Shown one piece after another: positions 1 to 64,000 of a stretch of DNA of 64,000 nucleotides. The position numbers and the translations under genes are program-made. Position 1 is the stretch's first letter, and each line of letters begins with the position of its first letter. The notes beneath the pieces were generated by a model that was not told the DNA's origin, did no database searches, and worked only from the letters and a program-made list of their open reading frames with translations. This stretch comes from Nitrosospira lacus (lineage in GTDB: Bacteria; Pseudomonadota; Gammaproteobacteria; Burkholderiales; Nitrosomonadaceae): positions 2,141,137-2,205,136 of the forward strand of contig NZ_CP021106.3 in the NCBI RefSeq assembly GCF_000355765.4, written 5' to 3'.

Positions 1-1586
1 GCGCTGCCTAAATCACGTACCGATTTGAGGACTGGCAGCAAGCTGATGATATCCATGTTTTGCAGGACGGGCAGTTCCTCGACCTGTTGAAAGATTGCGG
101 GTATTTTTTCCCTTCCTTCGGCAAGATAGGCTTTGTTGCGTGAATAACTGACGGTCCATGCGGTTATGGCGCCGAGGGTGATCAGGCCGGCAGTGGCGAA
201 TGCTCCCCATTGTAACCATGCGCGTCGGCGTTCCCAACGCAGATTGGTGCCGGCGAGCCCTGCTTCACAGAAAATTACGTCTTTTATCAGTCGTGTGAGG
301 AAGAAGCTCTTGCCACTTGGTTTATTGGGAGCGAGCAGCTTGCGGTCAAGGTGTAGTGCCCGGGCAAGGGTACCCATTACGCGATCGATCGGATTGCCTT
401 CCTGCGTTCCGCTGGTGAAATAGAAGCCCCGCAATAGTGGTTGCTGTTCGAAAGGGGAGGGTGAAAATACCTGGTTCAAGAAATCGCCAAGTACTTCCTT
501 GAGACTGCTGAACTGTTGGGGGAAGGTGTAGAGCAATGCTCGCTTTTGTGTATCCCTTTCCTGCTGCAAGCGGTCGACTAGCCGATCATTCAGTCGCTGC
601 TCCAATGCGGAGAACTCTGCACTGAAATTGGTAAGCGGTAAAGTATCCTGTTTTTCGGTGAACGGAAATGTTGCACCCCAAACCTGAGTCCTTTCCTCTT
701 TACCGTATTCACCGAAAAACTCCATGAAACCGGCAAGTAGATCAGCCTTGGTGACAAGTACATAAAGCGGAAAACGGATATTGAGCCCCGCGTGCAGCTC
801 CTGAATGCGTTTGCGTATTGCGATTGCTTGTGCTTCTCGCTGCGCCGTGGTCTGCTGCAGCAGATCGGTCACACTGATTGTAACGATGACGCCGTTAATC
901 GGCCGCCGGGGACGGTATTTTTTCAGGAGCTGGAGAAAACCCGTCCAGGCCGCGCTATCAGCTTCCCGGTTGCTCTCCTGAGTTGTATAACGCCCGGCTG
1001 TATCGAGAAGCACAGCCTCGTTGGTGAACCACCAATCACAGTTGCGTGTGCCGCCAATACCTCGAATGACTTCCTGGCCAAAACGCTCCGCAAACGGAAA
1101 CTGCAGCCCTGAATTGACGAGCGCTGTGGTCTTTCCCGACCCCGGTGGGCCGATAAAAATATACCAGGGGAGTTCGTAAACGTATTGCTGGCGGGTCAGG
1201 AGCGCGAGCAGCGGTTTTTTGGGTTGGCCACCGAGATTGGCCTGTTTCAACACCGCTACGGCTTCCTCGAAACGCTTGCGCAAGACTGCCACTTCTTCAG
1301 CACCCGCACTATCGCCTGGTTGTGGCGCAGGCGAGGGATGCCGCAAGAGGCCATCCATTAGCCGTGCATTCAATGTCTTTGCTTTGATGACTTTCCAGGC
1401 ATGTTTTCCGGCATAGAGAATAATGACAAGTGCCATAATAAACAGCCGTACCGCGCTGGATTCCAGCGGGTGATATTCCGCGATCGCGATTAAGGGCCCG
1501 ACGAACCAAATCAGCAGCGCGGCCGCAACCAGACCGAGGAATGCCAAGGTCCAACGATTGAATAAAAGTTTAATTACCTTTTTCAT
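1..1586 (-). CDS. tssM: Type VI secretion inner-membrane protein TssM (IcmF), 5' part, cut by the window edge
   Basis: About 528 N-terminal residues are visible. TssM is the large inner-membrane subunit of the TssJLM envelope complex that anchors the type VI sheath. The start ATG (1584-1586, minus) gives MKKVIKLL followed by two hydrophobic segments in the first 65 residues. A Walker A motif GPPGSGKT lies near residue 145, followed by GGTRNCDWWFTNEAVLLDTAG (Walker B region), both typical of IcmF. A further hydrophobic segment occurs near residue 470 before the periplasmic part. The gene begins 12 bases after tssL stops, so it is the last visible gene of the tssJKLM operon. The periplasmic C-terminal half lies outside the window. 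Confidence 0.93.
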   Translation of the reverse strand, partial: MKKVIKLLFNRWTLAFLGLVAAALLIWFVGPLIAIAEYHPLESSAVRLFIMALVIILYAGKHAWKVIKAKTLNARLMDGLLRHPSPAPQPGDSAGAEEVAVLRKRFEEAVAVLKQANLGGQPKKPLLALLTRQQYVYELPWYIFIGPPGSGKTTALVNSGLQFPFAERFGQEVIRGIGGTRNCDWWFTNEAVLLDTAGRYTTQESNREADSAAWTGFLQLLKKYRPRRPINGVIVTISVTDLLQQTTAQREAQAIAIRKRIQELHAGLNIRFPLYVLVTKADLLAGFMEFFGEYGKEERTQVWGATFPFTEKQDTLPLTNFSAEFSALEQRLNDRLVDRLQQERDTQKRALLYTFPQQFSSLKEVLGDFLNQVFSPSPFEQQPLLRGFYFTSGTQEGNPIDRVMGTLARALHLDRKLLAPNKPSGKSFFLTRLIKDVIFCEAGLAGTNLRWERRRAWLQWGAFATAGLITLGAITAWTVSYSRNKAYLAEGREKIPAIFQQVEELPVLQNMDIISLLPVLKSVRDLGS

Positions 1587-1598
1587 CCCCTTTTACCT

Positions 1599-2939
1599 TT
1601 ATTCCTGAAGCGGCTGTTGCCGTTTGCCGGTACGGGGGACATATAGCGTGATCTCCACCCGGCGATTGCGTGCGCGATCCGCAGGCGTGTTATTCGAAAC
1701 GACAGGTTCGGCATCGGCACGGCCTTCCGCAGTCAAGCGGCTTGCCAAGGTTCCTTTTTCGATAAGAAAATGCATGACAGAACGGGCACGGTCTTGCGAA
1801 AGATGCCAATTGGAAGGGAATCGCAATGATCGTATCGGCTGATTATCGGTATGACCAGTGACTCTGACTTGCCCCGGCACGGCATTAAGCGCACTTGCGA
1901 TGCGTGCCAGAATTGGCAAAAAGTGCTCAGAAATTGTCGCGCTGCCTGGGGCGAACAACCCGTCGCCCCGAAGGGTAACTACACTACGTCCCTCTTCATC
2001 GCGCACAGCCACCAGTCCTTCCTGAATTTCTGTTGCAAGAAATTCCGCAAGCCGGGGTTCTGCGGCCGGTAATGGTACCGGCTCGGGAACAGGGTACTTG
2101 ACGCGGATGGACTGTATCTGGGTGAAAATCGGGTCGGAGGCATTATTGAGCTGAAAGCTGAACCACAAGTAAGTGGTCAGCATAATGAGTCCGCATACGG
2201 CCGCCAAAACCCATACAGGCAGGAGTGCGAGAATTTTTGCGCGCTTGATAAGTGTGGCGTGCCAATGGGGTGACAGATCACGTTCGTATTCGCCCCGCTC
2301 TTTACTCAACAGCTGCGCGAGGCGTTCGCGTAGAGCGTCGAGATGCGCCTTGCCATTTTCGATAACGCGATAGCGGCCTTCGAAACCCAAGGCCAGGCAA
2401 ATGTACATGAACTCCAGGAGATCACGGTTGGCTTTGGGGTTCTCAGCCAGCTTCGAGAGCAGTTGAAAGAATTTCTCGCCTCCCCATGCCTCGCTGTGGA
2501 ACATGACAAGCAGGCTTTGTTCGGCCCACACGCCACTGCCCCAAGGCGTGGATGCGGCGGTTTCATCCAGTAGCGTACACAGTGCGTAGCGGGCCGCTAT
2601 CACTTTTTCGGGCGCCAATCCGGCGGCTTTGGCACGAATTTCGAACGCCTTGATATTCTGCGCAATATAATTGCGCAGACCTGATGGGTCCGCATGCTGC
2701 AAAGTAGTACGTAATTGCGGCACGATATTCAGCAACGAATTGGCGGCGGCAATTAATGGATTCAATCCCGCAGCTGTTGTAATTTCGTCTATCTCTCTGG
2801 CCGTTCCTGTCGAGCCGGGCGTTTGCCAGATGTTCGTGGACTGGCCTGGCGAAACGGTACGCCCCCCCGGTGAAGGCATTATTACCGTTTTGTCCGCATC
2901 CAAAGATGAAAACGGGTCATCCTGACTCATAATGTACAT
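1599..2939 (-). CDS. tssL: Type VI secretion protein TssL with C-terminal OmpA-like domain
   Basis: 446 residues. The DotU/TssL cytoplasmic domain occupies roughly residues 55-235 (motifs ARYALCTLLDET and EFMYICLALGFEGRYRV), followed by one transmembrane helix near 247-272 (LPVWVLAAVCGLIMLTTYLW). An OmpA/MotB-like peptidoglycan-binding domain follows at about 325-435, with GHTDNQPI and NRRVEITLY. This is the extended form of TssL, which can contact the cell wall itself. A second in-frame ATG three codons in (2930) could be the true start, as neither has a strong ribosome site. It lies 100 bases after tssK and 12 before tssM. Confidence 0.95.
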   Translation of the reverse strand: MYIMSQDDPFSSLDADKTVIMPSPGGRTVSPGQSTNIWQTPGSTGTAREIDEITTAAGLNPLIAAANSLLNIVPQLRTTLQHADPSGLRNYIAQNIKAFEIRAKAAGLAPEKVIAARYALCTLLDETAASTPWGSGVWAEQSLLVMFHSEAWGGEKFFQLLSKLAENPKANRDLLEFMYICLALGFEGRYRVIENGKAHLDALRERLAQLLSKERGEYERDLSPHWHATLIKRAKILALLPVWVLAAVCGLIMLTTYLWFSFQLNNASDPIFTQIQSIRVKYPVPEPVPLPAAEPRLAEFLATEIQEGLVAVRDEEGRSVVTLRGDGLFAPGSATISEHFLPILARIASALNAVPGQVRVTGHTDNQPIRSLRFPSNWHLSQDRARSVMHFLIEKGTLASRLTAEGRADAEPVVSNNTPADRARNRRVEITLYVPRTGKRQQPLQE

Positions 2940-3038
2940 CCGTAAATATATTTATGACGCATGCCTAGGATCCCGGGTAGGGTTTTTAAAAGATCAATAG
3001 CAGTAAGGAATCGGTTCTATTTATAGCCTTTCGCTGCA

Positions 3039-4379
3039 TCACTCCCTTATGGCCCAGAATTCAAGTTCAAGTCCGGGGAATTCACCGGCGACATGCATCG
3101 CCAAGCCACCGGAGCGTTCCAATTGCTTCCACATTTCACCTCCCCGTTCGAGCTCGAAGTAGCTGAACCCCGCATGGAAGGGTATCTGCCGCGGGGCAAC
3201 CGGCAAAGAGTTGAGGGGAATGCCGGGCAAAGCCAGATTAACAAGATCTCTAATGCGTTCGACAGAGCCGATTTTAACTTGAGCGGGAAAGCGCGTTCGC
3301 AACGCTTCCGCTGGCAACTGGGCATGGACTGCAAGAACGAAGTGGGCGGTTTTAAGAAGTTCCTGGTCAGGAATTACTGCAACCCGTATGCCATATCTAC
3401 GATCCTGCAGCTCGATTGAAATTGCGTTCTGCTCCAGCACCATGCTTAATGAGCGGCGCAAATCGGTTATGAGGGGCATAAAACAGTGCACCAGCGCGTC
3501 ATGTTGATATTCCGGATAGGCTGGCGGGCGGCGACTGCCATGGGTGAATGTTGCCAGTTCCCCCGCGAGGCCAAGACATGCGCTGAACAGTCGCTCCGGG
3601 TGCAATAGCCGGTGGGTGGAAAAGTTTGCAAACAGGGGCTCGTAGCGATTAATGGTCTGCAGCATAAGAAAATCGGCGACCTCAGCGACTCCGCCACGGC
3701 CCGGTTGAGCAACCCGTGAGGCAAGTGTTTCGCCTCGCTGGTGAAGCAGGCCATGCAATTCGCTTACGTATCCCGCCAGCATGAGGTCGCTGCCTACATG
3801 GAGCATGGGCGGAATAAATTCCTTCTGCAACACCAGCTGATTGTCAGCACGCCGCTCTGTAATTTGCGCCACATTCAGTGTTGTATAGGCAGCGGTCACG
3901 TCACGCTCGCGCATAACCCGCAGGCGAAGCTGCCCCACCTGCAGGAACGCGCTGTTCTGAGAATCGGCATTGGAATCGGCGACTTCCCGCTCTTCGACAG
4001 AGAAGCGTGCAAGAGAGTTGTCCTGGAGAGCAGCTGTATCGGTTTCGTCCATCCCCGCTCGGCGCATGGGCAATGCCAGCACAATGAATTCATTCCGGGT
4101 ATCGACGTCGATATCCAGGGGCAAGGGTGGTACGTCCTCGGAGGGAAAATCGAACGGCGTGCCGTCAGGAAAAATTCCGCGTGCCGCAGTCAGTTGTACC
4201 TTTCCGAGGGCTGCTGCGGCAAGGTTGAGCTCCAGGCCGCTGAATCCCCAGCTATAGCCGAGCAGTGGCGCTGCACGGCCTTCAACCAGCCTTTCGACAT
4301 AGCGGTCATGCTGCTGAAAATGCTGTGGTTGAAGAAACAGTCCCTCAGACCATACAACTTTGTTGTTCCAGGACATCAT
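3039..4379 (-). CDS. tssK: Type VI secretion baseplate subunit TssK
   Basis: 446 residues, the usual length for TssK (ImpJ/VasE). In known systems TssK is a cytoplasmic trimer that joins the phage-like baseplate to the TssLM membrane complex. The N-terminus MMSWNNKVVWSEGLFLQPQHFQQHDRY is the family hallmark. The protein has no signal peptide or membrane segment. A GGAG-type ribosome site sits just before the tandem ATG pair, so either could be used. It follows tssJ by 60 bases and reads into tssL; gene order J-K-L-M is a common T6SS arrangement. Confidence 0.95.
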   Translation of the reverse strand: MMSWNNKVVWSEGLFLQPQHFQQHDRYVERLVEGRAAPLLGYSWGFSGLELNLAAAALGKVQLTAARGIFPDGTPFDFPSEDVPPLPLDIDVDTRNEFIVLALPMRRAGMDETDTAALQDNSLARFSVEEREVADSNADSQNSAFLQVGQLRLRVMRERDVTAAYTTLNVAQITERRADNQLVLQKEFIPPMLHVGSDLMLAGYVSELHGLLHQRGETLASRVAQPGRGGVAEVADFLMLQTINRYEPLFANFSTHRLLHPERLFSACLGLAGELATFTHGSRRPPAYPEYQHDALVHCFMPLITDLRRSLSMVLEQNAISIELQDRRYGIRVAVIPDQELLKTAHFVLAVHAQLPAEALRTRFPAQVKIGSVERIRDLVNLALPGIPLNSLPVAPRQIPFHAGFSYFELERGGEMWKQLERSGGLAMHVAGEFPGLELEFWAIRE

Positions 4380-4439
4380 CTTGCTCCGATACCGGGTATT
4401 GAAAGTGAATTTTCCCCGAATGCTTCAATCTGACTGTAT

Positions 4440-4985
4440 TTAAGGTTTCTGGATTTCGTGCAGATTGCCGAGCGGCTGTGGTTTTTGTAACGAAAGTCCA
4501 CACAAAAATGAACATTCGCCTTCCGCGCCAACCAGGATTCTATTGCCATCAAGCTGGATGACTATCCGCGAGATTTTCTGCTTCGCAGGAATAGCCAGAG
4601 ATGCCCGCCATTGCGCGTGCTCAAGATCCCGGAATGCAGCAACTGCCGCCACATGCCGGGCATCCGGATGCAAGGGTCTGTCAAGTTCCAGCTTCTCCCC
4701 GGGGCGGAGCTGGAATACTTCGGTATTAAGCAATTCTGAACCCAGTATTTTTTGCTCGCTGTCAAAAACAGAGAAGAAATCCGCGGCATTGAAGGCCGCG
4801 ACGGATTTGAGCTCATACAACTTCACTACCACTGGCGAAGCCCTGCCGTGTGAATCCGGATTCACACTTGGTTTTGCGTGAAGAGAAACTTTAATAATGA
4901 CCGGCTTTGGCGTGCTGGCGCATCCAGCCAGGAAAAGAAGTGCGATAACGGAAGTAATTTGGGCAAAATGCAATAAGGGTTTCAT
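4440..4985 (-). CDS. tssJ: Type VI secretion outer-membrane lipoprotein TssJ
   Basis: 181 residues from the ATG at 4985, preferred over an upstream in-frame start (5039) because it has an AGGAAG ribosome site and opens directly into a lipoprotein signal peptide, MKPLLHF...LLFLAGC, with the lipidated cysteine at residue 22. The mature part is a beta-rich TssJ/VasD-type domain (PVVVKLYELKSVAAFNAADF; LRPGEKLELDRPLHPDARHV). TssJ anchors TssM to the outer membrane. It is the first gene of the leftward T6SS operon; tssA, tssBC, hcp and vgrG are not in the window. Confidence 0.92.
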   Translation of the reverse strand: MKPLLHFAQITSVIALLFLAGCASTPKPVIIKVSLHAKPSVNPDSHGRASPVVVKLYELKSVAAFNAADFFSVFDSEQKILGSELLNTEVFQLRPGEKLELDRPLHPDARHVAAVAAFRDLEHAQWRASLAIPAKQKISRIVIQLDGNRILVGAEGECSFLCGLSLQKPQPLGNLHEIQKP

Positions 4986-5476
4986 TCTTTTCTTCCTGCT
5001 TAAGAATAAACTTTTATAAGTATAGACAAACTTTGCCAAATTATCCGAACGGGATTAGCACTTCCATTGCTAACTTCAATTTACAACGGAACCAGTCAGT
5101 TGTGCTTTAGGGAAACGACTCATACGACGATCGGATCCTGCTACGATTCTTCGTTCCTCAGGGAAAGATTCCGCAATTTCGGCTTTCACGGAGATCGATT
5201 TTCATCTACAGTTAAAAGCAGGTGGGGGAGTTCCCAATTTTCTCGGCTACCTTCATTGTAGAATTTGGTGTATCCGGTATGTATCCAGTACTTCGCTAGA
5301 CTTTTGGTATCTTCAGTCCCGTGAGCATCTTCCTTTTGTTGGATACCGAAAGGTTAATTTTTAACCGTTAAAATAGTTGGTGTTAGGTATTATAAGCATT
5401 GATGCAGCATATCTCGGAATTGTGTATCCGAAAATCCGAGCATTCTTATAACCCGGTTGCAAAGAGGACGGTTAGT
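4986..5476. promoter_or_regulatory. Divergent intergenic region between the T6SS operon and the phosphatase gene
   Basis: About 490 bases with no convincing coding sequence. It must hold the promoters of the leftward tssJKLM operon and probably of the rightward phosphatase gene. The part before the phosphatase (5340-5400) is AT-rich with a TTAATTTTTAACCGTTAAAA stretch, but I could not assign definite -35/-10 boxes. No sigma-28 or sigma-54 pattern was seen. Confidence 0.35.
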
Positions 5477-6232
5477 ATGGTCAAGTTACTCTCGGCAGGC
5501 GCAACCGACTTGGGACTCCGGCGCGGCAACAACGAGGATGCCTACCTCGCCATGCCTGAACTTGGATTCTTCGCCATCGCGGACGGAATGGGGGGTGAAG
5601 CGGCCGGAGAAATCGCCAGCAGGTATTTTATCGAGACGGCGCTTGCTGCTTTCCGCAGCCAGGTTCCTTCTTCGGAAGAAACAAATTATGCATTGGTTCA
5701 AAAAGTGTTCAGTTGTTCGAACAAACGTATATTCGAGCATGCAGAACAAAATCCCAATGATTATGGAATGGGATGCACCGGGGACCTTCTCGCGTTTTAT
5801 CGCGACAAGTATGTGATCGGGCACGTAGGAGATAGCAGGGTTTACCTGTTACGGGATGGCAACCTGCGACAATTGACCAAGGATCATTCCCTGGTGCAAC
5901 TTCAAGTGGAGCGTGGAATGCTCACTCCGGAGGAGGCAAGAAATCACCCAAGAAAAAACATCCTTCTCCGGGCGCTAGGGACCGATCTGGCGGTCTCCTT
6001 CGACATGCTGGAGGGTAGCGGACTGAACGGCGATATATTTCTTTTGTGCTCGGATGGATTGACGGACATGGTGGATGATGCGGCGATTCAGAATACGCTT
6101 GTTTCGACGGAAACGATTCAGCAAAAAGTAATGAGCCTGATCCGAACGGCTCTATCGGCCGGAGGCAGAGACAATATTACCGTCATTCTTTGTGAAGTGC
6201 GGATGAATGGGGATGGTGGAATCCCGCAGTGA
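5477..6232 (+). CDS. PP2C-family serine/threonine protein phosphatase (T6SS PppA/Stp1-like)
   Basis: 251 residues from ATG 5477, preferred to 5399 because AGAGGACG precedes it and MVKLLSAGATDLGLRRGNNEDAY is the normal PP2C start. The metal-binding motifs are present: RRGNNEDAY, FAIADGMGGEAAG, GDSRVYLLRDG, LCSDGLTDMV and GGRDNITVILCEV. Such phosphatases reverse threonine phosphorylation by a PpkA kinase at FHA-domain proteins and thereby turn T6SS off. Its place beside tssJ suggests that role, but no kinase or FHA gene is in the window. It is divergent from the T6SS operon and 331 bases before flhD. Confidence 0.88.
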   Translation: MVKLLSAGATDLGLRRGNNEDAYLAMPELGFFAIADGMGGEAAGEIASRYFIETALAAFRSQVPSSEETNYALVQKVFSCSNKRIFEHAEQNPNDYGMGCTGDLLAFYRDKYVIGHVGDSRVYLLRDGNLRQLTKDHSLVQLQVERGMLTPEEARNHPRKNILLRALGTDLAVSFDMLEGSGLNGDIFLLCSDGLTDMVDDAAIQNTLVSTETIQQKVMSLIRTALSAGGRDNITVILCEVRMNGDGGIPQ

Positions 6233-6563
6233 CACACTTGACGAGTTTTGCCCCGACGATGTCGTTTATGTGGTTACCGCAGCAGCAGGAATAATATTTT
6301 TATGTTCAGTCTACAATTTCTTGGTGAATGGCCGTTGATCAGGCTTGGCCCCTTAACATGTCTGCATGATATAGCGGCAGCCACCACGCAATCTCCATCC
6401 AAGGCTGCGCTGCAGCGGTTCCGTGACCCTGTTTGAGTATTTCGTGTAGGAAATATTCCTACATGGACCTCCTGCTATTTCCTACATGTTAATCGGATGG
6501 ACTCCGGTTTCACGGCGACGCATGACTGCGCACAATGGAGCCTCACATCCAAGGGGGGTAAAC
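6233..6563. promoter_or_regulatory. flhDC leader and promoter region
   Basis: 331 bases between the phosphatase and flhD, with short chance reading frames only. It carries the inverted repeat described separately (6445-6486). A clear ribosome site AAGGGGGG lies 9 bases before the flhD ATG at 6564. No sigma-28 box is seen, as expected for a class I operon that sits above FliA in the hierarchy. Confidence 0.5.
6445..6486. promoter_or_regulatory. Inverted repeat plus half-site upstream of flhDC; NarL/BvgA-like operator candidate
   Basis: 6445-6463 reads TGTAGGAAATATTCCTACA, 8-base arms around a 3-base centre. A matching half-site TTTCCTACA lies at 6478-6486, with its end 23 bases (about two helix turns) beyond the end of the first. 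The heptads TAGGAAA/TTTCCTA resemble the inverted heptads bound by BvgA, a NarL-family regulator that controls the flhDC homologues of Bordetella. The protein that binds here is inferred, not shown; the NarL-type regulator at 33364 is one candidate. Confidence 0.5.
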
Positions 6564-6881
6564 ATGCAAGCCAACGAACTAACGATGGAAATCAAGGAAC
6601 TCAATTTGACCTATTTGATGCTGGCCCAGCAGATGGTGCGAGCGGACAAGGATATGGCAATTTTCCGCTTGGGAATCAGTAAGGACATTGCCGAAATATT
6701 GGGGGTGCTGACTCCCGGCCAGATTCTCAAGCTATCAAACTCCAACATGATGTTGTGCCGCATACGCTTCGACGACAGCCTGGTGCTCGGCATGCTCGCC
6801 AACTACGGCAAAGAGAAGACGATGGTGCAATCCCACGCAGCTATATTGCTGGCAGGTCAGCCAGTTGAAGAAATTTCCTGA
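6564..6881 (+). CDS. flhD: Flagellar master transcriptional regulator FlhD
   Basis: 105 residues. FlhD forms the FlhD4C2 complex that activates class II flagellar operons. Recognised by IKELNLTYLMLAQQMVRADK and FRLGISKDIAEILGVLTPGQ, which line up with enteric FlhD. The ATG at 6564 is chosen because it follows an AAGGGGGG ribosome site and gives a normal N-terminus; an upstream in-frame ATG (6486) would add 26 unrelated residues and overlap the half-site. flhC follows after 25 bases in the same operon. Confidence 0.95.
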   Translation: MQANELTMEIKELNLTYLMLAQQMVRADKDMAIFRLGISKDIAEILGVLTPGQILKLSNSNMMLCRIRFDDSLVLGMLANYGKEKTMVQSHAAILLAGQPVEEIS

Positions 6882-6906
6882 ATTAACGAATAAAAGGGTA
6901 ACCATC

Positions 6907-7485
6907 ATGGCGAAAAAGAGCGTGGTGTCAGAAGCCAAAGAGATTCAAGCCGCAATCGAGATGATTGATCTTGGCGCGCGCCTGCAGTTGCTGGAGAGCG
7001 AAACCAGCCTGAGCCGCGAGCGGCTTATCAAGCTCTACAAAGAATTGAAAGGTGTCTCCCCCCCCAAGGGAATGCTGCCATTTTCCGCCGACTGGTTTTT
7101 GACCTGGCAGCCCAATATTCATTCTTCCGTGTTTGCCGATATTTACCGCTACCTGCTCACGCACGCCGATTGCCGCGGTATCGCCGCCATTATCAAAAGC
7201 TATAAGCTTTATCTGGAGCACTGCCAGATGAGCGAAATGGAACCGGCATTGAGCCTGACACGTGCCTGGACCCTGGTGCGGTTCTTCGAAGGCCGCATCC
7301 TCCAGACCGCATCCTGCACCCAGTGCGGCGGGCATTTCGTGGTGTATACCCACGATCTCTATAGCCGCTATGTGTGCGGATTGTGCCACACCCCCTCGCG
7401 CGCCGGAAAAACCAATAAATCCCGCGCGGCCGCGCTTGCGAGCATTACCGCCACTACAGCCTCCATGGCACCTGCCGCATCCTGA
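6907..7485 (+). CDS. flhC: Flagellar master transcriptional regulator FlhC
   Basis: 192 residues, the normal FlhC length. FlhC supplies most of the DNA contact in FlhD4C2. The zinc site is visible as CTQCGGHF...CGLCH near residues 138-161 (two CxxC pairs). The N-terminal EIQAAIEMIDLGARLQLLE is typical. The start at 6907 is favoured over an in-frame ATG at 6865 that overlaps flhD, as AAAAGGGTAACC precedes 6907. A hairpin terminator follows at 7505. Confidence 0.95.
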   Translation: MAKKSVVSEAKEIQAAIEMIDLGARLQLLESETSLSRERLIKLYKELKGVSPPKGMLPFSADWFLTWQPNIHSSVFADIYRYLLTHADCRGIAAIIKSYKLYLEHCQMSEMEPALSLTRAWTLVRFFEGRILQTASCTQCGGHFVVYTHDLYSRYVCGLCHTPSRAGKTNKSRAAALASITATTASMAPAAS

Positions 7486-7504
7486 GATCAAGTATTCCTC
7501 CTTC

Positions 7505-7545
7505 ACCGGTGGCTGGGTTTCATCCCTCCACCGGTTTTTCTTTTC
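7505..7545 (+). terminator. Rho-independent terminator after flhDC
   Basis: Stem ACCGGTGG (7505-7512) pairs with CCACCGGT (7528-7535) across a 15-base loop, and a T-rich run (TTTTTCTTTTCC) follows. It separates the class I flhDC operon from the FliA-type promoter of motAB just downstream. Confidence 0.8.
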
Positions 7546-7555
7546 CGATCCTGCT

Positions 7556-7582
7556 TAAAGTTTGCCGTATTTTGGCCGTTAC
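7556..7582 (+). promoter_or_regulatory. Sigma-28 (FliA) promoter of motAB
   Basis: TAAAGTTT (7556-7563), 11 bases, GCCGTTAC (7575-7582). The -35 box is an exact match to the enteric FliA consensus, and the -10 matches 6 of 8 of GCCGATAA. The same spacing and -10 recur at the other late promoters in the window. The leader to the motA ATG is about 135 bases. Confidence 0.85.
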
Positions 7583-7723
7583 ACAGATGAATGCTTCATC
7601 GTAATAAGCCCGTCACCGTACCAACCATGCATATTCAGGCCAAGGATGTACCGGTGGCTGGTCAAGGTGCAAGTGCAAGCCTTTGCGATCGGAGCAATAA
7701 CCTAAGTCAGGGGGTATCGGTAA

Positions 7724-8584
7724 ATGCTGGTCATAGTTGGATGTCTCATTGTTCTTGGCTCGGTATTTGGCGGATTTGCGCTTGCCGGTGGCCATCTCGC
7801 CGCGCTCTATCAGCCGCTGGAACTGCTGATGATCGGCGGCGCGGCGGTAGGAGCCTTCGTGCTGGGCAATACGGGCAAGGCGCTCAAGGCTACCTTCAAG
7901 GCGTTGCCCAAGGTCGCTCAAGGCTCCAGGCATACCAAGGACCTGTACATGGATCTCATGGCATTGCTCTATGACCTCCTTGCAAAAGTGCGCAAGGAAG
8001 GGTTGATGTCGATAGAAAGCGATATCGAGAACCCTGCGGAAAGTCCCATCTTTGCCCATTACCCCAACGTTCTGGCCGATCATGAGGCGATCGAATTCAT
8101 GACAGACTATTTGCGCCTGATGGTGGGTGGCAACCTCAATGCATTCGAGATCGAGAATCTGATGGATAACGAAATCGAAATTCACCATCAAGAGGGTGAA
8201 GTGCCAGTGCATTGCATTGCAAAGTTGGGTGACAGCATGCCGGCATTCGGCATCGTTGCGGCGGTGATGGGCGTTATCCATACCATGGCATCGGTGGGCC
8301 TGCCACCATCTGAGCTGGGCATTCTGGTTGCCCAGGCGCTGGTAGGCACATTCCTCGGAATTCTGCTTGGATATGGTTTCGTGGGACCGTGCGCTGCCGT
8401 GCTGGAACAAAAACTGGAAGAATCCACGAAGATGTTGCAGTGCATCAGGATGACCCTGCTGGCCAGCATAAACGGCTACGCGCCCGCGCTGGCGGTCGAA
8501 TTCGGCCGCAAGGCTCTGTACTCGACCGAGCGGCCGAATTTTATCGAGCTGGAAGAACGGGTCAGGCAGGCAAAAAACAAATGA
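7724..8584 (+). CDS. motA: Flagellar stator protein MotA
   Basis: 286 residues. MotA surrounds MotB to form the proton channel that turns the motor. Four membrane segments are visible (two near the N-terminus, two around residues 175-220). The cytoplasmic loop carries KVRKEGLMSIE, matching the charged rotor-facing loop, and PAFGIVAAVMGVIHTM carries the conserved channel proline. A GGGGG-type ribosome site (AGGGGGTATC) precedes the ATG. Expressed from the sigma-28 box at 7556. The following gap to motB is filled by a dispersed repeat. Confidence 0.96.
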   Translation: MLVIVGCLIVLGSVFGGFALAGGHLAALYQPLELLMIGGAAVGAFVLGNTGKALKATFKALPKVAQGSRHTKDLYMDLMALLYDLLAKVRKEGLMSIESDIENPAESPIFAHYPNVLADHEAIEFMTDYLRLMVGGNLNAFEIENLMDNEIEIHHQEGEVPVHCIAKLGDSMPAFGIVAAVMGVIHTMASVGLPPSELGILVAQALVGTFLGILLGYGFVGPCAAVLEQKLEESTKMLQCIRMTLLASINGYAPALAVEFGRKALYSTERPNFIELEERVRQAKNK

Positions 8585-8587
8585 TTA

Positions 8588-8703
8588 TCCTGAATCCGGT
8601 AGTTTGTAGCGAACCCCAGGGATAATGGTTAAGTGGCGCAAAAAAATCTTTATGGATCATAACGCTAATCCGAAAGATGAGCGGCCGGCTGCCGGATTCA
8701 GGA
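8588..8703 (-). repeat. Dispersed intergenic repeat, copy 1 (inverted relative to copies 2-4)
   Basis: 116-base element almost filling the motA-motB gap. Its ends are near-perfect inverted repeats, TCCTGAATCCGGTAG (8588-8602) and CTGCCGGATTCAGGA (8689-8703). Read on the minus strand it aligns with the copies at 18631, 52500 and 55758: shared pieces are CCGCTCATCTTTC, ATTAGCG, ATGATCCATAAAGATT and, at the end, CTACCGGATTCAGG. The right end lies 18 bases before the motB start and adjoins its ribosome site. Function unknown. Confidence 0.75.
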
Positions 8704-8721
8704 TTACAGGAATATACATTC

Positions 8722-9639
8722 ATGGCTGACGAAAAACGTACCATCGTCATCAAGAGAATCAAGAAGCATGGCCGCCACCATGGTGGCGCATGGAAGATTG
8801 CCTACGCGGATTTTGTTACCGCGATGATGGCATTCTTCCTGCTCATGTGGCTGCTTGGAGCCACCACCCAGGAACAATTGCAAGGTCTTTCCGAGTATTT
8901 TCAGACTCCCATCAAAGTTCAGCCAAACAGAGCCAGTGGCAGTGGTGACAGAAGCAGCGTGATCCAGGGCGGCGGCAAGGATACAACGCGGCGCGAGGGG
9001 CAAGTGAGGAGGGTGAGTGCAGGACCCGATAATCTCAAGGTGGCGCAGGCCGAGCTGGAGCGGCTTGACAGGCGCAAGCTGGAAGCCCTGAAGGGCCGGC
9101 TGGAGCAGTTGATCGAGTCTCATCCGATCATGCGCGACTTCAAGGAACAATTGCTGCTGGATATTACTTCCGAGGGTTTGCGAATCCAGATCGTCGATCA
9201 CCTGAACCGGCCCATGTTCGCACTCGCCAAGGCCGAGCTGCAACCCTATACCAAGACGATCCTGCAAAAGCTGGGCGGGGTATTGAACGAAGTGCCCAAT
9301 AAAATTAGTCTCTCAGGTCACACCGATGCAACACCCTATGCGAGCGGCGAGAAGAATTACAGCAACTGGGAGCTTTCTGCCGATCGAGCCAACGCCTCGC
9401 GCCGGCAACTGATCATGGGCGGCATGAATGAGCAAAAAATCATGCGTGTGGTAGGTTTGAGCTCGGCGGTACTGTTCGATAAGGACGACGCCACCAATCC
9501 CATCAATCGGCGTATCAGTGTTATCGTAATGAGCAACAAGGCGGCGGAGGATCTGAGCAAGGAAGGCGGGGTAACGAAACAGATCAGAAGTAATGCTACG
9601 GTGGATACGCATGCCTTGCAGCCCGCCGGCACCAGTTAA
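8722..9639 (+). CDS. motB: Flagellar stator protein MotB
   Basis: 305 residues from ATG 8722, preferred to 8677 because of the ACAGGAA ribosome site and the standard MADEKRTIVIKRIKK opening. One membrane helix (YADFVTAMMAFFLLMWLLGA) holds the proton-binding aspartate, D30. The C-terminal OmpA-like domain (SGHTDATPY, NYSNWELSADRANA, NRRISVIVM) anchors the stator to peptidoglycan. It pairs with MotA upstream; a second stator set, MotCD, lies at 16629-18566. Confidence 0.96.
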   Translation: MADEKRTIVIKRIKKHGRHHGGAWKIAYADFVTAMMAFFLLMWLLGATTQEQLQGLSEYFQTPIKVQPNRASGSGDRSSVIQGGGKDTTRREGQVRRVSAGPDNLKVAQAELERLDRRKLEALKGRLEQLIESHPIMRDFKEQLLLDITSEGLRIQIVDHLNRPMFALAKAELQPYTKTILQKLGGVLNEVPNKISLSGHTDATPYASGEKNYSNWELSADRANASRRQLIMGGMNEQKIMRVVGLSSAVLFDKDDATNPINRRISVIVMSNKAAEDLSKEGGVTKQIRSNATVDTHALQPAGTS

Positions 9640-9844
9640 AAACCCTCGATAAATCCCGAATCCCATGCGGCCGTGGTGACGCGCCTGTTCAGAGGTTCCG
9701 CAGTGCGCACTGACAGCCACTATTCTAAAAGCGGAATTGCGGGGCTAATTTCACTCTTTTCCTTCGATGATTCACTCCTGAAGCGTTTAATAATCACACA
9801 TGTAACAGATGAGCCGATTATGAACGCACTTGCGGGAGTTTGGA

Positions 9845-10990
9845 GTGAGCGAAGAGAGTGACCTCGAAAAAACGGAACCTGCATCGCCGCGGAAACTGGA
9901 GAAGTCCCGCGACGAAGGCCAGATTCCGCGTTCGCCAGAGCTATCCACATTCGCGGTTCTGATCACCGCTGGCTGCGGCCTTTGGTTGATGGGCGGGCAT
10001 CTCACCAGCCAGCTTTCCATTTTGATGAGAGATGGAATGAAGGTGCCGCGCGATGCCGGTTTCGATTCCAGTCTGCTTCTCGATCGGTTGTTCGATCAAT
10101 CCTTCGATATCCTGTTTGCATTCTCTCCTTTCCTGATTTTGATGCTCCTGATGGCGGTGACCGCACCCATGCTGATTTCGGGCTGGCTTTTTAGCTGGAA
10201 GTCGCTCGAGCCTAAATTCAACCGGCTCAATCCCATAAGTGGATTGGGCCGCATGTTTTCCCTGAACAGTCTGATCGAACTGACCAAGGCTCTTCTCAAG
10301 GCTGCACTGATCGGGGGAGCAGGGGTCTGGACAATCTGGCACAACAAGGAAGCGGTGTTGTCGCTGATTGCCGCTCCGCTTGCCGTGGGCGCCGGCCATA
10401 TGGGCAACCTGATCGTCATGAGTTTTCTCACCATAGCGGGAACCATGGTGCTGATTGCGGCGGTGGATGTGCCCTTCAAGCTCTGGGATCACTACCGCAA
10501 ACTCAAGATGACCAAGGAAGAAGTGCGCCAGGAAAACAAGGAGACCGATGGCGATCCACAAATGAAGGCTCGCATCCGTGCCCAGCAGCGTGAGATGGCA
10601 AGAAAGCGCATGATGGCCGAGGTTCCCAAAGCCGATGTGATTGTCACTAACCCGACGCATTACTCCGTTGCGCTTAAGTATGAAGATGGCAAGATGCGCG
10701 CCCCGCGCGTTGTGGCCAAGGGCTCACATCTGCTGGCCCTGAAGATTCGCGAGATAGGCCAGCAACATCACGTACCACTGCTGGAAGCACCGCCGCTCGC
10801 GCGCGCCTTGTATCACCACGCCGAGCTGGGCGATGAGATTCCCCAGACTTTGTATAACGCCGTGGCCGAGGTCCTGGCATATGTCTACCAGTTGCGCCGC
10901 CACCGCGAGTACGGCGGGAAGGCGCCCAATCCACCGGATATCCTGGAAGTTCCCGCCGAACTGGACCCAGAAAATACCGCATTCAAATGA
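9845..10990 (+). CDS. flhB: Flagellar type III export gate protein FlhB
   Basis: 381 residues from the GTG at 9845, chosen over an in-frame TTG at 9830 because GGGAG precedes it and MSEESDLEKTEPASPRKLEK is the usual start. Four membrane helices are followed by the cytoplasmic domain. The autocleavage motif NPTH is at residues 269-272, the same numbering as in enteric FlhB, then VALKYEDGKMRAPRVVAKG. FlhB switches export from rod/hook to filament substrates. It opens the flhB-flhA-flhF-flhG-fliA-motCD gene string. Confidence 0.95.
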   Translation: MSEESDLEKTEPASPRKLEKSRDEGQIPRSPELSTFAVLITAGCGLWLMGGHLTSQLSILMRDGMKVPRDAGFDSSLLLDRLFDQSFDILFAFSPFLILMLLMAVTAPMLISGWLFSWKSLEPKFNRLNPISGLGRMFSLNSLIELTKALLKAALIGGAGVWTIWHNKEAVLSLIAAPLAVGAGHMGNLIVMSFLTIAGTMVLIAAVDVPFKLWDHYRKLKMTKEEVRQENKETDGDPQMKARIRAQQREMARKRMMAEVPKADVIVTNPTHYSVALKYEDGKMRAPRVVAKGSHLLALKIREIGQQHHVPLLEAPPLARALYHHAELGDEIPQTLYNAVAEVLAYVYQLRRHREYGGKAPNPPDILEVPAELDPENTAFK

Positions 10991-11024
10991 CATCCGATCT
11001 ATCCGCGAAAGAACCGACCATTCC

Positions 11025-13103
11025 ATGAACATAATCGCCAAATTCAACAACGTATTCAGCAGCGTGAACGCTCGCAGTCTTACCGGTCCGCTGCTGATAC
11101 TCATGATTCTCGGCATGATGGTGCTGCCGCTACCGGCTTTTGTGCTGGATATGATGTTTACTTTCAATATTGCGCTTTCCATTATGGTATTGCTGGTCAG
11201 TATTCATACGCACAAGCCGCTGGAGTTTGCGGTATTCCCGACTGTGCTGCTACTTACTACCCTATTGCGGCTGTCGCTGAACGTGGCTTCAACCCGCATT
11301 GTGCTGATGGAAGGCCATACCGGGCCGGATGCGGCCGGAAAGGTGATCGAGGCGTTCGGTCATTATCTTGTGGGCGGCAACTATACGGTGGGTATTGTTG
11401 TGTTCATTATCCTGGTGGTAATCAATTTCATAGTAATCACCAAAGGTGCCGGCCGTATTGCAGAAGTCGCGGCACGTTTTACACTGGATGCGATGCCAGG
11501 CAAGCAGATGGCAATCGACGCCGATCTGAACGCTGGCCTGCTGGGCGAAGAAGAGGCCGGCAGGCGCCGTACCGCTATCGCTCAGGAGGCGGAATTCTAC
11601 GGCTCGATGGATGGCGCCAGCAAGTTTGTTCGGGGCGACGCGATAGCGGGCATCCTGATTCTCTTCATCAATGTGATCGGCGGCCTGCTTGTCGGCGTAC
11701 TTCAGCACGACCTGGACATGGCCACCGCTGCCAAGACTTACACACTCCTTGCCATCGGGGATGGCCTGGTGGCACAGATCCCTGCGCTCATCATCTCCAC
11801 CGCAGCAGGCCTGGTAGTGAGCCGCGTAGGCACGGATGAGGATATCAGCGGCCAGCTCGTGAGCCAGCTTTTTTCCAGACCGCAGGTACTGGTCCTTACC
11901 GCCGCCATCATCGGCCTCATGGGTCTGATACCCGGCATGCCGCACATTGCCTTCCTGCTGCTGGCCGCTGTGCTGGGAGGTGGCGCGTACATGATGACTC
12001 AGCGCGAGAAACAGGCCGCGGGGCGAGTGGCGGTTGCACCTGCCGGACAGCCTGAAGTCCAGGACGCGAGCTGGGACGATGTAATGCCGGTCGACGTTCT
12101 GGGGCTTGAGGTGGGTTACCGGCTGATCTCACTGGTGGACAAGGCACAGGACGGGGAACTGCTACGGCGGATCAAGGGCGTACGCAAGAAGTTCGCGCAG
12201 GAGATCGGATATTTGCCGCCATCGGTACACATTCGCGACAATCTGGAGCTGCGCCCCAATGCTTACCGCATTACCCTCAAAGGAGTAGCAATCGGTGCCG
12301 GCGAGGTCAACGTGAGCCAATACCTGGCAATCAACCCCGGCGGCGTCTCCGGCACCTTGCCGGGATTCGCCACCAGCGACCCCGCCTTTGGGTTGCCGGC
12401 CGTCTGGATCGAAGGCAGCCTGCGTGATCAGGCCCAGGTACTAGGCTATACCGTGGTCGATCCCGGCACGGTCGTGGCAACGCATTTGAATCATTTGATG
12501 CATACCCATGCGGCAGAGTTGCTGGGCCGCCTCGAAGTGCAGCAGTTACTCGACCGTGTGGCGAAAGATTCACCCAAGCTGGTGGAGGATCTGACCCCCA
12601 AACTCCTCCCGCTTTCCACCGTACAAAAGGTATTGCAGAACCTGCTCGATGAGAGCGTCCATATTCGAGACATGCGGACCATCATCGATGCTATGGCTGA
12701 GCATGCCGCCCGTGTACAAGATCCGCACGAATTGACGGCTTTGATTCGCATCGCCCTGGGTCGCGCAATTGTTCAGCAAATCTGGCCCCAGTCCGGCGAA
12801 TTACAAGTCATGGCACTGGATGCCGGGCTGGAAAGGCTGTTGACACAGGCGTTGCAAGCCAGCCCGAACAGCGCCGGCATCGAGCCGGGGCTGGCCGATA
12901 CCCTGATGCGCGAAGCGGCAGGTGCGAGCAAACGCCAGGAGCAGGTGGGTCTCGTTCCGGTATTGCTGGTACCAGCGCCGCTGCGGACGCTATTGGCACG
13001 CTTTCTGCGCAGAGCCCTTCCACAGCTCAAGATCCTGTCGCACGCTGAAGTACCCGATTCCAGCAACATTAAAGTTACCTCTATTCTGGGAGCAAGAGCA
13101 TGA
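11025..13103 (+). CDS. flhA: Flagellar type III export gate protein FlhA
   Basis: 692 residues. FlhA is the nonameric export gate that couples proton flow to secretion and docks chaperone-substrate complexes. About eight N-terminal membrane helices precede a cytoplasmic domain from about residue 330. The family signature is visible in RFTLDAMPGKQMAIDADLNAG and EEEAGRRRTAI. The frame is open far upstream, but only ATG 11025 gives a proper FlhA start. It lies 34 bases after flhB and overlaps flhF by 4 bases (ATGA). Confidence 0.96.
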   Translation: MNIIAKFNNVFSSVNARSLTGPLLILMILGMMVLPLPAFVLDMMFTFNIALSIMVLLVSIHTHKPLEFAVFPTVLLLTTLLRLSLNVASTRIVLMEGHTGPDAAGKVIEAFGHYLVGGNYTVGIVVFIILVVINFIVITKGAGRIAEVAARFTLDAMPGKQMAIDADLNAGLLGEEEAGRRRTAIAQEAEFYGSMDGASKFVRGDAIAGILILFINVIGGLLVGVLQHDLDMATAAKTYTLLAIGDGLVAQIPALIISTAAGLVVSRVGTDEDISGQLVSQLFSRPQVLVLTAAIIGLMGLIPGMPHIAFLLLAAVLGGGAYMMTQREKQAAGRVAVAPAGQPEVQDASWDDVMPVDVLGLEVGYRLISLVDKAQDGELLRRIKGVRKKFAQEIGYLPPSVHIRDNLELRPNAYRITLKGVAIGAGEVNVSQYLAINPGGVSGTLPGFATSDPAFGLPAVWIEGSLRDQAQVLGYTVVDPGTVVATHLNHLMHTHAAELLGRLEVQQLLDRVAKDSPKLVEDLTPKLLPLSTVQKVLQNLLDESVHIRDMRTIIDAMAEHAARVQDPHELTALIRIALGRAIVQQIWPQSGELQVMALDAGLERLLTQALQASPNSAGIEPGLADTLMREAAGASKRQEQVGLVPVLLVPAPLRTLLARFLRRALPQLKILSHAEVPDSSNIKVTSILGARA

Positions 13104-14890
13104 GCATTAAACGATTTTTCGCAAAAACGACACGGGATGCATTGCATATGGTGCGCGATGCACTCGGACCCGATGGGGCGATTATCTCTAATCGTGTGGT
13201 GGATGGAGGCATCGAAATATTGGCATTGGGTCCCGACGACATTACGGCGCTGATACCCCCGTCTGTAGCGGACGGGGTCGAAGATGCTTCAACTCCGGGC
13301 AATGGAGCGTGGGAAGTCGAGCCACTCAGGGAACTGCTAGTAGAACCGCTGAATCAGGCGAAAGACATGAATCCCACCGCCGGGGGAAAATTTGCTGAAG
13401 ATGGAGTGCCAACCGATGCCGGAGTCAAAGATTCACCGCGGCTTCATTTCCCCGCCTTCGACGGGAACCATGAACAGCAAGGAGAACGCTGGACAATTCC
13501 GGATCTTTCGGCCGAATCCCGTCAAACGAAAAGCCGGATACTGTCCGGAGTGCATGAGGTGAAGGCGAAACCGGATTTTGTTAACGGAGATGACTATGGA
13601 CAGTCTGCAGTAGGGTCTCGCAGCTGGGCAGACACATCAGTGGAGCGGGTAGTGGGCCGGAGGACGGGCAGGCGGGAGCCGGTGGGCCTGCCAACTCCGG
13701 AATCCGGGACCCCCAGCAAAAAACGGCGTGCCGCAACCAACTCACGCGAAAAATCCAGCCCGAAGGCTCAAGTTACCCGGGCAACCCGGGCAGCCCCGGT
13801 TCCTGCAAAAAAAACATCACCCATATTTGATCCCCGTCAGATAGCAGACGAGGTCGCCGCAAGCGTACTGAGCGAGATCCAATCGATGCGTGGCACCCTG
13901 GAGCAACAATTGGCCGCGCTGGGCTGGAACGAACAACAACGGCGCCATCCCGTACGCGGGCAGGTGTTGCGCAAGCTATTGGCAGCGGGCTTCAGTGCCT
14001 CTCTTGCACATGATCTGCTGGATCAGTTGCCCGTAGGCCAATTCACGGGCCAACTTACGGGACAACTCGCAGGATCATCCACAATTCCGGAAGGACAGCA
14101 GGAGGAGAGGCGCGAGAAAGATGCGATGAACTGGATAAAGACGGTATTGGCGGGGAACCTTCTGACAATTGGCAATGAGAACGAAATGCTCGAAAAAGGC
14201 GGTGTTTATGCGCTGGTAGGGCCGACTGGCGTGGGTAAGACCACTACCACTGCCAAGCTTGCCGCGCGTTGTGTCGTGCGCCATGGATCGGATAAGCTGG
14301 CATTGCTGACGACCGATGGTTACCGGATTGGCGGGCACGAGCAACTACGCATCTATGGCAAGATTCTGGGTGTATCGGTCTACGCGGTGAAAGATGCCCA
14401 AGACCTGACTCTCGCCCTGGCGGAGCTGCGAGGCAAACATATGGTGCTGATAGACACTGTGGGAATGGGCCAGCGCGACAAGATGGTAACCGAGCAGGTG
14501 GCAATGTTGGCCGGATGCGGCACCGGGATCAAACGTTTGTTGTTACTCAATGCGGCATCCAGCGGGGATACGCTGAACGAAGTGGTTCACGCCTACCAGG
14601 GCGATGGCTTGGCGGGAGCCATCATCACCAAACTGGACGAAGCAGTTACCACGGGTTGCGTGCTGGACACAGCAATCCGCCATCAGCTGCCGCTTTACTA
14701 CGGCGCCACCGGCCAGCGCGTCCCCGAGGATCTGCATTTAGCCGATTCTGCCCATCTGGTTAACAATGCATTCAACAACCTACCCGTCGCGTCCCCTTTT
14801 GCTCTGCCGGAGGACGCCCTGCCGATGCTCATGGCGGGTGTAAAGAAGGGTATGGCGAATCTGGGTGGCAATGGAGTTTATTTTGGCTAA
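13100..14890 (+). CDS. flhF: Flagellar placement GTPase FlhF
   Basis: 596 residues, long for FlhF (often 400-460); the extra length is a low-complexity, poorly conserved linker at about 60-260. The SRP-type GTPase domain starts near residue 370: GPTGVGKTTTTAKLAARC, TTDGYRIGGHEQLRIYG, LIDTVGMGQRD and ITKLDEA. The N-terminal MSIKRFFAKTTRDALHMVRDALGPDGAIISNR is typical. FlhF marks the pole for flagellar assembly in polarly flagellated bacteria. It starts on the flhA stop codon and overlaps flhG, so translation is likely coupled. Confidence 0.93.
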   Translation: MSIKRFFAKTTRDALHMVRDALGPDGAIISNRVVDGGIEILALGPDDITALIPPSVADGVEDASTPGNGAWEVEPLRELLVEPLNQAKDMNPTAGGKFAEDGVPTDAGVKDSPRLHFPAFDGNHEQQGERWTIPDLSAESRQTKSRILSGVHEVKAKPDFVNGDDYGQSAVGSRSWADTSVERVVGRRTGRREPVGLPTPESGTPSKKRRAATNSREKSSPKAQVTRATRAAPVPAKKTSPIFDPRQIADEVAASVLSEIQSMRGTLEQQLAALGWNEQQRRHPVRGQVLRKLLAAGFSASLAHDLLDQLPVGQFTGQLTGQLAGSSTIPEGQQEERREKDAMNWIKTVLAGNLLTIGNENEMLEKGGVYALVGPTGVGKTTTTAKLAARCVVRHGSDKLALLTTDGYRIGGHEQLRIYGKILGVSVYAVKDAQDLTLALAELRGKHMVLIDTVGMGQRDKMVTEQVAMLAGCGTGIKRLLLLNAASSGDTLNEVVHAYQGDGLAGAIITKLDEAVTTGCVLDTAIRHQLPLYYGATGQRVPEDLHLADSAHLVNNAFNNLPVASPFALPEDALPMLMAGVKKGMANLGGNGVYFG

Positions 14891-15926
14891 TCCAGTCGAA
14901 GACCAGGCCGAGGGATTGCGCCGCCTGCTGAGGCACGGTTCCCCGCATATCATAACTGTCGTATCGGGCAGTGTGGGTGCGGGCAAGACAAGTGCGGTGA
15001 TCAATCTGGCCACGGCCCTTGCGCGCAACGGCAAGGATGTGCTGGTGATCGACGAGAATGCGGGAGCCAATAATCTGGCTGGTACGCTGGGACTTAGCGC
15101 TCACCGCGACTTGCTGGACGTGATCCGGCGCGATAAAACGCTTGATGAAGTGATCATTCCCGGCCCGGATGGAATCCGTCTTTTGCCGGCGGGACGCGGC
15201 ATGCCGGTACTCGGGAAGCTTGGCCCGCATGATCAGACCCACCTGATCGATTGTTTCGACGGTTTTTCGCAGCCGGTGGACGCCATACTGATAGACGCCG
15301 CACCGGGCCGAGTCAGCCGGATGCTGTCCCTTGCTCTTTCCAGCCATGAAATTGTGGTGGTGGTTTCGCCCGAACCGGCCTCGATTACCGCGGCATATGC
15401 GTTGATCAAGCATATCAGCGGCGACCATGGCATCCAGCGGTTCCGCGTGCTGCTCAACAGGACCGTCATCGAGACCGAAGCACAGATGATATTTGACAAC
15501 ATGGCGGGAGTAGCGAGCCGCTACCTGGCAGTCTCGCTCGATTTCATGGGTTTTATCCCGCCGGACGACAAGCTCAGACAATCAAACCGCCGGGGGCACT
15601 CGGTAATTGAAGCATTTCCGGCCGCTATTTCAGCGACGGCGTTCCGCCGCGCGGCGGAGATGCTCACCCACGGGCCGCGCTGCGAGGAAGAGGGTAATGA
15701 AAGCAACGAAAAGGGATTGGGAGGCTTCATGCAATGCCTGATGCAAGGCAGTCAGAGCCAGCGTCAGCATGCCAGCGATAATAGCGGTAATCAGAATGGT
15801 TCCATCAGACAAAGTGCTTCCAATAACCCCGTCAAACAAAGTGATCGCAGTAGCCCGATCAAACAGGCCAATCGTAATAGCATAGCAGCTAAGGGTTCAA
15901 AAGGTCCGGTGGTGAGACATGTATAA
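14871..15926 (+). CDS. flhG: MinD-like ATPase FlhG (FleN), flagellar number regulator
   Basis: About 351 residues from ATG 14871; a GTG two codons earlier (14865) is also possible, and both overlap the end of flhF. The deviant Walker A is SGSVGAGKTSAVINLATALA, with VLVIDENAGANNL and ILIDAAPGRV following, as in MinD/FlhG ATPases that restrain FlhF and set flagellar number. The C-terminal 75 residues are low-complexity and rich in S, N, Q and K, which is unusual and may be lineage-specific. It overlaps fliA by 8 bases. Confidence 0.9.
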   Translation: MEFILANPVEDQAEGLRRLLRHGSPHIITVVSGSVGAGKTSAVINLATALARNGKDVLVIDENAGANNLAGTLGLSAHRDLLDVIRRDKTLDEVIIPGPDGIRLLPAGRGMPVLGKLGPHDQTHLIDCFDGFSQPVDAILIDAAPGRVSRMLSLALSSHEIVVVVSPEPASITAAYALIKHISGDHGIQRFRVLLNRTVIETEAQMIFDNMAGVASRYLAVSLDFMGFIPPDDKLRQSNRRGHSVIEAFPAAISATAFRRAAEMLTHGPRCEEEGNESNEKGLGGFMQCLMQGSQSQRQHASDNSGNQNGSIRQSASNNPVKQSDRSSPIKQANRNSIAAKGSKGPVVRHV

Positions 15927-16647
15927 CGCTGCAGGGGTCATCGATAAAAAACAGTCACTGGCCGAGTTTGCGCCCTTGGTCAAACGCATCGCTAATCATA
16001 TGATTGCCAAACTTCCTCCCAGCGTGGAGGTGGACGACATGATTCAGGTAGGCATGATCGGCCTGATGGATGCGCTGAGCCGCTATGAGGAAGCCCCGGG
16101 CGCCCAGTTCGAAACGTATGCGGCGCAACGCATTCGCGGTGCCATGCTGGATGAATTACGCCAGATGGATTGGCTGCCCCGGGGGGCACGCAAAAATATG
16201 CGCCAGATCGACGCGGCGGTTCATGCGTTACAGCAACGTTCAGGCCGCGCACCCACCGAGGCCGAGATAGCCAACGAACTCAAAGTGCCTGTCGCCGAAT
16301 ACCAGCAGATGCTGCTGGAGGGGCGGGGGACGCAGCTTATTCACTACGAGGATTTTCTGGAAGATGGTGACGACGATTTTCTGGAGCGCAATTGTGCCGG
16401 CAGCGGTGCCGACCCGCTGGCAAGCCTGCTGGATGACAATCTACGAGCAGTATTGATCGGCGCGATCGCCGATCTTCCCGAGCGGGAGAAAATGCTGATG
16501 GGGTTGTACTATGAGCAGGAGTTGAATTTCAAGGAGATCGGCGCGGTTCTCGGCGTGTCCGAATCCAGGATATGTCAGATACATAATCAGGCGGTTTCGC
16601 GGCTACGTGTCAAACTCAAGGAGTGTGCATGGACTTCAATAGCATAA
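15919..16647 (+). CDS. fliA: RNA polymerase sigma factor FliA (sigma-28)
   Basis: 242 residues. FliA directs RNA polymerase to late flagellar promoters. Region 2 (LPPSVEVDDMIQVGMIGLMDA, FETYAAQRIRGAMLDELR), region 3 (RSGRAPTEAEIANEL) and region 4 (LNFKEIGAVLGVSESRICQIHNQA) are all present. Its predicted targets are the six TAAA-N15-GCCGTTA type sites listed here. It is held in check by FlgM (19252). It overlaps flhG by 8 bases and motC by 19 bases. Confidence 0.96.
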   Translation: MYNAAGVIDKKQSLAEFAPLVKRIANHMIAKLPPSVEVDDMIQVGMIGLMDALSRYEEAPGAQFETYAAQRIRGAMLDELRQMDWLPRGARKNMRQIDAAVHALQQRSGRAPTEAEIANELKVPVAEYQQMLLEGRGTQLIHYEDFLEDGDDDFLERNCAGSGADPLASLLDDNLRAVLIGAIADLPEREKMLMGLYYEQELNFKEIGAVLGVSESRICQIHNQAVSRLRVKLKECAWTSIA

Positions 16648-17369
16648 TCGGTGTTGTCATCGCTTTAATCGCTGTCTTTGGCGGCCAGGCGCTGGAAGGC
16701 GGCCATCCCGGCTCGCTCATCCAGCTTACAGCCTTTACGGTCGTGCTGGGAGGAACCCTGGGGGCGGTGCTGTTGCAAAGTCCCGTGCGCCAGTTTTTGC
16801 TTGGCATGAAAATGAGCCGTTGGGTATTCGTTCCTCCGCTGCTCGATGCTGCCGCATTGGTGGAGCATATCGCGGCCTGGAGCACTACCGCGCGTAAAGA
16901 GGGATTGCTGGCGCTTGATCCGCATATCGCGGGTATCGATGACCCGTTCGTGAAGAAAGGGCTGCAACTGGTGGTGGATGGCACGGAGCCGCGGGAATTG
17001 AAGCGGGTGCTGGAAGTGGAGATCGAAACCTTCGACGATCTGCATCGCCAGGGCGCCAGGGTATGGGAAGCAGCCGGCGGATACGCGCCAACCATCGGTA
17101 TACTGGGGGCCGTGATGGGGCTTATCCAGGTGATGGAAAATCTTGCGGACCCGGCTCATCTGGGCGCAGGCATCGCGGTGGCGTTCGTGGCGACCATTTA
17201 TGGCGTGGGGCTGGCCAACCTGGCGTTTCTGCCCATTGCCAACAAGCTGAAATCACTTATCGCGCGCCAGGTATTAATGCGCGAAATGCTGGTGGACGGG
17301 CTGGTTGGAATCGCCAATGGCGAGAACCCGAGACTGATTTCAGGCCGGCTGAAAGGATATGTGGTGTAA
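16629..17369 (+). CDS. motC: Second flagellar stator protein MotC (MotA family)
   Basis: 246 residues, shorter than MotA, as in Pseudomonas MotC. ATG 16629 follows an AAGGAG ribosome site inside the fliA tail. The MotA/TolQ/ExbB features are GGHPGSLIQLTAF, TARKEGLLALDPH, and the channel helices around YAPTIGILGAVMGLIQVM and GIAVAFVATIYGVGLANL. It forms a second proton-driven stator with MotD, and in Pseudomonas the MotCD pair supports swarming on surfaces. Unusually, about 350 bases separate it from motD. Confidence 0.92.
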   Translation: MDFNSIIGVVIALIAVFGGQALEGGHPGSLIQLTAFTVVLGGTLGAVLLQSPVRQFLLGMKMSRWVFVPPLLDAAALVEHIAAWSTTARKEGLLALDPHIAGIDDPFVKKGLQLVVDGTEPRELKRVLEVEIETFDDLHRQGARVWEAAGGYAPTIGILGAVMGLIQVMENLADPAHLGAGIAVAFVATIYGVGLANLAFLPIANKLKSLIARQVLMREMLVDGLVGIANGENPRLISGRLKGYVV

Positions 17370-17511
17370 GAAATGCATAGACGTTTGCCAAGAGGTTATT
17401 CGTCAACCAGAACCCGAATTTCAAACCATGCATTACACATACAGTTTATGCAGGATAGCCGGAACGAAGCAGGATCCGGCAGATTTTCCACATAATGACG
17501 CGGGCCACATC

Positions 17512-17721
17512 ATGACCAAGTATCGGCGCAGTTTACTCAACGGCAATAGAAGTTTTTTTGGCTCCATGCCTGCCGGCCCCAGCCAAGGTCAGCTGGTGAA
17601 CCCTATCGCCGCCTTGTGGGAGGCATTCCGCACTGTTAATGCCGTTTATCCTTCCAGCATTGGATTGAAATCGTATAACCCAGGAATCGGGTTGACAAGC
17701 CTAAGGAAGCGATTACCTTGA
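17512..17721 (+). CDS. Small hypothetical reading frame overlapping the motD start
   Basis: 69 residues, beginning MTKYRRSLLNGNRSFFGSM and ending in SLRKRLP. I recognise no family and no clear ribosome site. It lies in the 348-base gap between motC and motD, where no gap is expected. Its stop codon TGA (17719-17721) overlaps the motD TTG (17718-17720), which would allow translational coupling. It may be a small gene, a leader reading frame or chance; the rest of the gap holds nothing I can name. Confidence 0.25.
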   Translation: MTKYRRSLLNGNRSFFGSMPAGPSQGQLVNPIAALWEAFRTVNAVYPSSIGLKSYNPGIGLTSLRKRLP

Positions 17722-18566
17722 AGCTCGGCATGCGGCGCAGCCATAGACCGGAAGAACAGGCAAGCCATGAGCGCTGGCTGGTGTCTTATGCGGATTTCAT
17801 CACACTGCTGCTCGCGGTTTTTGCGGTAATGTATGCGCTCTCCCAGGTAAACGAGGGCAAATACCGGGTGATGGCCGGCTCACTCCTGAACACCATCGCC
17901 AAAGAGCAGGGGCGCCGCGATAGCCTGATCGTGGCCCACGAACCGTCGCCGCCGATTGTGCCGATCGACGACCTGGCGGCAAAAAGAGCAAGCCGCATTG
18001 GGGAAGCGCAGCTGCGGCAGCAGGAGAAGATGCGGATCATCGCTCGCGACATCATGGCGGCATTCGCTCCGCTGGTGAAAGACGGACAAGTGCGGATGAC
18101 CCAAAGCGAGCGCGGTGTTCGCGTGGAGATCAATGCCAGCGCACTGTTCCCGCTCGGCGAGGCGACGCTGCAGGAAGATTCCATCAAGGCGCTTAATGCG
18201 GTGGGGCAAGTACTGAAGAACGGTGAACATGCGATTCAAGTGGAGGGGCATACCGATGACATACCTATCATTACTCCAAAGTTTCCCTCCAACTGGGAAT
18301 TATCGGCGGTGCGTGCCAGCAGCGTGGTGCGATTGCTGATCGATAATGGCGTTCAGGCCACAAGGCTTACGGCCGTCGGTTACGGTGAAAACCGCCCCGT
18401 GGAATCGAATGACAGCGAAGCAGGCCGTGCACGCAACCGGCGCGTCACGCTGATGATCATGTCCACCGTGCCTGACTCATCGTCCGATACCTTTTCCGAC
18501 ACCGAAACGCCATCCGATGCGGTGCCCGATTCTTCATCTGATATTTTGCCAGGTGCCTCCGCCTGA
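17718..18566 (+). CDS. motD: Second flagellar stator protein MotD (MotB family)
   Basis: 282 residues. The start is taken as the TTG at 17718 because AAGGAAGCG sits 7 bases ahead; an ATG four codons later (17730) is the alternative. The segment HERWLVSYADFITLLLAVFAVMYALSQVNEGKY holds the plug-side helix with the proton-binding aspartate. An OmpA-like domain follows (EGHTDDIPI, SNWELSAVRASSVVRLL, RARNRRVTLMIM). The last 30 residues are an acidic, S/D/P-rich tail built on PDSSSDT-like repeats. It partners MotC. Confidence 0.93.
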   Translation: MKLGMRRSHRPEEQASHERWLVSYADFITLLLAVFAVMYALSQVNEGKYRVMAGSLLNTIAKEQGRRDSLIVAHEPSPPIVPIDDLAAKRASRIGEAQLRQQEKMRIIARDIMAAFAPLVKDGQVRMTQSERGVRVEINASALFPLGEATLQEDSIKALNAVGQVLKNGEHAIQVEGHTDDIPIITPKFPSNWELSAVRASSVVRLLIDNGVQATRLTAVGYGENRPVESNDSEAGRARNRRVTLMIMSTVPDSSSDTFSDTETPSDAVPDSSSDILPGASA

Positions 18567-18630
18567 TCAATCAGGGTAGCCAGGATTATGCGAATTTCCG
18601 ATCCAGTCAAGTGATGCCACGCGGGATTTG

Positions 18631-18709
18631 CCTTGAATCCGGCAACCTATCCCTCATTTCACAGGCTAGCACCATGATCCATCAAGATTTATAAGGGGCA
18701 GATTCAGGA
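18631..18709 (+). repeat. Dispersed intergenic repeat, copy 2 (shortened)
   Basis: About 79 bases between motD and flgN. CCTTGAATCCGGCAACC, CCTCATTTCACAGGCTAGC and ACCATGATCCATCAAGATTT line up with copies 1, 3 and 4; the end GCAGATTCAGGA is a decayed form of the terminal repeat. The inner 40 bases present in the other copies are missing. It lies between convergent genes, unlike the other three copies. Confidence 0.6.
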
Positions 18710-18776
18710 TTCTCAATCCTGGAGATGTTGCGGGGCAAACACGAAGCATGGCGAACGGGGTAAATACCGGCGAGGA

Positions 18777-19250
18777 TCAGCCTTCGCCGAGCCGGCGTCC
18801 GCCGGAGAAAAGTGTAGGCTGACCATCGGCGCCGTACAGGCCGGCGCTACGGGTTGCGGCTTGCAGCACCGAGAGTGCCTGCTGGTTGTAGCGCAGGCGC
18901 TGGCCGATGAGAATGCCATTGATCTTATTAAGCTGACTGGCCTTTTCCGCCAGTTGGAGCAGTTCCCGCCAGATATCGGCGGCGCCGTCACTGCCATGAC
19001 TTTGCAATCCCTGTTCCATGCCGTTGCGATCCCGCGTGCAACCAAGTGTCGTAAGCCAGCGGTTGCGCACATCGGCGAGATGAATCAGTTGCCGCGCCTG
19101 TTGGGCCTTTTCCCTCGCCAGTGTCAGCAGCGAAGAAACATCCGCCTGACGCAGTGCGCGCTGCTCCCGTTCCAGGAGATCAATGAAATTTTGTGTTTCA
19201 TCACGCTCGCGGGCTATACCGGCGACCGGATCAAAGGCCGTGTCGTCCAT
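18777..19250 (-). CDS. flgN: Flagellar export chaperone FlgN
   Basis: 157 residues, mostly helical and rich in Q, L, R and E. FlgN is the chaperone for the hook-filament junction proteins FlgK and FlgL. Recognised by size, helical pattern (FIDLLEREQRALRQADVSSL; LNKINGILIGQRLRYNQQAL) and position directly after flgM. One base separates it from the flgM stop codon, so it is expressed from the flgM promoter. Confidence 0.85.
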   Translation of the reverse strand: MDDTAFDPVAGIARERDETQNFIDLLEREQRALRQADVSSLLTLAREKAQQARQLIHLADVRNRWLTTLGCTRDRNGMEQGLQSHGSDGAADIWRELLQLAEKASQLNKINGILIGQRLRYNQQALSVLQAATRSAGLYGADGQPTLFSGGRRLGEG

Positions 19251-19251
19251 G

Positions 19252-19545
19252 TCAGGTCCGTCTGGTCTGGATCAGGTCGCGCACTGTTTCCAGCAGACGA
19301 TCCGCGACTTTCTCAGGATTCACGACGAAACGGCCTTCGCTGATTGCCTGCTTGATTTCTTCGACTCGCGCGGCATTGAATACCTCCCCATTGGCGAGGT
19401 TTTTCTCGACATTCCGCAGTTGCGTGCTCAACTGAACACTATCATTGGAGTTTGCGACCTCCTCTGTTTTTCCCCCGGTCTTGCCGGGGCGCGCCTGCGT
19501 TTCGCTTAGTGATATGGAAGTCTGAATGGAATTGTCAATTTTCAT
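19252..19545 (-). CDS. flgM: Anti-sigma-28 factor FlgM
   Basis: 97 residues. FlgM binds and silences FliA until the hook is complete and FlgM is exported. The N-terminal half is polar and disordered-looking (SISLSETQARPGKTGGKTEE); the C-terminal half holds the sigma-binding helices (FNAARVEEIKQAISEGRFVV, KVADRLLETVRDLI). A GTAGGAGAG ribosome site precedes the ATG. It is transcribed from the FliA box at 19577-19603, giving the usual feedback loop. Confidence 0.93.
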   Translation of the reverse strand: MKIDNSIQTSISLSETQARPGKTGGKTEEVANSNDSVQLSTQLRNVEKNLANGEVFNAARVEEIKQAISEGRFVVNPEKVADRLLETVRDLIQTRRT

Positions 19546-19576
19546 GGTATCTCTCCTACGGTTGACCGTAAATAGT

Positions 19577-19603
19577 TTAACGGCCGTTCGCCGGGAAACT
19601 TAA
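19577..19603 (-). promoter_or_regulatory. Sigma-28 (FliA) promoter of flgMN
   Basis: On the minus strand: TTAAGTTT (19603-19596), 11 bases, GCCGTTAA (19584-19577). Each box differs from the enteric consensus at one position. The leader to the flgM ATG is short, about 25-30 bases. Confidence 0.85.
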
Positions 19604-19679
19604 GGTTGTTCGGATTAAATGATTGACTTGCCGCGAGGCGCCATACTGAGCAATCATGTATTTTCCTGCCGGATTCAAG

Positions 19680-20396
19680 TTAGTAGCTTACTTCCACTAT
19701 CGCCCCAGGGCGAGCGATCCCGCTAACGACTGGGCCTGACGCACTTCGAACCTGTACCAATTGGCCCTCGATCGCATTGCCGAGGGCTTTGCCTTCCGCG
19801 CTTACACTGAATCCACGTCCGTTCGAAACCAGTTTTACACTCTGGTTCACCATCACGGCTGTCTGTGCACGCAGCATATCTTGCCGCACCGGGCTGCCGA
19901 AAGGGATGCTGCCGGCCATTGTCCTGCCGAAAGCCTGGGTAACGTCGGTCACGATACCGGGCGGCAACTGGGTCAAGTCTCCCCTGCGAGTCGTTATGTC
20001 CGCGGCGGTAAGCGTCTGGCCATGTATCAATGGTCTGGCGCTGACCACATAATCGGCCACTACTTTCACGTTGGCGCGCACGTAAACAGTCCAGGGGTGA
20101 GGCACGGCACAATTCACTATCACGGTGGTGTTGCCCCAGGGACGGCTGCCCGGTGGCAATGACGGCTCCAGGGCCGCGCAGGCCGGAAGATTGATCCTCG
20201 CATCCATCGCGCCGGGCGTGATTTCCACTTGCCCGGGAAAACCGGCCGACTGAACATGGAGAAAGTGTACGACAGCCTCCTGTATAAGACGCGGGTCCTG
20301 CTTCCCGTGCGCTGATGCCAACGCCAGTTCAGATCCGGAAAAAATGGCAATTAGACCCAGACCGAGCGATAACCGCCGCAAATACGTGATATGCAT
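19680..20396 (-). CDS. flgA: Flagellar P-ring assembly chaperone FlgA
   Basis: 238 residues. A signal peptide (LSLGLGLIAIFSGSELALASA) sends it to the periplasm, where FlgA assists FlgI in P-ring formation. The SAF/FlgA C-terminal domain is visible in VVSARPLIHGQTLTAADITTRR, GRTMAGSIPFGSPV and VRSASGPVVSGIARPGAIVEV. It is divergent from flgB and is separated from flgM by 134 bases containing the flgM promoter. Confidence 0.93.
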   Translation of the reverse strand: MHITYLRRLSLGLGLIAIFSGSELALASAHGKQDPRLIQEAVVHFLHVQSAGFPGQVEITPGAMDARINLPACAALEPSLPPGSRPWGNTTVIVNCAVPHPWTVYVRANVKVVADYVVSARPLIHGQTLTAADITTRRGDLTQLPPGIVTDVTQAFGRTMAGSIPFGSPVRQDMLRAQTAVMVNQSVKLVSNGRGFSVSAEGKALGNAIEGQLVQVRSASGPVVSGIARPGAIVEVSY

Positions 20397-20727
20397 GATG
20401 GGGTTCCTCCAACGATGTTCCCCGGGTCGGGTGAGCCGAGAATGAAGGCCATTCTAGTCTGTACCCACCGCAGCCAGCGGGCGGAAATGAAGCCGATTTC
20501 CCCCGTTGTTCGTTGGATTGCTCGGACGGGGCTGCCTTATATTGTTATCAAGCGCCGGAACCTGCAAGGTGGCAGGCATAATGCGGCCCATTCGTGGATA
20601 CGGCGTTTCAAGCCCGAATATAGGGGAATTTTACCCGGCTGCTTCACAATTTGAATGAAGGAGCCGTGCAATATCATGGCTTATGTAACGTTTAACGGCA
20701 GGAGAATGCACGATTTGAGGAGATTTT
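20397..20727. promoter_or_regulatory. Divergent flgA / flgB promoter region
   Basis: 331 bases between the leftward flgA and the rightward flgBCDEFGHIJ operon. By analogy with enteric bacteria this should hold FlhDC-dependent class II promoters in both directions; I cannot place an FlhDC box with confidence. A GAGGAG ribosome site precedes the flgB ATG. A lone TTAACGGC (20692-20699) resembles a sigma-28 -10 on the minus strand but lacks a -35. Confidence 0.45.
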
Positions 20728-21132
20728 ATGATTGACAAGCTCGACACGGCATTTCGTTTTTATCAGGACTCCGCCAATTTGCGAGCCCACCGTCAGCAAT
20801 TGATCGCTTCCAATATTGCCAACGCGGATACACCGGGCTACAAGGCGCGTGACATCGACTTTAAAACCACGCTGCAGGGCGTGCTGACGGGTAGCGGAGC
20901 AGTTACGCTGGCCACGAGTGCGCCCCATCATATTGCCCCAGACACCCATAGCGCATCGGGCGGCGGGGCACCCCTGCTGTACCGCAATGCCGTGCAGGGC
21001 AGTGTGGATGGCAATACGGTCGATATGGACGTGGAACGAAGCCAGTTCGCCGACAATGCGATCCATTATGAAGCCAACCTGACGTTTATTGGCAACCAGA
21101 TCAAGATGATGCTGGCCGCCATTCAGAGTTAA
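20728..21132 (+). CDS. flgB: Flagellar proximal rod protein FlgB
   Basis: 134 residues. FlgB is the first rod protein above the MS ring. The N-terminal rod signature LIASNIANADTPGYKARDIDF and the C-terminal helix DNAIHYEANLTFIGNQIKMM are typical. A GAGGAG ribosome site precedes the ATG. It starts the flgBCDEFGHIJ operon; flgC follows after 14 bases. Confidence 0.96.
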   Translation: MIDKLDTAFRFYQDSANLRAHRQQLIASNIANADTPGYKARDIDFKTTLQGVLTGSGAVTLATSAPHHIAPDTHSASGGGAPLLYRNAVQGSVDGNTVDMDVERSQFADNAIHYEANLTFIGNQIKMMLAAIQS

Positions 21133-21146
21133 GGAGAAAACATATC

Positions 21147-21575
21147 ATGTCACTGTTCAACATATTCACCGTTGCCGGATCGGCAATGACGGCCCAGAAC
21201 CAGCGGCTCAATGTAGTTGCGAGCAATCTGGCCAATGCCGATAGCGCGGTGAGTTCCAACGGCCAGCCTTACAAGGCCAAGCAGGTGGTATTCATGAGTA
21301 CGCAACCCGCAGGAGGTCCTCAAGCGGGCAGTACCGCCAGCAGTGTCAACGGTGTCAGGGTGGGGAAGGTAATCGAGGATCAATCGCCCATGAGGATGGT
21401 GCATGACCCCAGCCATCCGCTGGCCAACAAGGAAGGTTTCGTGACCATGCCCAATGTGAATGTGGTGGAAGAGATGGTCGATATGATTTCCGCTTCGCGC
21501 TCGTACCAGAACAACGTGGATATGATGAATACCGCCAAGACACTTCTGTTGAAGACTTTAACCATCGGACAATAA
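21147..21575 (+). CDS. flgC: Flagellar proximal rod protein FlgC
   Basis: 142 residues. Axial rod protein with the shared N-terminal motif RLNVVASNLANADSAVSSNG and the C-terminal motif MPNVNVVEEMVDMISASRSY. An AAGGAG ribosome site precedes the ATG. flgD begins 11 bases downstream. Confidence 0.96.
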   Translation: MSLFNIFTVAGSAMTAQNQRLNVVASNLANADSAVSSNGQPYKAKQVVFMSTQPAGGPQAGSTASSVNGVRVGKVIEDQSPMRMVHDPSHPLANKEGFVTMPNVNVVEEMVDMISASRSYQNNVDMMNTAKTLLLKTLTIGQ

Positions 21576-21586
21576 GGAAAACCCCC

Positions 21587-22255
21587 ATGAGCTCCATTCA
21601 GGACATCGGAACTGCTTCCAATCTGTTTGCGTCATATAACACCAATAATACCGCGAAGCCAGCGGCGGAAGATCCGCAAGACCGATTTCTCAAGCTACTG
21701 GTCACGCAAATGAAAAACCAGGATCCCCTAAACCCTCTCGACAACGCCCAGGTGACTACGCAACTTGCACAAATCAGCACCGTAAACGGTATCGAGAAGT
21801 TGAATGCCACCCTGCAAGGCATGGCAAGCGGCATTACCGCAGGACAATCCCTGCAGGCTGCGGGCATGATCGGACACAACGTACTCGTACCCGGTTCGGC
21901 ATTGCAACTGGCGGGCGGCAGCGGTGTATTCGGTGTTGATCTGCCACAACCCGCGGACAATGTAAAAGTGACTATCCACGATAGCACGGGCCAGGCGGTG
22001 CGAGTCATGGATCTGGGCGCGCAAGTGGCCGGACCGCTAACCTTGCAGTGGGATGGCATGTCTGACAATGGCACTCCCGCAGCCGATGGCAGCTATACCA
22101 TGAGTGTCAGCGCGCAACGCGGCGACCAGAAAGTCGACGCGCAAACGCTCGCGTTCGGGATCGTCCAGGGGGTATCCCAGGGAAACCAGGGGGTTCAGCT
22201 GAACGTCGGGGGACTGGGAACGGCAGCCCTGTCGGATGTCAAGCAGATCTTCTAA
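21587..22255 (+). CDS. flgD: Flagellar hook assembly scaffold FlgD
   Basis: 222 residues. FlgD caps the growing hook and is shed when the hook is complete. The N-terminal motif DRFLKLLVTQMKNQDPLNPL is diagnostic; a FlgD Ig-like/tudor pair follows (LPQPADNVKVTIHDSTGQAV, WDGMSDNGTPAADGSYTM). It lies between flgC and flgE as in other operons of this type. Confidence 0.96.
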   Translation: MSSIQDIGTASNLFASYNTNNTAKPAAEDPQDRFLKLLVTQMKNQDPLNPLDNAQVTTQLAQISTVNGIEKLNATLQGMASGITAGQSLQAAGMIGHNVLVPGSALQLAGGSGVFGVDLPQPADNVKVTIHDSTGQAVRVMDLGAQVAGPLTLQWDGMSDNGTPAADGSYTMSVSAQRGDQKVDAQTLAFGIVQGVSQGNQGVQLNVGGLGTAALSDVKQIF

Positions 22256-22327
22256 ACCGTATTATCCAATAATTCCGTCTCCAATCCCCTGGTCTCCAGG
22301 CAGAGACGCTTACCCAAGGAGTGCATC

Positions 22328-23542
22328 ATGAGTTTTCAGCAAGGCTTAAGTGGTCTGAACGCGGCGTCAAGGAATCTGGATGTGATCGGCAACAATGTAG
22401 CCAACACCAATACGGTGGGTTTCAAGCAGTCGCAAGCGCAGTTTGCCGATGTTTACGCCAATTCGTTGTCGGGCGGAACCCAGCCGGGTCTTGGCGTCAA
22501 GGTGGCCGCGGTTGCGCAGCAATTCAGCCAGGGCGGCATTACCGCTTCCAACAACTCGCTTGATATCGCGATCAGCGGCAACGGTTTTTATCGCCTCAGC
22601 GATCAGGGCACTATCAGTTACTCGCGTAACGGTCAGTTCCATCCGGACAAGGATGGATATATTGTCAACAGCAGCGGCCTGCGTCTCACCGGATATACGG
22701 CGGATGCCGCTGGCCAGATCAATGCGGGCGCGCCATCCGATATTCAGATTTCCACGGCCGATTTGCCGCCGCGCGCAACCACCTTGGTGAATACCCTGGT
22801 TAATCTGGATTCGCGCGAAACGGCGCTGAGTTCCACTGCCTTCGATCCGGCCGATGCAAATACTTACCACAGCTTTACCCCCATGCCGATTCACGACAGC
22901 CTGGGCAACTCCAGCACGGTTTCGACTTATTTCGTCAAGACCGCTGCCAATAGCTGGGACGTATTTGCGGCCAGCGACGGAACGCTGCTCAATGGCGGGG
23001 CACCGCTGGGAGCACTGAATTTTCTGTCCAGCGGCGCTCTTGATCCGCTGAGTTCCGCGATATTCAATGTAACGAAACCCGTGACCACCGGTGCGAACCC
23101 GGTGGTTTTCGATATGGATTTTACGGGCACGACACAGTTCGGTTCCAGCTTTGGTGTCAACGCGCTGACCGAGGACGGCTATGCCTCCGGCCGGCTGACC
23201 GGTTTTGATGTCGGCGCCGATGGCATGATCCGTGGCAGCTACTCCAGCGGAAAAATCCTGAACCTCGGGCAGGTTGTACTGGCTAATTTTGCCAATCCAC
23301 AGGGCTTGCAGATACAGGGCAACAACACCTGGACGGAGAGCTCTGCATCCGGCGCTCCCCTGGTGGGAGCGCCAAATACGGGTGGCCTCGGAAGTTTGCA
23401 ATCCGGCGCGGTGGAGGACTCGAACGTGGAGCTGACTTCCGAGCTGGTCAATATGATCACGGCCCAACGTGTTTATCAGGCTAACGCGCAAACCATCAAA
23501 ACGCAGGACCAGCTATTGCAAACGCTGGTGAATCTGAGGTAA
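22328..23542 (+). CDS. flgE: Flagellar hook protein FlgE
   Basis: 404 residues, close to the enteric length. The N-terminal LSGLNAASRNLDVIGNNVAN and C-terminal VELTSELVNMITAQRVYQAN are the coiled-coil ends that build the hook core, with the hook D1/D2 domains between them. CAAGGAG is the ribosome site. A long open frame on the opposite strand is a codon-usage shadow and not a gene. Confidence 0.96.
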   Translation: MSFQQGLSGLNAASRNLDVIGNNVANTNTVGFKQSQAQFADVYANSLSGGTQPGLGVKVAAVAQQFSQGGITASNNSLDIAISGNGFYRLSDQGTISYSRNGQFHPDKDGYIVNSSGLRLTGYTADAAGQINAGAPSDIQISTADLPPRATTLVNTLVNLDSRETALSSTAFDPADANTYHSFTPMPIHDSLGNSSTVSTYFVKTAANSWDVFAASDGTLLNGGAPLGALNFLSSGALDPLSSAIFNVTKPVTTGANPVVFDMDFTGTTQFGSSFGVNALTEDGYASGRLTGFDVGADGMIRGSYSSGKILNLGQVVLANFANPQGLQIQGNNTWTESSASGAPLVGAPNTGGLGSLQSGAVEDSNVELTSELVNMITAQRVYQANAQTIKTQDQLLQTLVNLR

Positions 23543-23622
23543 TGACATAACGGAAATGGGTAGCTGGGCAGCAGGATAGGCTGCCCCTTTTGCAGTCATG
23601 CCCATCTAATACAGGAGCATAT

Positions 23623-24369
23623 ATGGACCGCATGATCTACACGGCCATGACCGGTGCCAAGCATACGCTGGGGCAGCAGGCTGTCATGTCGAATAATCTG
23701 GCGAATGCAAATACCACAGGCTTCCGTGCCGAAACCAGCGTGTTGCGCGCGGTGCCGGTCTTCAGCGAAGCCCTGGCGACGCGGGCATTTGTGGTGGATT
23801 CAAGCGCTGGCGCGGATTTTCGTCCTGGCACCGTACAGCAAACCGGGCGTGATCTCGACGTGGCGGTAGAGGGACCGGGGTGGATCGCGGTGCGGCTAGA
23901 GGATGGCAGCGAAGCCTATACCCGCAACGGCAATCTGCATGTCAGCGCCAACGGCGTATTGCAGACTCGTAACGGTCTGAACATACAGGGCGATGGCGGT
24001 GCGATTGCCATCCCTCCCGGCTCGACCATCTCGATTGCGAAAGACGGAACCGTATCCACGGTGGCCATTCGCCCCGGGTCGAACGAGTCGAATGTCGTGC
24101 TGACAGCCGGCCGCATCAAGCTGGTCAATCCGCCCGAAACTCAACTTACGCGCGGTGCGGACGGCCTATTCCGGCTTGCCGGCGGTGCGGCGGATGCGGA
24201 TGCCAATGTCACGTTAATCAATGGCGCTGTGGAAGGAAGCAACGTCAATGTCGTGGAGGCGCTGGTCGACATGATTTCGTTGTCCCGCCAATTCGAGACG
24301 CACATGAAATTGCTGAAGAATGCCGAAGGCAACGCGCAACGGGCGAGTAGCCTGCTGAGCCTAAGTTAA
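23623..24369 (+). CDS. flgF: Flagellar proximal rod protein FlgF
   Basis: 248 residues from ATG 23623, preceded by ACAGGAG; an upstream in-frame start at 23590 has no ribosome site. Rod motifs are MDRMIYTAMTGAKHTLGQQA, SNNLANANTTGFRAE and GSNVNVVEALVDMISLSRQF. It lies 80 bases after flgE. Unusually for this operon, 206 bases separate it from flgG. Confidence 0.95.
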   Translation: MDRMIYTAMTGAKHTLGQQAVMSNNLANANTTGFRAETSVLRAVPVFSEALATRAFVVDSSAGADFRPGTVQQTGRDLDVAVEGPGWIAVRLEDGSEAYTRNGNLHVSANGVLQTRNGLNIQGDGGAIAIPPGSTISIAKDGTVSTVAIRPGSNESNVVLTAGRIKLVNPPETQLTRGADGLFRLAGGAADADANVTLINGAVEGSNVNVVEALVDMISLSRQFETHMKLLKNAEGNAQRASSLLSLS

Positions 24370-24575
24370 CAGTCGATTAAAGCGGAATTGAAGCGCGGCG
24401 GGTCAGAATGAAACCGGAAAGTAAGAGGGGATCACCCTTCTTTTTCAGGCATCGACTTTATCCACTCTGTCATATGATGCCCCAAATGATGTCATCTTCA
24501 CAATGATGTCCCGCATAGCATAAGCTGGCAATGCCTAATTTTGCCGCAGTGATGGATTTATTCTAGGAGATTTAC

Positions 24576-25361
24576 ATGATCCGTTCGTTATGGATTGCCA
24601 AGACCGGCCTGGATGCACAGCAGACGCAGATGGACGTGATCGCCAATAATCTGGCCAATGTCAGCACCAATGGATTCAAGCGCTCACGTGCCGTTTTCGA
24701 GGACCTGCTGTATCAGACCCTGCGCCAGCCCGGTGCACAGTCGTCGCAGCAGACACAACTGCCATCGGGATTGCAGATCGGCACCGGTGTCAGGCCTGTC
24801 GCCACCGAACGCGTATTCACCCAAGGCAATTTGCAGCAAACCGGAAATTCCAAGGACGTGGCCATTCAGGGCCAGGGATTCTTTCAGGTACTGATGCCCG
24901 ACGGCACCACCGCCTACACCCGGGATGGCTCGTTTCAGTCCGATTCCCAAGGCCAGCTCGTGACATCCAGCGGTTATCAGATTCAACCCAACATCACCAT
25001 TCCTGTCAACGCCCTGAGCATCACCATCGGCCGCGATGGAACCGTTTCCGTCACCCAGCCGGGCTCCAGCACGCCGGTTGAGGTGGGTTCCCTGCAGCTG
25101 GCCACGTTCATCAACCCGGTCGGGTTACAGAGCGTGGGCGAGAATTTCTATGTGGAGACCTTCTCCAGTGGCCCCCCCAACATCAATACACCCGGCATAG
25201 ATGGCGCCGGAGTGCTCAACCAGGGATATGTGGAAACTTCCAACGTCAACGTGGTGGAGGAATTGGTCAACATGATCCAGACCCAGCGCGCCTATGAGAT
25301 CAACAGTAAGGCAATCCAGACCTCGGATCAGATGCTTCAGCGTCTGTCCCAGATGTCATAA
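24576..25361 (+). CDS. flgG: Flagellar distal rod protein FlgG
   Basis: 261 residues, standard for FlgG. Motifs are [36 protein letters not shown] and [27 protein letters not shown] ribosome site precedes the ATG. The 206-base gap before it is AT-richer than the operon and holds three ATGATG repeats (24474, 24486, 24503), so an internal promoter is possible; no known box was identified. Confidence 0.96.
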
Positions 25362-25384
25362 GCAGCGATAACGGTGAGAACAGC

Positions 25385-26113
25385 ATGTATCGGCAATATA
25401 AAGATAACCAGATAACTGCGTATTTTTCTGCAAAACGAAGCGGGCTGCCTGTGTGGAGCGGAACACCCATGGTCATCATGATGCTGGCACTCTCGGGCTG
25501 CATCAGTCTGCCGGCTCCCATGGCCATCGTGCAGCAACCGATGTCCGCCCGCACGGGGTCACGCGGGCTCCCGCCCGCCAATGGCGCCATTTTCCAGGCA
25601 GGCACGCATGACCGGCCGTTATTCGAGGATCGCCGTGCGCGCGTGGTGGGCGACACCCTGGTGGTTGTTCTCAACGAGAAGACCAACGCAAGCAAGAAAT
25701 CCGCCAGCAGTGCCAACAAGAACGGCGGCGTAAATTATGCCGTTCCACCCATGATATTCGGGGTGCCCATCACAAAGAATGTGGATATAGGGGCATCATC
25801 TTCCAATGATTTCTCCGGCAAGGGCGAAGCGGCTTCCACCAATAATTTTACCGGCACGATCTCCGTCACCGTGCTGGAAGTTTTACCCAATCGCAACCTG
25901 CTGGTGAGCGGCGAGAAGCAGCTGGCCATGACGCAGGGCACCGAATATATCCGCTTCTCCGGGGTAGTGCGTCCGGAAACCATTATCAACAACACGGTAT
26001 CGTCGATCCAGGTGGCGGATGCGAAGATTGAGTACAAGGCCAACGGCTATATCGATGAGGCGCAGACCATGGGTTGGCTCTCGCGCTTTTTCCTCACTAT
26101 CTCACCGTTCTGA
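25385..26113 (+). CDS. flgH: Flagellar L-ring lipoprotein FlgH
   Basis: 242 residues. FlgH forms the outer-membrane L ring. A lipobox LALSGC puts the lipidated cysteine near residue 39; the long charged stretch before the hydrophobic core suggests the true start could be internal, but no better ATG is obvious. The L-ring signature is clear in [40 protein letters not shown] and [10 protein letters not shown]. flgI follows within 13 bases. Confidence 0.94.
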
Positions 26114-26125
26114 GAGATTCCAAAA

Positions 26126-27250
26126 ATGGCACATGCCACAGCCCGAAAACAAATCTGTCTGATACTTTCCATGGTATTGCTCGGATGCAGCATCCTGGCC
26201 ACTCCGGTGCACGCCGAGCGTATCAAGGATCTGGCTTCCATCCAGGGCGTGCGGACCAACCAGCTTATCGGATACGGACTGGTGGTGGGGCTGGATGGGA
26301 CCGGCGACCAGACCAGTCAGACGCCATTCACCGTGCAGACCATAGTCAGTATGCTTATGCAAATGGGCATCAATCTGCCGCCCGGCACCAACTTGCGGCT
26401 GCGCAACGTGGCGGCGGTGATGGTCACCGCTTCTCTGCCTCCGTTCGCCCAGCCAGGCCAGGTCATCGACGTGACGGTATCCAGCATGGGCAATGCCCGC
26501 AGCCTGCGTGGCGGCACGTTGCTGATGACACCGCTCAAGGGAGCCGACGGCCAGGTTTACGGCATGGCGCAGGGCAATTTGCTGGTTGGCGGCTTCGGCG
26601 CCGCCGCCAGCGGCAGCCAGGTGCAAGTGAACCATCTGAGCGTAGGGCGCATTACCGGCGGCGCGACGGTCGAGCGCGCGGTGCCGGTCGCCCTGGGCCA
26701 GGACAACGTAATTCGGCTTGAGCTTAACACCACCGATTTTTCCAATACCAAAAGGATTGTGGACGCCATCAACGGAAAATTTGGCGCGGGCACCGCCGCG
26801 GCGCTGGACGCCAGGGCGATCCAGGTGCGCACGCCGGAGGGAAGCGACCGGCGCGTGGCATTCGTGGCGGAGGTGGAAAGCCTGAATATAAATCCGGCAC
26901 CCACCCACGCCAAGGTCATTGTCAACAGCCGCACCGGCTCGGTGGTCATGAATCAGGCGGCGACGGTTGATGCCTGTGCCATCGCTCACGGCAATCTATC
27001 GGTAGTCATCAGCACCGAACCGGTCATCAGCCAGCCGGGGCCATTCTCCAGCGGACAGACAGTACAGGCGCAACGTTCAACCATCGAAATCCGGCAGGAG
27101 TCCGGCATGCTCACGATGGTCGAGGGTGCCTCGCTGGCCGAAGTGGTGAAGGCGTTGAACGCGATCGGTGCGACGCCGCAGGATCTGCTGGCGATCCTGC
27201 AGGCGATGAAATCCGCCGGAGCGCTGCGGGCGGATCTGGAGATCATCTGA
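26126..27250 (+). CDS. flgI: Flagellar P-ring protein FlgI
   Basis: 374 residues with a cleavable signal peptide ([20 protein letters not shown]...VHA). FlgI forms the periplasmic P ring around the rod. The family signature [20 protein letters not shown] and [11 protein letters not shown] opens the mature protein, and [20 protein letters not shown] lies near the end. flgJ starts 2 bases after the stop codon. Confidence 0.96.
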
Positions 27251-27252
27251 TA

Positions 27253-28221
27253 ATGACCTCGGCCGATCTTTCAGGCAAATTTGCGCTTGATGTGCAGGCC
27301 GTCAACGGGCTACGCGTCGACGTCAAAAGAGCCGACAAGGCCGGGCTTGCAGCCGCCGCCCGGCAGTTCGAGGCCCTGTTCATGAACATGATGCTGAAGA
27401 GCATGCGCGAGGCGACTTCCCAGGATAGCCTGATGGATAGCGACCAGAGCCGTCTTTACACCTCCATGCTCGATCAGCAGTTGTCGCAAAGCATGGCTGC
27501 GCGTGGCATTGGCCTGGCCGATATGATGGTGCGTCAACTGGGCCGCGGATTGCCGGTGGATTTGCCGGAAGGGAACGCTGAGTCAACTTCCGTTCCAGCA
27601 CTTACGCACCCTCCGGCCGGCGTTCCGCTGCAGGCACCGCCGCAAGGGAACATCCCTGCACAGCAGCAGCCTCAGCGGACGAGCGGGCCGGCTCCGCAGT
27701 CCTTGCAGTTGCCGGCGGTGCCTCAACAGGCTGCATCTCAACCGGGATCGCAATCTCAGGTGGCCGAGTTTCAGAGCAAGCTGATGCCGCATGCGCTCCA
27801 GGCCAGCCAGACGACAGGCATACCGGCGCGGTTCATGCTCGGACAAGCGGCACTTGAAAGTGGATGGGGCAAGCGCGAGATTCGCGCGGCGGATGGCACG
27901 CCCAGTCACAATCTGTTCGGCGTGAAAGCCGGGGCCAGCTGGAAAGGCGCCGTGGTTGAAACGGTGACGACAGAGTATGTCAATGGCGTAGCACAGAAGA
28001 GCGTCGAAAAATTTCGCGCCTACCCCTCATACGCTGATGCTTTCCGCGACTACGCCGGTTTGCTGCGCAGCAACCCGCGCTATGCGGGTGTGGTGGCGCA
28101 GGCGGCACAAGGAATCGATGCGGCGGGCTTCGCACAGGGGTTGCAACGGGCGGGCTATGCCACCGACCCCAACTATGCGGACAAACTGACACGCGTCATC
28201 AAGACAACGCAGTGGTCCTGA
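27253..28221 (+). CDS. flgJ: Flagellar rod cap and peptidoglycan hydrolase FlgJ
   Basis: 322 residues in two domains. The N-terminal rod-cap domain (AARQFEALFMNMMLKSMREA) spans about 30-95; a P/Q-rich linker follows; the C-terminal glucosaminidase domain (about 180-322) carries the catalytic-region motif RFMLGQAALESGWGKREIR and later YADAFRDYAGLL. It opens the cell wall for the rod. This two-domain form is typical of beta- and gammaproteobacteria. Confidence 0.95.
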   Translation: MTSADLSGKFALDVQAVNGLRVDVKRADKAGLAAAARQFEALFMNMMLKSMREATSQDSLMDSDQSRLYTSMLDQQLSQSMAARGIGLADMMVRQLGRGLPVDLPEGNAESTSVPALTHPPAGVPLQAPPQGNIPAQQQPQRTSGPAPQSLQLPAVPQQAASQPGSQSQVAEFQSKLMPHALQASQTTGIPARFMLGQAALESGWGKREIRAADGTPSHNLFGVKAGASWKGAVVETVTTEYVNGVAQKSVEKFRAYPSYADAFRDYAGLLRSNPRYAGVVAQAAQGIDAAGFAQGLQRAGYATDPNYADKLTRVIKTTQWS

Positions 28222-28290
28222 GGCTTGCCAGTGACGGCACAGGCCGCCGAAGCCCCACCAATGGCTGGCTGAAAGAGCGGCCGCTATTGC

Positions 28291-28317
28291 TAAATATTTT
28301 CCATTCGCGGCCGTTAA
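28291..28317 (+). promoter_or_regulatory. Sigma-28 (FliA) promoter of flgKL
   Basis: TAAATATT (28291-28298), 11 bases, GCCGTTAA (28310-28317), with exactly the spacing of the other late promoters. The flgK ATG lies 45 bases downstream. Confidence 0.82.
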
Positions 28318-28362
28318 CATTGGATATAGCGATGGCCATTGCCATGGAGAAGGAGGGATTGC

Positions 28363-30282
28363 ATGGGTAACGGAATTTTCGGCATCGGACTGAGCGCGCT
28401 CAACGCCGCGCAGAGGGGATTGCTCGTGACCGGGCATAACGTCAGTAACGCGGCTACCCCCGGCTATACCCGCCAGCAAATCGTGCAATCGACCAATCCA
28501 GCGCAAGGCACCAGTGCCGGATTTATTGGCCAGGGAGCGAAGGTCGATACGGTGAGCCGTTCATATAATCAGTTTCTGACCCAGCAGGTTACGCAGGCGA
28601 AAACCGAATCCGCCCAGCTCGATACGTATCTTGCCCAGATGCAGCAGATCGATAAACTGCTGGCCGATCCGAGCGGAAATCTCGGCCTCGCACCGGCCCT
28701 GCAGAATTTTTTCGGGAGCGTGCAAGACGTCGCCACCAACCCGTCCGACGTGCCTTCCCGGCAATCGATGCTGTCGGGCGCGGAGATCCTGGTGCGGCGA
28801 TTCCAGTCATTGGATAGCCGCCTTAACGAAATCCAGGATGGGGTAAATACGCAAATAAAGGATAGCGTGTCGCTGATCAACACGCTCGCGGCGCAGATCG
28901 GTAAGTTGAATGCCACCATCAGCCAGGCTGAAGGCGCCGCCCGCGGCCAGCCAGCAAATGATCTGCGGGATCAGCGCGACGAACTGGTGGGACAACTCAA
29001 TCAGGAGATCCGCACCAACGTCGTGCAGCAGGGCGACGGTTCGTACAGCATCCTGATCGGCAACGGCCAGCCGTTGCTGGTCGGCACCCAGGTTTTTCAG
29101 CTCGCGACGGCGCCTTCTCCAACCGACGCGCGCCGCATCGACGTGACCTACGTTGCCGACGGCGGCAGCACGCCCATCCGGGAATCGACTCTGGATGGCG
29201 GCAAGCTCGGCGGGTTATTGCAGTTTCGCAGCGAATCGCTGGATGCCGCTCGCAATGGTCTGGGGCGCGTCGCCATCGGTCTGGCGGGAACCTTCAATGA
29301 ACAGCATCGCCTGGGGCAGGATCTGCACGGTAATCTGGGCGGCGATTTCTTCACCGTGCCGAGCCCGGCGGTGGTGGCCTCCGCCAATAACAGCGGCAGC
29401 GCGGTTATTGGCGCCGAAATCACCAGCTTCAGCGCGCTCACCACCAGTGATTACCGCCTCCAGTTCGACGGCGCCACCTATAGCGTTACGCGCATGAGCA
29501 ACGGGGCTGCCCAGGGCGCCCCGCAGACGTTCACCACATTTCCGGTGACTGTGGATGGCGTGCGCTTGAGCCTTTCTTCCGGAACGGCCGCCGCAGGCGA
29601 CGAATTTCTGATCCGGCCTACCGTAAACGGTGCCGGTCAGATTGGAGTCGCCATTCAGGAAACCAGCCTGATTGCAGCCGCTGCGCCCATCCGCACCGAT
29701 GCACCGCTTGCCAATACCGGCACCGGGCGCATCAGTGCCGGGACCGTCAACGCGCCGCCGGCCGATCCCAACCTGCAACAGCCGGTGACGCTTACTTTCA
29801 CCAGTGCAACCACTTTCGACGTGAGCGGCACCGGCAGCGGCAATCCCTCCGGTGTCGCGTTCACGCCGGGTGGCACCATCAGCTACAACGGATGGACCGT
29901 GCAAATCACCGGTTCGCCGCAGCCGGGCGATACGTTCAATATCGGCCCCAACACCAATGGCGTAGGTGATAACCGCAATGCCTTGCTATTGGGGGCATTG
30001 CAAAGAAACAACACTATGGCGGGCGGCACGATAAATTACCAGACGGCCTATGGTCAAATGGTCAGTCAGATGGGCAACAAGACCCGCGAGCTGGAAGTCA
30101 CCAGTGCCGCACAGACCAACCTGGTAAGCCAGACGCAGGTTTTGCAGCAATCGGAGTCGGGGGTCAATCTGGATGAGGAGGCGGCCAACCTGCTGCGCTA
30201 TCAGCAGGCGTATCAGGCAGCCGGAAAGATAATACAGACTGCCAGCGTGATGTTCGATACGCTGCTTGAGATGTCGAGATAG
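28363..30282 (+). CDS. flgK: Flagellar hook-filament junction protein FlgK
   Basis: 639 residues from ATG 28363, preceded by AAGGAGGG. FlgK (HAP1) joins hook to filament. The N-terminal IGLSALNAAQRGLLVTGHNV and SNAATPGYTRQQ and the C-terminal SGVNLDEEAANLLRYQQAYQ are diagnostic. The middle is longer and more variable than in enteric FlgK. Chaperoned by FlgN and transcribed from the FliA box at 28291, with flgL 68 bases downstream. Confidence 0.95.
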   Translation: MGNGIFGIGLSALNAAQRGLLVTGHNVSNAATPGYTRQQIVQSTNPAQGTSAGFIGQGAKVDTVSRSYNQFLTQQVTQAKTESAQLDTYLAQMQQIDKLLADPSGNLGLAPALQNFFGSVQDVATNPSDVPSRQSMLSGAEILVRRFQSLDSRLNEIQDGVNTQIKDSVSLINTLAAQIGKLNATISQAEGAARGQPANDLRDQRDELVGQLNQEIRTNVVQQGDGSYSILIGNGQPLLVGTQVFQLATAPSPTDARRIDVTYVADGGSTPIRESTLDGGKLGGLLQFRSESLDAARNGLGRVAIGLAGTFNEQHRLGQDLHGNLGGDFFTVPSPAVVASANNSGSAVIGAEITSFSALTTSDYRLQFDGATYSVTRMSNGAAQGAPQTFTTFPVTVDGVRLSLSSGTAAAGDEFLIRPTVNGAGQIGVAIQETSLIAAAAPIRTDAPLANTGTGRISAGTVNAPPADPNLQQPVTLTFTSATTFDVSGTGSGNPSGVAFTPGGTISYNGWTVQITGSPQPGDTFNIGPNTNGVGDNRNALLLGALQRNNTMAGGTINYQTAYGQMVSQMGNKTRELEVTSAAQTNLVSQTQVLQQSESGVNLDEEAANLLRYQQAYQAAGKIIQTASVMFDTLLEMSR

Positions 30283-30350
30283 CAAAGCATCAGAGCTCCT
30301 GGAATGAATAGATAACAGGCCGGGTAGCAAAAAATAAAGGAGAAATTACC

Positions 30351-31286
30351 ATGCGTGTCAGCAGCAACACCAGTTATGAACTCGGCATCGCCGCCCTCAA
30401 TCGCCAGCAGACCGCGCAGGTCAAGACCCTGGAACAGATAAGCAGCGGCAAGCGCCTCCTTTCGCCTTCGGAGAGCCCGGCAGCCTACGTCCGCGCGCTG
30501 GAGGTATCCCAGGCAGACGCCGGTAATACCCAGTATGCCGCTAACCGGCAGAGCGCCACGAGCAGCCTGGGGATGCTGGAAGGAACCTTGAAGGACGTAA
30601 CGAATCTGGTGCAGAACGCACAGGAGCTCGCTGTGTACGCGGGTAACGGTACGCTTAATGACAGCGGACGTACTGCTATTGCCACCGAATTGCGTGGCAA
30701 TCTTGATGAATTGCTGAGTCTTTCCAACCGTACCGACGCCAACGGGCAATACTTGTTTTCCGGCTTTCAGGGAGCGACCAAGCCTTTCGTGGATACAGGC
30801 AGCGGCGTGCAGTACATGGGCGACGATGGCATGCGTCGGGTACAGGCCAGCGATTCGCGCCAGCTCGCCGTGAACGCATCGGGGCAGGAGGTATTCGAAC
30901 GCATTCCGGCTTCCGGCGGCGGCTACCAGAGTCTGTTCAAGACACTTTCCGATCTGATCGGCGTGCTCGAAACCCCAGTCGTTACTACTGCCGACAAGAC
31001 TGCGCTCGCCAACGGCTTGAACGCAGCCCAGAGCAATTTATCCAGCTCACTGGACAATGTGCTGCGCGTCCGCTCGGACGTGGGCACACGCATGAATGAA
31101 GTGGATACGCTCAACGATGCGGGTGACGAATTGAGTATTCAGTACAAGCAGCAGCTTGCCGACCTGCAGGATGTCGACTATGCCAAGGCTATCAGCAGCC
31201 TGGCCCAGCAGCAGACTTACCTCCAGGCGACACAGCAGGCCTTCCTGAAGGTGCAGGGGTTGTCGCTGTTTGATTATCTTCGGTGA
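30351..31286 (+). CDS. flgL: Flagellar hook-filament junction protein FlgL
   Basis: 311 residues. FlgL (HAP3) is the second junction protein and a flagellin relative: MRVSSNTSYELGIAALNRQQ, LEQISSGKRLLSPSESP, NRTDANGQYLFSGFQG and the C-terminal helices VDYAKAISSLAQQQTYLQAT. An AAAGGAG ribosome site is present. It is the last gene of the flg block; an AT-rich remnant region follows. Confidence 0.95.
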   Translation: MRVSSNTSYELGIAALNRQQTAQVKTLEQISSGKRLLSPSESPAAYVRALEVSQADAGNTQYAANRQSATSSLGMLEGTLKDVTNLVQNAQELAVYAGNGTLNDSGRTAIATELRGNLDELLSLSNRTDANGQYLFSGFQGATKPFVDTGSGVQYMGDDGMRRVQASDSRQLAVNASGQEVFERIPASGGGYQSLFKTLSDLIGVLETPVVTTADKTALANGLNAAQSNLSSSLDNVLRVRSDVGTRMNEVDTLNDAGDELSIQYKQQLADLQDVDYAKAISSLAQQQTYLQATQQAFLKVQGLSLFDYLR

Positions 31287-31400
31287 TCGTATAAGCCACT
31301 AAATACCTAGATTGACATAATTCTTCACTAAATGCTCGCAGCAACGCAGCGCGTTGGATGAGAAAATCAGCATAATTATCTCAAAATAAGTTGTGTGGAA

Positions 31401-31793
31401 TTAATGACTTGCTAAGAATTTCATCGATATTTCTAGGCATCTTTGCTCGATACATGCTTGCAGCAACCCCCCCAAGTTCCCTGTTATCAGCGCGAGTTCG
31501 GTCTGAAAAACCCCAAAAATCGAGGTAATGCGTTGCTGTCCATGGAGAACATAATCGACTGGGTAATCCTCAACAGGAGGTGGGAGTTTAAAGGGGCCTA
31601 AGTCACGCTCGGTTTTTAGTTCTTCTTTCGTTCGCCAAAATAGCAGTGATCCAAATGGGAAGCCTTTATATATACCGTCCATTAAATAGGCTACTCGATC
31701 CGGCTCCCAAACAAAACCGCGTTGAAAGGCGGGTATTCGAATTTGTCTACTATGACAATGTCAAGTATTTCGCGTACTGTTAATTGTTCCACG
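31401..31793 (-). pseudogene. Truncated DUF262 (GmrSD-like) gene remnant
   Basis: 130 residues from a GTG at 31793 with an AGGA ribosome site. Residues 1-100 match the DUF262 N-terminal domain: LTVREILDIVI, FRIPAFQRGFVWEPDRVAYL, MDGIYKGFPFGSLLFWRT and EDYPVDYVLHGQQRITSIFG. The nucleotide-binding motif DGQQR reads HGQQR here (H84 in place of D). After VFQTEL the similarity stops and an unrelated 30-residue tail runs to a stop codon, whereas full proteins of this family are several hundred residues long. DUF262 proteins are linked to modified-DNA restriction and phage defence. It is best read as a decayed accessory gene in an AT-rich patch. Confidence 0.75.
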
Positions 31794-31837
31794 AATATTC
31801 CTAAATAAAAATTGTCTGTGCTTTATAGATATTCAGA

Positions 31838-32053
31838 TTAGTCTGAAAGAAGGTATTGATCGAAAAAGTATGATAATAGCTGTACCATCTTTGGCACTAT
31901 ATCAATAGACTCATATGGCTCATCTCCTTTAATTAGTGGGTTTAGTTGGCTGATATATGCGTTGCCTAACGAAGTGGTTCTTGCGGAAAAACCCACGAAA
32001 TCATAACATAACCGATAGTACATTCGACTTTTCCCATATAGATGTACCGCCAT
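31838..32053 (-). CDS. Small unrecognised reading frame upstream of the DUF262 remnant
   Basis: 71 residues (MAVHLYGKSRMYYRLCYDF ... SYFFDQYLLSD), AT-rich and unlike the flagellar genes in base use. I recognise no family. It reads in the same direction as the DUF262 remnant and ends 44 bases before its GTG, as if both came from one transferred operon. There is no good ribosome site, and the frame upstream is closed by a stop codon, so it is probably the 3' end of a degraded gene. The surrounding stretch 31287-32160 holds nothing else I can name. Confidence 0.3.
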   Translation of the reverse strand: MAVHLYGKSRMYYRLCYDFVGFSARTTSLGNAYISQLNPLIKGDEPYESIDIVPKMVQLLSYFFDQYLLSD

Positions 32054-32197
32054 GTTTATTCAATACAGATTTCTCAGTTGGAGCGAACGTGTCAAGCATA
32101 CGTGTAACACCGCTTTCCTGGTGGTAGATAATACGCAGTTACGGCAAATTTTTGCTAACAATTGTTTACCCTAAATGACAAAAACATCATCGTAACG

Positions 32198-33358
32198 ATG
32201 AAAGATGCAGATAAATCAGAAGAAAAAATAGAAGAGCCCATGCAGGCTGTGGATGGGGAAGCCCAGTCCCTCGCCATCGTTGCCAATGCGCCCGGCATGG
32301 TATTTCAGTATGTGCTGGGCGAAGATGCCCAACACACCCTGCCGTTTATAAGCGGCCAGTGCCTCAACGTGCTCGGCATCACGGTCGAGGCATTACAGGC
32401 TAACCCTGCATTATTCATGGATATCGTCTTGCGGGAAGACCGGGAGAACTTGCGCCGTTCCAGGGCCCAGTCGGCCGCCGATCTCTCGACATGGAACTGG
32501 GAAGGCCGCTTGTGGATCGAGTCGTTCCGTGATGTGAAGTGGGTGAGCCTGCGAGCCAGTCCGCGCCGGGAGAAAGGCGTCGGCGTGATCTGGGAAGGCA
32601 TTATTATCAATATCACGCAAAGCAGGCGCAGGGAAACGGAGCTCAAGGAATCACACGAACGGCTGCGGGAGGTGTCGTCCCATATTATCGCGGCGAGAGA
32701 GCACGAGCGCATTCGCATCGCGCAGGAAATCCACGATGATCTCGGCGGCAATCTGACGGCCATCAAGATCGATCTGGACTGGCTGGGCCGCCACATTGCT
32801 GACGAAGACGCGGTGTTACTCACAAAGATCCATACCATCGATCAACTGGTGGATCGCACTATCGATTCAATCCGGCGCTTGTCGCGCGATCTGCGTCCCG
32901 GCATCATGGATTTTGGTATTGTCGCGGCGATAGAATGGGAGGCGGAAGAATTCACCAAACGGCTCGGCATTCCGTGCCAGGTCGTATGTGCCCAGGAGGA
33001 TATCGAACTGGGGCAGGACGCCGCGGTCGCCGTATTCCGGATCTTTCAGGAAGCCCTTACCAATATTGCCAAGCATGGACGGGCTTCGCATGTCCGGGTG
33101 CGGCTTGATGCGGATATATCCGCCAAGGGACAGTTGGATCTGGAGGTGCGGGATAATGGTCGTGGCATTGCGCCGGCGGATACCGAGAAATTCAATTCTT
33201 TCGGCATTCGCGGCATGATCGAACGTGCGGGGTTGCTCAACGGCAAACTGACCGTCAGCGGTGCGCCGGGGGAGGGCACGGCGGTGCATTTGTCGATCCC
33301 GCTTGTGCCGGGGCCGGACAGTCTGGCGATCCCGCAATCGAACATCCAGCAGTCATAG
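32198..33358 (+). CDS. Soluble sensor histidine kinase (PAS, HisKA_3, HATPase)
   Basis: About 386 residues from ATG 32198; TTG 32162 and ATG 32240 are alternatives and none has a strong ribosome site. A PAS-like domain (about 30-140) precedes a HisKA_3 dimerisation domain with the phospho-acceptor H179 in RIAQEIHDDLGGNLTAIKID. The ATPase domain holds FQEALTNIAKHG, DNGRGI and FGIRGMIERAGLLNG. No membrane segment is visible, so it should sense a cytoplasmic signal. Kinases of this NarX/DegS-type class pair with NarL-type regulators; one follows after 5 bases. Confidence 0.9.
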   Translation: MKDADKSEEKIEEPMQAVDGEAQSLAIVANAPGMVFQYVLGEDAQHTLPFISGQCLNVLGITVEALQANPALFMDIVLREDRENLRRSRAQSAADLSTWNWEGRLWIESFRDVKWVSLRASPRREKGVGVIWEGIIINITQSRRRETELKESHERLREVSSHIIAAREHERIRIAQEIHDDLGGNLTAIKIDLDWLGRHIADEDAVLLTKIHTIDQLVDRTIDSIRRLSRDLRPGIMDFGIVAAIEWEAEEFTKRLGIPCQVVCAQEDIELGQDAAVAVFRIFQEALTNIAKHGRASHVRVRLDADISAKGQLDLEVRDNGRGIAPADTEKFNSFGIRGMIERAGLLNGKLTVSGAPGEGTAVHLSIPLVPGPDSLAIPQSNIQQS

Positions 33359-33363
33359 CGGCC

Positions 33364-33990
33364 ATGAATATACTGATTGTCGACGATCACGCCATTGTCC
33401 GGCAGGGCTTGCGGCAAATCCTGATGGAAAGCGGTGAAGCCATTTTTATCAAGGAAGCGGATTGCGGTTCCGACGCAATCCGGCAGGTACGCGAGGGCGA
33501 GTGGAACGTGGTGGTGCTGGATATATCGCTGCCGGACAGGAGCGGTATCGAGGTTCTGAAGCAGATCAAGAAGGAATATCCGAGAATTCCCGTGCTCATG
33601 CTCAGCATGCACGAGGAAGGTTTGTATGCGATCCGGGCGCTGAAGGCGGGCGCATCCGGCTACATTACCAAGCAAAGTGCGCCGGCCGAGTTGATGGCGG
33701 CCATTCGCCAGGTAGCGCGCGGCCGCAAGTATCTTACCGCGACCCTGGCCGAGGCGATGGCGGATAGTCTCGGCGCCGATTACGAGCAGCCGCCTCATGA
33801 GACTCTGTCCGACCGGGAATACCAGACCCTGTGCCTGATCGCTTCGGGCAAAGGCCTCACCGATGCGGCTGAAGAAATGTGCCTGTCCGTCAAGACCGTC
33901 AGCGTCTACCGCGCGCGGCTGCTGGAAAAGATGAAACTCAGGAACAATGCCGAACTGACCCACTACGCCATTAAAAACGGGCTGGTCTGA
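33364..33990 (+). CDS. NarL/FixJ-family response regulator
   Basis: 208 residues. The receiver domain has D7, D8, the phospho-acceptor D53 (VVVLDISLPDRSG), S81 and K103. The C-terminal LuxR-type helix-turn-helix (about 145-205) reads LSDREYQTLCLIASGKGLTD and SVKTVSVYRARLLEKM. It is the partner of the kinase 5 bases upstream. Its position between flgKL and the flagellin genes, and the NarL/BvgA-like inverted repeat in front of flhDC, make motility control plausible, but no target is proven. Confidence 0.93.
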   Translation: MNILIVDDHAIVRQGLRQILMESGEAIFIKEADCGSDAIRQVREGEWNVVVLDISLPDRSGIEVLKQIKKEYPRIPVLMLSMHEEGLYAIRALKAGASGYITKQSAPAELMAAIRQVARGRKYLTATLAEAMADSLGADYEQPPHETLSDREYQTLCLIASGKGLTDAAEEMCLSVKTVSVYRARLLEKMKLRNNAELTHYAIKNGLV

Positions 33991-34288
33991 TTGGCACACG
34001 GTGTTTCATCAGCAGGGCGGAGAGGGTGGCTTTGGGCCGGTTTTAGAAGTTATCCATCACTTGATTAGTACGCGGTTGGAATTACGCATTAAACCCCGAT
34101 AATCCATTAGGCGGCCTCCGAGCCTAAGCGAGTGCTGGCGGTCAGTTTGCGTCCATTTTTGCCACTTGCCCGGTGCCCATAGACCAGGCTATGGACTTCT
34201 CCCAACCGGCAAAGCTGTCTCGTAACCCGCCTTACCATCATCCGCGCCCTAAATGGATTATCCAGATTAAAAATCCTGACGAATCGAT
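33991..34288. other. Intergenic stretch before the flagellin promoter
   Basis: About 300 bases after the response regulator. I see no convincing gene; an open frame on the minus strand here looks like chance. The left end of the tandem flagellin repeat falls at 34277. Confidence 0.4.
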
Positions 34289-34315
34289 TAAATTTATTTT
34301 GTGAAGCGCCGTTAA
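34289..34315 (+). promoter_or_regulatory. Sigma-28 (FliA) promoter of flagellin gene 1
   Basis: TAAATTTA (34289-34296), 11 bases, GCCGTTAA (34308-34315). The leader is about 95 bases and ends in a CGAGGAG ribosome site. The same box is present before flagellin gene 2. Confidence 0.85.
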
Positions 34316-34417
34316 TCAATATAACAGCAGTTGATCGGCCTCGGGTTAATGTGGGTGGATCAAAGTTGAAAGCTGTAGGGTTTAATTCCATCACACTTTA
34401 ATCGAGGAGATTTTGAA

Positions 34418-35575
34418 ATGGCCGCAATTATCAATACCAACGTAATCTCGCTGAACGCGCAACGCAACCTTAGCAGTTCGCAAAGCGCGCTTGCCACTTC
34501 CCTGCAACGCCTGTCTTCCGGCATGCGCATCAACAGCGCCAAGGACGACGCCGCAGGATTGGCGATTTCCGATCGGATGACTTCCCAGATTCGCGGTCTG
34601 AACCAGGCGGCGCGCAACGCCAACGACGGCATCTCGATGGCGCAGACCGCCGAGGGCGCACTGGGAGAAATCGGTAACAACCTGCAGCGCATCCGCGAAC
34701 TGGCGGTGCAATCGCGCAATGCGAGCAACAGCGTAAGTGACCGTACCGCGCTCAACAACGAAGTCCAGCAGCTCAAGGATGAAATCGACCGGGTATCTTC
34801 AACGACCGCATTCAACGGCATCAAGCTGCTCGATGGCACATTTACCAATCAGGCATTCCAGGTTGGCGCCAACGTTGGCGAAACCATTTCCATCAGCGGC
34901 CTGGTCAACGCACAGAGCACATCTCTGGGCACCAGCACCAGCAGCACCGCCAATGTTACCGGCGTCGCCGCCACGGCTTTCACCGCGATCACCGCAGGTG
35001 ACCTGACCATCAACGGCACCAGCGTGGGCGCGGTTGCCGCCGGTGGCAACGCCGTTACACAGGGTGCCAACATTGCGGCCGCCATCAACACGGTATCGGA
35101 TACCACCGGCGTTACCGCCACCGCCGACGCCGCTGGCCTGGTCTCGCTGACCAATGTATCAGGTAATACCACGGTCGTGGCTTTCGCCGGCGCCTCCGCC
35201 ACCACGGCGACCACCGGTCTGACAGCCGCTACCACCGCGGTAACGACCGCGACCGGCGCGGGATTTGCGAATCTGGACATCAGCAATACCACAAATGCCG
35301 ACTTTGCCATTGCCGCGATGGATTCAGCGCTGAGCGCGCTCAATGCAGGCCGCGCCGACCTGGGCGCCTACCAGAACCGGTTCTCGTCGGCGATCGCGAA
35401 CGTGCAAACCGCAGCGGAGAATCTGACCGCATCGCGCAGCCGCATCGTCGATACCGATTTTGCGGCGGAAACCGCCACGTTATCGAGGAACCAGGTGCTG
35501 CAACAGGCAGGCACGGCGATGCTGGCCCAGGCCAATGCCATGCCGCAGTCCGTGCTGGCGCTGCTGAGAGGTTAA
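34418..35575 (+). CDS. fliC: Flagellin, copy 1
   Basis: 385 residues, short for a flagellin. The conserved N-terminal half ([40 protein letters not shown]) and C-terminal end ([37 protein letters not shown]) form the filament core. The small middle part (about 165-295) is rich in A, T and G and contains a flagellin IN-type repeat ([12 protein letters not shown]). Controlled by the FliA box at 34289, exported with FliS as chaperone. It differs from copy 2 mainly in the middle region. Confidence 0.97.
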
Positions 35576-35616
35576 TTGAAAAAATCAGTCTACCCAAGGT
35601 TCTGATTGGGGGAAGC

Positions 35617-35646
35617 AACCCGGGGCGGCGCCCCGGGTTTGCATTT
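35617..35646 (+). terminator. Terminator after flagellin gene 1
   Basis: A perfect 10-base stem, AACCCGGGGC (35617-35626) and GCCCCGGGTT (35630-35639), with a GGC loop, followed by a short T-containing tail. The very GC-rich stem should stop transcription between the two flagellin genes, so each is likely a separate unit. Confidence 0.8.
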
Positions 35647-35980
35647 GCGCCCCAGCCGTTCGTGATGGTTTATGTTTTCTGGAAGACGAGTGCGGCGAAG
35701 CGCAGTCCAAGACCCAATAAAACCCCGGCACCTGTTTCACCACTGGGCTACGCTACACTTTACCCATTCCGCATAAAATAAGCATCGCCGGGATTACAGC
35801 ATTCGCTTCGCAATGCAATGAAGGCCCAGGATGTTTTGGTGCGGGCTTCTCACAGCTGTTTTTATGGTCGAAATCCGGATATACGATATGGATTGCCCTT
35901 TAATCGTTGGATTGCACAGTATCTCCTACGCTTATCATTTCAAGTCTGGCTATTTGTCGAATTGACGTTCTGAAAAATTT
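35647..35980. other. Unique spacer between the flagellin copies
   Basis: About 330 bases not shared by the two flagellin repeat units. I see no gene, RNA or mobile element in it. Confidence 0.4.
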
Positions 35981-35992
35981 TGACGAATCGAT

Positions 35993-36019
35993 TAAATTTA
36001 TTTTGTGGGGCGCCGTTAA
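35993..36019 (+). promoter_or_regulatory. Sigma-28 (FliA) promoter of flagellin gene 2
   Basis: TAAATTTA (35993-36000), 11 bases, GCCGTTAA (36012-36019). Both hexamer-like boxes are identical to those of copy 1, so the second flagellin should be under the same control. Confidence 0.85.
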
Positions 36020-36121
36020 TCAACATAACAGCAGTTGATCGGCCTCGGGTTAATGCGGGTGGATCAAAGTTGAAAGCTGTAGGGTTTAATTCCATCACAC
36101 TTTAATCGAGGAGATTTTGAA

Positions 36122-37279
36122 ATGGCCGCAATTATCAATACCAACGTAATCTCGCTGAACGCGCAACGCAACCTTAGCAGTTCGCAAAGCGCGCTTGCCA
36201 CTTCCCTGCAACGCCTGTCTTCCGGCATGCGCATCAACAGCGCCAAGGACGACGCCGCAGGATTGGCGATTTCCGATCGGATGACTTCCCAGATTCGCGG
36301 TCTGAACCAGGCGGCGCGCAACGCCAACGACGGCATCTCGATGGCGCAGACCGCCGAGGGCGCACTGGGAGAAATCGGTAACAACCTGCAGCGCATCCGC
36401 GAACTGGCGGTGCAATCGCGCAATGCGAGCAACAGCGTAAGCGACCGTACCGCGCTCAACAACGAAGTCCAGCAGCTCAAGGATGAAATCGACCGGGTAT
36501 CTTCAACGACCGCATTCAACGGCATCAAGCTGCTCGATGGCACATTTACCAACCAGGCATTCCAGGTTGGCGCCAACGTTGGCGAAACCATTTCCATCAG
36601 CGGCCTGGTCAATGCACAGAGCTCAGCCCTGGGTTCCACGACCAGTACCACCGCCAATGTTACCGGCGTTGCCGCCACGGCTTTCACCGCGATCACCGCG
36701 GGTGACCTGACCATCAATGGCACCAGCGTGGGCGCGGTTGCCGCCGGTGGCAACGCCGTTACGCAGGGCGCCAACATTGCGGCCGCCATTAACACGGTGA
36801 CGAATACCACCGGCGTTATCGCCACCGCCGACGCCGCTGGCCTGGTCTCGCTGACCAACATGTCGGGCAGTAACACGGTCGTGGCTTTTGCCGGCGCCTC
36901 CGCCACCACGGCAACCACCGGCCTGACAGCTGCTACGACCACCGCGACAACTACCACTGTCGCCGGTTTTTCAGGGGTGGATATCGGCAACACGTGGGGT
37001 GCCGACATTGCCATTGCCTCAATGGATTCGGCTTTGAGCGCGCTCAATGCAGGACGCGCCGACTTGGGCGCCTATCAGAACCGTTTCTCGTCGGCGATCG
37101 CGAACGTGCAAACCGCAGCGGAGAACCTGACCGCATCACGCAGCCGCATCGTCGATACCGATTTTGCGGCGGAAACCGCCACGTTGTCGAGGAACCAGGT
37201 GCTGCAACAGGCAGGCACGGCGATGCTGGCCCAGGCCAATGCCATGCCGCAGTCCGTGCTGGCGCTGCTGAGAGGTTAA
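36122..37279 (+). CDS. fliC: Flagellin, copy 2
   Basis: 385 residues, the same length as copy 1. The first about 165 residues and the last about 85 are identical or almost so. Differences fall between: for example [14 protein letters not shown] against [14 protein letters not shown], and [20 protein letters not shown] against [20 protein letters not shown]. The pattern fits either a recent duplication or gene conversion of the ends with selection for a varied surface region. Its own FliA box and terminator suggest it is expressed. Confidence 0.97.
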
Positions 37280-37320
37280 CCAGGCAGGCGATTAACCGGT
37301 CAAGAGCCGGTTGTCAGGAG

Positions 37321-37356
37321 CGAATCCGGGGGCGATCCCCCTGGATTCGAGTTTTC
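37321..37356 (+). terminator. Terminator after flagellin gene 2
   Basis: CGAATCCGGGGG (37321-37332) pairs with CCCCCTGGATTCG (37337-37349, one bulged T) around a CGAT loop, followed by AGTTTTC. Confidence 0.75.
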
Positions 37357-37367
37357 GGAATCAAATT

Positions 37368-37405
37368 CTTTGTAATCCGATTTCGACTGAAGTCCGATTA
37401 CAAAG
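37368..37405. repeat. Inverted repeat between flagellin 2 and fliD
   Basis: CTTTGTAATC (37368-37377) and GATTACAAAG (37396-37405) are perfect 10-base arms around an 18-base centre that itself can fold (GACTGAAGTC). It lies 94 bases before fliD. It has no T run, so it is more likely an operator or RNA structure than a terminator. Confidence 0.55.
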
Positions 37406-37499
37406 ATAACATCGAATCGAATAAACCCCGGCCGGATCGCCGGCATGTGTCCAGCAGCGTGGTGAATGGGATCATAACGAGTACAGGCGGGAGATAAGC

Positions 37500-39509
37500 A
37501 TGGGTATATCCGCACCGGGCGTTGGCTCGAATCTGGATGTCAATGGCATTGTCAGCCAGTTGATGGCGGTCGAACGGCAGCCGCTTGCGTTGCTGGCGAA
37601 ACGTGAAGCCGATTATCAGGCAAAGTTGTCCGCATACGGCACGCTGAAGGGCGCACTGGCATCGTTCCAGACAGTGATGAAAGGAATGGCTGATGGGTCC
37701 AGGTTTCAAGCGCTCACAGCCAGCGCGGCGGATACTTCCGTATTGACCGCCACGGCCAACGCCAGCGCCAAGGCAGTACCGGGCAGTTATTCAATAGAGG
37801 TGGAGCAACTGGCGCAACAGCAGAAAATCCGTTCCGACGGTTTTGCCAGTACCGCCAGCGTGGTGGGCAGCGGCACACTGACGATTCAGTATGGGAGTTA
37901 CGACAGCGGGACCAACAGCTTTACCCTGAACAGCGCAAAACCGGCACAAACAGTGACTATCGATCCGTCCAACAATACGCTTGCCGGCGTGCGCGATGCG
38001 ATCAATACCGCCAATATCGGTGTCAGTGCAACGATCATCAATGATGGCACCAGTAACAGGCTGGTGCTGACCTCCAAGGATACCGGTGCCGCCAGCAGCG
38101 TCAAAATCACCACCGCCGACAACGATGGGACCCACCTGGACACGGCCGGGTTATCCCGGCTCGCCTTCGACCCGGCGGCCGCCGCTGGTGCCGGCAAGAA
38201 TCTGACCGAGGTACAGGCTGCGCAGGATGCCAAGCTTGAAATCGACGGAATAACCATCAGCAAGGGTTCGAATACGATTACCGATGCGATTGAAGGAGTG
38301 ACGCTCAACCTGCTCAAGAGTAATCTCAACGCCCCCACCACTCTTGCCGTGGCGCGTGACAGCGCCGGCGTGAAGGCGGCGGTGGAGGCCTTCGTCAAGT
38401 CTTACAACAGCATCAACCAAACGCTGGCGGACCTCAGTTCCTACAACGCGGCGGCAAAAAAGGGTGGCATATTGCAGGGCGATTCGGCAGCGTTGTCGAT
38501 TCAGACTCATATTCGCGCCACGCTATCAGCTGCGGTGGGCGGCGCAGGCGGTGGCATCGATTCATTATCGCAGATTGGCGTCGCCTTCCAGAAAGATGGC
38601 AGTCTGGCGCTGGATTCCACCAAACTCCAGGCGGCCCTCGACAATGGCTTCGATGGTATCGCCGGCCTGTTTGCGGTGCGCGGCACGCCGACGGATAGCC
38701 TGATTTCCTATAGCGGCGCCACCGGCAAGACGGCAGTTGGCGATTATGCGGTTGCTGTCACCCAACTTGCGGCTCGGGGCAACCTCACCGGCAGCCAGCC
38801 GGCGGGATTGAGCATTATCGCCGGAGTCAACGATCAATTGGATATCAATGTCGACGGCATGGCGGTCAGCGTCACACTTGCCGCGGGAACTTACGCATCG
38901 GCGGATACGCTGGCGGCCGAGGTTCAAAGCAAGCTGAACGGCACCGCCAGTCTGATGGGCGCAGGTGGTTCCACCGTGGTTTCACAGGCCGCCGGGATAC
39001 TCAGCATCATGTCAGCGCGCTATGGTTCCGCTTCCAGTGTCACTATTACCGGGGGCAGCGCCGCCACCGGCCTATTGGGTGCAAGCCCCGCGTCAACGGC
39101 CGGGGTGGACGTGGCCGGCACCGTTAATGGGGTGGCCGCGACTGGCTCGGGACAGACGCTTGCGGCCGCGCCCGGAGGCGTCTCGGAAGGCTTGCGCATC
39201 GCCATCAATGGTGGCGCACTCGGCGCCCGCGGCACCGTCAGCTTCTCGCGCGGCTATGCCGATCAGTTGAATACGCTGGTGGGAGACCTATTGACAAGCG
39301 ATGGCATTATCGCCAGCCGTACGGACGGCATTAACGCCAGCATCAAGGATATCGATCGCCGTCAGGATGATTTTACCCGCCGCCTGGAGGGGATTGAAGC
39401 GCGTTACCGCGCACAATTTACCGCGCTGGATACCATGCTCAGCAGCCTGAACCAGACCAGCCAGTTTTTTCAGCAGCAACTGGCCAGCCTGCAGAAAAAT
39501 AATTCTTAA
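37500..39509 (+). CDS. fliD: Flagellar filament cap protein FliD
   Basis: 669 residues, longer than enteric FliD (about 470), with extra outer domains. The FliD N-terminus (ISAPGVGSNLDVNGIVSQLM; ERQPLALLAKREADYQAKLS) and C-terminal coiled coil (FTRRLEGIEARYRAQFTALD; LNQTSQFFQQQL) are clear. FliD caps the filament tip and helps flagellin fold. A GGGAG ribosome site precedes the ATG. fliS and fliT follow closely. No FliA box with correct spacing was found in front of it. Confidence 0.95.
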   Translation: MGISAPGVGSNLDVNGIVSQLMAVERQPLALLAKREADYQAKLSAYGTLKGALASFQTVMKGMADGSRFQALTASAADTSVLTATANASAKAVPGSYSIEVEQLAQQQKIRSDGFASTASVVGSGTLTIQYGSYDSGTNSFTLNSAKPAQTVTIDPSNNTLAGVRDAINTANIGVSATIINDGTSNRLVLTSKDTGAASSVKITTADNDGTHLDTAGLSRLAFDPAAAAGAGKNLTEVQAAQDAKLEIDGITISKGSNTITDAIEGVTLNLLKSNLNAPTTLAVARDSAGVKAAVEAFVKSYNSINQTLADLSSYNAAAKKGGILQGDSAALSIQTHIRATLSAAVGGAGGGIDSLSQIGVAFQKDGSLALDSTKLQAALDNGFDGIAGLFAVRGTPTDSLISYSGATGKTAVGDYAVAVTQLAARGNLTGSQPAGLSIIAGVNDQLDINVDGMAVSVTLAAGTYASADTLAAEVQSKLNGTASLMGAGGSTVVSQAAGILSIMSARYGSASSVTITGGSAATGLLGASPASTAGVDVAGTVNGVAATGSGQTLAAAPGGVSEGLRIAINGGALGARGTVSFSRGYADQLNTLVGDLLTSDGIIASRTDGINASIKDIDRRQDDFTRRLEGIEARYRAQFTALDTMLSSLNQTSQFFQQQLASLQKNNS

Positions 39510-39525
39510 AAAGGAGATATCTGAT

Positions 39526-39993
39526 ATGTACACCGCATCCGGCTACGGCATTCATGGCGTCAGCGCCTACGCCAGGGTTGGTCTGGAAACCGGCGTTATC
39601 GCGGCCAGCCCCCACAAGCTTATTCTGATGCTGTTCGAGGGTGCTCGCATCGCATTGTCATCCGCTCTCATTCATATGAAAAATGGCGAGATCACCTCCA
39701 AGGGGCAAGCAATTTCCAAAGCCATTGCAATCATCGGCTCCGGCTTGCAGGCCAGTCTCGATGTCAAGGCCGGCGGCGAACTGGCCCAGCAGCTCCATGC
39801 CCTTTACGATTATATGAACCGCCGGCTGTTGCAGGCCAATCTGCATAACAAACCCGAGTATATCGAAGAGGTGGTTCGCCTGCTGGGCGAGCTGAATGAA
39901 GCATGGGAAGCGATAGGTTTATCACCTATGCCACAAGCGGAGCATCCTGGTGTGCAGGCAGCCGGGCTTGCCGCCGGCTACGGACAGGCATGA
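39526..39993 (+). CDS. fliS: Flagellin export chaperone FliS
   Basis: 155 residues. FliS binds the flagellin C-terminus and keeps it unfolded for export. Motifs are YARVGLETGVIAASPHKLIL, LMLFEGARIALSSA and LHALYDYMNRRLLQANLHNK. An AAAGGAG ribosome site is present, 16 bases after fliD. Its stop codon overlaps the fliT ATG. Confidence 0.95.
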   Translation: MYTASGYGIHGVSAYARVGLETGVIAASPHKLILMLFEGARIALSSALIHMKNGEITSKGQAISKAIAIIGSGLQASLDVKAGGELAQQLHALYDYMNRRLLQANLHNKPEYIEEVVRLLGELNEAWEAIGLSPMPQAEHPGVQAAGLAAGYGQA

Positions 39994-40334
39994 GTGCCAT
40001 GAGCAGCATGGATACGCTCACCGCCTACCAGAACATTTCCAATGTTACCGGCGAAATGGCCGCAGCCGCCCGAGCCGGTCAATGGGATCGGCTGACGGTA
40101 CTGGAACGGCATTACTCCGCCCTGGTGTCGCGTCTTGCAGCCGCGAAACCCGCACGGCTCACAAACGACATGCTCCGGCAGAAAATTGAATTGATTCACA
40201 AGATACTGGCCGATGACGCCGAAATACGCAGCTACACGGAACCTTGGCTGGATCGTGTGCAGAGTTTGCTGGGCAATGCGGGAATGGAGCGGCGTCTACG
40301 CCGGGCGTACGATCAGGAGCCGGGCGGCGCATAA
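39990..40334 (+). CDS. fliT: FliT-like flagellar chaperone
   Basis: 114 residues from ATG 39990, which overlaps the fliS stop codon (ATGA). The protein is small and helical (LTAYQNISNVTGEMAAAARA, GQWDRLTVLERHYSALVSRL). FliT is the chaperone for FliD and, in enteric bacteria, an inhibitor of FlhDC. Sequence conservation of FliT is low, so the name rests on size, helical pattern and its place after fliD-fliS. Confidence 0.8.
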   Translation: MSAMSSMDTLTAYQNISNVTGEMAAAARAGQWDRLTVLERHYSALVSRLAAAKPARLTNDMLRQKIELIHKILADDAEIRSYTEPWLDRVQSLLGNAGMERRLRRAYDQEPGGA

Positions 40335-40386
40335 TAAACCGGATGCGGCGGCGACCTGCCGTACAACATGCCCTGGACACATCGAT

Positions 40387-41493
40387 ATGTTTGCATTCAA
40401 TGCACTCAACGCATTAACCCGTATCTCTCCCGGCCTGGCGCTGGCGCGCCGTCAATCCGGCGATGTCCAGCTGCTGGCGGGATTGGAACCGGGCCAGCGG
40501 TTGCGGGCCACGGTACAGAGCAATCTTGCCAACGGTGAATTTATGGTGGCGCTGGATGCCCGGAATTCGGGAAGTGCGGGGAGCGGGCAGACATTACACA
40601 TGAGGTTGCCCGCGGGTGTGCGTTCAGGTGATGTGTTGAACCTGATTTTTGTCTCACGCGAGCCTCAGCCAACGTTTACACTCACATCTGACGCATCACC
40701 CGCAGGAGTCTTTTCGCGACTGAGCGAAGCTGGACGCCTGATCGACAGTCTGCTGCGCCACCCGGTCTTCCCGAGTGGTTCCGCAACATTGTCAAGTGCG
40801 GCTTCCTTCCAATTTCCCTTGCTCGCCACGCCGCCGACCAATGGTGCTGACCTGGCCCGGAGCCTGGAAAGTGCCTTGGGCCGTAGCGGGTTATTTTATG
40901 AATCTCATCTGGCGCAGTGGGTCGCGGGCACAAGGTCATTGGCGGAATTATTGCTGGAGCCACAGGCGCGCCTGTCTGGACAGCCGATCCGTTTTTTTGC
41001 AAACGCCGAGTCTAATGCGGGCGTTACCGTACCCAATAATACCACTGATGCCACCAAGGCCTTGGCGTCCGAGGTGCTTGATCCGGTTCACCCCTCCGCG
41101 ATGGGTCTTGTGCGGCAACAACTGGAAGCTTTCGAGATGCGTCATTTTTCATGGCAGGGCGTCGCATGGCCCGGTCAGACCATCACATGGGAGGCGTTCG
41201 AGGAAGGACCGCAGGAGCAAAAGGAGGAGCGCGAAGGACTCGATCAGTCCGCTGCAACCTGGCAAACCTGCTTACGGTTAACGTTGCCGAACCTGGGACC
41301 GGTTACCGCCAGCTTGCGGCTCAACGCTCGCGGGACGGGTGAGATGAGCGGCGCGGAGGTACGGCTTACCGCAGCGGAGCCGATGACGGCGGCAGCTTTA
41401 CGGGCAGGTGCTGTACCACTGGCGAAGGGTCTGGAGGCCGTTGGAATCAAACTGACGAGCATGGGGGTGGATCTCGATGAAGAAGAAGCCTGA
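40387..41493 (+). CDS. FliK-like protein with C-terminal hook-length-control type domain
   Basis: 368 residues from ATG 40387. The C-terminal part (WQTCLRLTLPNLGPVTASLR ... AALRAGAVPLAKGLEAVGIK) resembles the FliK C-terminal domain that contacts FlhB, while the N-terminal part shows no clear family. A true FliK occurs at 47934, so this is a second FliK-related protein. It is directly followed, with a 17-base overlap, by a stand-alone FlhB C-domain gene; this pairing suggests a joint role at the export switch (inference). Confidence 0.7.
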   Translation: MFAFNALNALTRISPGLALARRQSGDVQLLAGLEPGQRLRATVQSNLANGEFMVALDARNSGSAGSGQTLHMRLPAGVRSGDVLNLIFVSREPQPTFTLTSDASPAGVFSRLSEAGRLIDSLLRHPVFPSGSATLSSAASFQFPLLATPPTNGADLARSLESALGRSGLFYESHLAQWVAGTRSLAELLLEPQARLSGQPIRFFANAESNAGVTVPNNTTDATKALASEVLDPVHPSAMGLVRQQLEAFEMRHFSWQGVAWPGQTITWEAFEEGPQEQKEEREGLDQSAATWQTCLRLTLPNLGPVTASLRLNARGTGEMSGAEVRLTAAEPMTAAALRAGAVPLAKGLEAVGIKLTSMGVDLDEEEA

Positions 41494-41857
41494 TCCACGC
41501 GAAGCCGCCGTCGCGCTGGCTTATCGTGCCGGGCAGTCGGCTCCGCAGGTCGTAGCCAAGGGATGTGGCTTGGTTGCCGAGAGCATAATCAGGAAAGCAC
41601 GAGACCATGGCGTCTATGTGCATGAGTCGGCGGAACTGGTGTCGCTATTGATGCAAGTGGATCTGGATCAGCATATCCCGCCGCAACTGTACCAGGCGGT
41701 AGCAGAATTGCTCGCCTGGCTTTATAAGCTGGAAGCGGGCACGGTCCTTTCACTTCCCTATGCGGCTTTGCCTTCTCCATCTGAATCTAGCGGAAGAACG
41801 AAAGCCCTTCTACTCGACAAACCCGATATCTTGCCGGATAAAGCGTCAAACCGATAA
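41477..41857 (+). CDS. Stand-alone FlhB cytoplasmic-domain homologue (FlhX/FhlB)
   Basis: 126 residues. AAVALAYRAGQSAPQVVAKGCG, ARDHGVYVHESAELVSLLMQ and QHIPPQLYQAVAELLAWLYK align with the part of FlhB just after its NPTH cleavage site (compare VALKYEDGKMRAPRVVAKG in the FlhB of this window). The membrane part and NPTH itself are missing, so it resembles the cleaved C-terminal fragment of FlhB. Such proteins (HP1575/FlhX in Helicobacter) can replace that fragment. The last 35 residues are unrelated and polar. Confidence 0.85.
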   Translation: MKKKPDPREAAVALAYRAGQSAPQVVAKGCGLVAESIIRKARDHGVYVHESAELVSLLMQVDLDQHIPPQLYQAVAELLAWLYKLEAGTVLSLPYAALPSPSESSGRTKALLLDKPDILPDKASNR

Positions 41858-41866
41858 ATGCCGGTT

Positions 41867-42211
41867 TTACACCGGCATATTCATGATGTCCTGATAGGCC
41901 ATGACGAGCTTGTTACGGACCTGCAGGGTGTATTGGAGCGAGATGTTCGCCTTTTGCATCGAGATCATCGCCTCGGTCAGGTTGGCGCCCGGTGCGCCCA
42001 TTTCAAAATCCTGCATGAGTTTTGCGGCATTCTGTTGCGAGTTATTGACCTGATCCAGCGAGTGTTTCAATACTGCGCTGAAATCAACGCGTCCGCCTTC
42101 ACCTGTTTCGCGCACGCCCGGCGTGGTTGCGCCGGACACCGGTTTGCCGGAGGCCACTGCCGCACCGGCCCGCAACTGCGCCAGCATTGCGTCTATCTTC
42201 GATACATCCAT
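41867..42211 (-). CDS. fliE: Flagellar hook-basal body junction protein FliE
   Basis: 114 residues. FliE joins the MS ring to the rod. Recognised by FSAVLKHSLDQVNNSQQNAA, MISMQKANISLQYTLQVRNK and LVMAYQDIMNMPV. Here it reads opposite to fliF, whereas in many bacteria fliE is the first gene of the fliEFGHIJK operon. It is convergent with flhX (9 bases apart) and divergent from fliF. Confidence 0.95.
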   Translation of the reverse strand: MDVSKIDAMLAQLRAGAAVASGKPVSGATTPGVRETGEGGRVDFSAVLKHSLDQVNNSQQNAAKLMQDFEMGAPGANLTEAMISMQKANISLQYTLQVRNKLVMAYQDIMNMPV

Positions 42212-42445
42212 ACGGTCCCCATTTTTTTATTCCGAATATGCGCACGATAGCATTGCCAGCTCAAATCCGTGCCCTGAAATGGCGGGAAAATTTGCTTCTG
42301 TTCTCCATTTTAAATTCGGCCGGGACATTGATAATGCAGTCATTCGGTTAAAGCAAGTGTTGCTTTCAATGACTGGATGCGAGTTGCATTCGATGGCTGC
42401 GAGTAAAAAAATACTTATGATTGGTATTGAATCACCGGGGAGAAC

Positions 42446-44155
42446 ATGATGACGGCAGGCGCGGAAGCGGTTGCGGTAAGCAGTCCAATGAGTTTGAGCA
42501 GTCCACAGGTTTTTCTGAGCCGGATGTCCAGTCAGCAAAAAATGGGCTTTATGCTGGCTATTTCCGCCATCATTGCATTATTCGCGGGTGGCTGGATGTG
42601 GAGTCAGGCTCCCGATTACAAGGTGCTGTTCAGCAATGTGTCCGACCGCGACGGCGGCGCCATCATCGCCTCCCTTCAGCAAATGAATGTGCCGTATAAA
42701 TACGCCGATGGGGGCGGAGCGATCCTCGTGCCCGCCAAGGAGGTGCACGATGCCCGCCTCAAGCTCGCCGCGCAAGGATTGCCCAAAGGCGGCCTGGTGG
42801 GCTTCGAACTGATGGAAAACCAGAAATTCGGCACCAGCCAGTTTCTCGAACAAGTGAATTTCCAGCGCGCGCTGGAAGGTGAGCTGGCGCGCTCGGTCCA
42901 GGCGCTGGCGGCGGTCAGCAGCGCCCGTGTCCATCTGGCCATGGCCAAGCAATCGGTATTCATGCGTGAACAGCAGAAGCCCAGCGCCTCGGTGCTGGTG
43001 AATCTTTACCCGGGACGCACGCTTGATCCGCAGCAGGTGACTGCGATCATGCATCTGGTATCGAGCAGTGTTCCGAATCTGCCCATCAAGAATGTGACGG
43101 TGGTGGATCAGACCGGCAGCCTTTTAAGTAAAACCGATGAATCCAATCCCGGCACTGGTCTGGACCCCAATCAGTTGAAGTACGTGCAGGCATTGGAGCA
43201 GAGTTATGTGAAACGGATCGAGGCAATCCTCATTCCGATCGTGGGGCAGGAAAATGTGCGTGCCCAAGTTGCGGCGGATGTGGATTTCGCCCACTCGGAG
43301 CAGATGGATGAGCGCTACAAACCCAATCAGACACCGGAAAGTGCTGCATTGCGCAGCCAGCAGACATCGGAATCGATGACCTCCGGCCAGGGCGAGGGCG
43401 GGGTGCCCGGCGCGCTTTCCAATCAACCTCCGGCGCCCGCAACAGCCCCGATCACGACAGCAGCGGCTACACCTCCCAATCAGGCGCCGGCGCCTGGCGC
43501 GCCCGGTCAGGCAGGCGTGGAGCCTGCCACGCAAGCCGTGCCATCGCTGCCTGTTAATACGCGCAAGGATGCCACCACCAACTACGAGGTGGACAAAACC
43601 ATCCAGCATGTACGCAAACAGGTAGGCGGAATCAGACGGCTGTCAGTTGCGGTAGTGGTCAATCACCGCAAGGTGACGGATGAGAAGGGGATAGCCAGCA
43701 TGCAACCGCTGGCCGAAGCGGAAAAAGCACAGATCATGGATCTGGTGAAAGAGGCCATGGGCTTCAGCAGGGAGCGCGGAGATACTCTGAACGTGGTCAA
43801 TAGCCCCTTCACGGATATAGCAAAAGAACCTGTGCCGGAGCTCCCCTTGTGGCAGCAACCGGAGATGATCGAGCTTGCCAAGGAAATCGCGAAGAATGTG
43901 TTGATCGCCGCGCTGATTCTGTACCTGGTACTCGGTGTACTGCGGCCGATGCTGAGGCGCATGAGCCAGCCACCGGCAGAGGCACCCGCATTGCTCACCG
44001 GGAATAGTGAGGATCAAGAGGCGGCGCCTGCTCTACAACAAGCGCCTCAGCTTTCCCAGTATGATGAAAAACTGGCTCTGGCCAGGCAAATGGCAAGGGA
44101 CGACCCAAAGATGGTGGCGACCGTGGTTAAAAAATGGGTGGCGGGCCATGACTGA
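42446..44155 (+). CDS. fliF: Flagellar MS-ring protein FliF
   Basis: 569 residues. FliF forms the MS ring that seeds the basal body. Two membrane helices flank a periplasmic part: MLAISAIIALFAGGWMWSQ near 35-53 and VLIAALILYLVLGVLRPMLR near 490. Ring-building motifs include YKVLFSNVSDRDGGAIIASL and ALEGELARSVQALAAVSSAR. A P/A-rich insert occurs at about 315-370. A GGGGAG ribosome site precedes the ATG. The C-terminal tail, which binds FliG, overlaps the fliG start by 8 bases. Confidence 0.96.
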   Translation: MMTAGAEAVAVSSPMSLSSPQVFLSRMSSQQKMGFMLAISAIIALFAGGWMWSQAPDYKVLFSNVSDRDGGAIIASLQQMNVPYKYADGGGAILVPAKEVHDARLKLAAQGLPKGGLVGFELMENQKFGTSQFLEQVNFQRALEGELARSVQALAAVSSARVHLAMAKQSVFMREQQKPSASVLVNLYPGRTLDPQQVTAIMHLVSSSVPNLPIKNVTVVDQTGSLLSKTDESNPGTGLDPNQLKYVQALEQSYVKRIEAILIPIVGQENVRAQVAADVDFAHSEQMDERYKPNQTPESAALRSQQTSESMTSGQGEGGVPGALSNQPPAPATAPITTAAATPPNQAPAPGAPGQAGVEPATQAVPSLPVNTRKDATTNYEVDKTIQHVRKQVGGIRRLSVAVVVNHRKVTDEKGIASMQPLAEAEKAQIMDLVKEAMGFSRERGDTLNVVNSPFTDIAKEPVPELPLWQQPEMIELAKEIAKNVLIAALILYLVLGVLRPMLRRMSQPPAEAPALLTGNSEDQEAAPALQQAPQLSQYDEKLALARQMARDDPKMVATVVKKWVAGHD

Positions 44156-45146
44156 GCTGGGTGTCAATAAAAGCGCAATCCTGCTCATGTCGCTGGGCGA
44201 GGACGAAGCGGTGCAGGTGCTCAAGCATCTCACTCCCCGCGAGGTGCAGAAGGTCGGCACTGCCATGGCAAAGATCAAGAATCTGAGCCGGGATCAGATC
44301 GATAGCGTGATCAGCGATTTCTGCAACCAACCGAAAGATACGACCTCCGTTGTGGCTCTCGACCCGGAAAACTATGCCCGCTCGGTACTTCATAAAGCGT
44401 TGGGCGAGGACAAATCCGCGGATCTTATCAGCCGCATTCTGGAAGGGAGCGATACCAGCGGCATAGAGGGCCTCAAATGGATAGATTCACCGTCAGTGGC
44501 GGAGCTGATCAAGAGCGAACATCCGCAGATTATCGCCACCATCCTGGTGCACCTTGATCGTGATCAGGCAAGCGAGATTCTGGGACAGCTCCCCGAGCTG
44601 CTGCGCAACGATGTGCTGCTGCGTATTGCTACTCTTGACGGCATCCAGCCCTCGGCATTGCGGGAACTCAACGATGTGCTGACCGACTTGCTGTCGGGTA
44701 GCGAGAATATCAACAAAAGTCCGGTGGGGGGGACCCGGACCGCGGCGGAAATCATCAATTTCATGGGCAGCGCAGCCGAGACTTCCATACTTGACAATTT
44801 GCGCGAATTCGACGCGGATCTGGCCCAGAAAATAATAGACCAGATGATCGTGTTCGAAAACCTGATGGATATCGATGACCGGGGCATACAGCTGGTGCTG
44901 CGCGAGATCCAGTCCGACACGCTTATCATCGCGCTGAAAGGCGCCGCGCCGGAACTGCGAGAGAAAATATTCAAGAACATGTCCAGTCGGGCTTCGGAAA
45001 TGCTGCGCGAAGATCTGGAAGCGATGGGTCCGGTGAAAGTGCGAGAGGTGGAGGCCCAGCAGAAGCATATACTGCAGACCGTCCGGCGGCTCGCCGATGA
45101 AGGTCAGATCGCGTTCGGGGGCAAGGGCGAAGAGAGTTATGTTTAA
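44148..45146 (+). CDS. fliG: Flagellar motor switch protein FliG
   Basis: 332 residues from ATG 44148 inside the end of fliF, so the two are probably co-translated. FliG is the rotor protein that meets the MotA loop. Motifs are KSAILLMSLGEDEAVQVLKH, SEHPQIIATILVHLDRDQAS and the C-terminal charged torque region (IQLVLREIQSDTLIIALKGA; EMLREDLEAMGPVKVREVEA). Confidence 0.96.
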   Translation: MTELGVNKSAILLMSLGEDEAVQVLKHLTPREVQKVGTAMAKIKNLSRDQIDSVISDFCNQPKDTTSVVALDPENYARSVLHKALGEDKSADLISRILEGSDTSGIEGLKWIDSPSVAELIKSEHPQIIATILVHLDRDQASEILGQLPELLRNDVLLRIATLDGIQPSALRELNDVLTDLLSGSENINKSPVGGTRTAAEIINFMGSAAETSILDNLREFDADLAQKIIDQMIVFENLMDIDDRGIQLVLREIQSDTLIIALKGAAPELREKIFKNMSSRASEMLREDLEAMGPVKVREVEAQQKHILQTVRRLADEGQIAFGGKGEESYV

Positions 45147-45250
45147 ATCAGGAGTTTCTTCGTAAGTTTGCATTTCAGGCTTTTAATTCATAGCGACGCT
45201 CCAAGCTTCTGCTCCCGCCCGGGAGGGAATGACATAAGGAAACAACAAGA

Positions 45251-45925
45251 ATGGTCAGTCAGATTATTCCTAGAGAACGACTCGCCGCCTATGAGCGCTG
45301 GGAGATGGGTGCCTTCGAAAAAACTGCTGCGTCCGCCATGGCATCGGCCGCGTGTATCAAGATCGAGGAGCCGGAACAGCAGACAGCGGTCATTCTGCCC
45401 ACCGTCGAGCAGATCGAGCGGATACATCAGGAAGCGCACCAGGATGGCTACGCGGCGGGGTACAAGACAGGTCACGAGGCGGGTTATGAAGCCGGGCGCC
45501 AGCAGGCGACGATGGAAGCTGAACGATTGCAGCATCTCCTCAGCGGTTTCCAGCGGGCATTGAGTGACGCTGATCAGGCTATTGGCAACGACCTGCTTGC
45601 CCTGGCGCTCGATCTTGCCAAGCAAATGGTGCGCGAGGCCCTCAAGGTAAAACCGGAACTCGTGTTAGCAGTGGTGCGCGAAACCATGCACCATGAGTCC
45701 GCATTCAATCAGCCGCCACAGTTGCACCTGCACCCGGAAGACGCCGCTCTGGTACACGAACACCTGAAACACGAACTCAACGACTGCACGGTTCGCGTCG
45801 ATACCCACTTGGAACGTGGCGATTGCAGGGTTAGGACGGGCCACGGCCAGGTGGATGCCACCCTTGCCACCCGGTGGCGGCGTATCGCGCAAGCACTGGG
45901 GCAGAACAGCAGCTGGCTGGAATAA
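45251..45925 (+). CDS. fliH: Flagellar export ATPase regulator FliH
   Basis: 224 residues. FliH holds the FliI ATPase at the C ring. The central repeat of GxxxG/A type (HQDGYAAGYKTGHEAGYEAG) is characteristic, followed by the V-ATPase E-like helical domain (LALALDLAKQMVREALKVKP). It lies 104 bases after fliG and 12 bases before fliI. Confidence 0.93.
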   Translation: MVSQIIPRERLAAYERWEMGAFEKTAASAMASAACIKIEEPEQQTAVILPTVEQIERIHQEAHQDGYAAGYKTGHEAGYEAGRQQATMEAERLQHLLSGFQRALSDADQAIGNDLLALALDLAKQMVREALKVKPELVLAVVRETMHHESAFNQPPQLHLHPEDAALVHEHLKHELNDCTVRVDTHLERGDCRVRTGHGQVDATLATRWRRIAQALGQNSSWLE

Positions 45926-45937
45926 CCCTGAACCCCC

Positions 45938-47386
45938 ATGAATGGCATAATGACACAAGCTCCCGCCGCCTATAACCCGATGGACACCCACGCCAGCCAA
46001 TGGCACGGCTTTCTCAGTCGCTGCGGTGATGTAGCCGCCAGCACGGAACCCTTTCAGCGCTCAGGCAGCCTCACTCGCGTCACCGGGCTGGTAATGGAAG
46101 CAGTGGGACTCAAGCTCGCGGTAGGCAGCGGATGCACGGTGCTGATGCCCAATGGCAACAGGGTGGAAGCGGAAGTAGTGGGTTTCCACGGGGACCGGCT
46201 TTACCTGATGCCAACCCAGGACATATTCGGCCTCACTCCTGGCGCCCAGGTCATTCCATGGGAAAACACCACGAATCCCCCGACATTGGCCGGCGTTGCC
46301 AGCCATCCACGCCGCCGCGCATCTGACCGGGTCAGGCACTTCCCGGTAGGCGAAGGGCTGCTGGGGCGAGTGCTCGACGGTGCGGGGCGTCCGCTGGATG
46401 GACTCGGGCCGCTAACGGCGGAGCGCGCCGCGCCGCTCGTCAACCAGTCATTCAATCCGCTTGACCGGGAACCCATCAATCAAATACTGGATGTCGGGGT
46501 GCGTGCCATCAATGCATTGCTCACCGTGGGGCGCGGTCAACGCATGGGCCTGTTTGCGGGTTCCGGAGTGGGCAAGAGCGTCCTGCTTGGCATGATGGCA
46601 CGCTATACCAGCGCCGATGTAATCGTGGTCGGATTGATCGGGGAGCGGGGGCGAGAGGTCAAGGAATTCATTGAACAAATCTTGGGGCCGGAAGGACTGG
46701 CACGCTCGGTGGTGGTTGCCGCGCCCGCCGATACCTGGCCCTTGATGCGGTTACAGGGCGCATCCTACGCCACATCCATCGCCGAATATTTTCGCGACCA
46801 GGGCAAGAACGTGCTGCTGATCATGGATTCACTCACACGCTACGCCATGGCACAGCGAGAGATTGCATTGGCGATCGGGGAGCCTCCCGCCACGAAGGGG
46901 TACCCGCCTTCCGTCTTCGCCAAACTGCCGCAACTGGTGGAGCGGGCTGGAAACGGTATCAAAGGCGGCGGCTCCATCACCGCTTTCTATACCGTATTGA
47001 CCGAAGGAGACGATCAGCAGGATCCCATCGCCGATTCGGCCCGTGCAATTCTCGACGGGCACATTGTCTTGTCGCGCCAGCTTGCGGAAGGCGGACACTA
47101 CCCGGCTATCGACATCGAGGCTTCGATCAGCCGTGCCATGTCGAGCCTGATTACACCAGAATACTTCGAGCAGGTGCGCGGTTTCAAGCAACTCTACTCA
47201 CGTTATCAGCGTTCACGCGATCTGATCAGTGTCGGGGCTTACGCGCCTGGCAGCGATCCATTGCTGGACCGGGCGATCGTGTTGCATCCCCGGCTGGAAG
47301 CGTTCCTTCAGCAGGGAATGTTCGAATGTGCCGGTCATGCGGACAGTGCCGCGAAATTGGGAGCAATGCTGGCTCCGCAAAATTGA
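45938..47386 (+). CDS. fliI: Flagellar type III export ATPase FliI
   Basis: 482 residues. FliI hydrolyses ATP to help load export substrates. Walker [18 protein letters not shown] is near residues 204-220, with [17 protein letters not shown] and [20 protein letters not shown] following, as in F1-beta type ATPases. An ATG four codons later (45950) is an alternative start. It is flanked by FliH and FliJ, its usual partners. Confidence 0.96.
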
Positions 47387-47445
47387 TTGATTCTATTTAA
47401 ATTCTAATAGAACCCCTAATAGAACCCATGGAGATCTGACTGAAA

Positions 47446-47895
47446 ATGGCGAAACAGTCCGCTTTGGATACCCTGCTCGAGCTTGCTCAGACGCGCACTG
47501 ACGACGCAGCGAAACGGCTGGGCGTGCTAAACGCGCAAGGTATCGACATGGAAGCCAAGCTTGCCCTGCTGGTGCAATATTGGCAGGAATACTCTTCTCG
47601 CTTCCAGGCATCGATGCAGCAGGGGATAACGGCATCCGACTGGCGCAATTACCAGGAATTTCTCGACAAACTGGATGCTGCCATCGTGCAGCAACGCGGG
47701 CTTTTGGCTGCCACGCGGCAACGGGTCGAAGCCGGCCGGGTTGACTGGCAGACGGCGAGACGCACCCTTAAATCCTATCATACCCTGGCGCAGCGGCAGA
47801 TGAGAGTGGAATTAATGCATCTGGCAAGGCATGAACAAAAAGAAACCGACGAGCGCGCGGTGAATGCCGCCGCCCACCCGAAAGAATCGTACTAA
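47446..47895 (+). CDS. fliJ: Flagellar export protein FliJ
   Basis: 149 residues forming a long coiled coil (LDTLLELAQTRTDDAAKRLG; LDAAIVQQRGLLAATRQRVE; LAQRQMRVELMHLARHEQKE). FliJ is the stalk-like subunit that turns the FliI ring and contacts FlhA. Low sequence conservation is normal; size, coiled coil and position between fliI and fliK support the name. Confidence 0.9.
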   Translation: MAKQSALDTLLELAQTRTDDAAKRLGVLNAQGIDMEAKLALLVQYWQEYSSRFQASMQQGITASDWRNYQEFLDKLDAAIVQQRGLLAATRQRVEAGRVDWQTARRTLKSYHTLAQRQMRVELMHLARHEQKETDERAVNAAAHPKESY

Positions 47896-47933
47896 GCGTA
47901 AAACAACCACCCCCTCACAACCGGGAATATGCA

Positions 47934-49394
47934 ATGCTAACCTCAACCATGCTACAGAATTCACCCAACAATATACCGCCTTCCGCAATCAGGAATACTG
48001 CCTGTGCCGCTAATGCAGACGAGGATGCACCGACCACCCGCTTCGGCAAGGCACTGGAGCAGGAAATGAACGCTATGGGCGATATGCCTGCAACCCATCC
48101 AGCAAATCCGAATGCAAAGGCCGACGATATTGCCGAGAGTACGGTTACGGTTGCCCCCGATTTGAGAAATATGACGGATGCCCAGGATTCCAAGGAAGTG
48201 GAGGGCTTGCAAGATTTTAAGGATTTGAAGGATTTGGAGGATGCAAAGAACATGAAGGACAGGAAGAATATGAAGGATGTGAAGGGCTGGGGCGTCAACA
48301 GTCCTGAAAGGCAGGAACCAAGGGAAACGAGGATCGATACTACCGCCGCCTCTCCCCAATTGATGGATCTCGCCGGTATCCTGCACGGGCTGATTGCCGC
48401 CTACCGGCCTGAAGGCAGAACCGGCGCTCAAGCCAATACCGCAACCGATGCTGCTCATTCCTTAGCTGATATATCGATGGATCCGGCAACCGCCACCGAA
48501 CAGCAGGGCGGTCTCGGAGTCATGCAGCCCGTCACCGCGCATCCCGGTGGCGATGGAAAAATCGGGATGCCTGCCGTAGCGGCAATCACGGATACCAGCA
48601 TTCCAATGTCCAGGAGCCCCGGCATGCTGGCTGCTGTATTGGCCCCATCGCCAAGAGCGAAACACGCCATCGATAGCCAGGATATCCAGAGCGGGGCGGC
48701 AATCAAGCTGGACCCGGACCGCACGCCGAGCGAGCCGCAACCAATCGAGTCTGGTGTGTGGACCCCCAATCAGCCTATCAATATTGGCGGGCCTGGAAAA
48801 TCGTTGCCGGAGCCCGCACCCAACGCTTTCAGGGATTTTCCCATGACGGATCTCCTCGCTGCGGGATTACCCAATACACCGGTGCCGCTTGCTGCCATTC
48901 CGGCTGAGCGCGGCATTGCACCAGCCGCAGGCACGTTTGCCCACACTGCGCCCGGACTGGAGCCTCGTATCGGCGCGACCGGTTGGGACAACGCCTTGGG
49001 ACAGAAAGTCCTGTGGATGGTTTCCAATCAACAGCAGGTGGCGGAGTTGAATCTTAATCCGCCCGATCTGGGTCCCTTGCAGGTGGTTCTGTCCATCACC
49101 AACGATCAGGCCAGCGCGACATTTGTTTCGCAGCATGCCGATGTACGGCAAGCGCTGGAAGCCGCGCTGCCGCGCCTCAAGGAAATGATGGCGGACAGCG
49201 GAATCAGCCTGGGCGAGACCACTGTCAGTGCCGATTCCTCACAACGGCAGGGGGAATTCGAGCAGCAGGATCGTTCTCCCACGCGCAACGGAGGAAACAA
49301 GGAAACAATGGCGGTGCCAAATATTAAAAGCGCTGATATCGGCATGGGCCGTATTCATGCCGCTGGAAACCGGTTGGTGGATACGTTTGCCTAG
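47934..49394 (+). CDS. fliK: Flagellar hook-length control protein FliK
   Basis: 486 residues. FliK measures the hook and switches FlhB specificity. The C-terminal domain (about 350-450) is diagnostic: VAELNLNPPDLGPLQVVLSI and VRQALEAALPRLKEMMADSG. The long N-terminal ruler is low in conservation. It contains a K/D-rich micro-repeat at about residues 92-118 (FKDLKDLEDAKNMKDRKN), coded by near-repeats of AAGGAT-type units at 48210-48284, which could change ruler length by slippage. Confidence 0.92.
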   Translation: MLTSTMLQNSPNNIPPSAIRNTACAANADEDAPTTRFGKALEQEMNAMGDMPATHPANPNAKADDIAESTVTVAPDLRNMTDAQDSKEVEGLQDFKDLKDLEDAKNMKDRKNMKDVKGWGVNSPERQEPRETRIDTTAASPQLMDLAGILHGLIAAYRPEGRTGAQANTATDAAHSLADISMDPATATEQQGGLGVMQPVTAHPGGDGKIGMPAVAAITDTSIPMSRSPGMLAAVLAPSPRAKHAIDSQDIQSGAAIKLDPDRTPSEPQPIESGVWTPNQPINIGGPGKSLPEPAPNAFRDFPMTDLLAAGLPNTPVPLAAIPAERGIAPAAGTFAHTAPGLEPRIGATGWDNALGQKVLWMVSNQQQVAELNLNPPDLGPLQVVLSITNDQASATFVSQHADVRQALEAALPRLKEMMADSGISLGETTVSADSSQRQGEFEQQDRSPTRNGGNKETMAVPNIKSADIGMGRIHAAGNRLVDTFA

Positions 49395-49482
49395 CAGCCT
49401 GCCGGACTTAATGAAAACGGGTGTCGAGAACCGAGCCGGCCGCCATTCTGCCTTTTTTTTTATGAATTGCATAAATCCCCTC

Positions 49483-49509
49483 TAAAGAAAGTGCCGGCGC
49501 GGCCGTTAT
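49483..49509 (+). promoter_or_regulatory. Sigma-28 (FliA) promoter candidate of the MHYT-GGDEF-EAL gene
   Basis: TAAAGAAA (49483-49490), 11 bases, GCCGTTAT (49502-49509). The -35 core TAAAG and the spacing match the motAB promoter, and the -10 differs from the flgM/flgK/flagellin form at one base. The ATG of the MHYT gene follows 39 bases later, a normal leader length. Confidence 0.7.
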
Positions 49510-49548
49510 CAAGTTATTGCTAGTAAAAACCATGTTATCGGGATCGGC

Positions 49549-51651
49549 ATGCACGGCACCTATGATTACTGGCTGGTCGCACTATCGCTCATTGTGGCCA
49601 TGCTTGCCTCTTATACCGCGCTCGACCTGTCAAGCCACATTTCCGTATTGACGCGCCCCAGGTTTCGCCATGCATGGCTCGCCGGCGGTGCGGCGGCGAT
49701 GGGTATCGGCATCTGGTCGATGCATTTCATCGGGATGCTCGCCTTTTCGCTGCCCATTCCGCGCGGTTACGATTTGGCGACTATCGGCTACTCGCTCGTA
49801 ATCGCGATACTGATCTTCTATTTCGTGCTGTATATCGCCACGCAAACGAAACCGACATCGCTGCACCTCATTACAGGCGGCACCCTTATGGGCCTGGGAA
49901 TCTCCGGCATGCATTACACCGGCATGGCCGCCATGCAGATGCAACCGGGCATTCACCATGATCCGACTCTGTTTGCCACTTCGATTGTCATTGCCATCGC
50001 CGCGTCCAATGCCGCACTGTGGATTGCGCATACGCTACGTGATGCGGATCAGACTCACTTGATCGCCAAACGCATCGGTGCCGCTTTCCTGATGGGCGCC
50101 GCGATTACCGGCATGCACTATACCGGGATGGCCGCCGCCCATTTCTCCCCGGATTCGGTGAGCGGCGTAGCCAATGGCATCGATTTGCAACGGTTCGACA
50201 CCACAATCATTCTGCTCACATTCGCGCTCCTGATTGTGACGCTCGTATTGTCGCGCTTCGATGCGAGGACAAATTTACTTGCCGGCTCAGTATCCCGGCT
50301 CAATGGTCAGATCGTCCGCCTGGCGACATTGGATACGCTGACGGGGCTGCCGAATCGCTGGACGTTCATGGAGCGGATGGAACACGCGATTCACGCATCC
50401 AGGCACCACCAGAATATGTTTGCCATCCTGTTCATGGATCTTGATGGGTTCAAGATTATCAATGACTCACTTGGGCACTCAGCCGGGGATGAAATCCTGA
50501 AAGCCTTCGCACAAAGGTTACTGCATTGCGTGCGTGGTGGCGACACGGTTGCCCGGCTGGGCGGGGATGAATTCGTGGTGTTGGTCGAAAACCTTGCGTC
50601 GCCGGACGAGGCCGCGAAAATGGCGGAAAGTGTACTCAGTCGCATGCGCCAAGGCCAATGGTCGGATAGCCAGCCTCTGCAGGTAATGCCAAGCATCGGT
50701 ATTTCCCTGTTCCCGCAAGATGGCGATACTGCGGAAGTATTGCTGAAGAATGCAGATGCTGCGATGTACGAAGCAAAACGTGGCGGGCGCAGCACATACC
50801 GCTTCTTTGAGGCAAGCATGAATGAGGCGGCTACCCGCACGTTAAAGATTCAACATGCCTTGCATGAAGCACTTGGAGCCGACTATTTTTCTCTGTATTT
50901 CCAGCCAAAATTCCGCGGCGGCAATGGCGAGCTGACCGGTGCCGAGGCACTGCTCCGCCTGCGCCATCCGGAGCTCGGGCTCTTGCCGCCAATGGAGTTC
51001 ATCCCGATCGCTGAACGCTCCGGCCAGATTGTCCAGATAGGCTATTGGGTCGTGCGCGAAACATGCCGGCAGATACGTCGCTGGAAGGAAAGTGGGCTGC
51101 CGGCGATCAAGGTGGCGATCAATTTGTCACCCCGGCAATTGGAGCAATCGGATCTCGTCGCAACTATCCTGGATATTGTCCGATCCGAACAAGTTCCATG
51201 CGAACAAATCATGTTTGAAATAACCGAGACCATCGCCATGCAGGACGCACCCAAGACAACCAACATGATCCGCGAATTCCAGGAAAACAATTTCGAAATC
51301 GCTATCGACGATTTCGGGACCGGTTATTCAAGCCTTGCCTATTTGCAACGCTTCCGCGCCAAGCAGTTGAAGATAGACCGTTTTTTTACCAATGGCCTGG
51401 ATGAATATGATCGCGAAGGCAGCGCCATCGTCTCCGCGATTATTAAGCTTGCGCACTCCCTCGAGATGGAAGTAGTGGCCGAGGGCGTCGAAACTGCTTC
51501 GCAACTTGCAAAATTGAAGAGCATGATGTGTGACCAGATGCAAGGGTTCCTGCTCGGAAAGCCTTTGACAGTGGAAGAATTCAGCACACTGTTGCATGGG
51601 CAGAAGGGTGGAAACGTGATTATGTTGGAAAAGTATAGGGCAAGCGCATAG
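49549..51651 (+). CDS. MHYT-sensor GGDEF-EAL protein, cyclic-di-GMP turnover
   Basis: 700 residues. The N-terminal third has about seven membrane helices with three MHYT-type motifs (MHFIGML, MHYTGMA, MHYTGMA), a domain proposed to bind copper and sense gases such as O2, CO or NO. The GGDEF domain has an intact ARLGGDEFVVLVE near residue 337; the EAL domain has GAEALLRLRHPELGLLPP near 465 and IAIDDFGTGYSSLAYLQRF. Both motifs look catalytic, so it may make or break cyclic-di-GMP. It sits between fliK and fliL behind a FliA-type promoter, implying co-regulation with late flagellar genes. Confidence 0.93.
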   Translation: MHGTYDYWLVALSLIVAMLASYTALDLSSHISVLTRPRFRHAWLAGGAAAMGIGIWSMHFIGMLAFSLPIPRGYDLATIGYSLVIAILIFYFVLYIATQTKPTSLHLITGGTLMGLGISGMHYTGMAAMQMQPGIHHDPTLFATSIVIAIAASNAALWIAHTLRDADQTHLIAKRIGAAFLMGAAITGMHYTGMAAAHFSPDSVSGVANGIDLQRFDTTIILLTFALLIVTLVLSRFDARTNLLAGSVSRLNGQIVRLATLDTLTGLPNRWTFMERMEHAIHASRHHQNMFAILFMDLDGFKIINDSLGHSAGDEILKAFAQRLLHCVRGGDTVARLGGDEFVVLVENLASPDEAAKMAESVLSRMRQGQWSDSQPLQVMPSIGISLFPQDGDTAEVLLKNADAAMYEAKRGGRSTYRFFEASMNEAATRTLKIQHALHEALGADYFSLYFQPKFRGGNGELTGAEALLRLRHPELGLLPPMEFIPIAERSGQIVQIGYWVVRETCRQIRRWKESGLPAIKVAINLSPRQLEQSDLVATILDIVRSEQVPCEQIMFEITETIAMQDAPKTTNMIREFQENNFEIAIDDFGTGYSSLAYLQRFRAKQLKIDRFFTNGLDEYDREGSAIVSAIIKLAHSLEMEVVAEGVETASQLAKLKSMMCDQMQGFLLGKPLTVEEFSTLLHGQKGGNVIMLEKYRASA

Positions 51652-51676
51652 TAACCGATCTTGACCGGGGCGCGGA

Positions 51677-51937
51677 TTACGCCGGCGGCGTTGGGTTGGG
51701 TCGACTGCAACAATCAGATTGTCCATTCACAAGTTTTTTGCGTCGACAACCCGTATACACAGGGTCCTTCAATATCGTCAAGATCTGTCTGATTCGTTGC
51801 CTTTCTGCTTCGTTCTTCAAATCCGGCAGGTCCCTGTCCCGGCGCCCCATGCGCCGAAATTCCAGTTCTTGCTGCATGAATGATGCTCCCGCATCAAATT
51901 CCGAGATAACACCTTTTTCCCCCTCTGTTTTCGGCAT
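51677..51937 (-). CDS. Small hypothetical gene on the minus strand between the MHYT gene and fliL
   Basis: 86 residues, charged and helical in the middle (MQQELEFRRMGRRDRDLPDL; KNEAERQRIRQILTILKDPV). No family recognised. An AGGCGG precedes the ATG, and GGGAG precedes an internal ATG at 51877, so a shorter product is possible. It is the only sizeable frame in a 340-base gap and opposes the flanking flagellar genes. Confidence 0.3.
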   Translation of the reverse strand: MPKTEGEKGVISEFDAGASFMQQELEFRRMGRRDRDLPDLKNEAERQRIRQILTILKDPVYTGCRRKKLVNGQSDCCSRPNPTPPA

Positions 51938-51994
51938 TATCCGCCTGCGGCTGGCTTGATAATTCGTATCACACTATGCAACGGGAGCAAAATC

Positions 51995-52495
51995 ATGGCA
52001 AGCAAGGCCAATACACAGGGCAGGGAAGACAAGGGAGCCAGAATCGAAAAAAAATCCGGAGGTAAAAAACTGGCGCTGGTTGTCGCTTCAGGGATACTCC
52101 TGCTCGGAGCCGGAGGCGGGGGCGCAGCCTGGTATATGAGCCGGGTTCACGATGGAGCACAGTCCCAGACAAGGCACGCGTCGCCGGTTTTTGTGTACCT
52201 GGAAACATTCACGGTCAACCTGCAGTCCGAGCACGGTGATCAGCATCTTCAAACCAATCTGACCCTGAAGATGGAAGACTCCTCGGCAGCTGACTTGATC
52301 AAACTTCACATGCCGGAGGTACGTAATCGCATCCTGCTGCTGCTTTCCGGCAAGGCCGCATCACAAATCAGCGGCATCGAGGGAAAAAAGAAACTCGCTT
52401 CTGAACTGCTTGCGGAAATAAAACAGTCCCCCGGCGAGAACAGCCTTGGACATGCCGTTCAAAGCGTTCTTTTTACTTCATTCGTCATTCAATAA
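51995..52495 (+). CDS. fliL: Flagellar basal body-associated protein FliL
   Basis: 166 residues from ATG 51995, preceded by GGGAG. One membrane helix (LALVVASGILLLGAGGGGAA, about 28-47) leads to a periplasmic domain (VFVYLETFTVNLQ; VRNRILLLLSGKAASQI; HAVQSVLFTSFVIQ) related to stomatin-like stator-binding domains. FliL supports stator function under load. It starts the fliLMNOPQR block. Confidence 0.93.
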   Translation: MASKANTQGREDKGARIEKKSGGKKLALVVASGILLLGAGGGGAAWYMSRVHDGAQSQTRHASPVFVYLETFTVNLQSEHGDQHLQTNLTLKMEDSSAADLIKLHMPEVRNRILLLLSGKAASQISGIEGKKKLASELLAEIKQSPGENSLGHAVQSVLFTSFVIQ

Positions 52496-52499
52496 TCAT

Positions 52500-52619
52500 T
52501 GAACCCGAGTCCGGTGGCTACGTTCATTTTTCAGGTTAATACCATGATCCACATAGATTGCTTGCCAGATCTGACCATCAGTTTCCCGGTGAGCCCACTA
52601 TCGGGACCACTCAGGTTAA
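52500..52619 (+). repeat. Dispersed intergenic repeat, copy 3
   Basis: About 120 bases filling the fliL-fliM gap. It opens TGAACCCGAGTCCGGTGGC, continues GTTCATTTTTCAGGTTAAT and ACCATGATCCACATAGATT, and closes CTATCGGGACCACTCAGGTT; each piece aligns with copies 1, 2 and 4. The closing CAGGTT provides the likely ribosome site of fliM (ATG 52627). Confidence 0.7.
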
Positions 52620-52626
52620 CCCTATC

Positions 52627-53601
52627 ATGAGCAACGATTTTCTTTCGAAGGAAGAAGTAGAGGCTTTGCTCAAGGGCGTTATTGGCGGCGAAGGAATCGA
52701 CGGGGCCAAGCCGGCCTCCGGCTTCCGCCCCTACAATCTGGCGACCCAAGAGCGTATTGTGCGTGGGCGCATGCCCACGCTTGAGATCATCAATGAGCGT
52801 TTTGCACGGCTTTTGCGACTTGGATTGTTCAATTTTCTGCGCCGCAGCGCAAACGTTACGGTCGGTCCGGTACGGGCAATCAAATTCAGCGAGTTCGTAC
52901 GCCACCTGGTGGCGCCGAGCAATCTGAATCTGGTGCACGTCAAGCCACTGCGTGGCACATCACTGTTCGTATTCGACCCCACGCTCGTATTTCTGGTGGT
53001 GGACAACCTCTTCGGCGGCGATGGCCGCTTTCACCCGAGTTCAGAGGGCCGCGATTTCACGCAAACCGAGCAGCGCATTATTCAACGCTTGCTTAACCTG
53101 GTGTTCGACAGCTACGGCAAGTCGTGGCAACCGGTCTATCCAATCGAGTTTGAATATGTACGGGCGGAAACAAACACCCAGTTCGCGAATGTGGCTACCC
53201 CCAATGAGGTGGTCGTAGCCACTACTTTTGAGGTCAGCATCGGTTCCGCGGTGGGAGAAATGCACATATGCATGCCGTACTCCATTCTCGAACCGATCCG
53301 GGACTTGCTATCCAGCAGTATGCAGGGGGAGTCGCTGGAGGTGGATAAACGCTGGGTAGGCCGGTTGTCAAAGCAGGTGCAGTCGGCCGAGGTAACAATG
53401 CTGGTGGACCTAGCGCATGTGCAAGTCACGCTTGACCAGATACTCAATATGCAAGTAGGCGATGTCATTCCGCTGAATATTCCCGAGCTTGTTACCGCCA
53501 GCGTGGATGGTGTACCGGTAATGGAATGCCGCTATGGTATTTCCAATGGCCAGTATGCCCTGCGCATGGAAAAGATGCTTGGCCCGGCCATTAGCGAATG
53601 A
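52627..53601 (+). CDS. fliM: Flagellar motor switch protein FliM
   Basis: 324 residues from ATG 52627. FliM is the middle C-ring protein that receives phosphorylated CheY. The N-terminal CheY-binding helix is MSNDFLSKEEVEALLKGV; the central CheC-like domain includes FVFDPTLVFLVVDNLFGGDG and FVRHLVAPSNLNLVHVKPLR; the C-terminal SpoA domain covers about 250-320. Its stop codon overlaps an upstream in-frame ATG of fliN. Confidence 0.96.
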   Translation: MSNDFLSKEEVEALLKGVIGGEGIDGAKPASGFRPYNLATQERIVRGRMPTLEIINERFARLLRLGLFNFLRRSANVTVGPVRAIKFSEFVRHLVAPSNLNLVHVKPLRGTSLFVFDPTLVFLVVDNLFGGDGRFHPSSEGRDFTQTEQRIIQRLLNLVFDSYGKSWQPVYPIEFEYVRAETNTQFANVATPNEVVVATTFEVSIGSAVGEMHICMPYSILEPIRDLLSSSMQGESLEVDKRWVGRLSKQVQSAEVTMLVDLAHVQVTLDQILNMQVGDVIPLNIPELVTASVDGVPVMECRYGISNGQYALRMEKMLGPAISE

Positions 53602-53663
53602 TGTCCGCCGAACGCCGCAACCTGTCGAAACGACCCTTTACGAATAAACTCGAGGAATCGAAT

Positions 53664-54059
53664 ATGCCTGCCAATAATACCAATGCCGCCCGTATGACAG
53701 AACAGGAAGGTGCCGCGGCGCCTGCCACCTCTGAAACCAACATTGCGCCGGCACAGATTTTTGAACAATTCGCCGATACGCGCAAGGCGGAAATCCACAA
53801 TGATATCGATATGATCATGGATATACCGGTCCAGCTTACCGTGCAGTTGGGGCGCACCAAAATCGCCATCAAGAATCTATTGCAGCTGGCGCAAGGCTCG
53901 GTGGTAGAGCTGGATGGTCTGGCAGGCGAACCGATGGATGTGCTGGTCAACGGCTATCTCATCGCCCAGGGAGAAGTGGTGGTGGTCAATGAAAAATTTG
54001 GCATTCGCCTGACCGACATCATCACCCCGAGCGAGCGCATTCGTAAACTGAATCGCTGA
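53664..54059 (+). CDS. fliN: Flagellar motor switch protein FliN
   Basis: 131 residues from ATG 53664, chosen because CGAGGAAT precedes it; starts at 53598/53601 would add about 22 residues. The SpoA domain is at the C-terminus: MDIPVQLTVQLGRTKIAIKN, LAQGSVVELDGLAGEPMDVL and VNEKFGIRLTDIITPSERIR. FliN forms the base of the C ring. Confidence 0.94.
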   Translation: MPANNTNAARMTEQEGAAAPATSETNIAPAQIFEQFADTRKAEIHNDIDMIMDIPVQLTVQLGRTKIAIKNLLQLAQGSVVELDGLAGEPMDVLVNGYLIAQGEVVVVNEKFGIRLTDIITPSERIRKLNR

Positions 54060-54114
54060 ATCCGCAATTACGGATTGATGCGTGTTTGCTTATCTTGAGG
54101 AAGACCCAATCGTG

Positions 54115-54612
54115 ATGGATTCATTGTGTTGCACCGTACCTGGGCATTGCCCGGAGGATCGCCGGAAGAATTACCCGATTATGCCGGGACAATGGGCTCT
54201 CATATGGCTTTCCGGCTATTGCGCATCTCCCGCCAGCGCCGCGCCGGCGGGCACTGCTCCGGCTGCCGATAGCGGCATGCTCCAGGTGATGCTCGGTCTG
54301 GGGCTGGTACTAGCCGTGATAGCCGGTGCCGCATGGCTGCTACGGCGGTTTGGGGGTATGCCACGAGGTCCCGCCAATGCAATCAGGGTTATCGGCGGTT
54401 CGTCCGTTGGCCAGCGCGAACGGGTAATGCTGGTGGAAGTTGCCGATACCTGGCTGGTAATCGGCGTTGCCCCGGGTCATGTGACGGCCTTGCATAGTAT
54501 GCCAAAGGGGGAAAGTATTGTCATGACCGACCTCGCGGGGTGTGCGACTGGGATCGACGCACATTTTCCCGCGTGGCTCAGGCAGGTAATGGAAAAACGG
54601 AATGAAAAATAA
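54115..54612 (+). CDS. fliO: Flagellar export assembly protein FliO
   Basis: About 165 residues; ATG 54115 and the GTG just before it both follow TTGAGGAAG, while a GTG at 54082 is also in frame. One membrane helix ([20 protein letters not shown]) is followed by LLRRFG and the FliO domain ([32 protein letters not shown]). FliO helps assemble the FliPQR export pore. It overlaps fliP by 11 bases. Confidence 0.88.
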
Positions 54613-55363
54613 CAAGGCCAGGTCTGCCACCCGCGTTGCGCTTGGAATGGCATTGCTCGGGGCATCATTCATCGCCCTGGCCCAGACGCCCGGCCTGCCC
54701 GCATTCACCAGTACACCCGCAGCGGGTGGAGGGCAGAATTACTCATTGAGCTTGCAAACCCTGCTGCTGTTGACGGCGCTTACTTTCCTGCCCACCGTAC
54801 TGCTGATGATGACCGGTTTTACTCGTATCATTATTGTACTTTCGCTGCTGCGCATGGCGCTCGGTACCCAATCCTCGCCACCTAATCAGGTACTCGTCGG
54901 ACTTGCATTGTTTCTTACTTTTTTTGTCATGGGTCCGGTATTTGACAAGATCCATACGGACGCCTACGAACCCTATACCACCAGCAAGATTACGCAGGCA
55001 CAGGCGCTGGAGAGAGGTGCAGCGCCGCTCAAGGCTTTCATGATGAAACAGACCCGGGAGGCGGATCTGGCGCTGTTTGTCAAACTCTCCGGTCATCCTC
55101 AACTGAATGGACCCGAAGACGTGCCATTGCGGGTGCTGGTTCCGGCCTTTGTCACCAGTGAATTGAAAACGGCATTCCAGATCGGCTTCGCGGTATTCAT
55201 TCCCTTTCTCATCATCGATATGGTGGTGGCTTCCGTGCTCATGTCCATGGGAATGATGATGGTTTCGCCGGCCCTGGTGGCGCTGCCTTTCAAGCTTATG
55301 CTGTTTGTGCTGGTGGACGGATGGCATATGCTGATCGGCTCGCTGGCGGAAAGTTTCTACTAA
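54602..55363 (+). CDS. fliP: Flagellar type III export pore protein FliP
   Basis: 253 residues with a cleavable signal sequence (about 1-27) and four membrane helices. Signature stretches are [40 protein letters not shown] and [20 protein letters not shown]. FliP, FliQ and FliR form the export pore with FlhB. A 73-base gap separates it from fliQ. Confidence 0.96.
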
Positions 55364-55436
55364 GCTCAGGAATACCGGTAACCGCCCCTGGCCACCTCCC
55401 GACTGTCTTTTTAATCGATAATCATCAAGGAAAACC

Positions 55437-55706
55437 ATGACACCTGAAAGCGTAATGACTCTTGGCCAGAAGGCCATGGAAGTGACCTTGATGGTCTCGG
55501 CCCCCATGCTGCTGGTGGCGCTGGCAACCGGTCTGGTAGTGAGCATTTTTCAGGCCGCCACGCAGATCAACGAAATGACGCTATCATTTATCCCCAAGCT
55601 GGTGGCCCTGTTCGCAACCATGGTGCTGGCAGGGCCCTGGATGCTCTCCGTAATGGTCGACTATATGCGGCAGGTACTGGAGGGAATTCCCGCCATGGTG
55701 GGATAG
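55437..55706 (+). CDS. fliQ: Flagellar type III export pore protein FliQ
   Basis: 89 residues, two membrane helices. MTPESVMTLGQKAMEVTLMV and GLVVSIFQAATQINEMTLSF are the family signature. A CAAGGA ribosome site precedes the ATG. A dispersed repeat separates it from fliR. Confidence 0.95.
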   Translation: MTPESVMTLGQKAMEVTLMVSAPMLLVALATGLVVSIFQAATQINEMTLSFIPKLVALFATMVLAGPWMLSVMVDYMRQVLEGIPAMVG

Positions 55707-55757
55707 CGATAACGATGCGTACCGCTTAAAGCTCTTGATAAATTCTGTGCCTACGCT

Positions 55758-55877
55758 TAAACCCAAATTCGGTGGCTGACCGCTCATTTATCAGTTTGGC
55801 GCCTTGATTCGTGAAGCTTGTCTGTATGTAACGTGATTTTCATCTCCGGGGTAAACCCGCTACCGGATTCAGGTTAA
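55758..55877 (+). repeat. Dispersed intergenic repeat, copy 4
   Basis: About 120 bases in the fliQ-fliR gap. TAAACCCAAATTCGGTGGC, CCGCTCATTTATCAG and TTTGGCG align with copies 3 and 1; the end CTACCGGATTCAGG equals the terminal repeat of copy 1. The terminal CAGG is the only ribosome-site-like sequence before the fliR ATG (55878). Confidence 0.7.
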
Positions 55878-56696
55878 ATGATAACCCTCAGCTCCGCCGA
55901 TCTCGACGCCTGGATGACTTCCTTCTTATGGCCGCTGGCACGCATCCTGGCGCTTCTGGCGGCGGCGCCGGTGCTCGGGAATGCGGCAATTCCGGCACGG
56001 GTAAAAATCGGACTGGGGGTGCTTGTCACGCTGATTGTCGCGCCCGCTATCGGGCCGCTGCCGAAAGTCGAACCGGGATCACTCGAAGGATTGCTGATTC
56101 TCGGGCAGCAGATCTTTATCGGACTGGCGATGGGCTTTGCGGTACGTATCGTATTCAGCGCGGTGGAGATGGCTGGCGAAATAGCCGGCCTGCAAATGGG
56201 CCTGGGTTTTGCCACTTTTTTCAGTCCCCGCAGCGACGGCAGCACCCTGGTGGTGGGCCGTTTCCTTGGCTTGCTGGCGACGCTCACCTTCCTTGCCATG
56301 AATGGCCATCTGCTGATGTTGTCGGTGCTGGCGGAGAGTTTCAATGTATTTCCCATTTCCGCAGAGCCGTTCTCGGCTGGCGGCTGGAAGATGCTCGCGG
56401 AATGGGGCGGCAAGATTTTCGAGGCGGGCCTAAGGCTCGCGCTGCCTGTGGTCACCGCGCTGCTTATCGTCAACCTGGCGCTGGGCATTCTCACCCGTGC
56501 CGCGCCCCAGTTGAATATCTTCGCGGTAGGTTTCCCGATCACGCTGATGGTGGGAATGACGGCATTGATGCTGTCGCTCCCTTATTTTATCCCCGTGATC
56601 GAGCGGTTGATTACGGAAGCACTGGAAATCATGCTGGAGGTGGTCCGCGCCGCTGCCGTCCACGCCTCAGGCAACCCGCCCAGAGCTTTGTCGTGA
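55878..56696 (+). CDS. fliR: Flagellar type III export pore protein FliR
   Basis: 272 residues with about six membrane helices. Typical stretches are FLWPLARILALLAAAPVLGN, PARVKIGLGVLVTLIVAPAI and GEIAGLQMGLGFATFFSPRS. It completes the FliPQR pore and is the last flagellar gene in the window. The ATG directly follows repeat copy 4. Confidence 0.95.
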   Translation: MITLSSADLDAWMTSFLWPLARILALLAAAPVLGNAAIPARVKIGLGVLVTLIVAPAIGPLPKVEPGSLEGLLILGQQIFIGLAMGFAVRIVFSAVEMAGEIAGLQMGLGFATFFSPRSDGSTLVVGRFLGLLATLTFLAMNGHLLMLSVLAESFNVFPISAEPFSAGGWKMLAEWGGKIFEAGLRLALPVVTALLIVNLALGILTRAAPQLNIFAVGFPITLMVGMTALMLSLPYFIPVIERLITEALEIMLEVVRAAAVHASGNPPRALS

Positions 56697-56769
56697 TAGC
56701 CTCACTTTTCAGATTGTGACTCAGCGCATCGCCTTCATCGCGAGTGACCTGCTAGCCAGTTCATAGAGA

Positions 56770-57543
56770 TTACTTGCGGCGGCGTACAGCTACCAGACTG
56801 GCCAGACCGATCCCCAGCAAGCTCCATGAGGTGGCTTCGGGCACCGTGCTTTCAGCGAGCAACTTCGGAGACTGATCCAGTAAGAAATATTGGCCTAGAG
56901 TGGACTCCGCAGGAGGAAAACTGTTATCCAGGCTGGCGATTGCAGCTGCATCAAACGCAAAGTTGTCCGTGGTGCCAGCAACGAGTGAATCGGTTTGCTG
57001 GAATCCCGAGATATTCCTGACTTTTTTGAAATTGGATATCGTTCCGACGACCTGGAGCAATCCTTTACCCGAGTCGAGATTCTCTCCACCCAGAAACGAT
57101 CCGCTACCCCTGGCATCCAGGAAATTTCCCGTTCCACCTGTTATATTGAATTGGGTATTCGTGAACATGAATACCGAAGGAAAGCTCGTTGGCGTGAATA
57201 AACCGCTATAGTCGGCAAAGAGCTCATCACCACTCGACATGGTAAACGTCATGTGTCCGCTGAAAGAAAAATGGTCCGAAAAGGGAATGATACAATCCCT
57301 AGCCGAGAGCGTAACCCCCCCCAAGGGGATGCTTATTCCAGTACCGCTGGTCGTGCCTTCCAATGGCGTAGCGCAGGGGGATGAAGGATTGAGGACTGTA
57401 GGGCTCACGAACTCTTGTATGACCGCGCTTATCGACAGAGTGGCGCTCATCACGTCTGCGGCGGTGATCGACATGATCATCGATGCAGCCAGCAGGGCAG
57501 AAGCTCTATGATGCTTTATAAAATTCGAATTGGCTGTTTTCAT
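56770..57543 (-). CDS. PEP-CTERM sorting-domain protein
   Basis: 257 residues. A signal peptide (ASALLAASMIMSITAADVMSA) and a C-terminal sorting signal, VPEATSWSLLGIGLASLVAV followed by RRRK, mark it as a PEP-CTERM protein: exported, then processed by an exosortase in species that make an extracellular polysaccharide. The middle is beta-rich with no catalytic motif I recognise (SFSGHMTFTMSSGDELFADY). No exosortase gene is in the window. The neighbours are unrelated to it. Confidence 0.85.
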   Translation of the reverse strand: MKTANSNFIKHHRASALLAASMIMSITAADVMSATLSISAVIQEFVSPTVLNPSSPCATPLEGTTSGTGISIPLGGVTLSARDCIIPFSDHFSFSGHMTFTMSSGDELFADYSGLFTPTSFPSVFMFTNTQFNITGGTGNFLDARGSGSFLGGENLDSGKGLLQVVGTISNFKKVRNISGFQQTDSLVAGTTDNFAFDAAAIASLDNSFPPAESTLGQYFLLDQSPKLLAESTVPEATSWSLLGIGLASLVAVRRRK

Positions 57544-58003
57544 GTAATTCTTGGTTCCTTGTAAGCGGCCACGGAATGCCGGGGCAAATCTTATAATGCC
57601 TAATTCCTGGGGTCAACTCAACAATAGTAAATATATCAATATATTATCATGATCTTTACTTTTATCCGGCATTTGCAGCTCTTTTAGCGTTACCGTTATT
57701 GCTTCCCGCGAAAGGCTTGTGTGCATACACTTGGAGTGGCAGTTCCTATAAAAGCATGTCACTCGAACACGCTGTGAATATTTGATTCTGCATACCTTGT
57801 TCGTTGCGCGATATACCGCACAAACCATGCGCTTCATTTCATCCAGCTGCCGGACTGAGGATTCTGGGGGTAATCAACATTGAACTTTCCGGAATTGATG
57901 CTAAAGTAAATTACACGTTAATATAATTAAGATGAGATGCAATGGATATACGCAATCTCCGCTTATCACCGTTTTTCGTTATAACTGGCAGGAGTTAATA
58001 AAG
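57544..58003. other. Intergenic region before the hydrolase-lipoprotein-phosphoesterase cluster
   Basis: 460 bases, AT-rich in 57600-57660 and 57890-57930. Short open frames here look like chance. It should contain promoters for the PEP-CTERM gene (leftward) and the 58004 cluster (rightward); I cannot place boxes. Confidence 0.35.
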
Positions 58004-59092
58004 ATGCCTCAACTCGACCACGCCACTTTCATTAATCGTCTGAAGGGAAAGTCCATTGATGCCGGGGCATTGCAGGGCGCTTACCCTGACTTGAACGTGA
58101 GGGCCATCGCGGGTAACGGTGTTATCACGGGCACCCCCCAGAATCTCGAGAAATTGTGGGAAATCATCGATAACTATGATCATGATGGCAACGTCAATAC
58201 CATCTCCGATGCACCGGCCTTGTCCATAGCGAACTGGCTATTTGCCAAGACGGGAAGTACTGGATCTGCGAGCGGCGAAATGGAAAATTGGAGAAAGGTC
58301 GCCGAATTCGGCGACAGGAGCATCACAAGCCACAGCGATGCCCATAGATCCGCTATCGATAACACCGGTATTGGCCTCTACTACGGTGATCATTCGCCTT
58401 TCCGCGAGAATATCCTGAGGGGGGACCGGCAGGGCCTCCAAACGCAGTTGGACGACATGGGTGCGGGGAACTGGCGAATGGAATCCATCGAGCCGGGAGC
58501 CGTTATCATTGAAAGCACATCCGGTCAGTCTGCCCGTCTCCAGGAGAGTTCGTGCATTGGCTGGGTAATTCAGAATGTCAAGACGGCCTATGAGGGCGCC
58601 GGCAAGGGGGCGCGCTTCGCAGAAATCGACAGCAGGGTGAAGGCTGCCGATCTGCGCGGCACCGTCCTGTGCGAGGAGCTGCAGAAAGATGGCTGGACGG
58701 CTGTGTTCTACTCGCCGCGAACCGCCGAGGATCTCACGGATTCGGGTGAGCGCGAAAAACTGGGCGCGCTCAACATGGCAAAGGCCGGCGCGCGCGTGTG
58801 GAAGTCGCCAATTCCTGAGTCGAGCGGTGTGCGCTGCGACGCGGTTATCACCGGCTACCGCGATATTACACCGGACAGCAATACCGAGGCGCTGCTGGAG
58901 AAGCTGGAGAATGCGCCATTCTTCGTCGGCGTGGCCAATGGTGGCATCCACACTTTCGTGGGGCACAATGGAAGTGTCTGCGATTTTCACTGGACTGCTC
59001 AGCCTGACGACAGGAATGCCATGACCGAAAACCCCATTCGTGAATGGAAATGGGATACGGGACTCTACATGGTGCCGCCGGGATACTGGTAA
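58004..59092 (+). CDS. Unrecognised protein with a possible cysteine-hydrolase (NlpC/P60-like) C-terminal half
   Basis: 362 residues from ATG 58004, which has a GGAG ribosome site. No signal peptide or membrane helix. Residues 58-70 (DHDGNVNTISDA region) look like a loose calcium-binding loop. In the C-terminal half, a cysteine at the start of a helix (C184 in QESSCIGWVIQNVKTAYEGA) and a later histidine in a strand (H316 in GVANGGIHTFVGHNG, then CDFHW) resemble the Cys-His arrangement of cell-wall amidases and related papain-fold enzymes. This is inference from pattern; I cannot name a family with certainty. The lipoprotein gene follows after 118 bases. Confidence 0.5.
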   Translation: MPQLDHATFINRLKGKSIDAGALQGAYPDLNVRAIAGNGVITGTPQNLEKLWEIIDNYDHDGNVNTISDAPALSIANWLFAKTGSTGSASGEMENWRKVAEFGDRSITSHSDAHRSAIDNTGIGLYYGDHSPFRENILRGDRQGLQTQLDDMGAGNWRMESIEPGAVIIESTSGQSARLQESSCIGWVIQNVKTAYEGAGKGARFAEIDSRVKAADLRGTVLCEELQKDGWTAVFYSPRTAEDLTDSGEREKLGALNMAKAGARVWKSPIPESSGVRCDAVITGYRDITPDSNTEALLEKLENAPFFVGVANGGIHTFVGHNGSVCDFHWTAQPDDRNAMTENPIREWKWDTGLYMVPPGYW

Positions 59093-59210
59093 AAACGCCG
59101 CTGCCGGTGTACGTGAATTTCTTTTTTACCATTCAATCCACCTCAGCCGATCCAAAGGGATCGGAACAAGAGCATGAAGCTTTCGACGAAAAAAGTCTGG
59201 GATAACGCAA

Positions 59211-59852
59211 ATGCCTGACCGATTTGCGGTATGGGCGACCCTGCTGGCGACACCCCTGATCGTGGGTTGTGCCCAGATCAAGTCCTTTACGGTGGCGCCG
59301 AGCACCATTTGTCCCGGTGAGTCGGTCAGGGTTGACTGGCTTGCTTCAGGCAATTCGGGCAACGCAACACTGGACTCGGTTCCAGTACTGGCAGGCACGG
59401 GGGAGGTGCCTGAGGAAGGATCCCGATTTTTTACGCCCGGACAAAACACTCGCTTTATACTCAAGGTTCCGGGCGCGCTCAAGAACGCTCAGCGCGAGTG
59501 GGACGTGCAGGTGGTCCCGGACCAGAGTTCGAGACTGCTGGGAGGTATTGCCCAGTGTGGCGGCGAACCTCGATCGGTATCGGCTTCATTTACAATTCAG
59601 CGCGAAAGTACTTCAGCACGTGTTCGCGCGATATTGATCACGAATAACTACCCCCGGCCATTATCGATCAGTAAAGATGGCATGGAAGTTGATATTCCAC
59701 CGAGTGGCGCAACAGACGGTTTTAAAAATACCTCCATAATCGGTACCTGGACAATTCGCAGTCCCGTCGGTCCCGGCGAAGCATGCGATAACGCCCTCAA
59801 GGCGGTTGCACGCCGGTTGACTATCAAAACACAAATGAACTGCGGAGAGTAA
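59211..59852 (+). CDS. Hypothetical lipoprotein
   Basis: 213 residues. A lipoprotein signal MPDRFAVWATLLATPLIVGC places the lipidated cysteine at residue 20. The mature part looks beta-rich: an Ig-like stretch (FTVAPSTICPGESVRVDW) and further cysteines at about 39, 130, 199 and 210. I recognise no family. It is 4 bases before the phosphoesterase gene and so surely co-transcribed with it; a chaperone, partner or immunity role is possible but unproven. Confidence 0.65.
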   Translation: MPDRFAVWATLLATPLIVGCAQIKSFTVAPSTICPGESVRVDWLASGNSGNATLDSVPVLAGTGEVPEEGSRFFTPGQNTRFILKVPGALKNAQREWDVQVVPDQSSRLLGGIAQCGGEPRSVSASFTIQRESTSARVRAILITNNYPRPLSISKDGMEVDIPPSGATDGFKNTSIIGTWTIRSPVGPGEACDNALKAVARRLTIKTQMNCGE

Positions 59853-59856
59853 TTCC

Positions 59857-61206
59857 ATGGCGATCCTTGATCAGATTGAGACCATCGTGATCGTAATGCT
59901 GGAGAACCGTTCTTTCGACCATATGCTGGGGCATCTCAGCATGGCCCGGTTCGGTAATCGGAGAGATGTCGCAGGTCTGGTCGAACCCGAAGCAAATCTG
60001 GATTACACCAACTTTCTCGATGGGCAGGGTTACCAGCCCTTCGAGTTGAAGGATGGACCGCTGCCGCACGATTTGCCTCATAGCAGATCTCTGGTGGCAG
60101 CTCAGTTAGGGACACCCGGCGGTCCCTTCACGATGAGCGGTTTTGTCGAGGCATATTATCGTGCCACCGGAAGCAAGGTAAACGATCCGCCACCAATGGG
60201 TTTTCTTTCACCTGCCGATGCGCCCATGTCGAGTTTTCTCGCGGCGCAATATGCCGTGTGCGACAACTGGTTCGCGCCGCTGCCAACAGATACCCAGCCA
60301 AACCGTTCGGTGGCTTACACTGGTTACTCCCTGATCGAGGATACGAAACCGCGTCCTATTCCTACCATCAGGGGGAGCTTCATCTTCGAGTGGCTGAAAG
60401 CGCACAACGTCAGTTGGCGCGTATATCACTGCGGAATATCGTTCTTCACACTATTTGATCAGTTCGATGAAGTGCTGGGGCCCAACTTCCGGAGCTTCAG
60501 ACAATTCCCGGGAGATTTCGAGACCGAATCGGTGTCGGAAATGCCAAAAGTCATATTTATCGAACCCGAATACAGCGATTCGCCTGTCCATTTCGGCTGG
60601 ACCGCCAATGACAATCATCCACCCACGCCTGTCGGTCCCGGCGAAAATTTTCTGCGCGATATCTACAGGCTGCTGACCAGGGATACCACCAAATGGAACC
60701 GCACGTTATTGATTACCACGCATGATGAGCATGGCGGGTTCTTCGACCATGTTCCGCCCCTCGCGATTCCCGCCCCGGTGCCACCCGGCGCGCTCTTTCA
60801 AGCCGGATTCGAGAGCACGGGCCCCAGGGTTCCGGCACTCATCGCCTCGCCATGGATCGCGCCAGGCACTGTATTCAAGAGTGCAATGGATCACACCTCC
60901 ATATTGCAATTATTGTCCGAGAAGTTCGCGGGCACCCCGGATTATAATGACGAAGTCAAACGGCGTAGAAAATTGGGAATACAGAGCGTGTCGCAAGTAC
61001 TGGCTGAGTCGCTTGCCCAGCCGAGAGCCGATATTCCACCACCGCCGCAGGATGTCATTTCAAGTTCAGTCGTGCTGATGCCATCTGCCGAACCGCAGAC
61101 CGAAAGTCAGCAGGCTTTTACCGACGCGGCGAAGAAACTGTTGCGATATGACCGCGCGCGCTCTCTCGAGAAGTATCCGGAACTCGTGCATCTGCCGGAA
61201 GAATAG
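59857..61206 (+). CDS. Phosphoesterase-family protein (phospholipase C / acid phosphatase type)
   Basis: 449 residues. The family core is clear: IVIVMLENRSFDHMLGHLSM at the N-terminus, PTDTQPNRSVAYTG, and TTHDEHGGFFDHVPP in the second half, which carry metal and phosphate ligands of the phosphoesterase (PF04185-type) family. Members cleave phospholipid head groups or phosphate monoesters, usually outside the cytoplasm. No Sec or Tat signal is present, which is unusual and would require another export route or a cytoplasmic role. It lies 4 bases after the lipoprotein gene. Confidence 0.88.
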   Translation: MAILDQIETIVIVMLENRSFDHMLGHLSMARFGNRRDVAGLVEPEANLDYTNFLDGQGYQPFELKDGPLPHDLPHSRSLVAAQLGTPGGPFTMSGFVEAYYRATGSKVNDPPPMGFLSPADAPMSSFLAAQYAVCDNWFAPLPTDTQPNRSVAYTGYSLIEDTKPRPIPTIRGSFIFEWLKAHNVSWRVYHCGISFFTLFDQFDEVLGPNFRSFRQFPGDFETESVSEMPKVIFIEPEYSDSPVHFGWTANDNHPPTPVGPGENFLRDIYRLLTRDTTKWNRTLLITTHDEHGGFFDHVPPLAIPAPVPPGALFQAGFESTGPRVPALIASPWIAPGTVFKSAMDHTSILQLLSEKFAGTPDYNDEVKRRRKLGIQSVSQVLAESLAQPRADIPPPPQDVISSSVVLMPSAEPQTESQQAFTDAAKKLLRYDRARSLEKYPELVHLPEE

Positions 61207-61249
61207 GATTTCCCGAAAATGTAATCGTTATCCGATCTCCGGCAGGCTG

Positions 61250-62443
61250 TCAGCCAAGCACTTTCGCAATGCGCCGCAACGCATTTTCCAGGTTGGTCAT
61301 GGTGGTGGCGAAGGAAAGCCGGATATAGCCTTCGCTGCCGAATGCCGATCCGGGTACTACCGCCACGCCGCCATGTTCGAGCAGGTATTCGCTGAAAGCG
61401 ATATCCGTAGAATCATTAATCACTCTCTTGGCATGCAATTCGCGGATTGTCTCCCGGACATCGGCAAAAGCATAGAACGCGCCTTCGGACAGCAGGCATC
61501 TGACACCAGGAATGTCATTGAGCGCGCCGGTAACAAACTGATTGCGTTCCCTGAACGCTTCCACCATGGGCACAATACACGATTGGTCGCCGTTAAGCGC
61601 CATTTCGGCCGCGGCCTGTGAAATGGAAGCAGGATTGGAAGTGCTCTGGGACTGGATATTTTCCATGGCGGTAATGATATGCGCCGGACCACCGCAATAC
61701 CCGATGCGCCATCCGGTCATCGCATAGGCCTTGGATACGCCGTTAAGCACCATGGTACGGCCGTACAGGGCAGGGCAGGCATTGAGGATATTCACGAACT
61801 TGCCGCCGGAAAGCAGTATATGCTCGTACATGTCATCGGTGGCGATCAGGATATTCGGGTATTTGAGCAGGACTTCACCCAGTGCTTTAAGCTCATCGAA
61901 CGTATAAACACCCCCCGAGGGGTTGCTGGGACTGTTGATGACAAACATCCGGGTCTTGGGTGTGATGGCTTTTTCCAGTTGCCCCGCGGTTATCTTGAAG
62001 CCCTGTTCGATACCGGCTTCGATGATCACCGGCTTGCCTTCGGCAATCAGGACGATGTCCGGATAGGAGACCCAGTACGGCGCGGGAATGATGACTTCGT
62101 CACCGGGGTTGATGACGGAAAGCGTCAGATTGAAGAAGCTCTGTTTGCCGCCGCACGAAACCAGAATTTGTTTCGCGGTATAGTCAAAATCATTGTCGCG
62201 TTTGAACTTGGCGATGATGGCGTTTTTCAGGCCGGGGGTGCCACCCACCGCCGTGTATTTGGTGAAGCCCTTATTAATGGCGGCAATGGCCGCGTCCTTG
62301 ATATGCTGCGGGGTGTCGAAATCGGGTTCTCCGGCGCCAAGCCCGATGATATCCTTTCCTTCCGCCTTGAGCTTGGCAGCCCGGGCGGTGACGGCAAGAG
62401 TGGGGGAGGGCTTGATGGCCTGAACGCGCTTTGAAAGTTCCAC
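61250..62443 (-). CDS. Aspartate aminotransferase (class I, PLP-dependent)
   Basis: 397 residues from GTG 62443 (AAGGAC ribosome site), giving MELSKRVQAIKPSPTLAVTA, the usual start; a longer frame to 62557 adds unrelated residues. The PLP lysine is K238 in NGVSKAYAMTGWRIGY; FVINSPSNPSGGVYTFDEL and GLGAGEPDFDTPQHIKDAAI are also typical. It exchanges amino groups between aspartate and 2-oxoglutarate; related enzymes of this subgroup also act on prephenate. It is divergent from uvrB with 94 bases between starts. Confidence 0.92.
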   Translation of the reverse strand: MELSKRVQAIKPSPTLAVTARAAKLKAEGKDIIGLGAGEPDFDTPQHIKDAAIAAINKGFTKYTAVGGTPGLKNAIIAKFKRDNDFDYTAKQILVSCGGKQSFFNLTLSVINPGDEVIIPAPYWVSYPDIVLIAEGKPVIIEAGIEQGFKITAGQLEKAITPKTRMFVINSPSNPSGGVYTFDELKALGEVLLKYPNILIATDDMYEHILLSGGKFVNILNACPALYGRTMVLNGVSKAYAMTGWRIGYCGGPAHIITAMENIQSQSTSNPASISQAAAEMALNGDQSCIVPMVEAFRERNQFVTGALNDIPGVRCLLSEGAFYAFADVRETIRELHAKRVINDSTDIAFSEYLLEHGGVAVVPGSAFGSEGYIRLSFATTMTNLENALRRIAKVLG

Positions 62444-62537
62444 GATAATGTCCTTAGTGTCCTCGCACAGATGCGGGTTGTGTCGGCATGATAATATAGA
62501 CCGATAATCAAAAAATATTGAACCGCACATTATACCT

Positions 62538-64000
62538 GTGATCATTACCTTTCCCAATAGCCCCTACAAGCTGCATCAATCGTTTTCCCCTGCTGGTGAT
62601 CAGCCTGAAGCCATCGACAAGCTGATGGAAGGGATAGAGGACGGCCTTGCGTTCCAGACGCTGCTGGGCGTGACGGGCTCCGGCAAGACTTTTACCATGG
62701 CCCACGTAATTGCACGGCTTGGCCGCCCCGCGATCATCATGGCACCGAACAAAACGCTGGCGGCTCAGCTCTACGCAGAAATGCGCGAGTTTTTCCCTGA
62801 AAACGCCATCGAGTACTTTGTCTCCTATTACGACTATTATCAACCGGAGGCCTATGTCCCTTCGCGCGACCTGTTCATCGAGAAGGATTCCAGCATTAAC
62901 GAACACATCGAGCAAATGCGCCTGTCCGCCACCAAGGCACTGCTTGAGCGGGATGATGCCATAATTGTCGCCACCGTATCATGCATATACGGTATCGGCG
63001 ACCCAGTGGATTATCACGGCATGATTCTGCATCTGCGCGAAAATGAAAAAATCACCCAGCGCGAAGCCATACAACGCCTGATTGAAATGCAGTATGAGCG
63101 CAATGAGTTTGAGTTCGGCCGTGGAACCTTCAGGGTGAGGGGTGACGTGCTCGACATATTTCCGGCGGAAAGTTCGGAAACCGCGGTGCGCGTCTCGCTG
63201 TTTGACGATATTGTCGAAAGCATGGTGTTGTTCGATCCTCTCACCGGACGCACGCTGAAGCAAGTATCGCGCTATACGGTTTATCCCTCCAGCCACTATG
63301 TAACGCCTCGGAGCACTACGTTGCGCGCCATCGGTACCATCAAGGACGAACTGAGAGAGCGCATCGATTTTTTCCAGAAAAACCATAAGCTCGTGGAGCT
63401 GCAACGTATCGAACAGCGCACTCGCTTTGATCTGGAAATGCTCAATGAACTGGGTTTCTGCAAAGGCATCGAAAATTACTCGCGGCACCTTTCGGGGAAA
63501 AAACCGGGGCAGCCGCCGCCTACTCTGATAGATTATCTGCGCCCCGATACGCTGATGGTGATTGATGAGAGCCATGTGACCATCCCGCAGGTGGGTGGAA
63601 TGTACAAGGGAGATCGTTCCCGCAAGGAAAATCTGGTGGAATATGGCTTTCGCCTGCCTTCCGCACTGGATAACCGGCCATTGCGGTTCGATGAATTCAG
63701 GAAAATGATGCCGCAAACGGTATTTGTCTCCGCAACCCCTGCGGAGTTCGAGCGTGTGCACAGTGGCCAGGTGGTGGAACAGGTTGTGCGCCCCACCGGT
63801 CTGGTGGACCCTCAGATCGAGATTCGTCCCGCAACTACCCAGGTCGACGACCTCATGTCGGAAGTCGGCCTGCGCACTGCAAAGGGCGAGCGGGTGTTGG
63901 TGACAACGCTGACCAAGCGCATGGCCGAGGATTTGACCGATTATTTTTCCGATCATGGCATCAAAGTGCGCTACCTCCATTCCGATATCGATACCGTGGA
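62538..64000 (+). CDS. uvrB: Excinuclease ABC subunit UvrB, 5' part, cut by the window edge
   Basis: About 487 residues visible from the GTG at 62538 ([20 protein letters not shown]). Walker A GVTGSGKT lies at about residues 44-51 ([20 protein letters not shown]), and the beta-hairpin that clamps DNA is [15 protein letters not shown] near 92-106. UvrB verifies damage in nucleotide excision repair together with UvrA and UvrC. The C-terminal helicase motifs and UVR domain lie beyond the window. GTG is the only start in register with the family. Confidence 0.96.

Follow-up and report, generated by a model that had tools for sequence, protein, structure and literature searches.

Four related sequences in gaps of the flagellar gene clusters of Nitrosospira lacus are members of a chromosome-wide family of small elements that, judged from their sequence, is a MITE: the elements are short, transposase-free and multicopy, with terminal inverted repeats, a target duplication and empty sites in related genomes. 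The element has 17-bp inverted ends CCTRAATCCGGYRGTTG, is about 110–116 bp long and contains no transposase gene. The element inserts at WTNAW, duplicating 5 bp, and a transposase of an IS1380-like subgroup most likely moves it, or once moved it, in trans. The ends of that subgroup read CCTA-N7-CAGTT, and the probability of this reading as a whole can be put at about 0.87; the movement in trans is the part that we infer.

The copies were scored with R1, a covariance model built from 13 copies of the N. lacus genome, including copies 1, 3 and 4 below. The window is the whole 64,000-nucleotide stretch of N. lacus DNA that was analysed, and the features in it are as follows.

8584..8588, no strand: flank ATTAT beside copy 1, a possible decayed target duplicate; the site is empty in the related genome G006
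8584: end of the motA TGA, within the flank ATTAT of copy 1
8589..8702, minus strand: copy 1, full length (114 bp), motA–motB gap; R1 115.6 bits over 8585-8706
8703..8707, no strand: ATTAC, the flank of copy 1 opposite ATTAT; the related genome G009 reads ATGAT here
18631..18708, plus strand: copy 2 (78 bp), gap between a motD-like gene and flgN, convergent; R1 35.6 bits over 18628-18711
52499..52503, no strand: flank TTGAA, left of copy 3
52504..52615, plus strand: copy 3 (112 bp), fliL–fliM gap; R1 89.7 bits over 52500-52619
52616-52620: flank TTAAC, right of copy 3
55757..55761, no strand: TTAAA, left-hand member of the exact target-duplicate pair around copy 4
55762..55873, plus strand: copy 4 (112 bp), fliQ–fliR gap; R1 96.4 bits over 55758-55877
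55874..55878, no strand: TTAAA, right-hand member of the exact target-duplicate pair around copy 4; the fliR ATG begins with its last A

The sequence-only reading had reported four related sequences at these places, with copy 1 inverted and copy 2 shortened, and both points hold; the gene names it gave also agree with the Pfam matches of the neighbouring proteins (MotA, MotB, FliL, FliM, FliQ, FliR, a second MotB-like protein and FlgN). Copy 2 has a shortened interior with both ends still recognisable; in an unfiltered scan of the window with R1 it gave E = 9e-6, although it was outside the training set. The remaining R1 matches in the window are opposite-strand echoes of the four copies (at most 27.6 bits) or places scoring at most 9.2 bits. 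A blastn query with copy 1 alone hits the genome elsewhere at E values of 4.5e-12 and 9.6e-8; many of its 52 matches at E ≤ 10 cover the ends only. No Rfam family matches the window above its gathering score. The window also contains a 300-bp direct repeat, 98% identical (34269-34568 and 35973-36272), which overlaps two 385-aa open frames (34418-35575 and 36122-37279), duplicated genes by appearance.

A genome-wide search, on which the sequence-only reading had let its claim of a repeat family stand or fall, returned an excess of copies: R1 finds at least 147 places at E ≤ 1 and at least 122 at E ≤ 1e-3 in the single-contig genome of 3.26 Mb, these counts being lower bounds, since the best 150 of more than 1000 candidates were scored. 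The end motif TGAATCCGGYNGNY occurs 262 times in the genome with at most one mismatch, versus 18 times for a reversed control pattern. The spacing of the copies over the chromosome is Poisson-like, with a coefficient of variation (CV) of 0.99. By our own arithmetic, about 2.9 copies are expected per 64 kb, so the four copies in the window are ordinary. Location inside flagellar operons, proposed earlier as a trait of the family, was thus rejected as a specificity of the element; the copies are randomly spread over the chromosome, and the flagellar genes are no special target of a family scattered through the whole genome. The elements at 577301 and 3257550 (L199 and L200) score equally, and their flanks are reverse complements of each other, so a genomic segment seems to be duplicated there.

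The consensus, drawn from 73 R1 matches (70 distinct) with 69 loci of the N. lacus genome searched, is CCTGAATCCGGCAGTTG, about 82 bases and CAACTGCCGGATTCAGG, with A or G at position 4. Both ends were found, with at most three mismatches, in 62 of the 130 copies. The end-to-end length in the 45 copies tabulated is mostly about 110–116 bp, with extremes of 81 and 156 bp. About 24 longer copies contain, nested in them, a 120-bp module with inverted arms of its own (L055:1517-1636); genome-wide the module matches 32 times, in 27 cases no more than 350 bp from an R1 copy and in five away from any listed one.

Outside both ends lies WTNAW, the 5-bp target duplication, with a preference for the palindromes ATNAT and TTNAA. 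The flanks of the best 90 copies gave 80 distinct pairs, of which 10 are identical at all five bases (2000 shuffles: mean 1.8, maximum 8) and 31 agree at four or more of the five (shuffled mean 12.5, maximum 23); with 70 of the 80 pairs inexact, most target duplicates of the MITE have decayed. The outer base at left −5 equals that at right +1 in 47 of 54 A/T pairs, which favours a duplication of 5 bp over one of 2 or 3 bp; equality is less frequent, 31 of 46, for the other outer pair, left −1 and right +5. The base at left −1 is complementary to that at right +1 in 45 of 51 pairs, and a 3-bp TNA repeat with one extra end base would give the same result. The balance is tipped to 5 bp because IS1380-like elements show exact 5-bp repeats.

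The lead to the IS1380 family came from the 5-bp duplication and the CC-starting ends, and was checked against the table rows for IS1247 (1672 bp, IR 16/13, DR 5) and ISPsp9 (1718 bp, IR 21/18, DR 5) (PMC3281130, PMC4133298). In those rows ends of 16–21 bp are combined with a 5-bp duplication, as in the family described here. IS1380 elements differ from the MITE in carrying a transposase gene, and only the ends are common to it and the IS1380-like elements compared. Genomes of the genus and family were searched with the PF13701 profile. One IS1380-like subgroup, from other Burkholderiales, has proteins of 510–548 aa and, with small departures, CCTA-N7-CAGTT ends. Its members are locus L324, a relative of it on a Polaromonas plasmid (L331), three copies in genome G191, the relic L340 and a Methylibium relic. 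With PF13701 the L324 protein scores 67.1 bits (cut-off 34.7); with the NCBIfam model for IS1380 it reaches 138.8 bits, short of the cut-off, 180. The L324 element is flanked by an exact ATGAA duplication and the Polaromonas one by an exact TTAAA. The right end of relic L340, CCTAAATCCGGCAGTTG, is the same 17-mer as the MITE end with A at position 4. The three G191 copies have CCTAAATCCGGCAGTTA at one end, and the Methylibium relic has it as its right end. Counted by hand against the MITE end, the Methylibium right end agrees at 16 of 17 positions, the two G191 ends at 16 and 15 of 17, and the other end of L340 at 14 of 17.

Paired ends were recognised in six of 16 IS1380-like loci of one set (L314, L324, L323, L304, L307 and L308) and in seven of 22 of a second (L342, L343, L348, L352, L340, L351 and L354). 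In the first set L314 has an exact TTCAA repeat and L323 a repeat agreeing at four of five bases, while L304, L307 and L308 have 4-bp repeats and other ends and belong to another subgroup. In the second, L342 (an element of genome G014) has an exact TTAAT and L343 an exact ATTAA; the repeats of L348 and L352, both from G191, agree at four of five bases, the third G191 copy being without a pair, and L340, L351 and L354 are one element with a repeat of four in five. Exact WTNAW repeats, and hence target duplications of the kind seen beside the MITE, accordingly flank L324, L314, L331, L342 and L343. L314, L342 and L343, from three genera, form a second IS1380 type with ends CCCAGATTTTCCATTAG.

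No IS1380-like transposase with MITE ends was found in the N. lacus genome, and no intact one in the genus, where a single intact IS1380, that of G014, has different ends and G001, G010, G013 and G015 contain fragments. Relatives of the subgroup transposase at E ≤ 1e-20 occur in 15 of 399 genomes of the order, N. lacus not among them. The interior of the MITE, compared with five IS copies (two of them from one genome), gave no score above the best of 100 shuffles, one score equalling the best shuffle (23 and 23); an origin as a deletion derivative of the compared insertion sequences was rejected on this lack of interior similarity. A donor in the same genome or genus is common for such MITEs, as is an interior that stems from it, but neither defines them. 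The N. lacus genome has five nearly identical IS copies of about 1273 bp, including L190 (G000:C1:1910918-1911379), with a 407-aa open frame that scores weakly with PF13701; its ends are CACTGCTGTCCCACAA, and this IS was rejected as mobiliser. From the likeness of ends and target, the IS1380-like subgroup is most likely what moved the N. lacus copies. It is very improbable that another transposase family moved them, for instance that they are Tn3-family miniature elements (TIMEs) with 5-bp duplications: the passages of PMC4133298 covered describe 5- or 6-bp duplications in AT-rich DNA, and also ends of 38 bp, against ends here of 17 bp that start with CC and equal IS1380-like ends.

Relatives of N. 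lacus contain both filled and empty sites. R1 matches at E ≤ 1e-3 occur in 17 of the 23 genomes of the genus, N. lacus included, with 1 to 144 in each, and six genomes have none. A family-level scan of 125 genomes with stricter filters returned 5–15 matches in six genomes of one other genus and 1–2 in three of another; in an order-level scan of 399 genomes, R1 matches at E ≤ 1e-6 occurred only in N. lacus and one other genome. A 21-mer scan led to 25 stretches, mostly of Nitrosospira. Those from a Limnohabitans MAG and a Proteobacteria MAG have one R1 match each (L077, 37.5 bits, and L061, 25 bits). L080, of Nitrosomonas HPC101, has no R1 match. The 21-mer in Noviherbaspirillum and Shewanella, with flanks similar by eye and no R1 match, was set aside as probably a chance occurrence in a gene. 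A plasmid search with one copy as DNA query returned no match.

Presence in orthologous gaps was judged by eye; G018 matched neither query, G020 did not match the motA–motB genes, and 11 genomes were left out at fliQ–fliR. The fliL–fliM gap is empty in all 21 other genomes resolved (32–37 bases versus 159 in N. lacus), and no copy was recognised in the fliQ–fliR gap of the 11 other genomes resolved there, with gaps of 49 to 164 bases. Among the genomes resolved, these two copies are therefore found in N. lacus only. The motA–motB gap is empty in 17 of the 20 other genomes resolved (32–48 bases). G009 has the same insertion as N. lacus copy 1, in the same orientation; those in G010 and G015 are opposite to it and are most simply taken as independent. 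In G015 the left end of the copy is worn, and ATGAT, which contains the motA TGA, stands on both sides of it; the empty gap of G006 has, by eye, a single ATGAT where G015 has two.

It was also considered whether the copies are a selected RNA element, a REP- or Correia-like hairpin governing the stability or translation of flagellar messages. Six copies were folded, two of which were taken on each strand, and gave z values against shuffles from −6.1 to −0.7, a range that inverted ends would be expected to give. Copy 1 (−3.9), L009 (−6.1) and L004 (−3.6) fold well beyond their shuffles, while copies 3 and 4 and L005 (−0.7, −1.8 and −1.1) hardly do so. Pairing of the arms over 70 rows is 79.1%, against 77.5% after shuffling, with three of 1000 shuffles reaching it; the alignment behind this slight excess had been made with a model that includes part of the stem, which favours pairing. 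Pairing of the inner hairpin is 82.9% both in the alignment and after shuffling (524 of 1000 reach it), with no covariation. A conserved RNA fold is thus not supported. Copies 1, 3 and 4 stop, by the model's end, 15, 7 and 0 bases short of the next start codon, and there is a slight orientation bias (54 copies in the same direction as the genes and 34 opposite, p 0.04), as a role in messages might predict; against such a role stand the lack of conservation at orthologous gaps and the random spread over the chromosome. Promoter scans gave no promoter-like match around copy 1 and one weak 9-of-12 match in L086, the best copy (shuffles 0.3). An RNA or regulatory role as a selected function is not supported, and the explanation by such an element is improbable; incidental effects on flagellar messages are possible. 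The sequence-only reading had left the choice between a miniature mobile element and a REP-like RNA structure. Its mobile half is strengthened by the inverted ends, the 5-bp duplication, the empty sites, the 0 to 144 matches per genome and the matching IS ends, and its RNA half is not. Its suggestion that the copies set translation or processing of these messages is not supported as a selected function, with no covariation in the inner hairpin and hardly any excess pairing of the arms.

The MITE lies between genes, often directly at their ends. With genes called by a home-made codon-usage script trained on 24 genes of the window, none of the 130 copies lies mostly inside a called gene; 88 are in co-directional, 15 in divergent and 10 in convergent contexts, and 17 are not classifiable. 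We infer that this location reflects selection against intragenic insertion together with the target rule. At 13 of the 88 co-directional junctions the called stop codon of the gene upstream coincides with the TNA that adjoins the element; in 54 other co-directional gaps this holds for 7 of 178 WTNAW sites (binomial p 4e-5; mean per gap 6%). This excess of stop codons at insertion sites is not firm, because the control gaps may exceed the pre-insertion gaps in length. In nine further junctions the stop falls within the end repeat, 8–22 bases in, and in 14 the called start falls between 4 bases inside the model's end and 1 base past it. In L203 and L219 TGA is the stop on one side and ATGA holds the start at the opposite side. 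L221 is flanked by ATGAT at both ends, with its start there and its called stop in the end repeat.

Many surviving sites are gene ends and junctions, which would follow from the target rule: the stop codons TAA and TGA match TNA, and ATGA, an overlapping stop/start, matches WTNA. When such a site is duplicated, the gene upstream can keep a copy of the stop and the gene downstream a copy of the start, so that both are spared. A further step, tentative and on balance doubtful, would be that this IS1380-moved MITE is fitted to gene junctions, its WTNAW duplication handing the stop to one gene and the start to the next. Its ends would then carry stop codons (CCTRA, GTTGA) for genes reading in, and the outermost CAGG would, with an A after it, supply AGGA as the core of a putative ribosome site; at fliR the sequence reads CAGGTTAAATG. 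If so, the element could spread in operons, splitting overlapping gene pairs and shifting translational coupling but breaking neither gene.

Among known systems, the Correia element (CREE/NEMIS) of Neisseria is described, in the passages covered, as non-coding, mostly 104–108 or 153–157 bp long and present in more than 100 copies (PMC2649163, PMC10969869). Like it, the Nitrosospira element is short, non-coding and present in more than 100 copies, often near genes, with inverted ends able to form an RNA stem, and both have short and long forms. The ends and core differ, however, and the Nitrosospira element has neither Correia ends nor a TA duplication, the target being usually TA there and the 5-bp WTNAW here. 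REPs are much shorter, single palindromes that go with a RAYT transposase, whereas the Nitrosospira unit measures about 110–116 bp, has two ends that differ, and shows a target duplication and empty sites. The high copy number and extragenic location are shared with REP/BIME sequences (PMC2817692). The CC-starting ends recall piggyBac transposons and MITEs, whose TTAA target is close to WTNAW, although these have a 4-bp duplication and eukaryotic hosts; IS1380 served as an outgroup of piggyBac in PMC10813416, in the passages covered. In the literature passages covered, no bacterial MITE tied to IS1380 was found, and the search found no Nitrosospira paper on miniature inverted-repeat elements. 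Unless it is the MITE for which PMC10969869 cites a 2008 paper on Polaromonas JS666, the family is a new one of a kind already known, the MITE.

The finding accounts for a large set of the repeats that lie between genes in Nitrosospira, an ammonia oxidiser, and provides a good case of a bacterial MITE linked to the IS1380/piggyBac transposase group. The target rule, matching stop and start codons, suggests how the element may settle in operons with little damage, and the empty and filled sites among congeners make its effects on operon expression directly testable.
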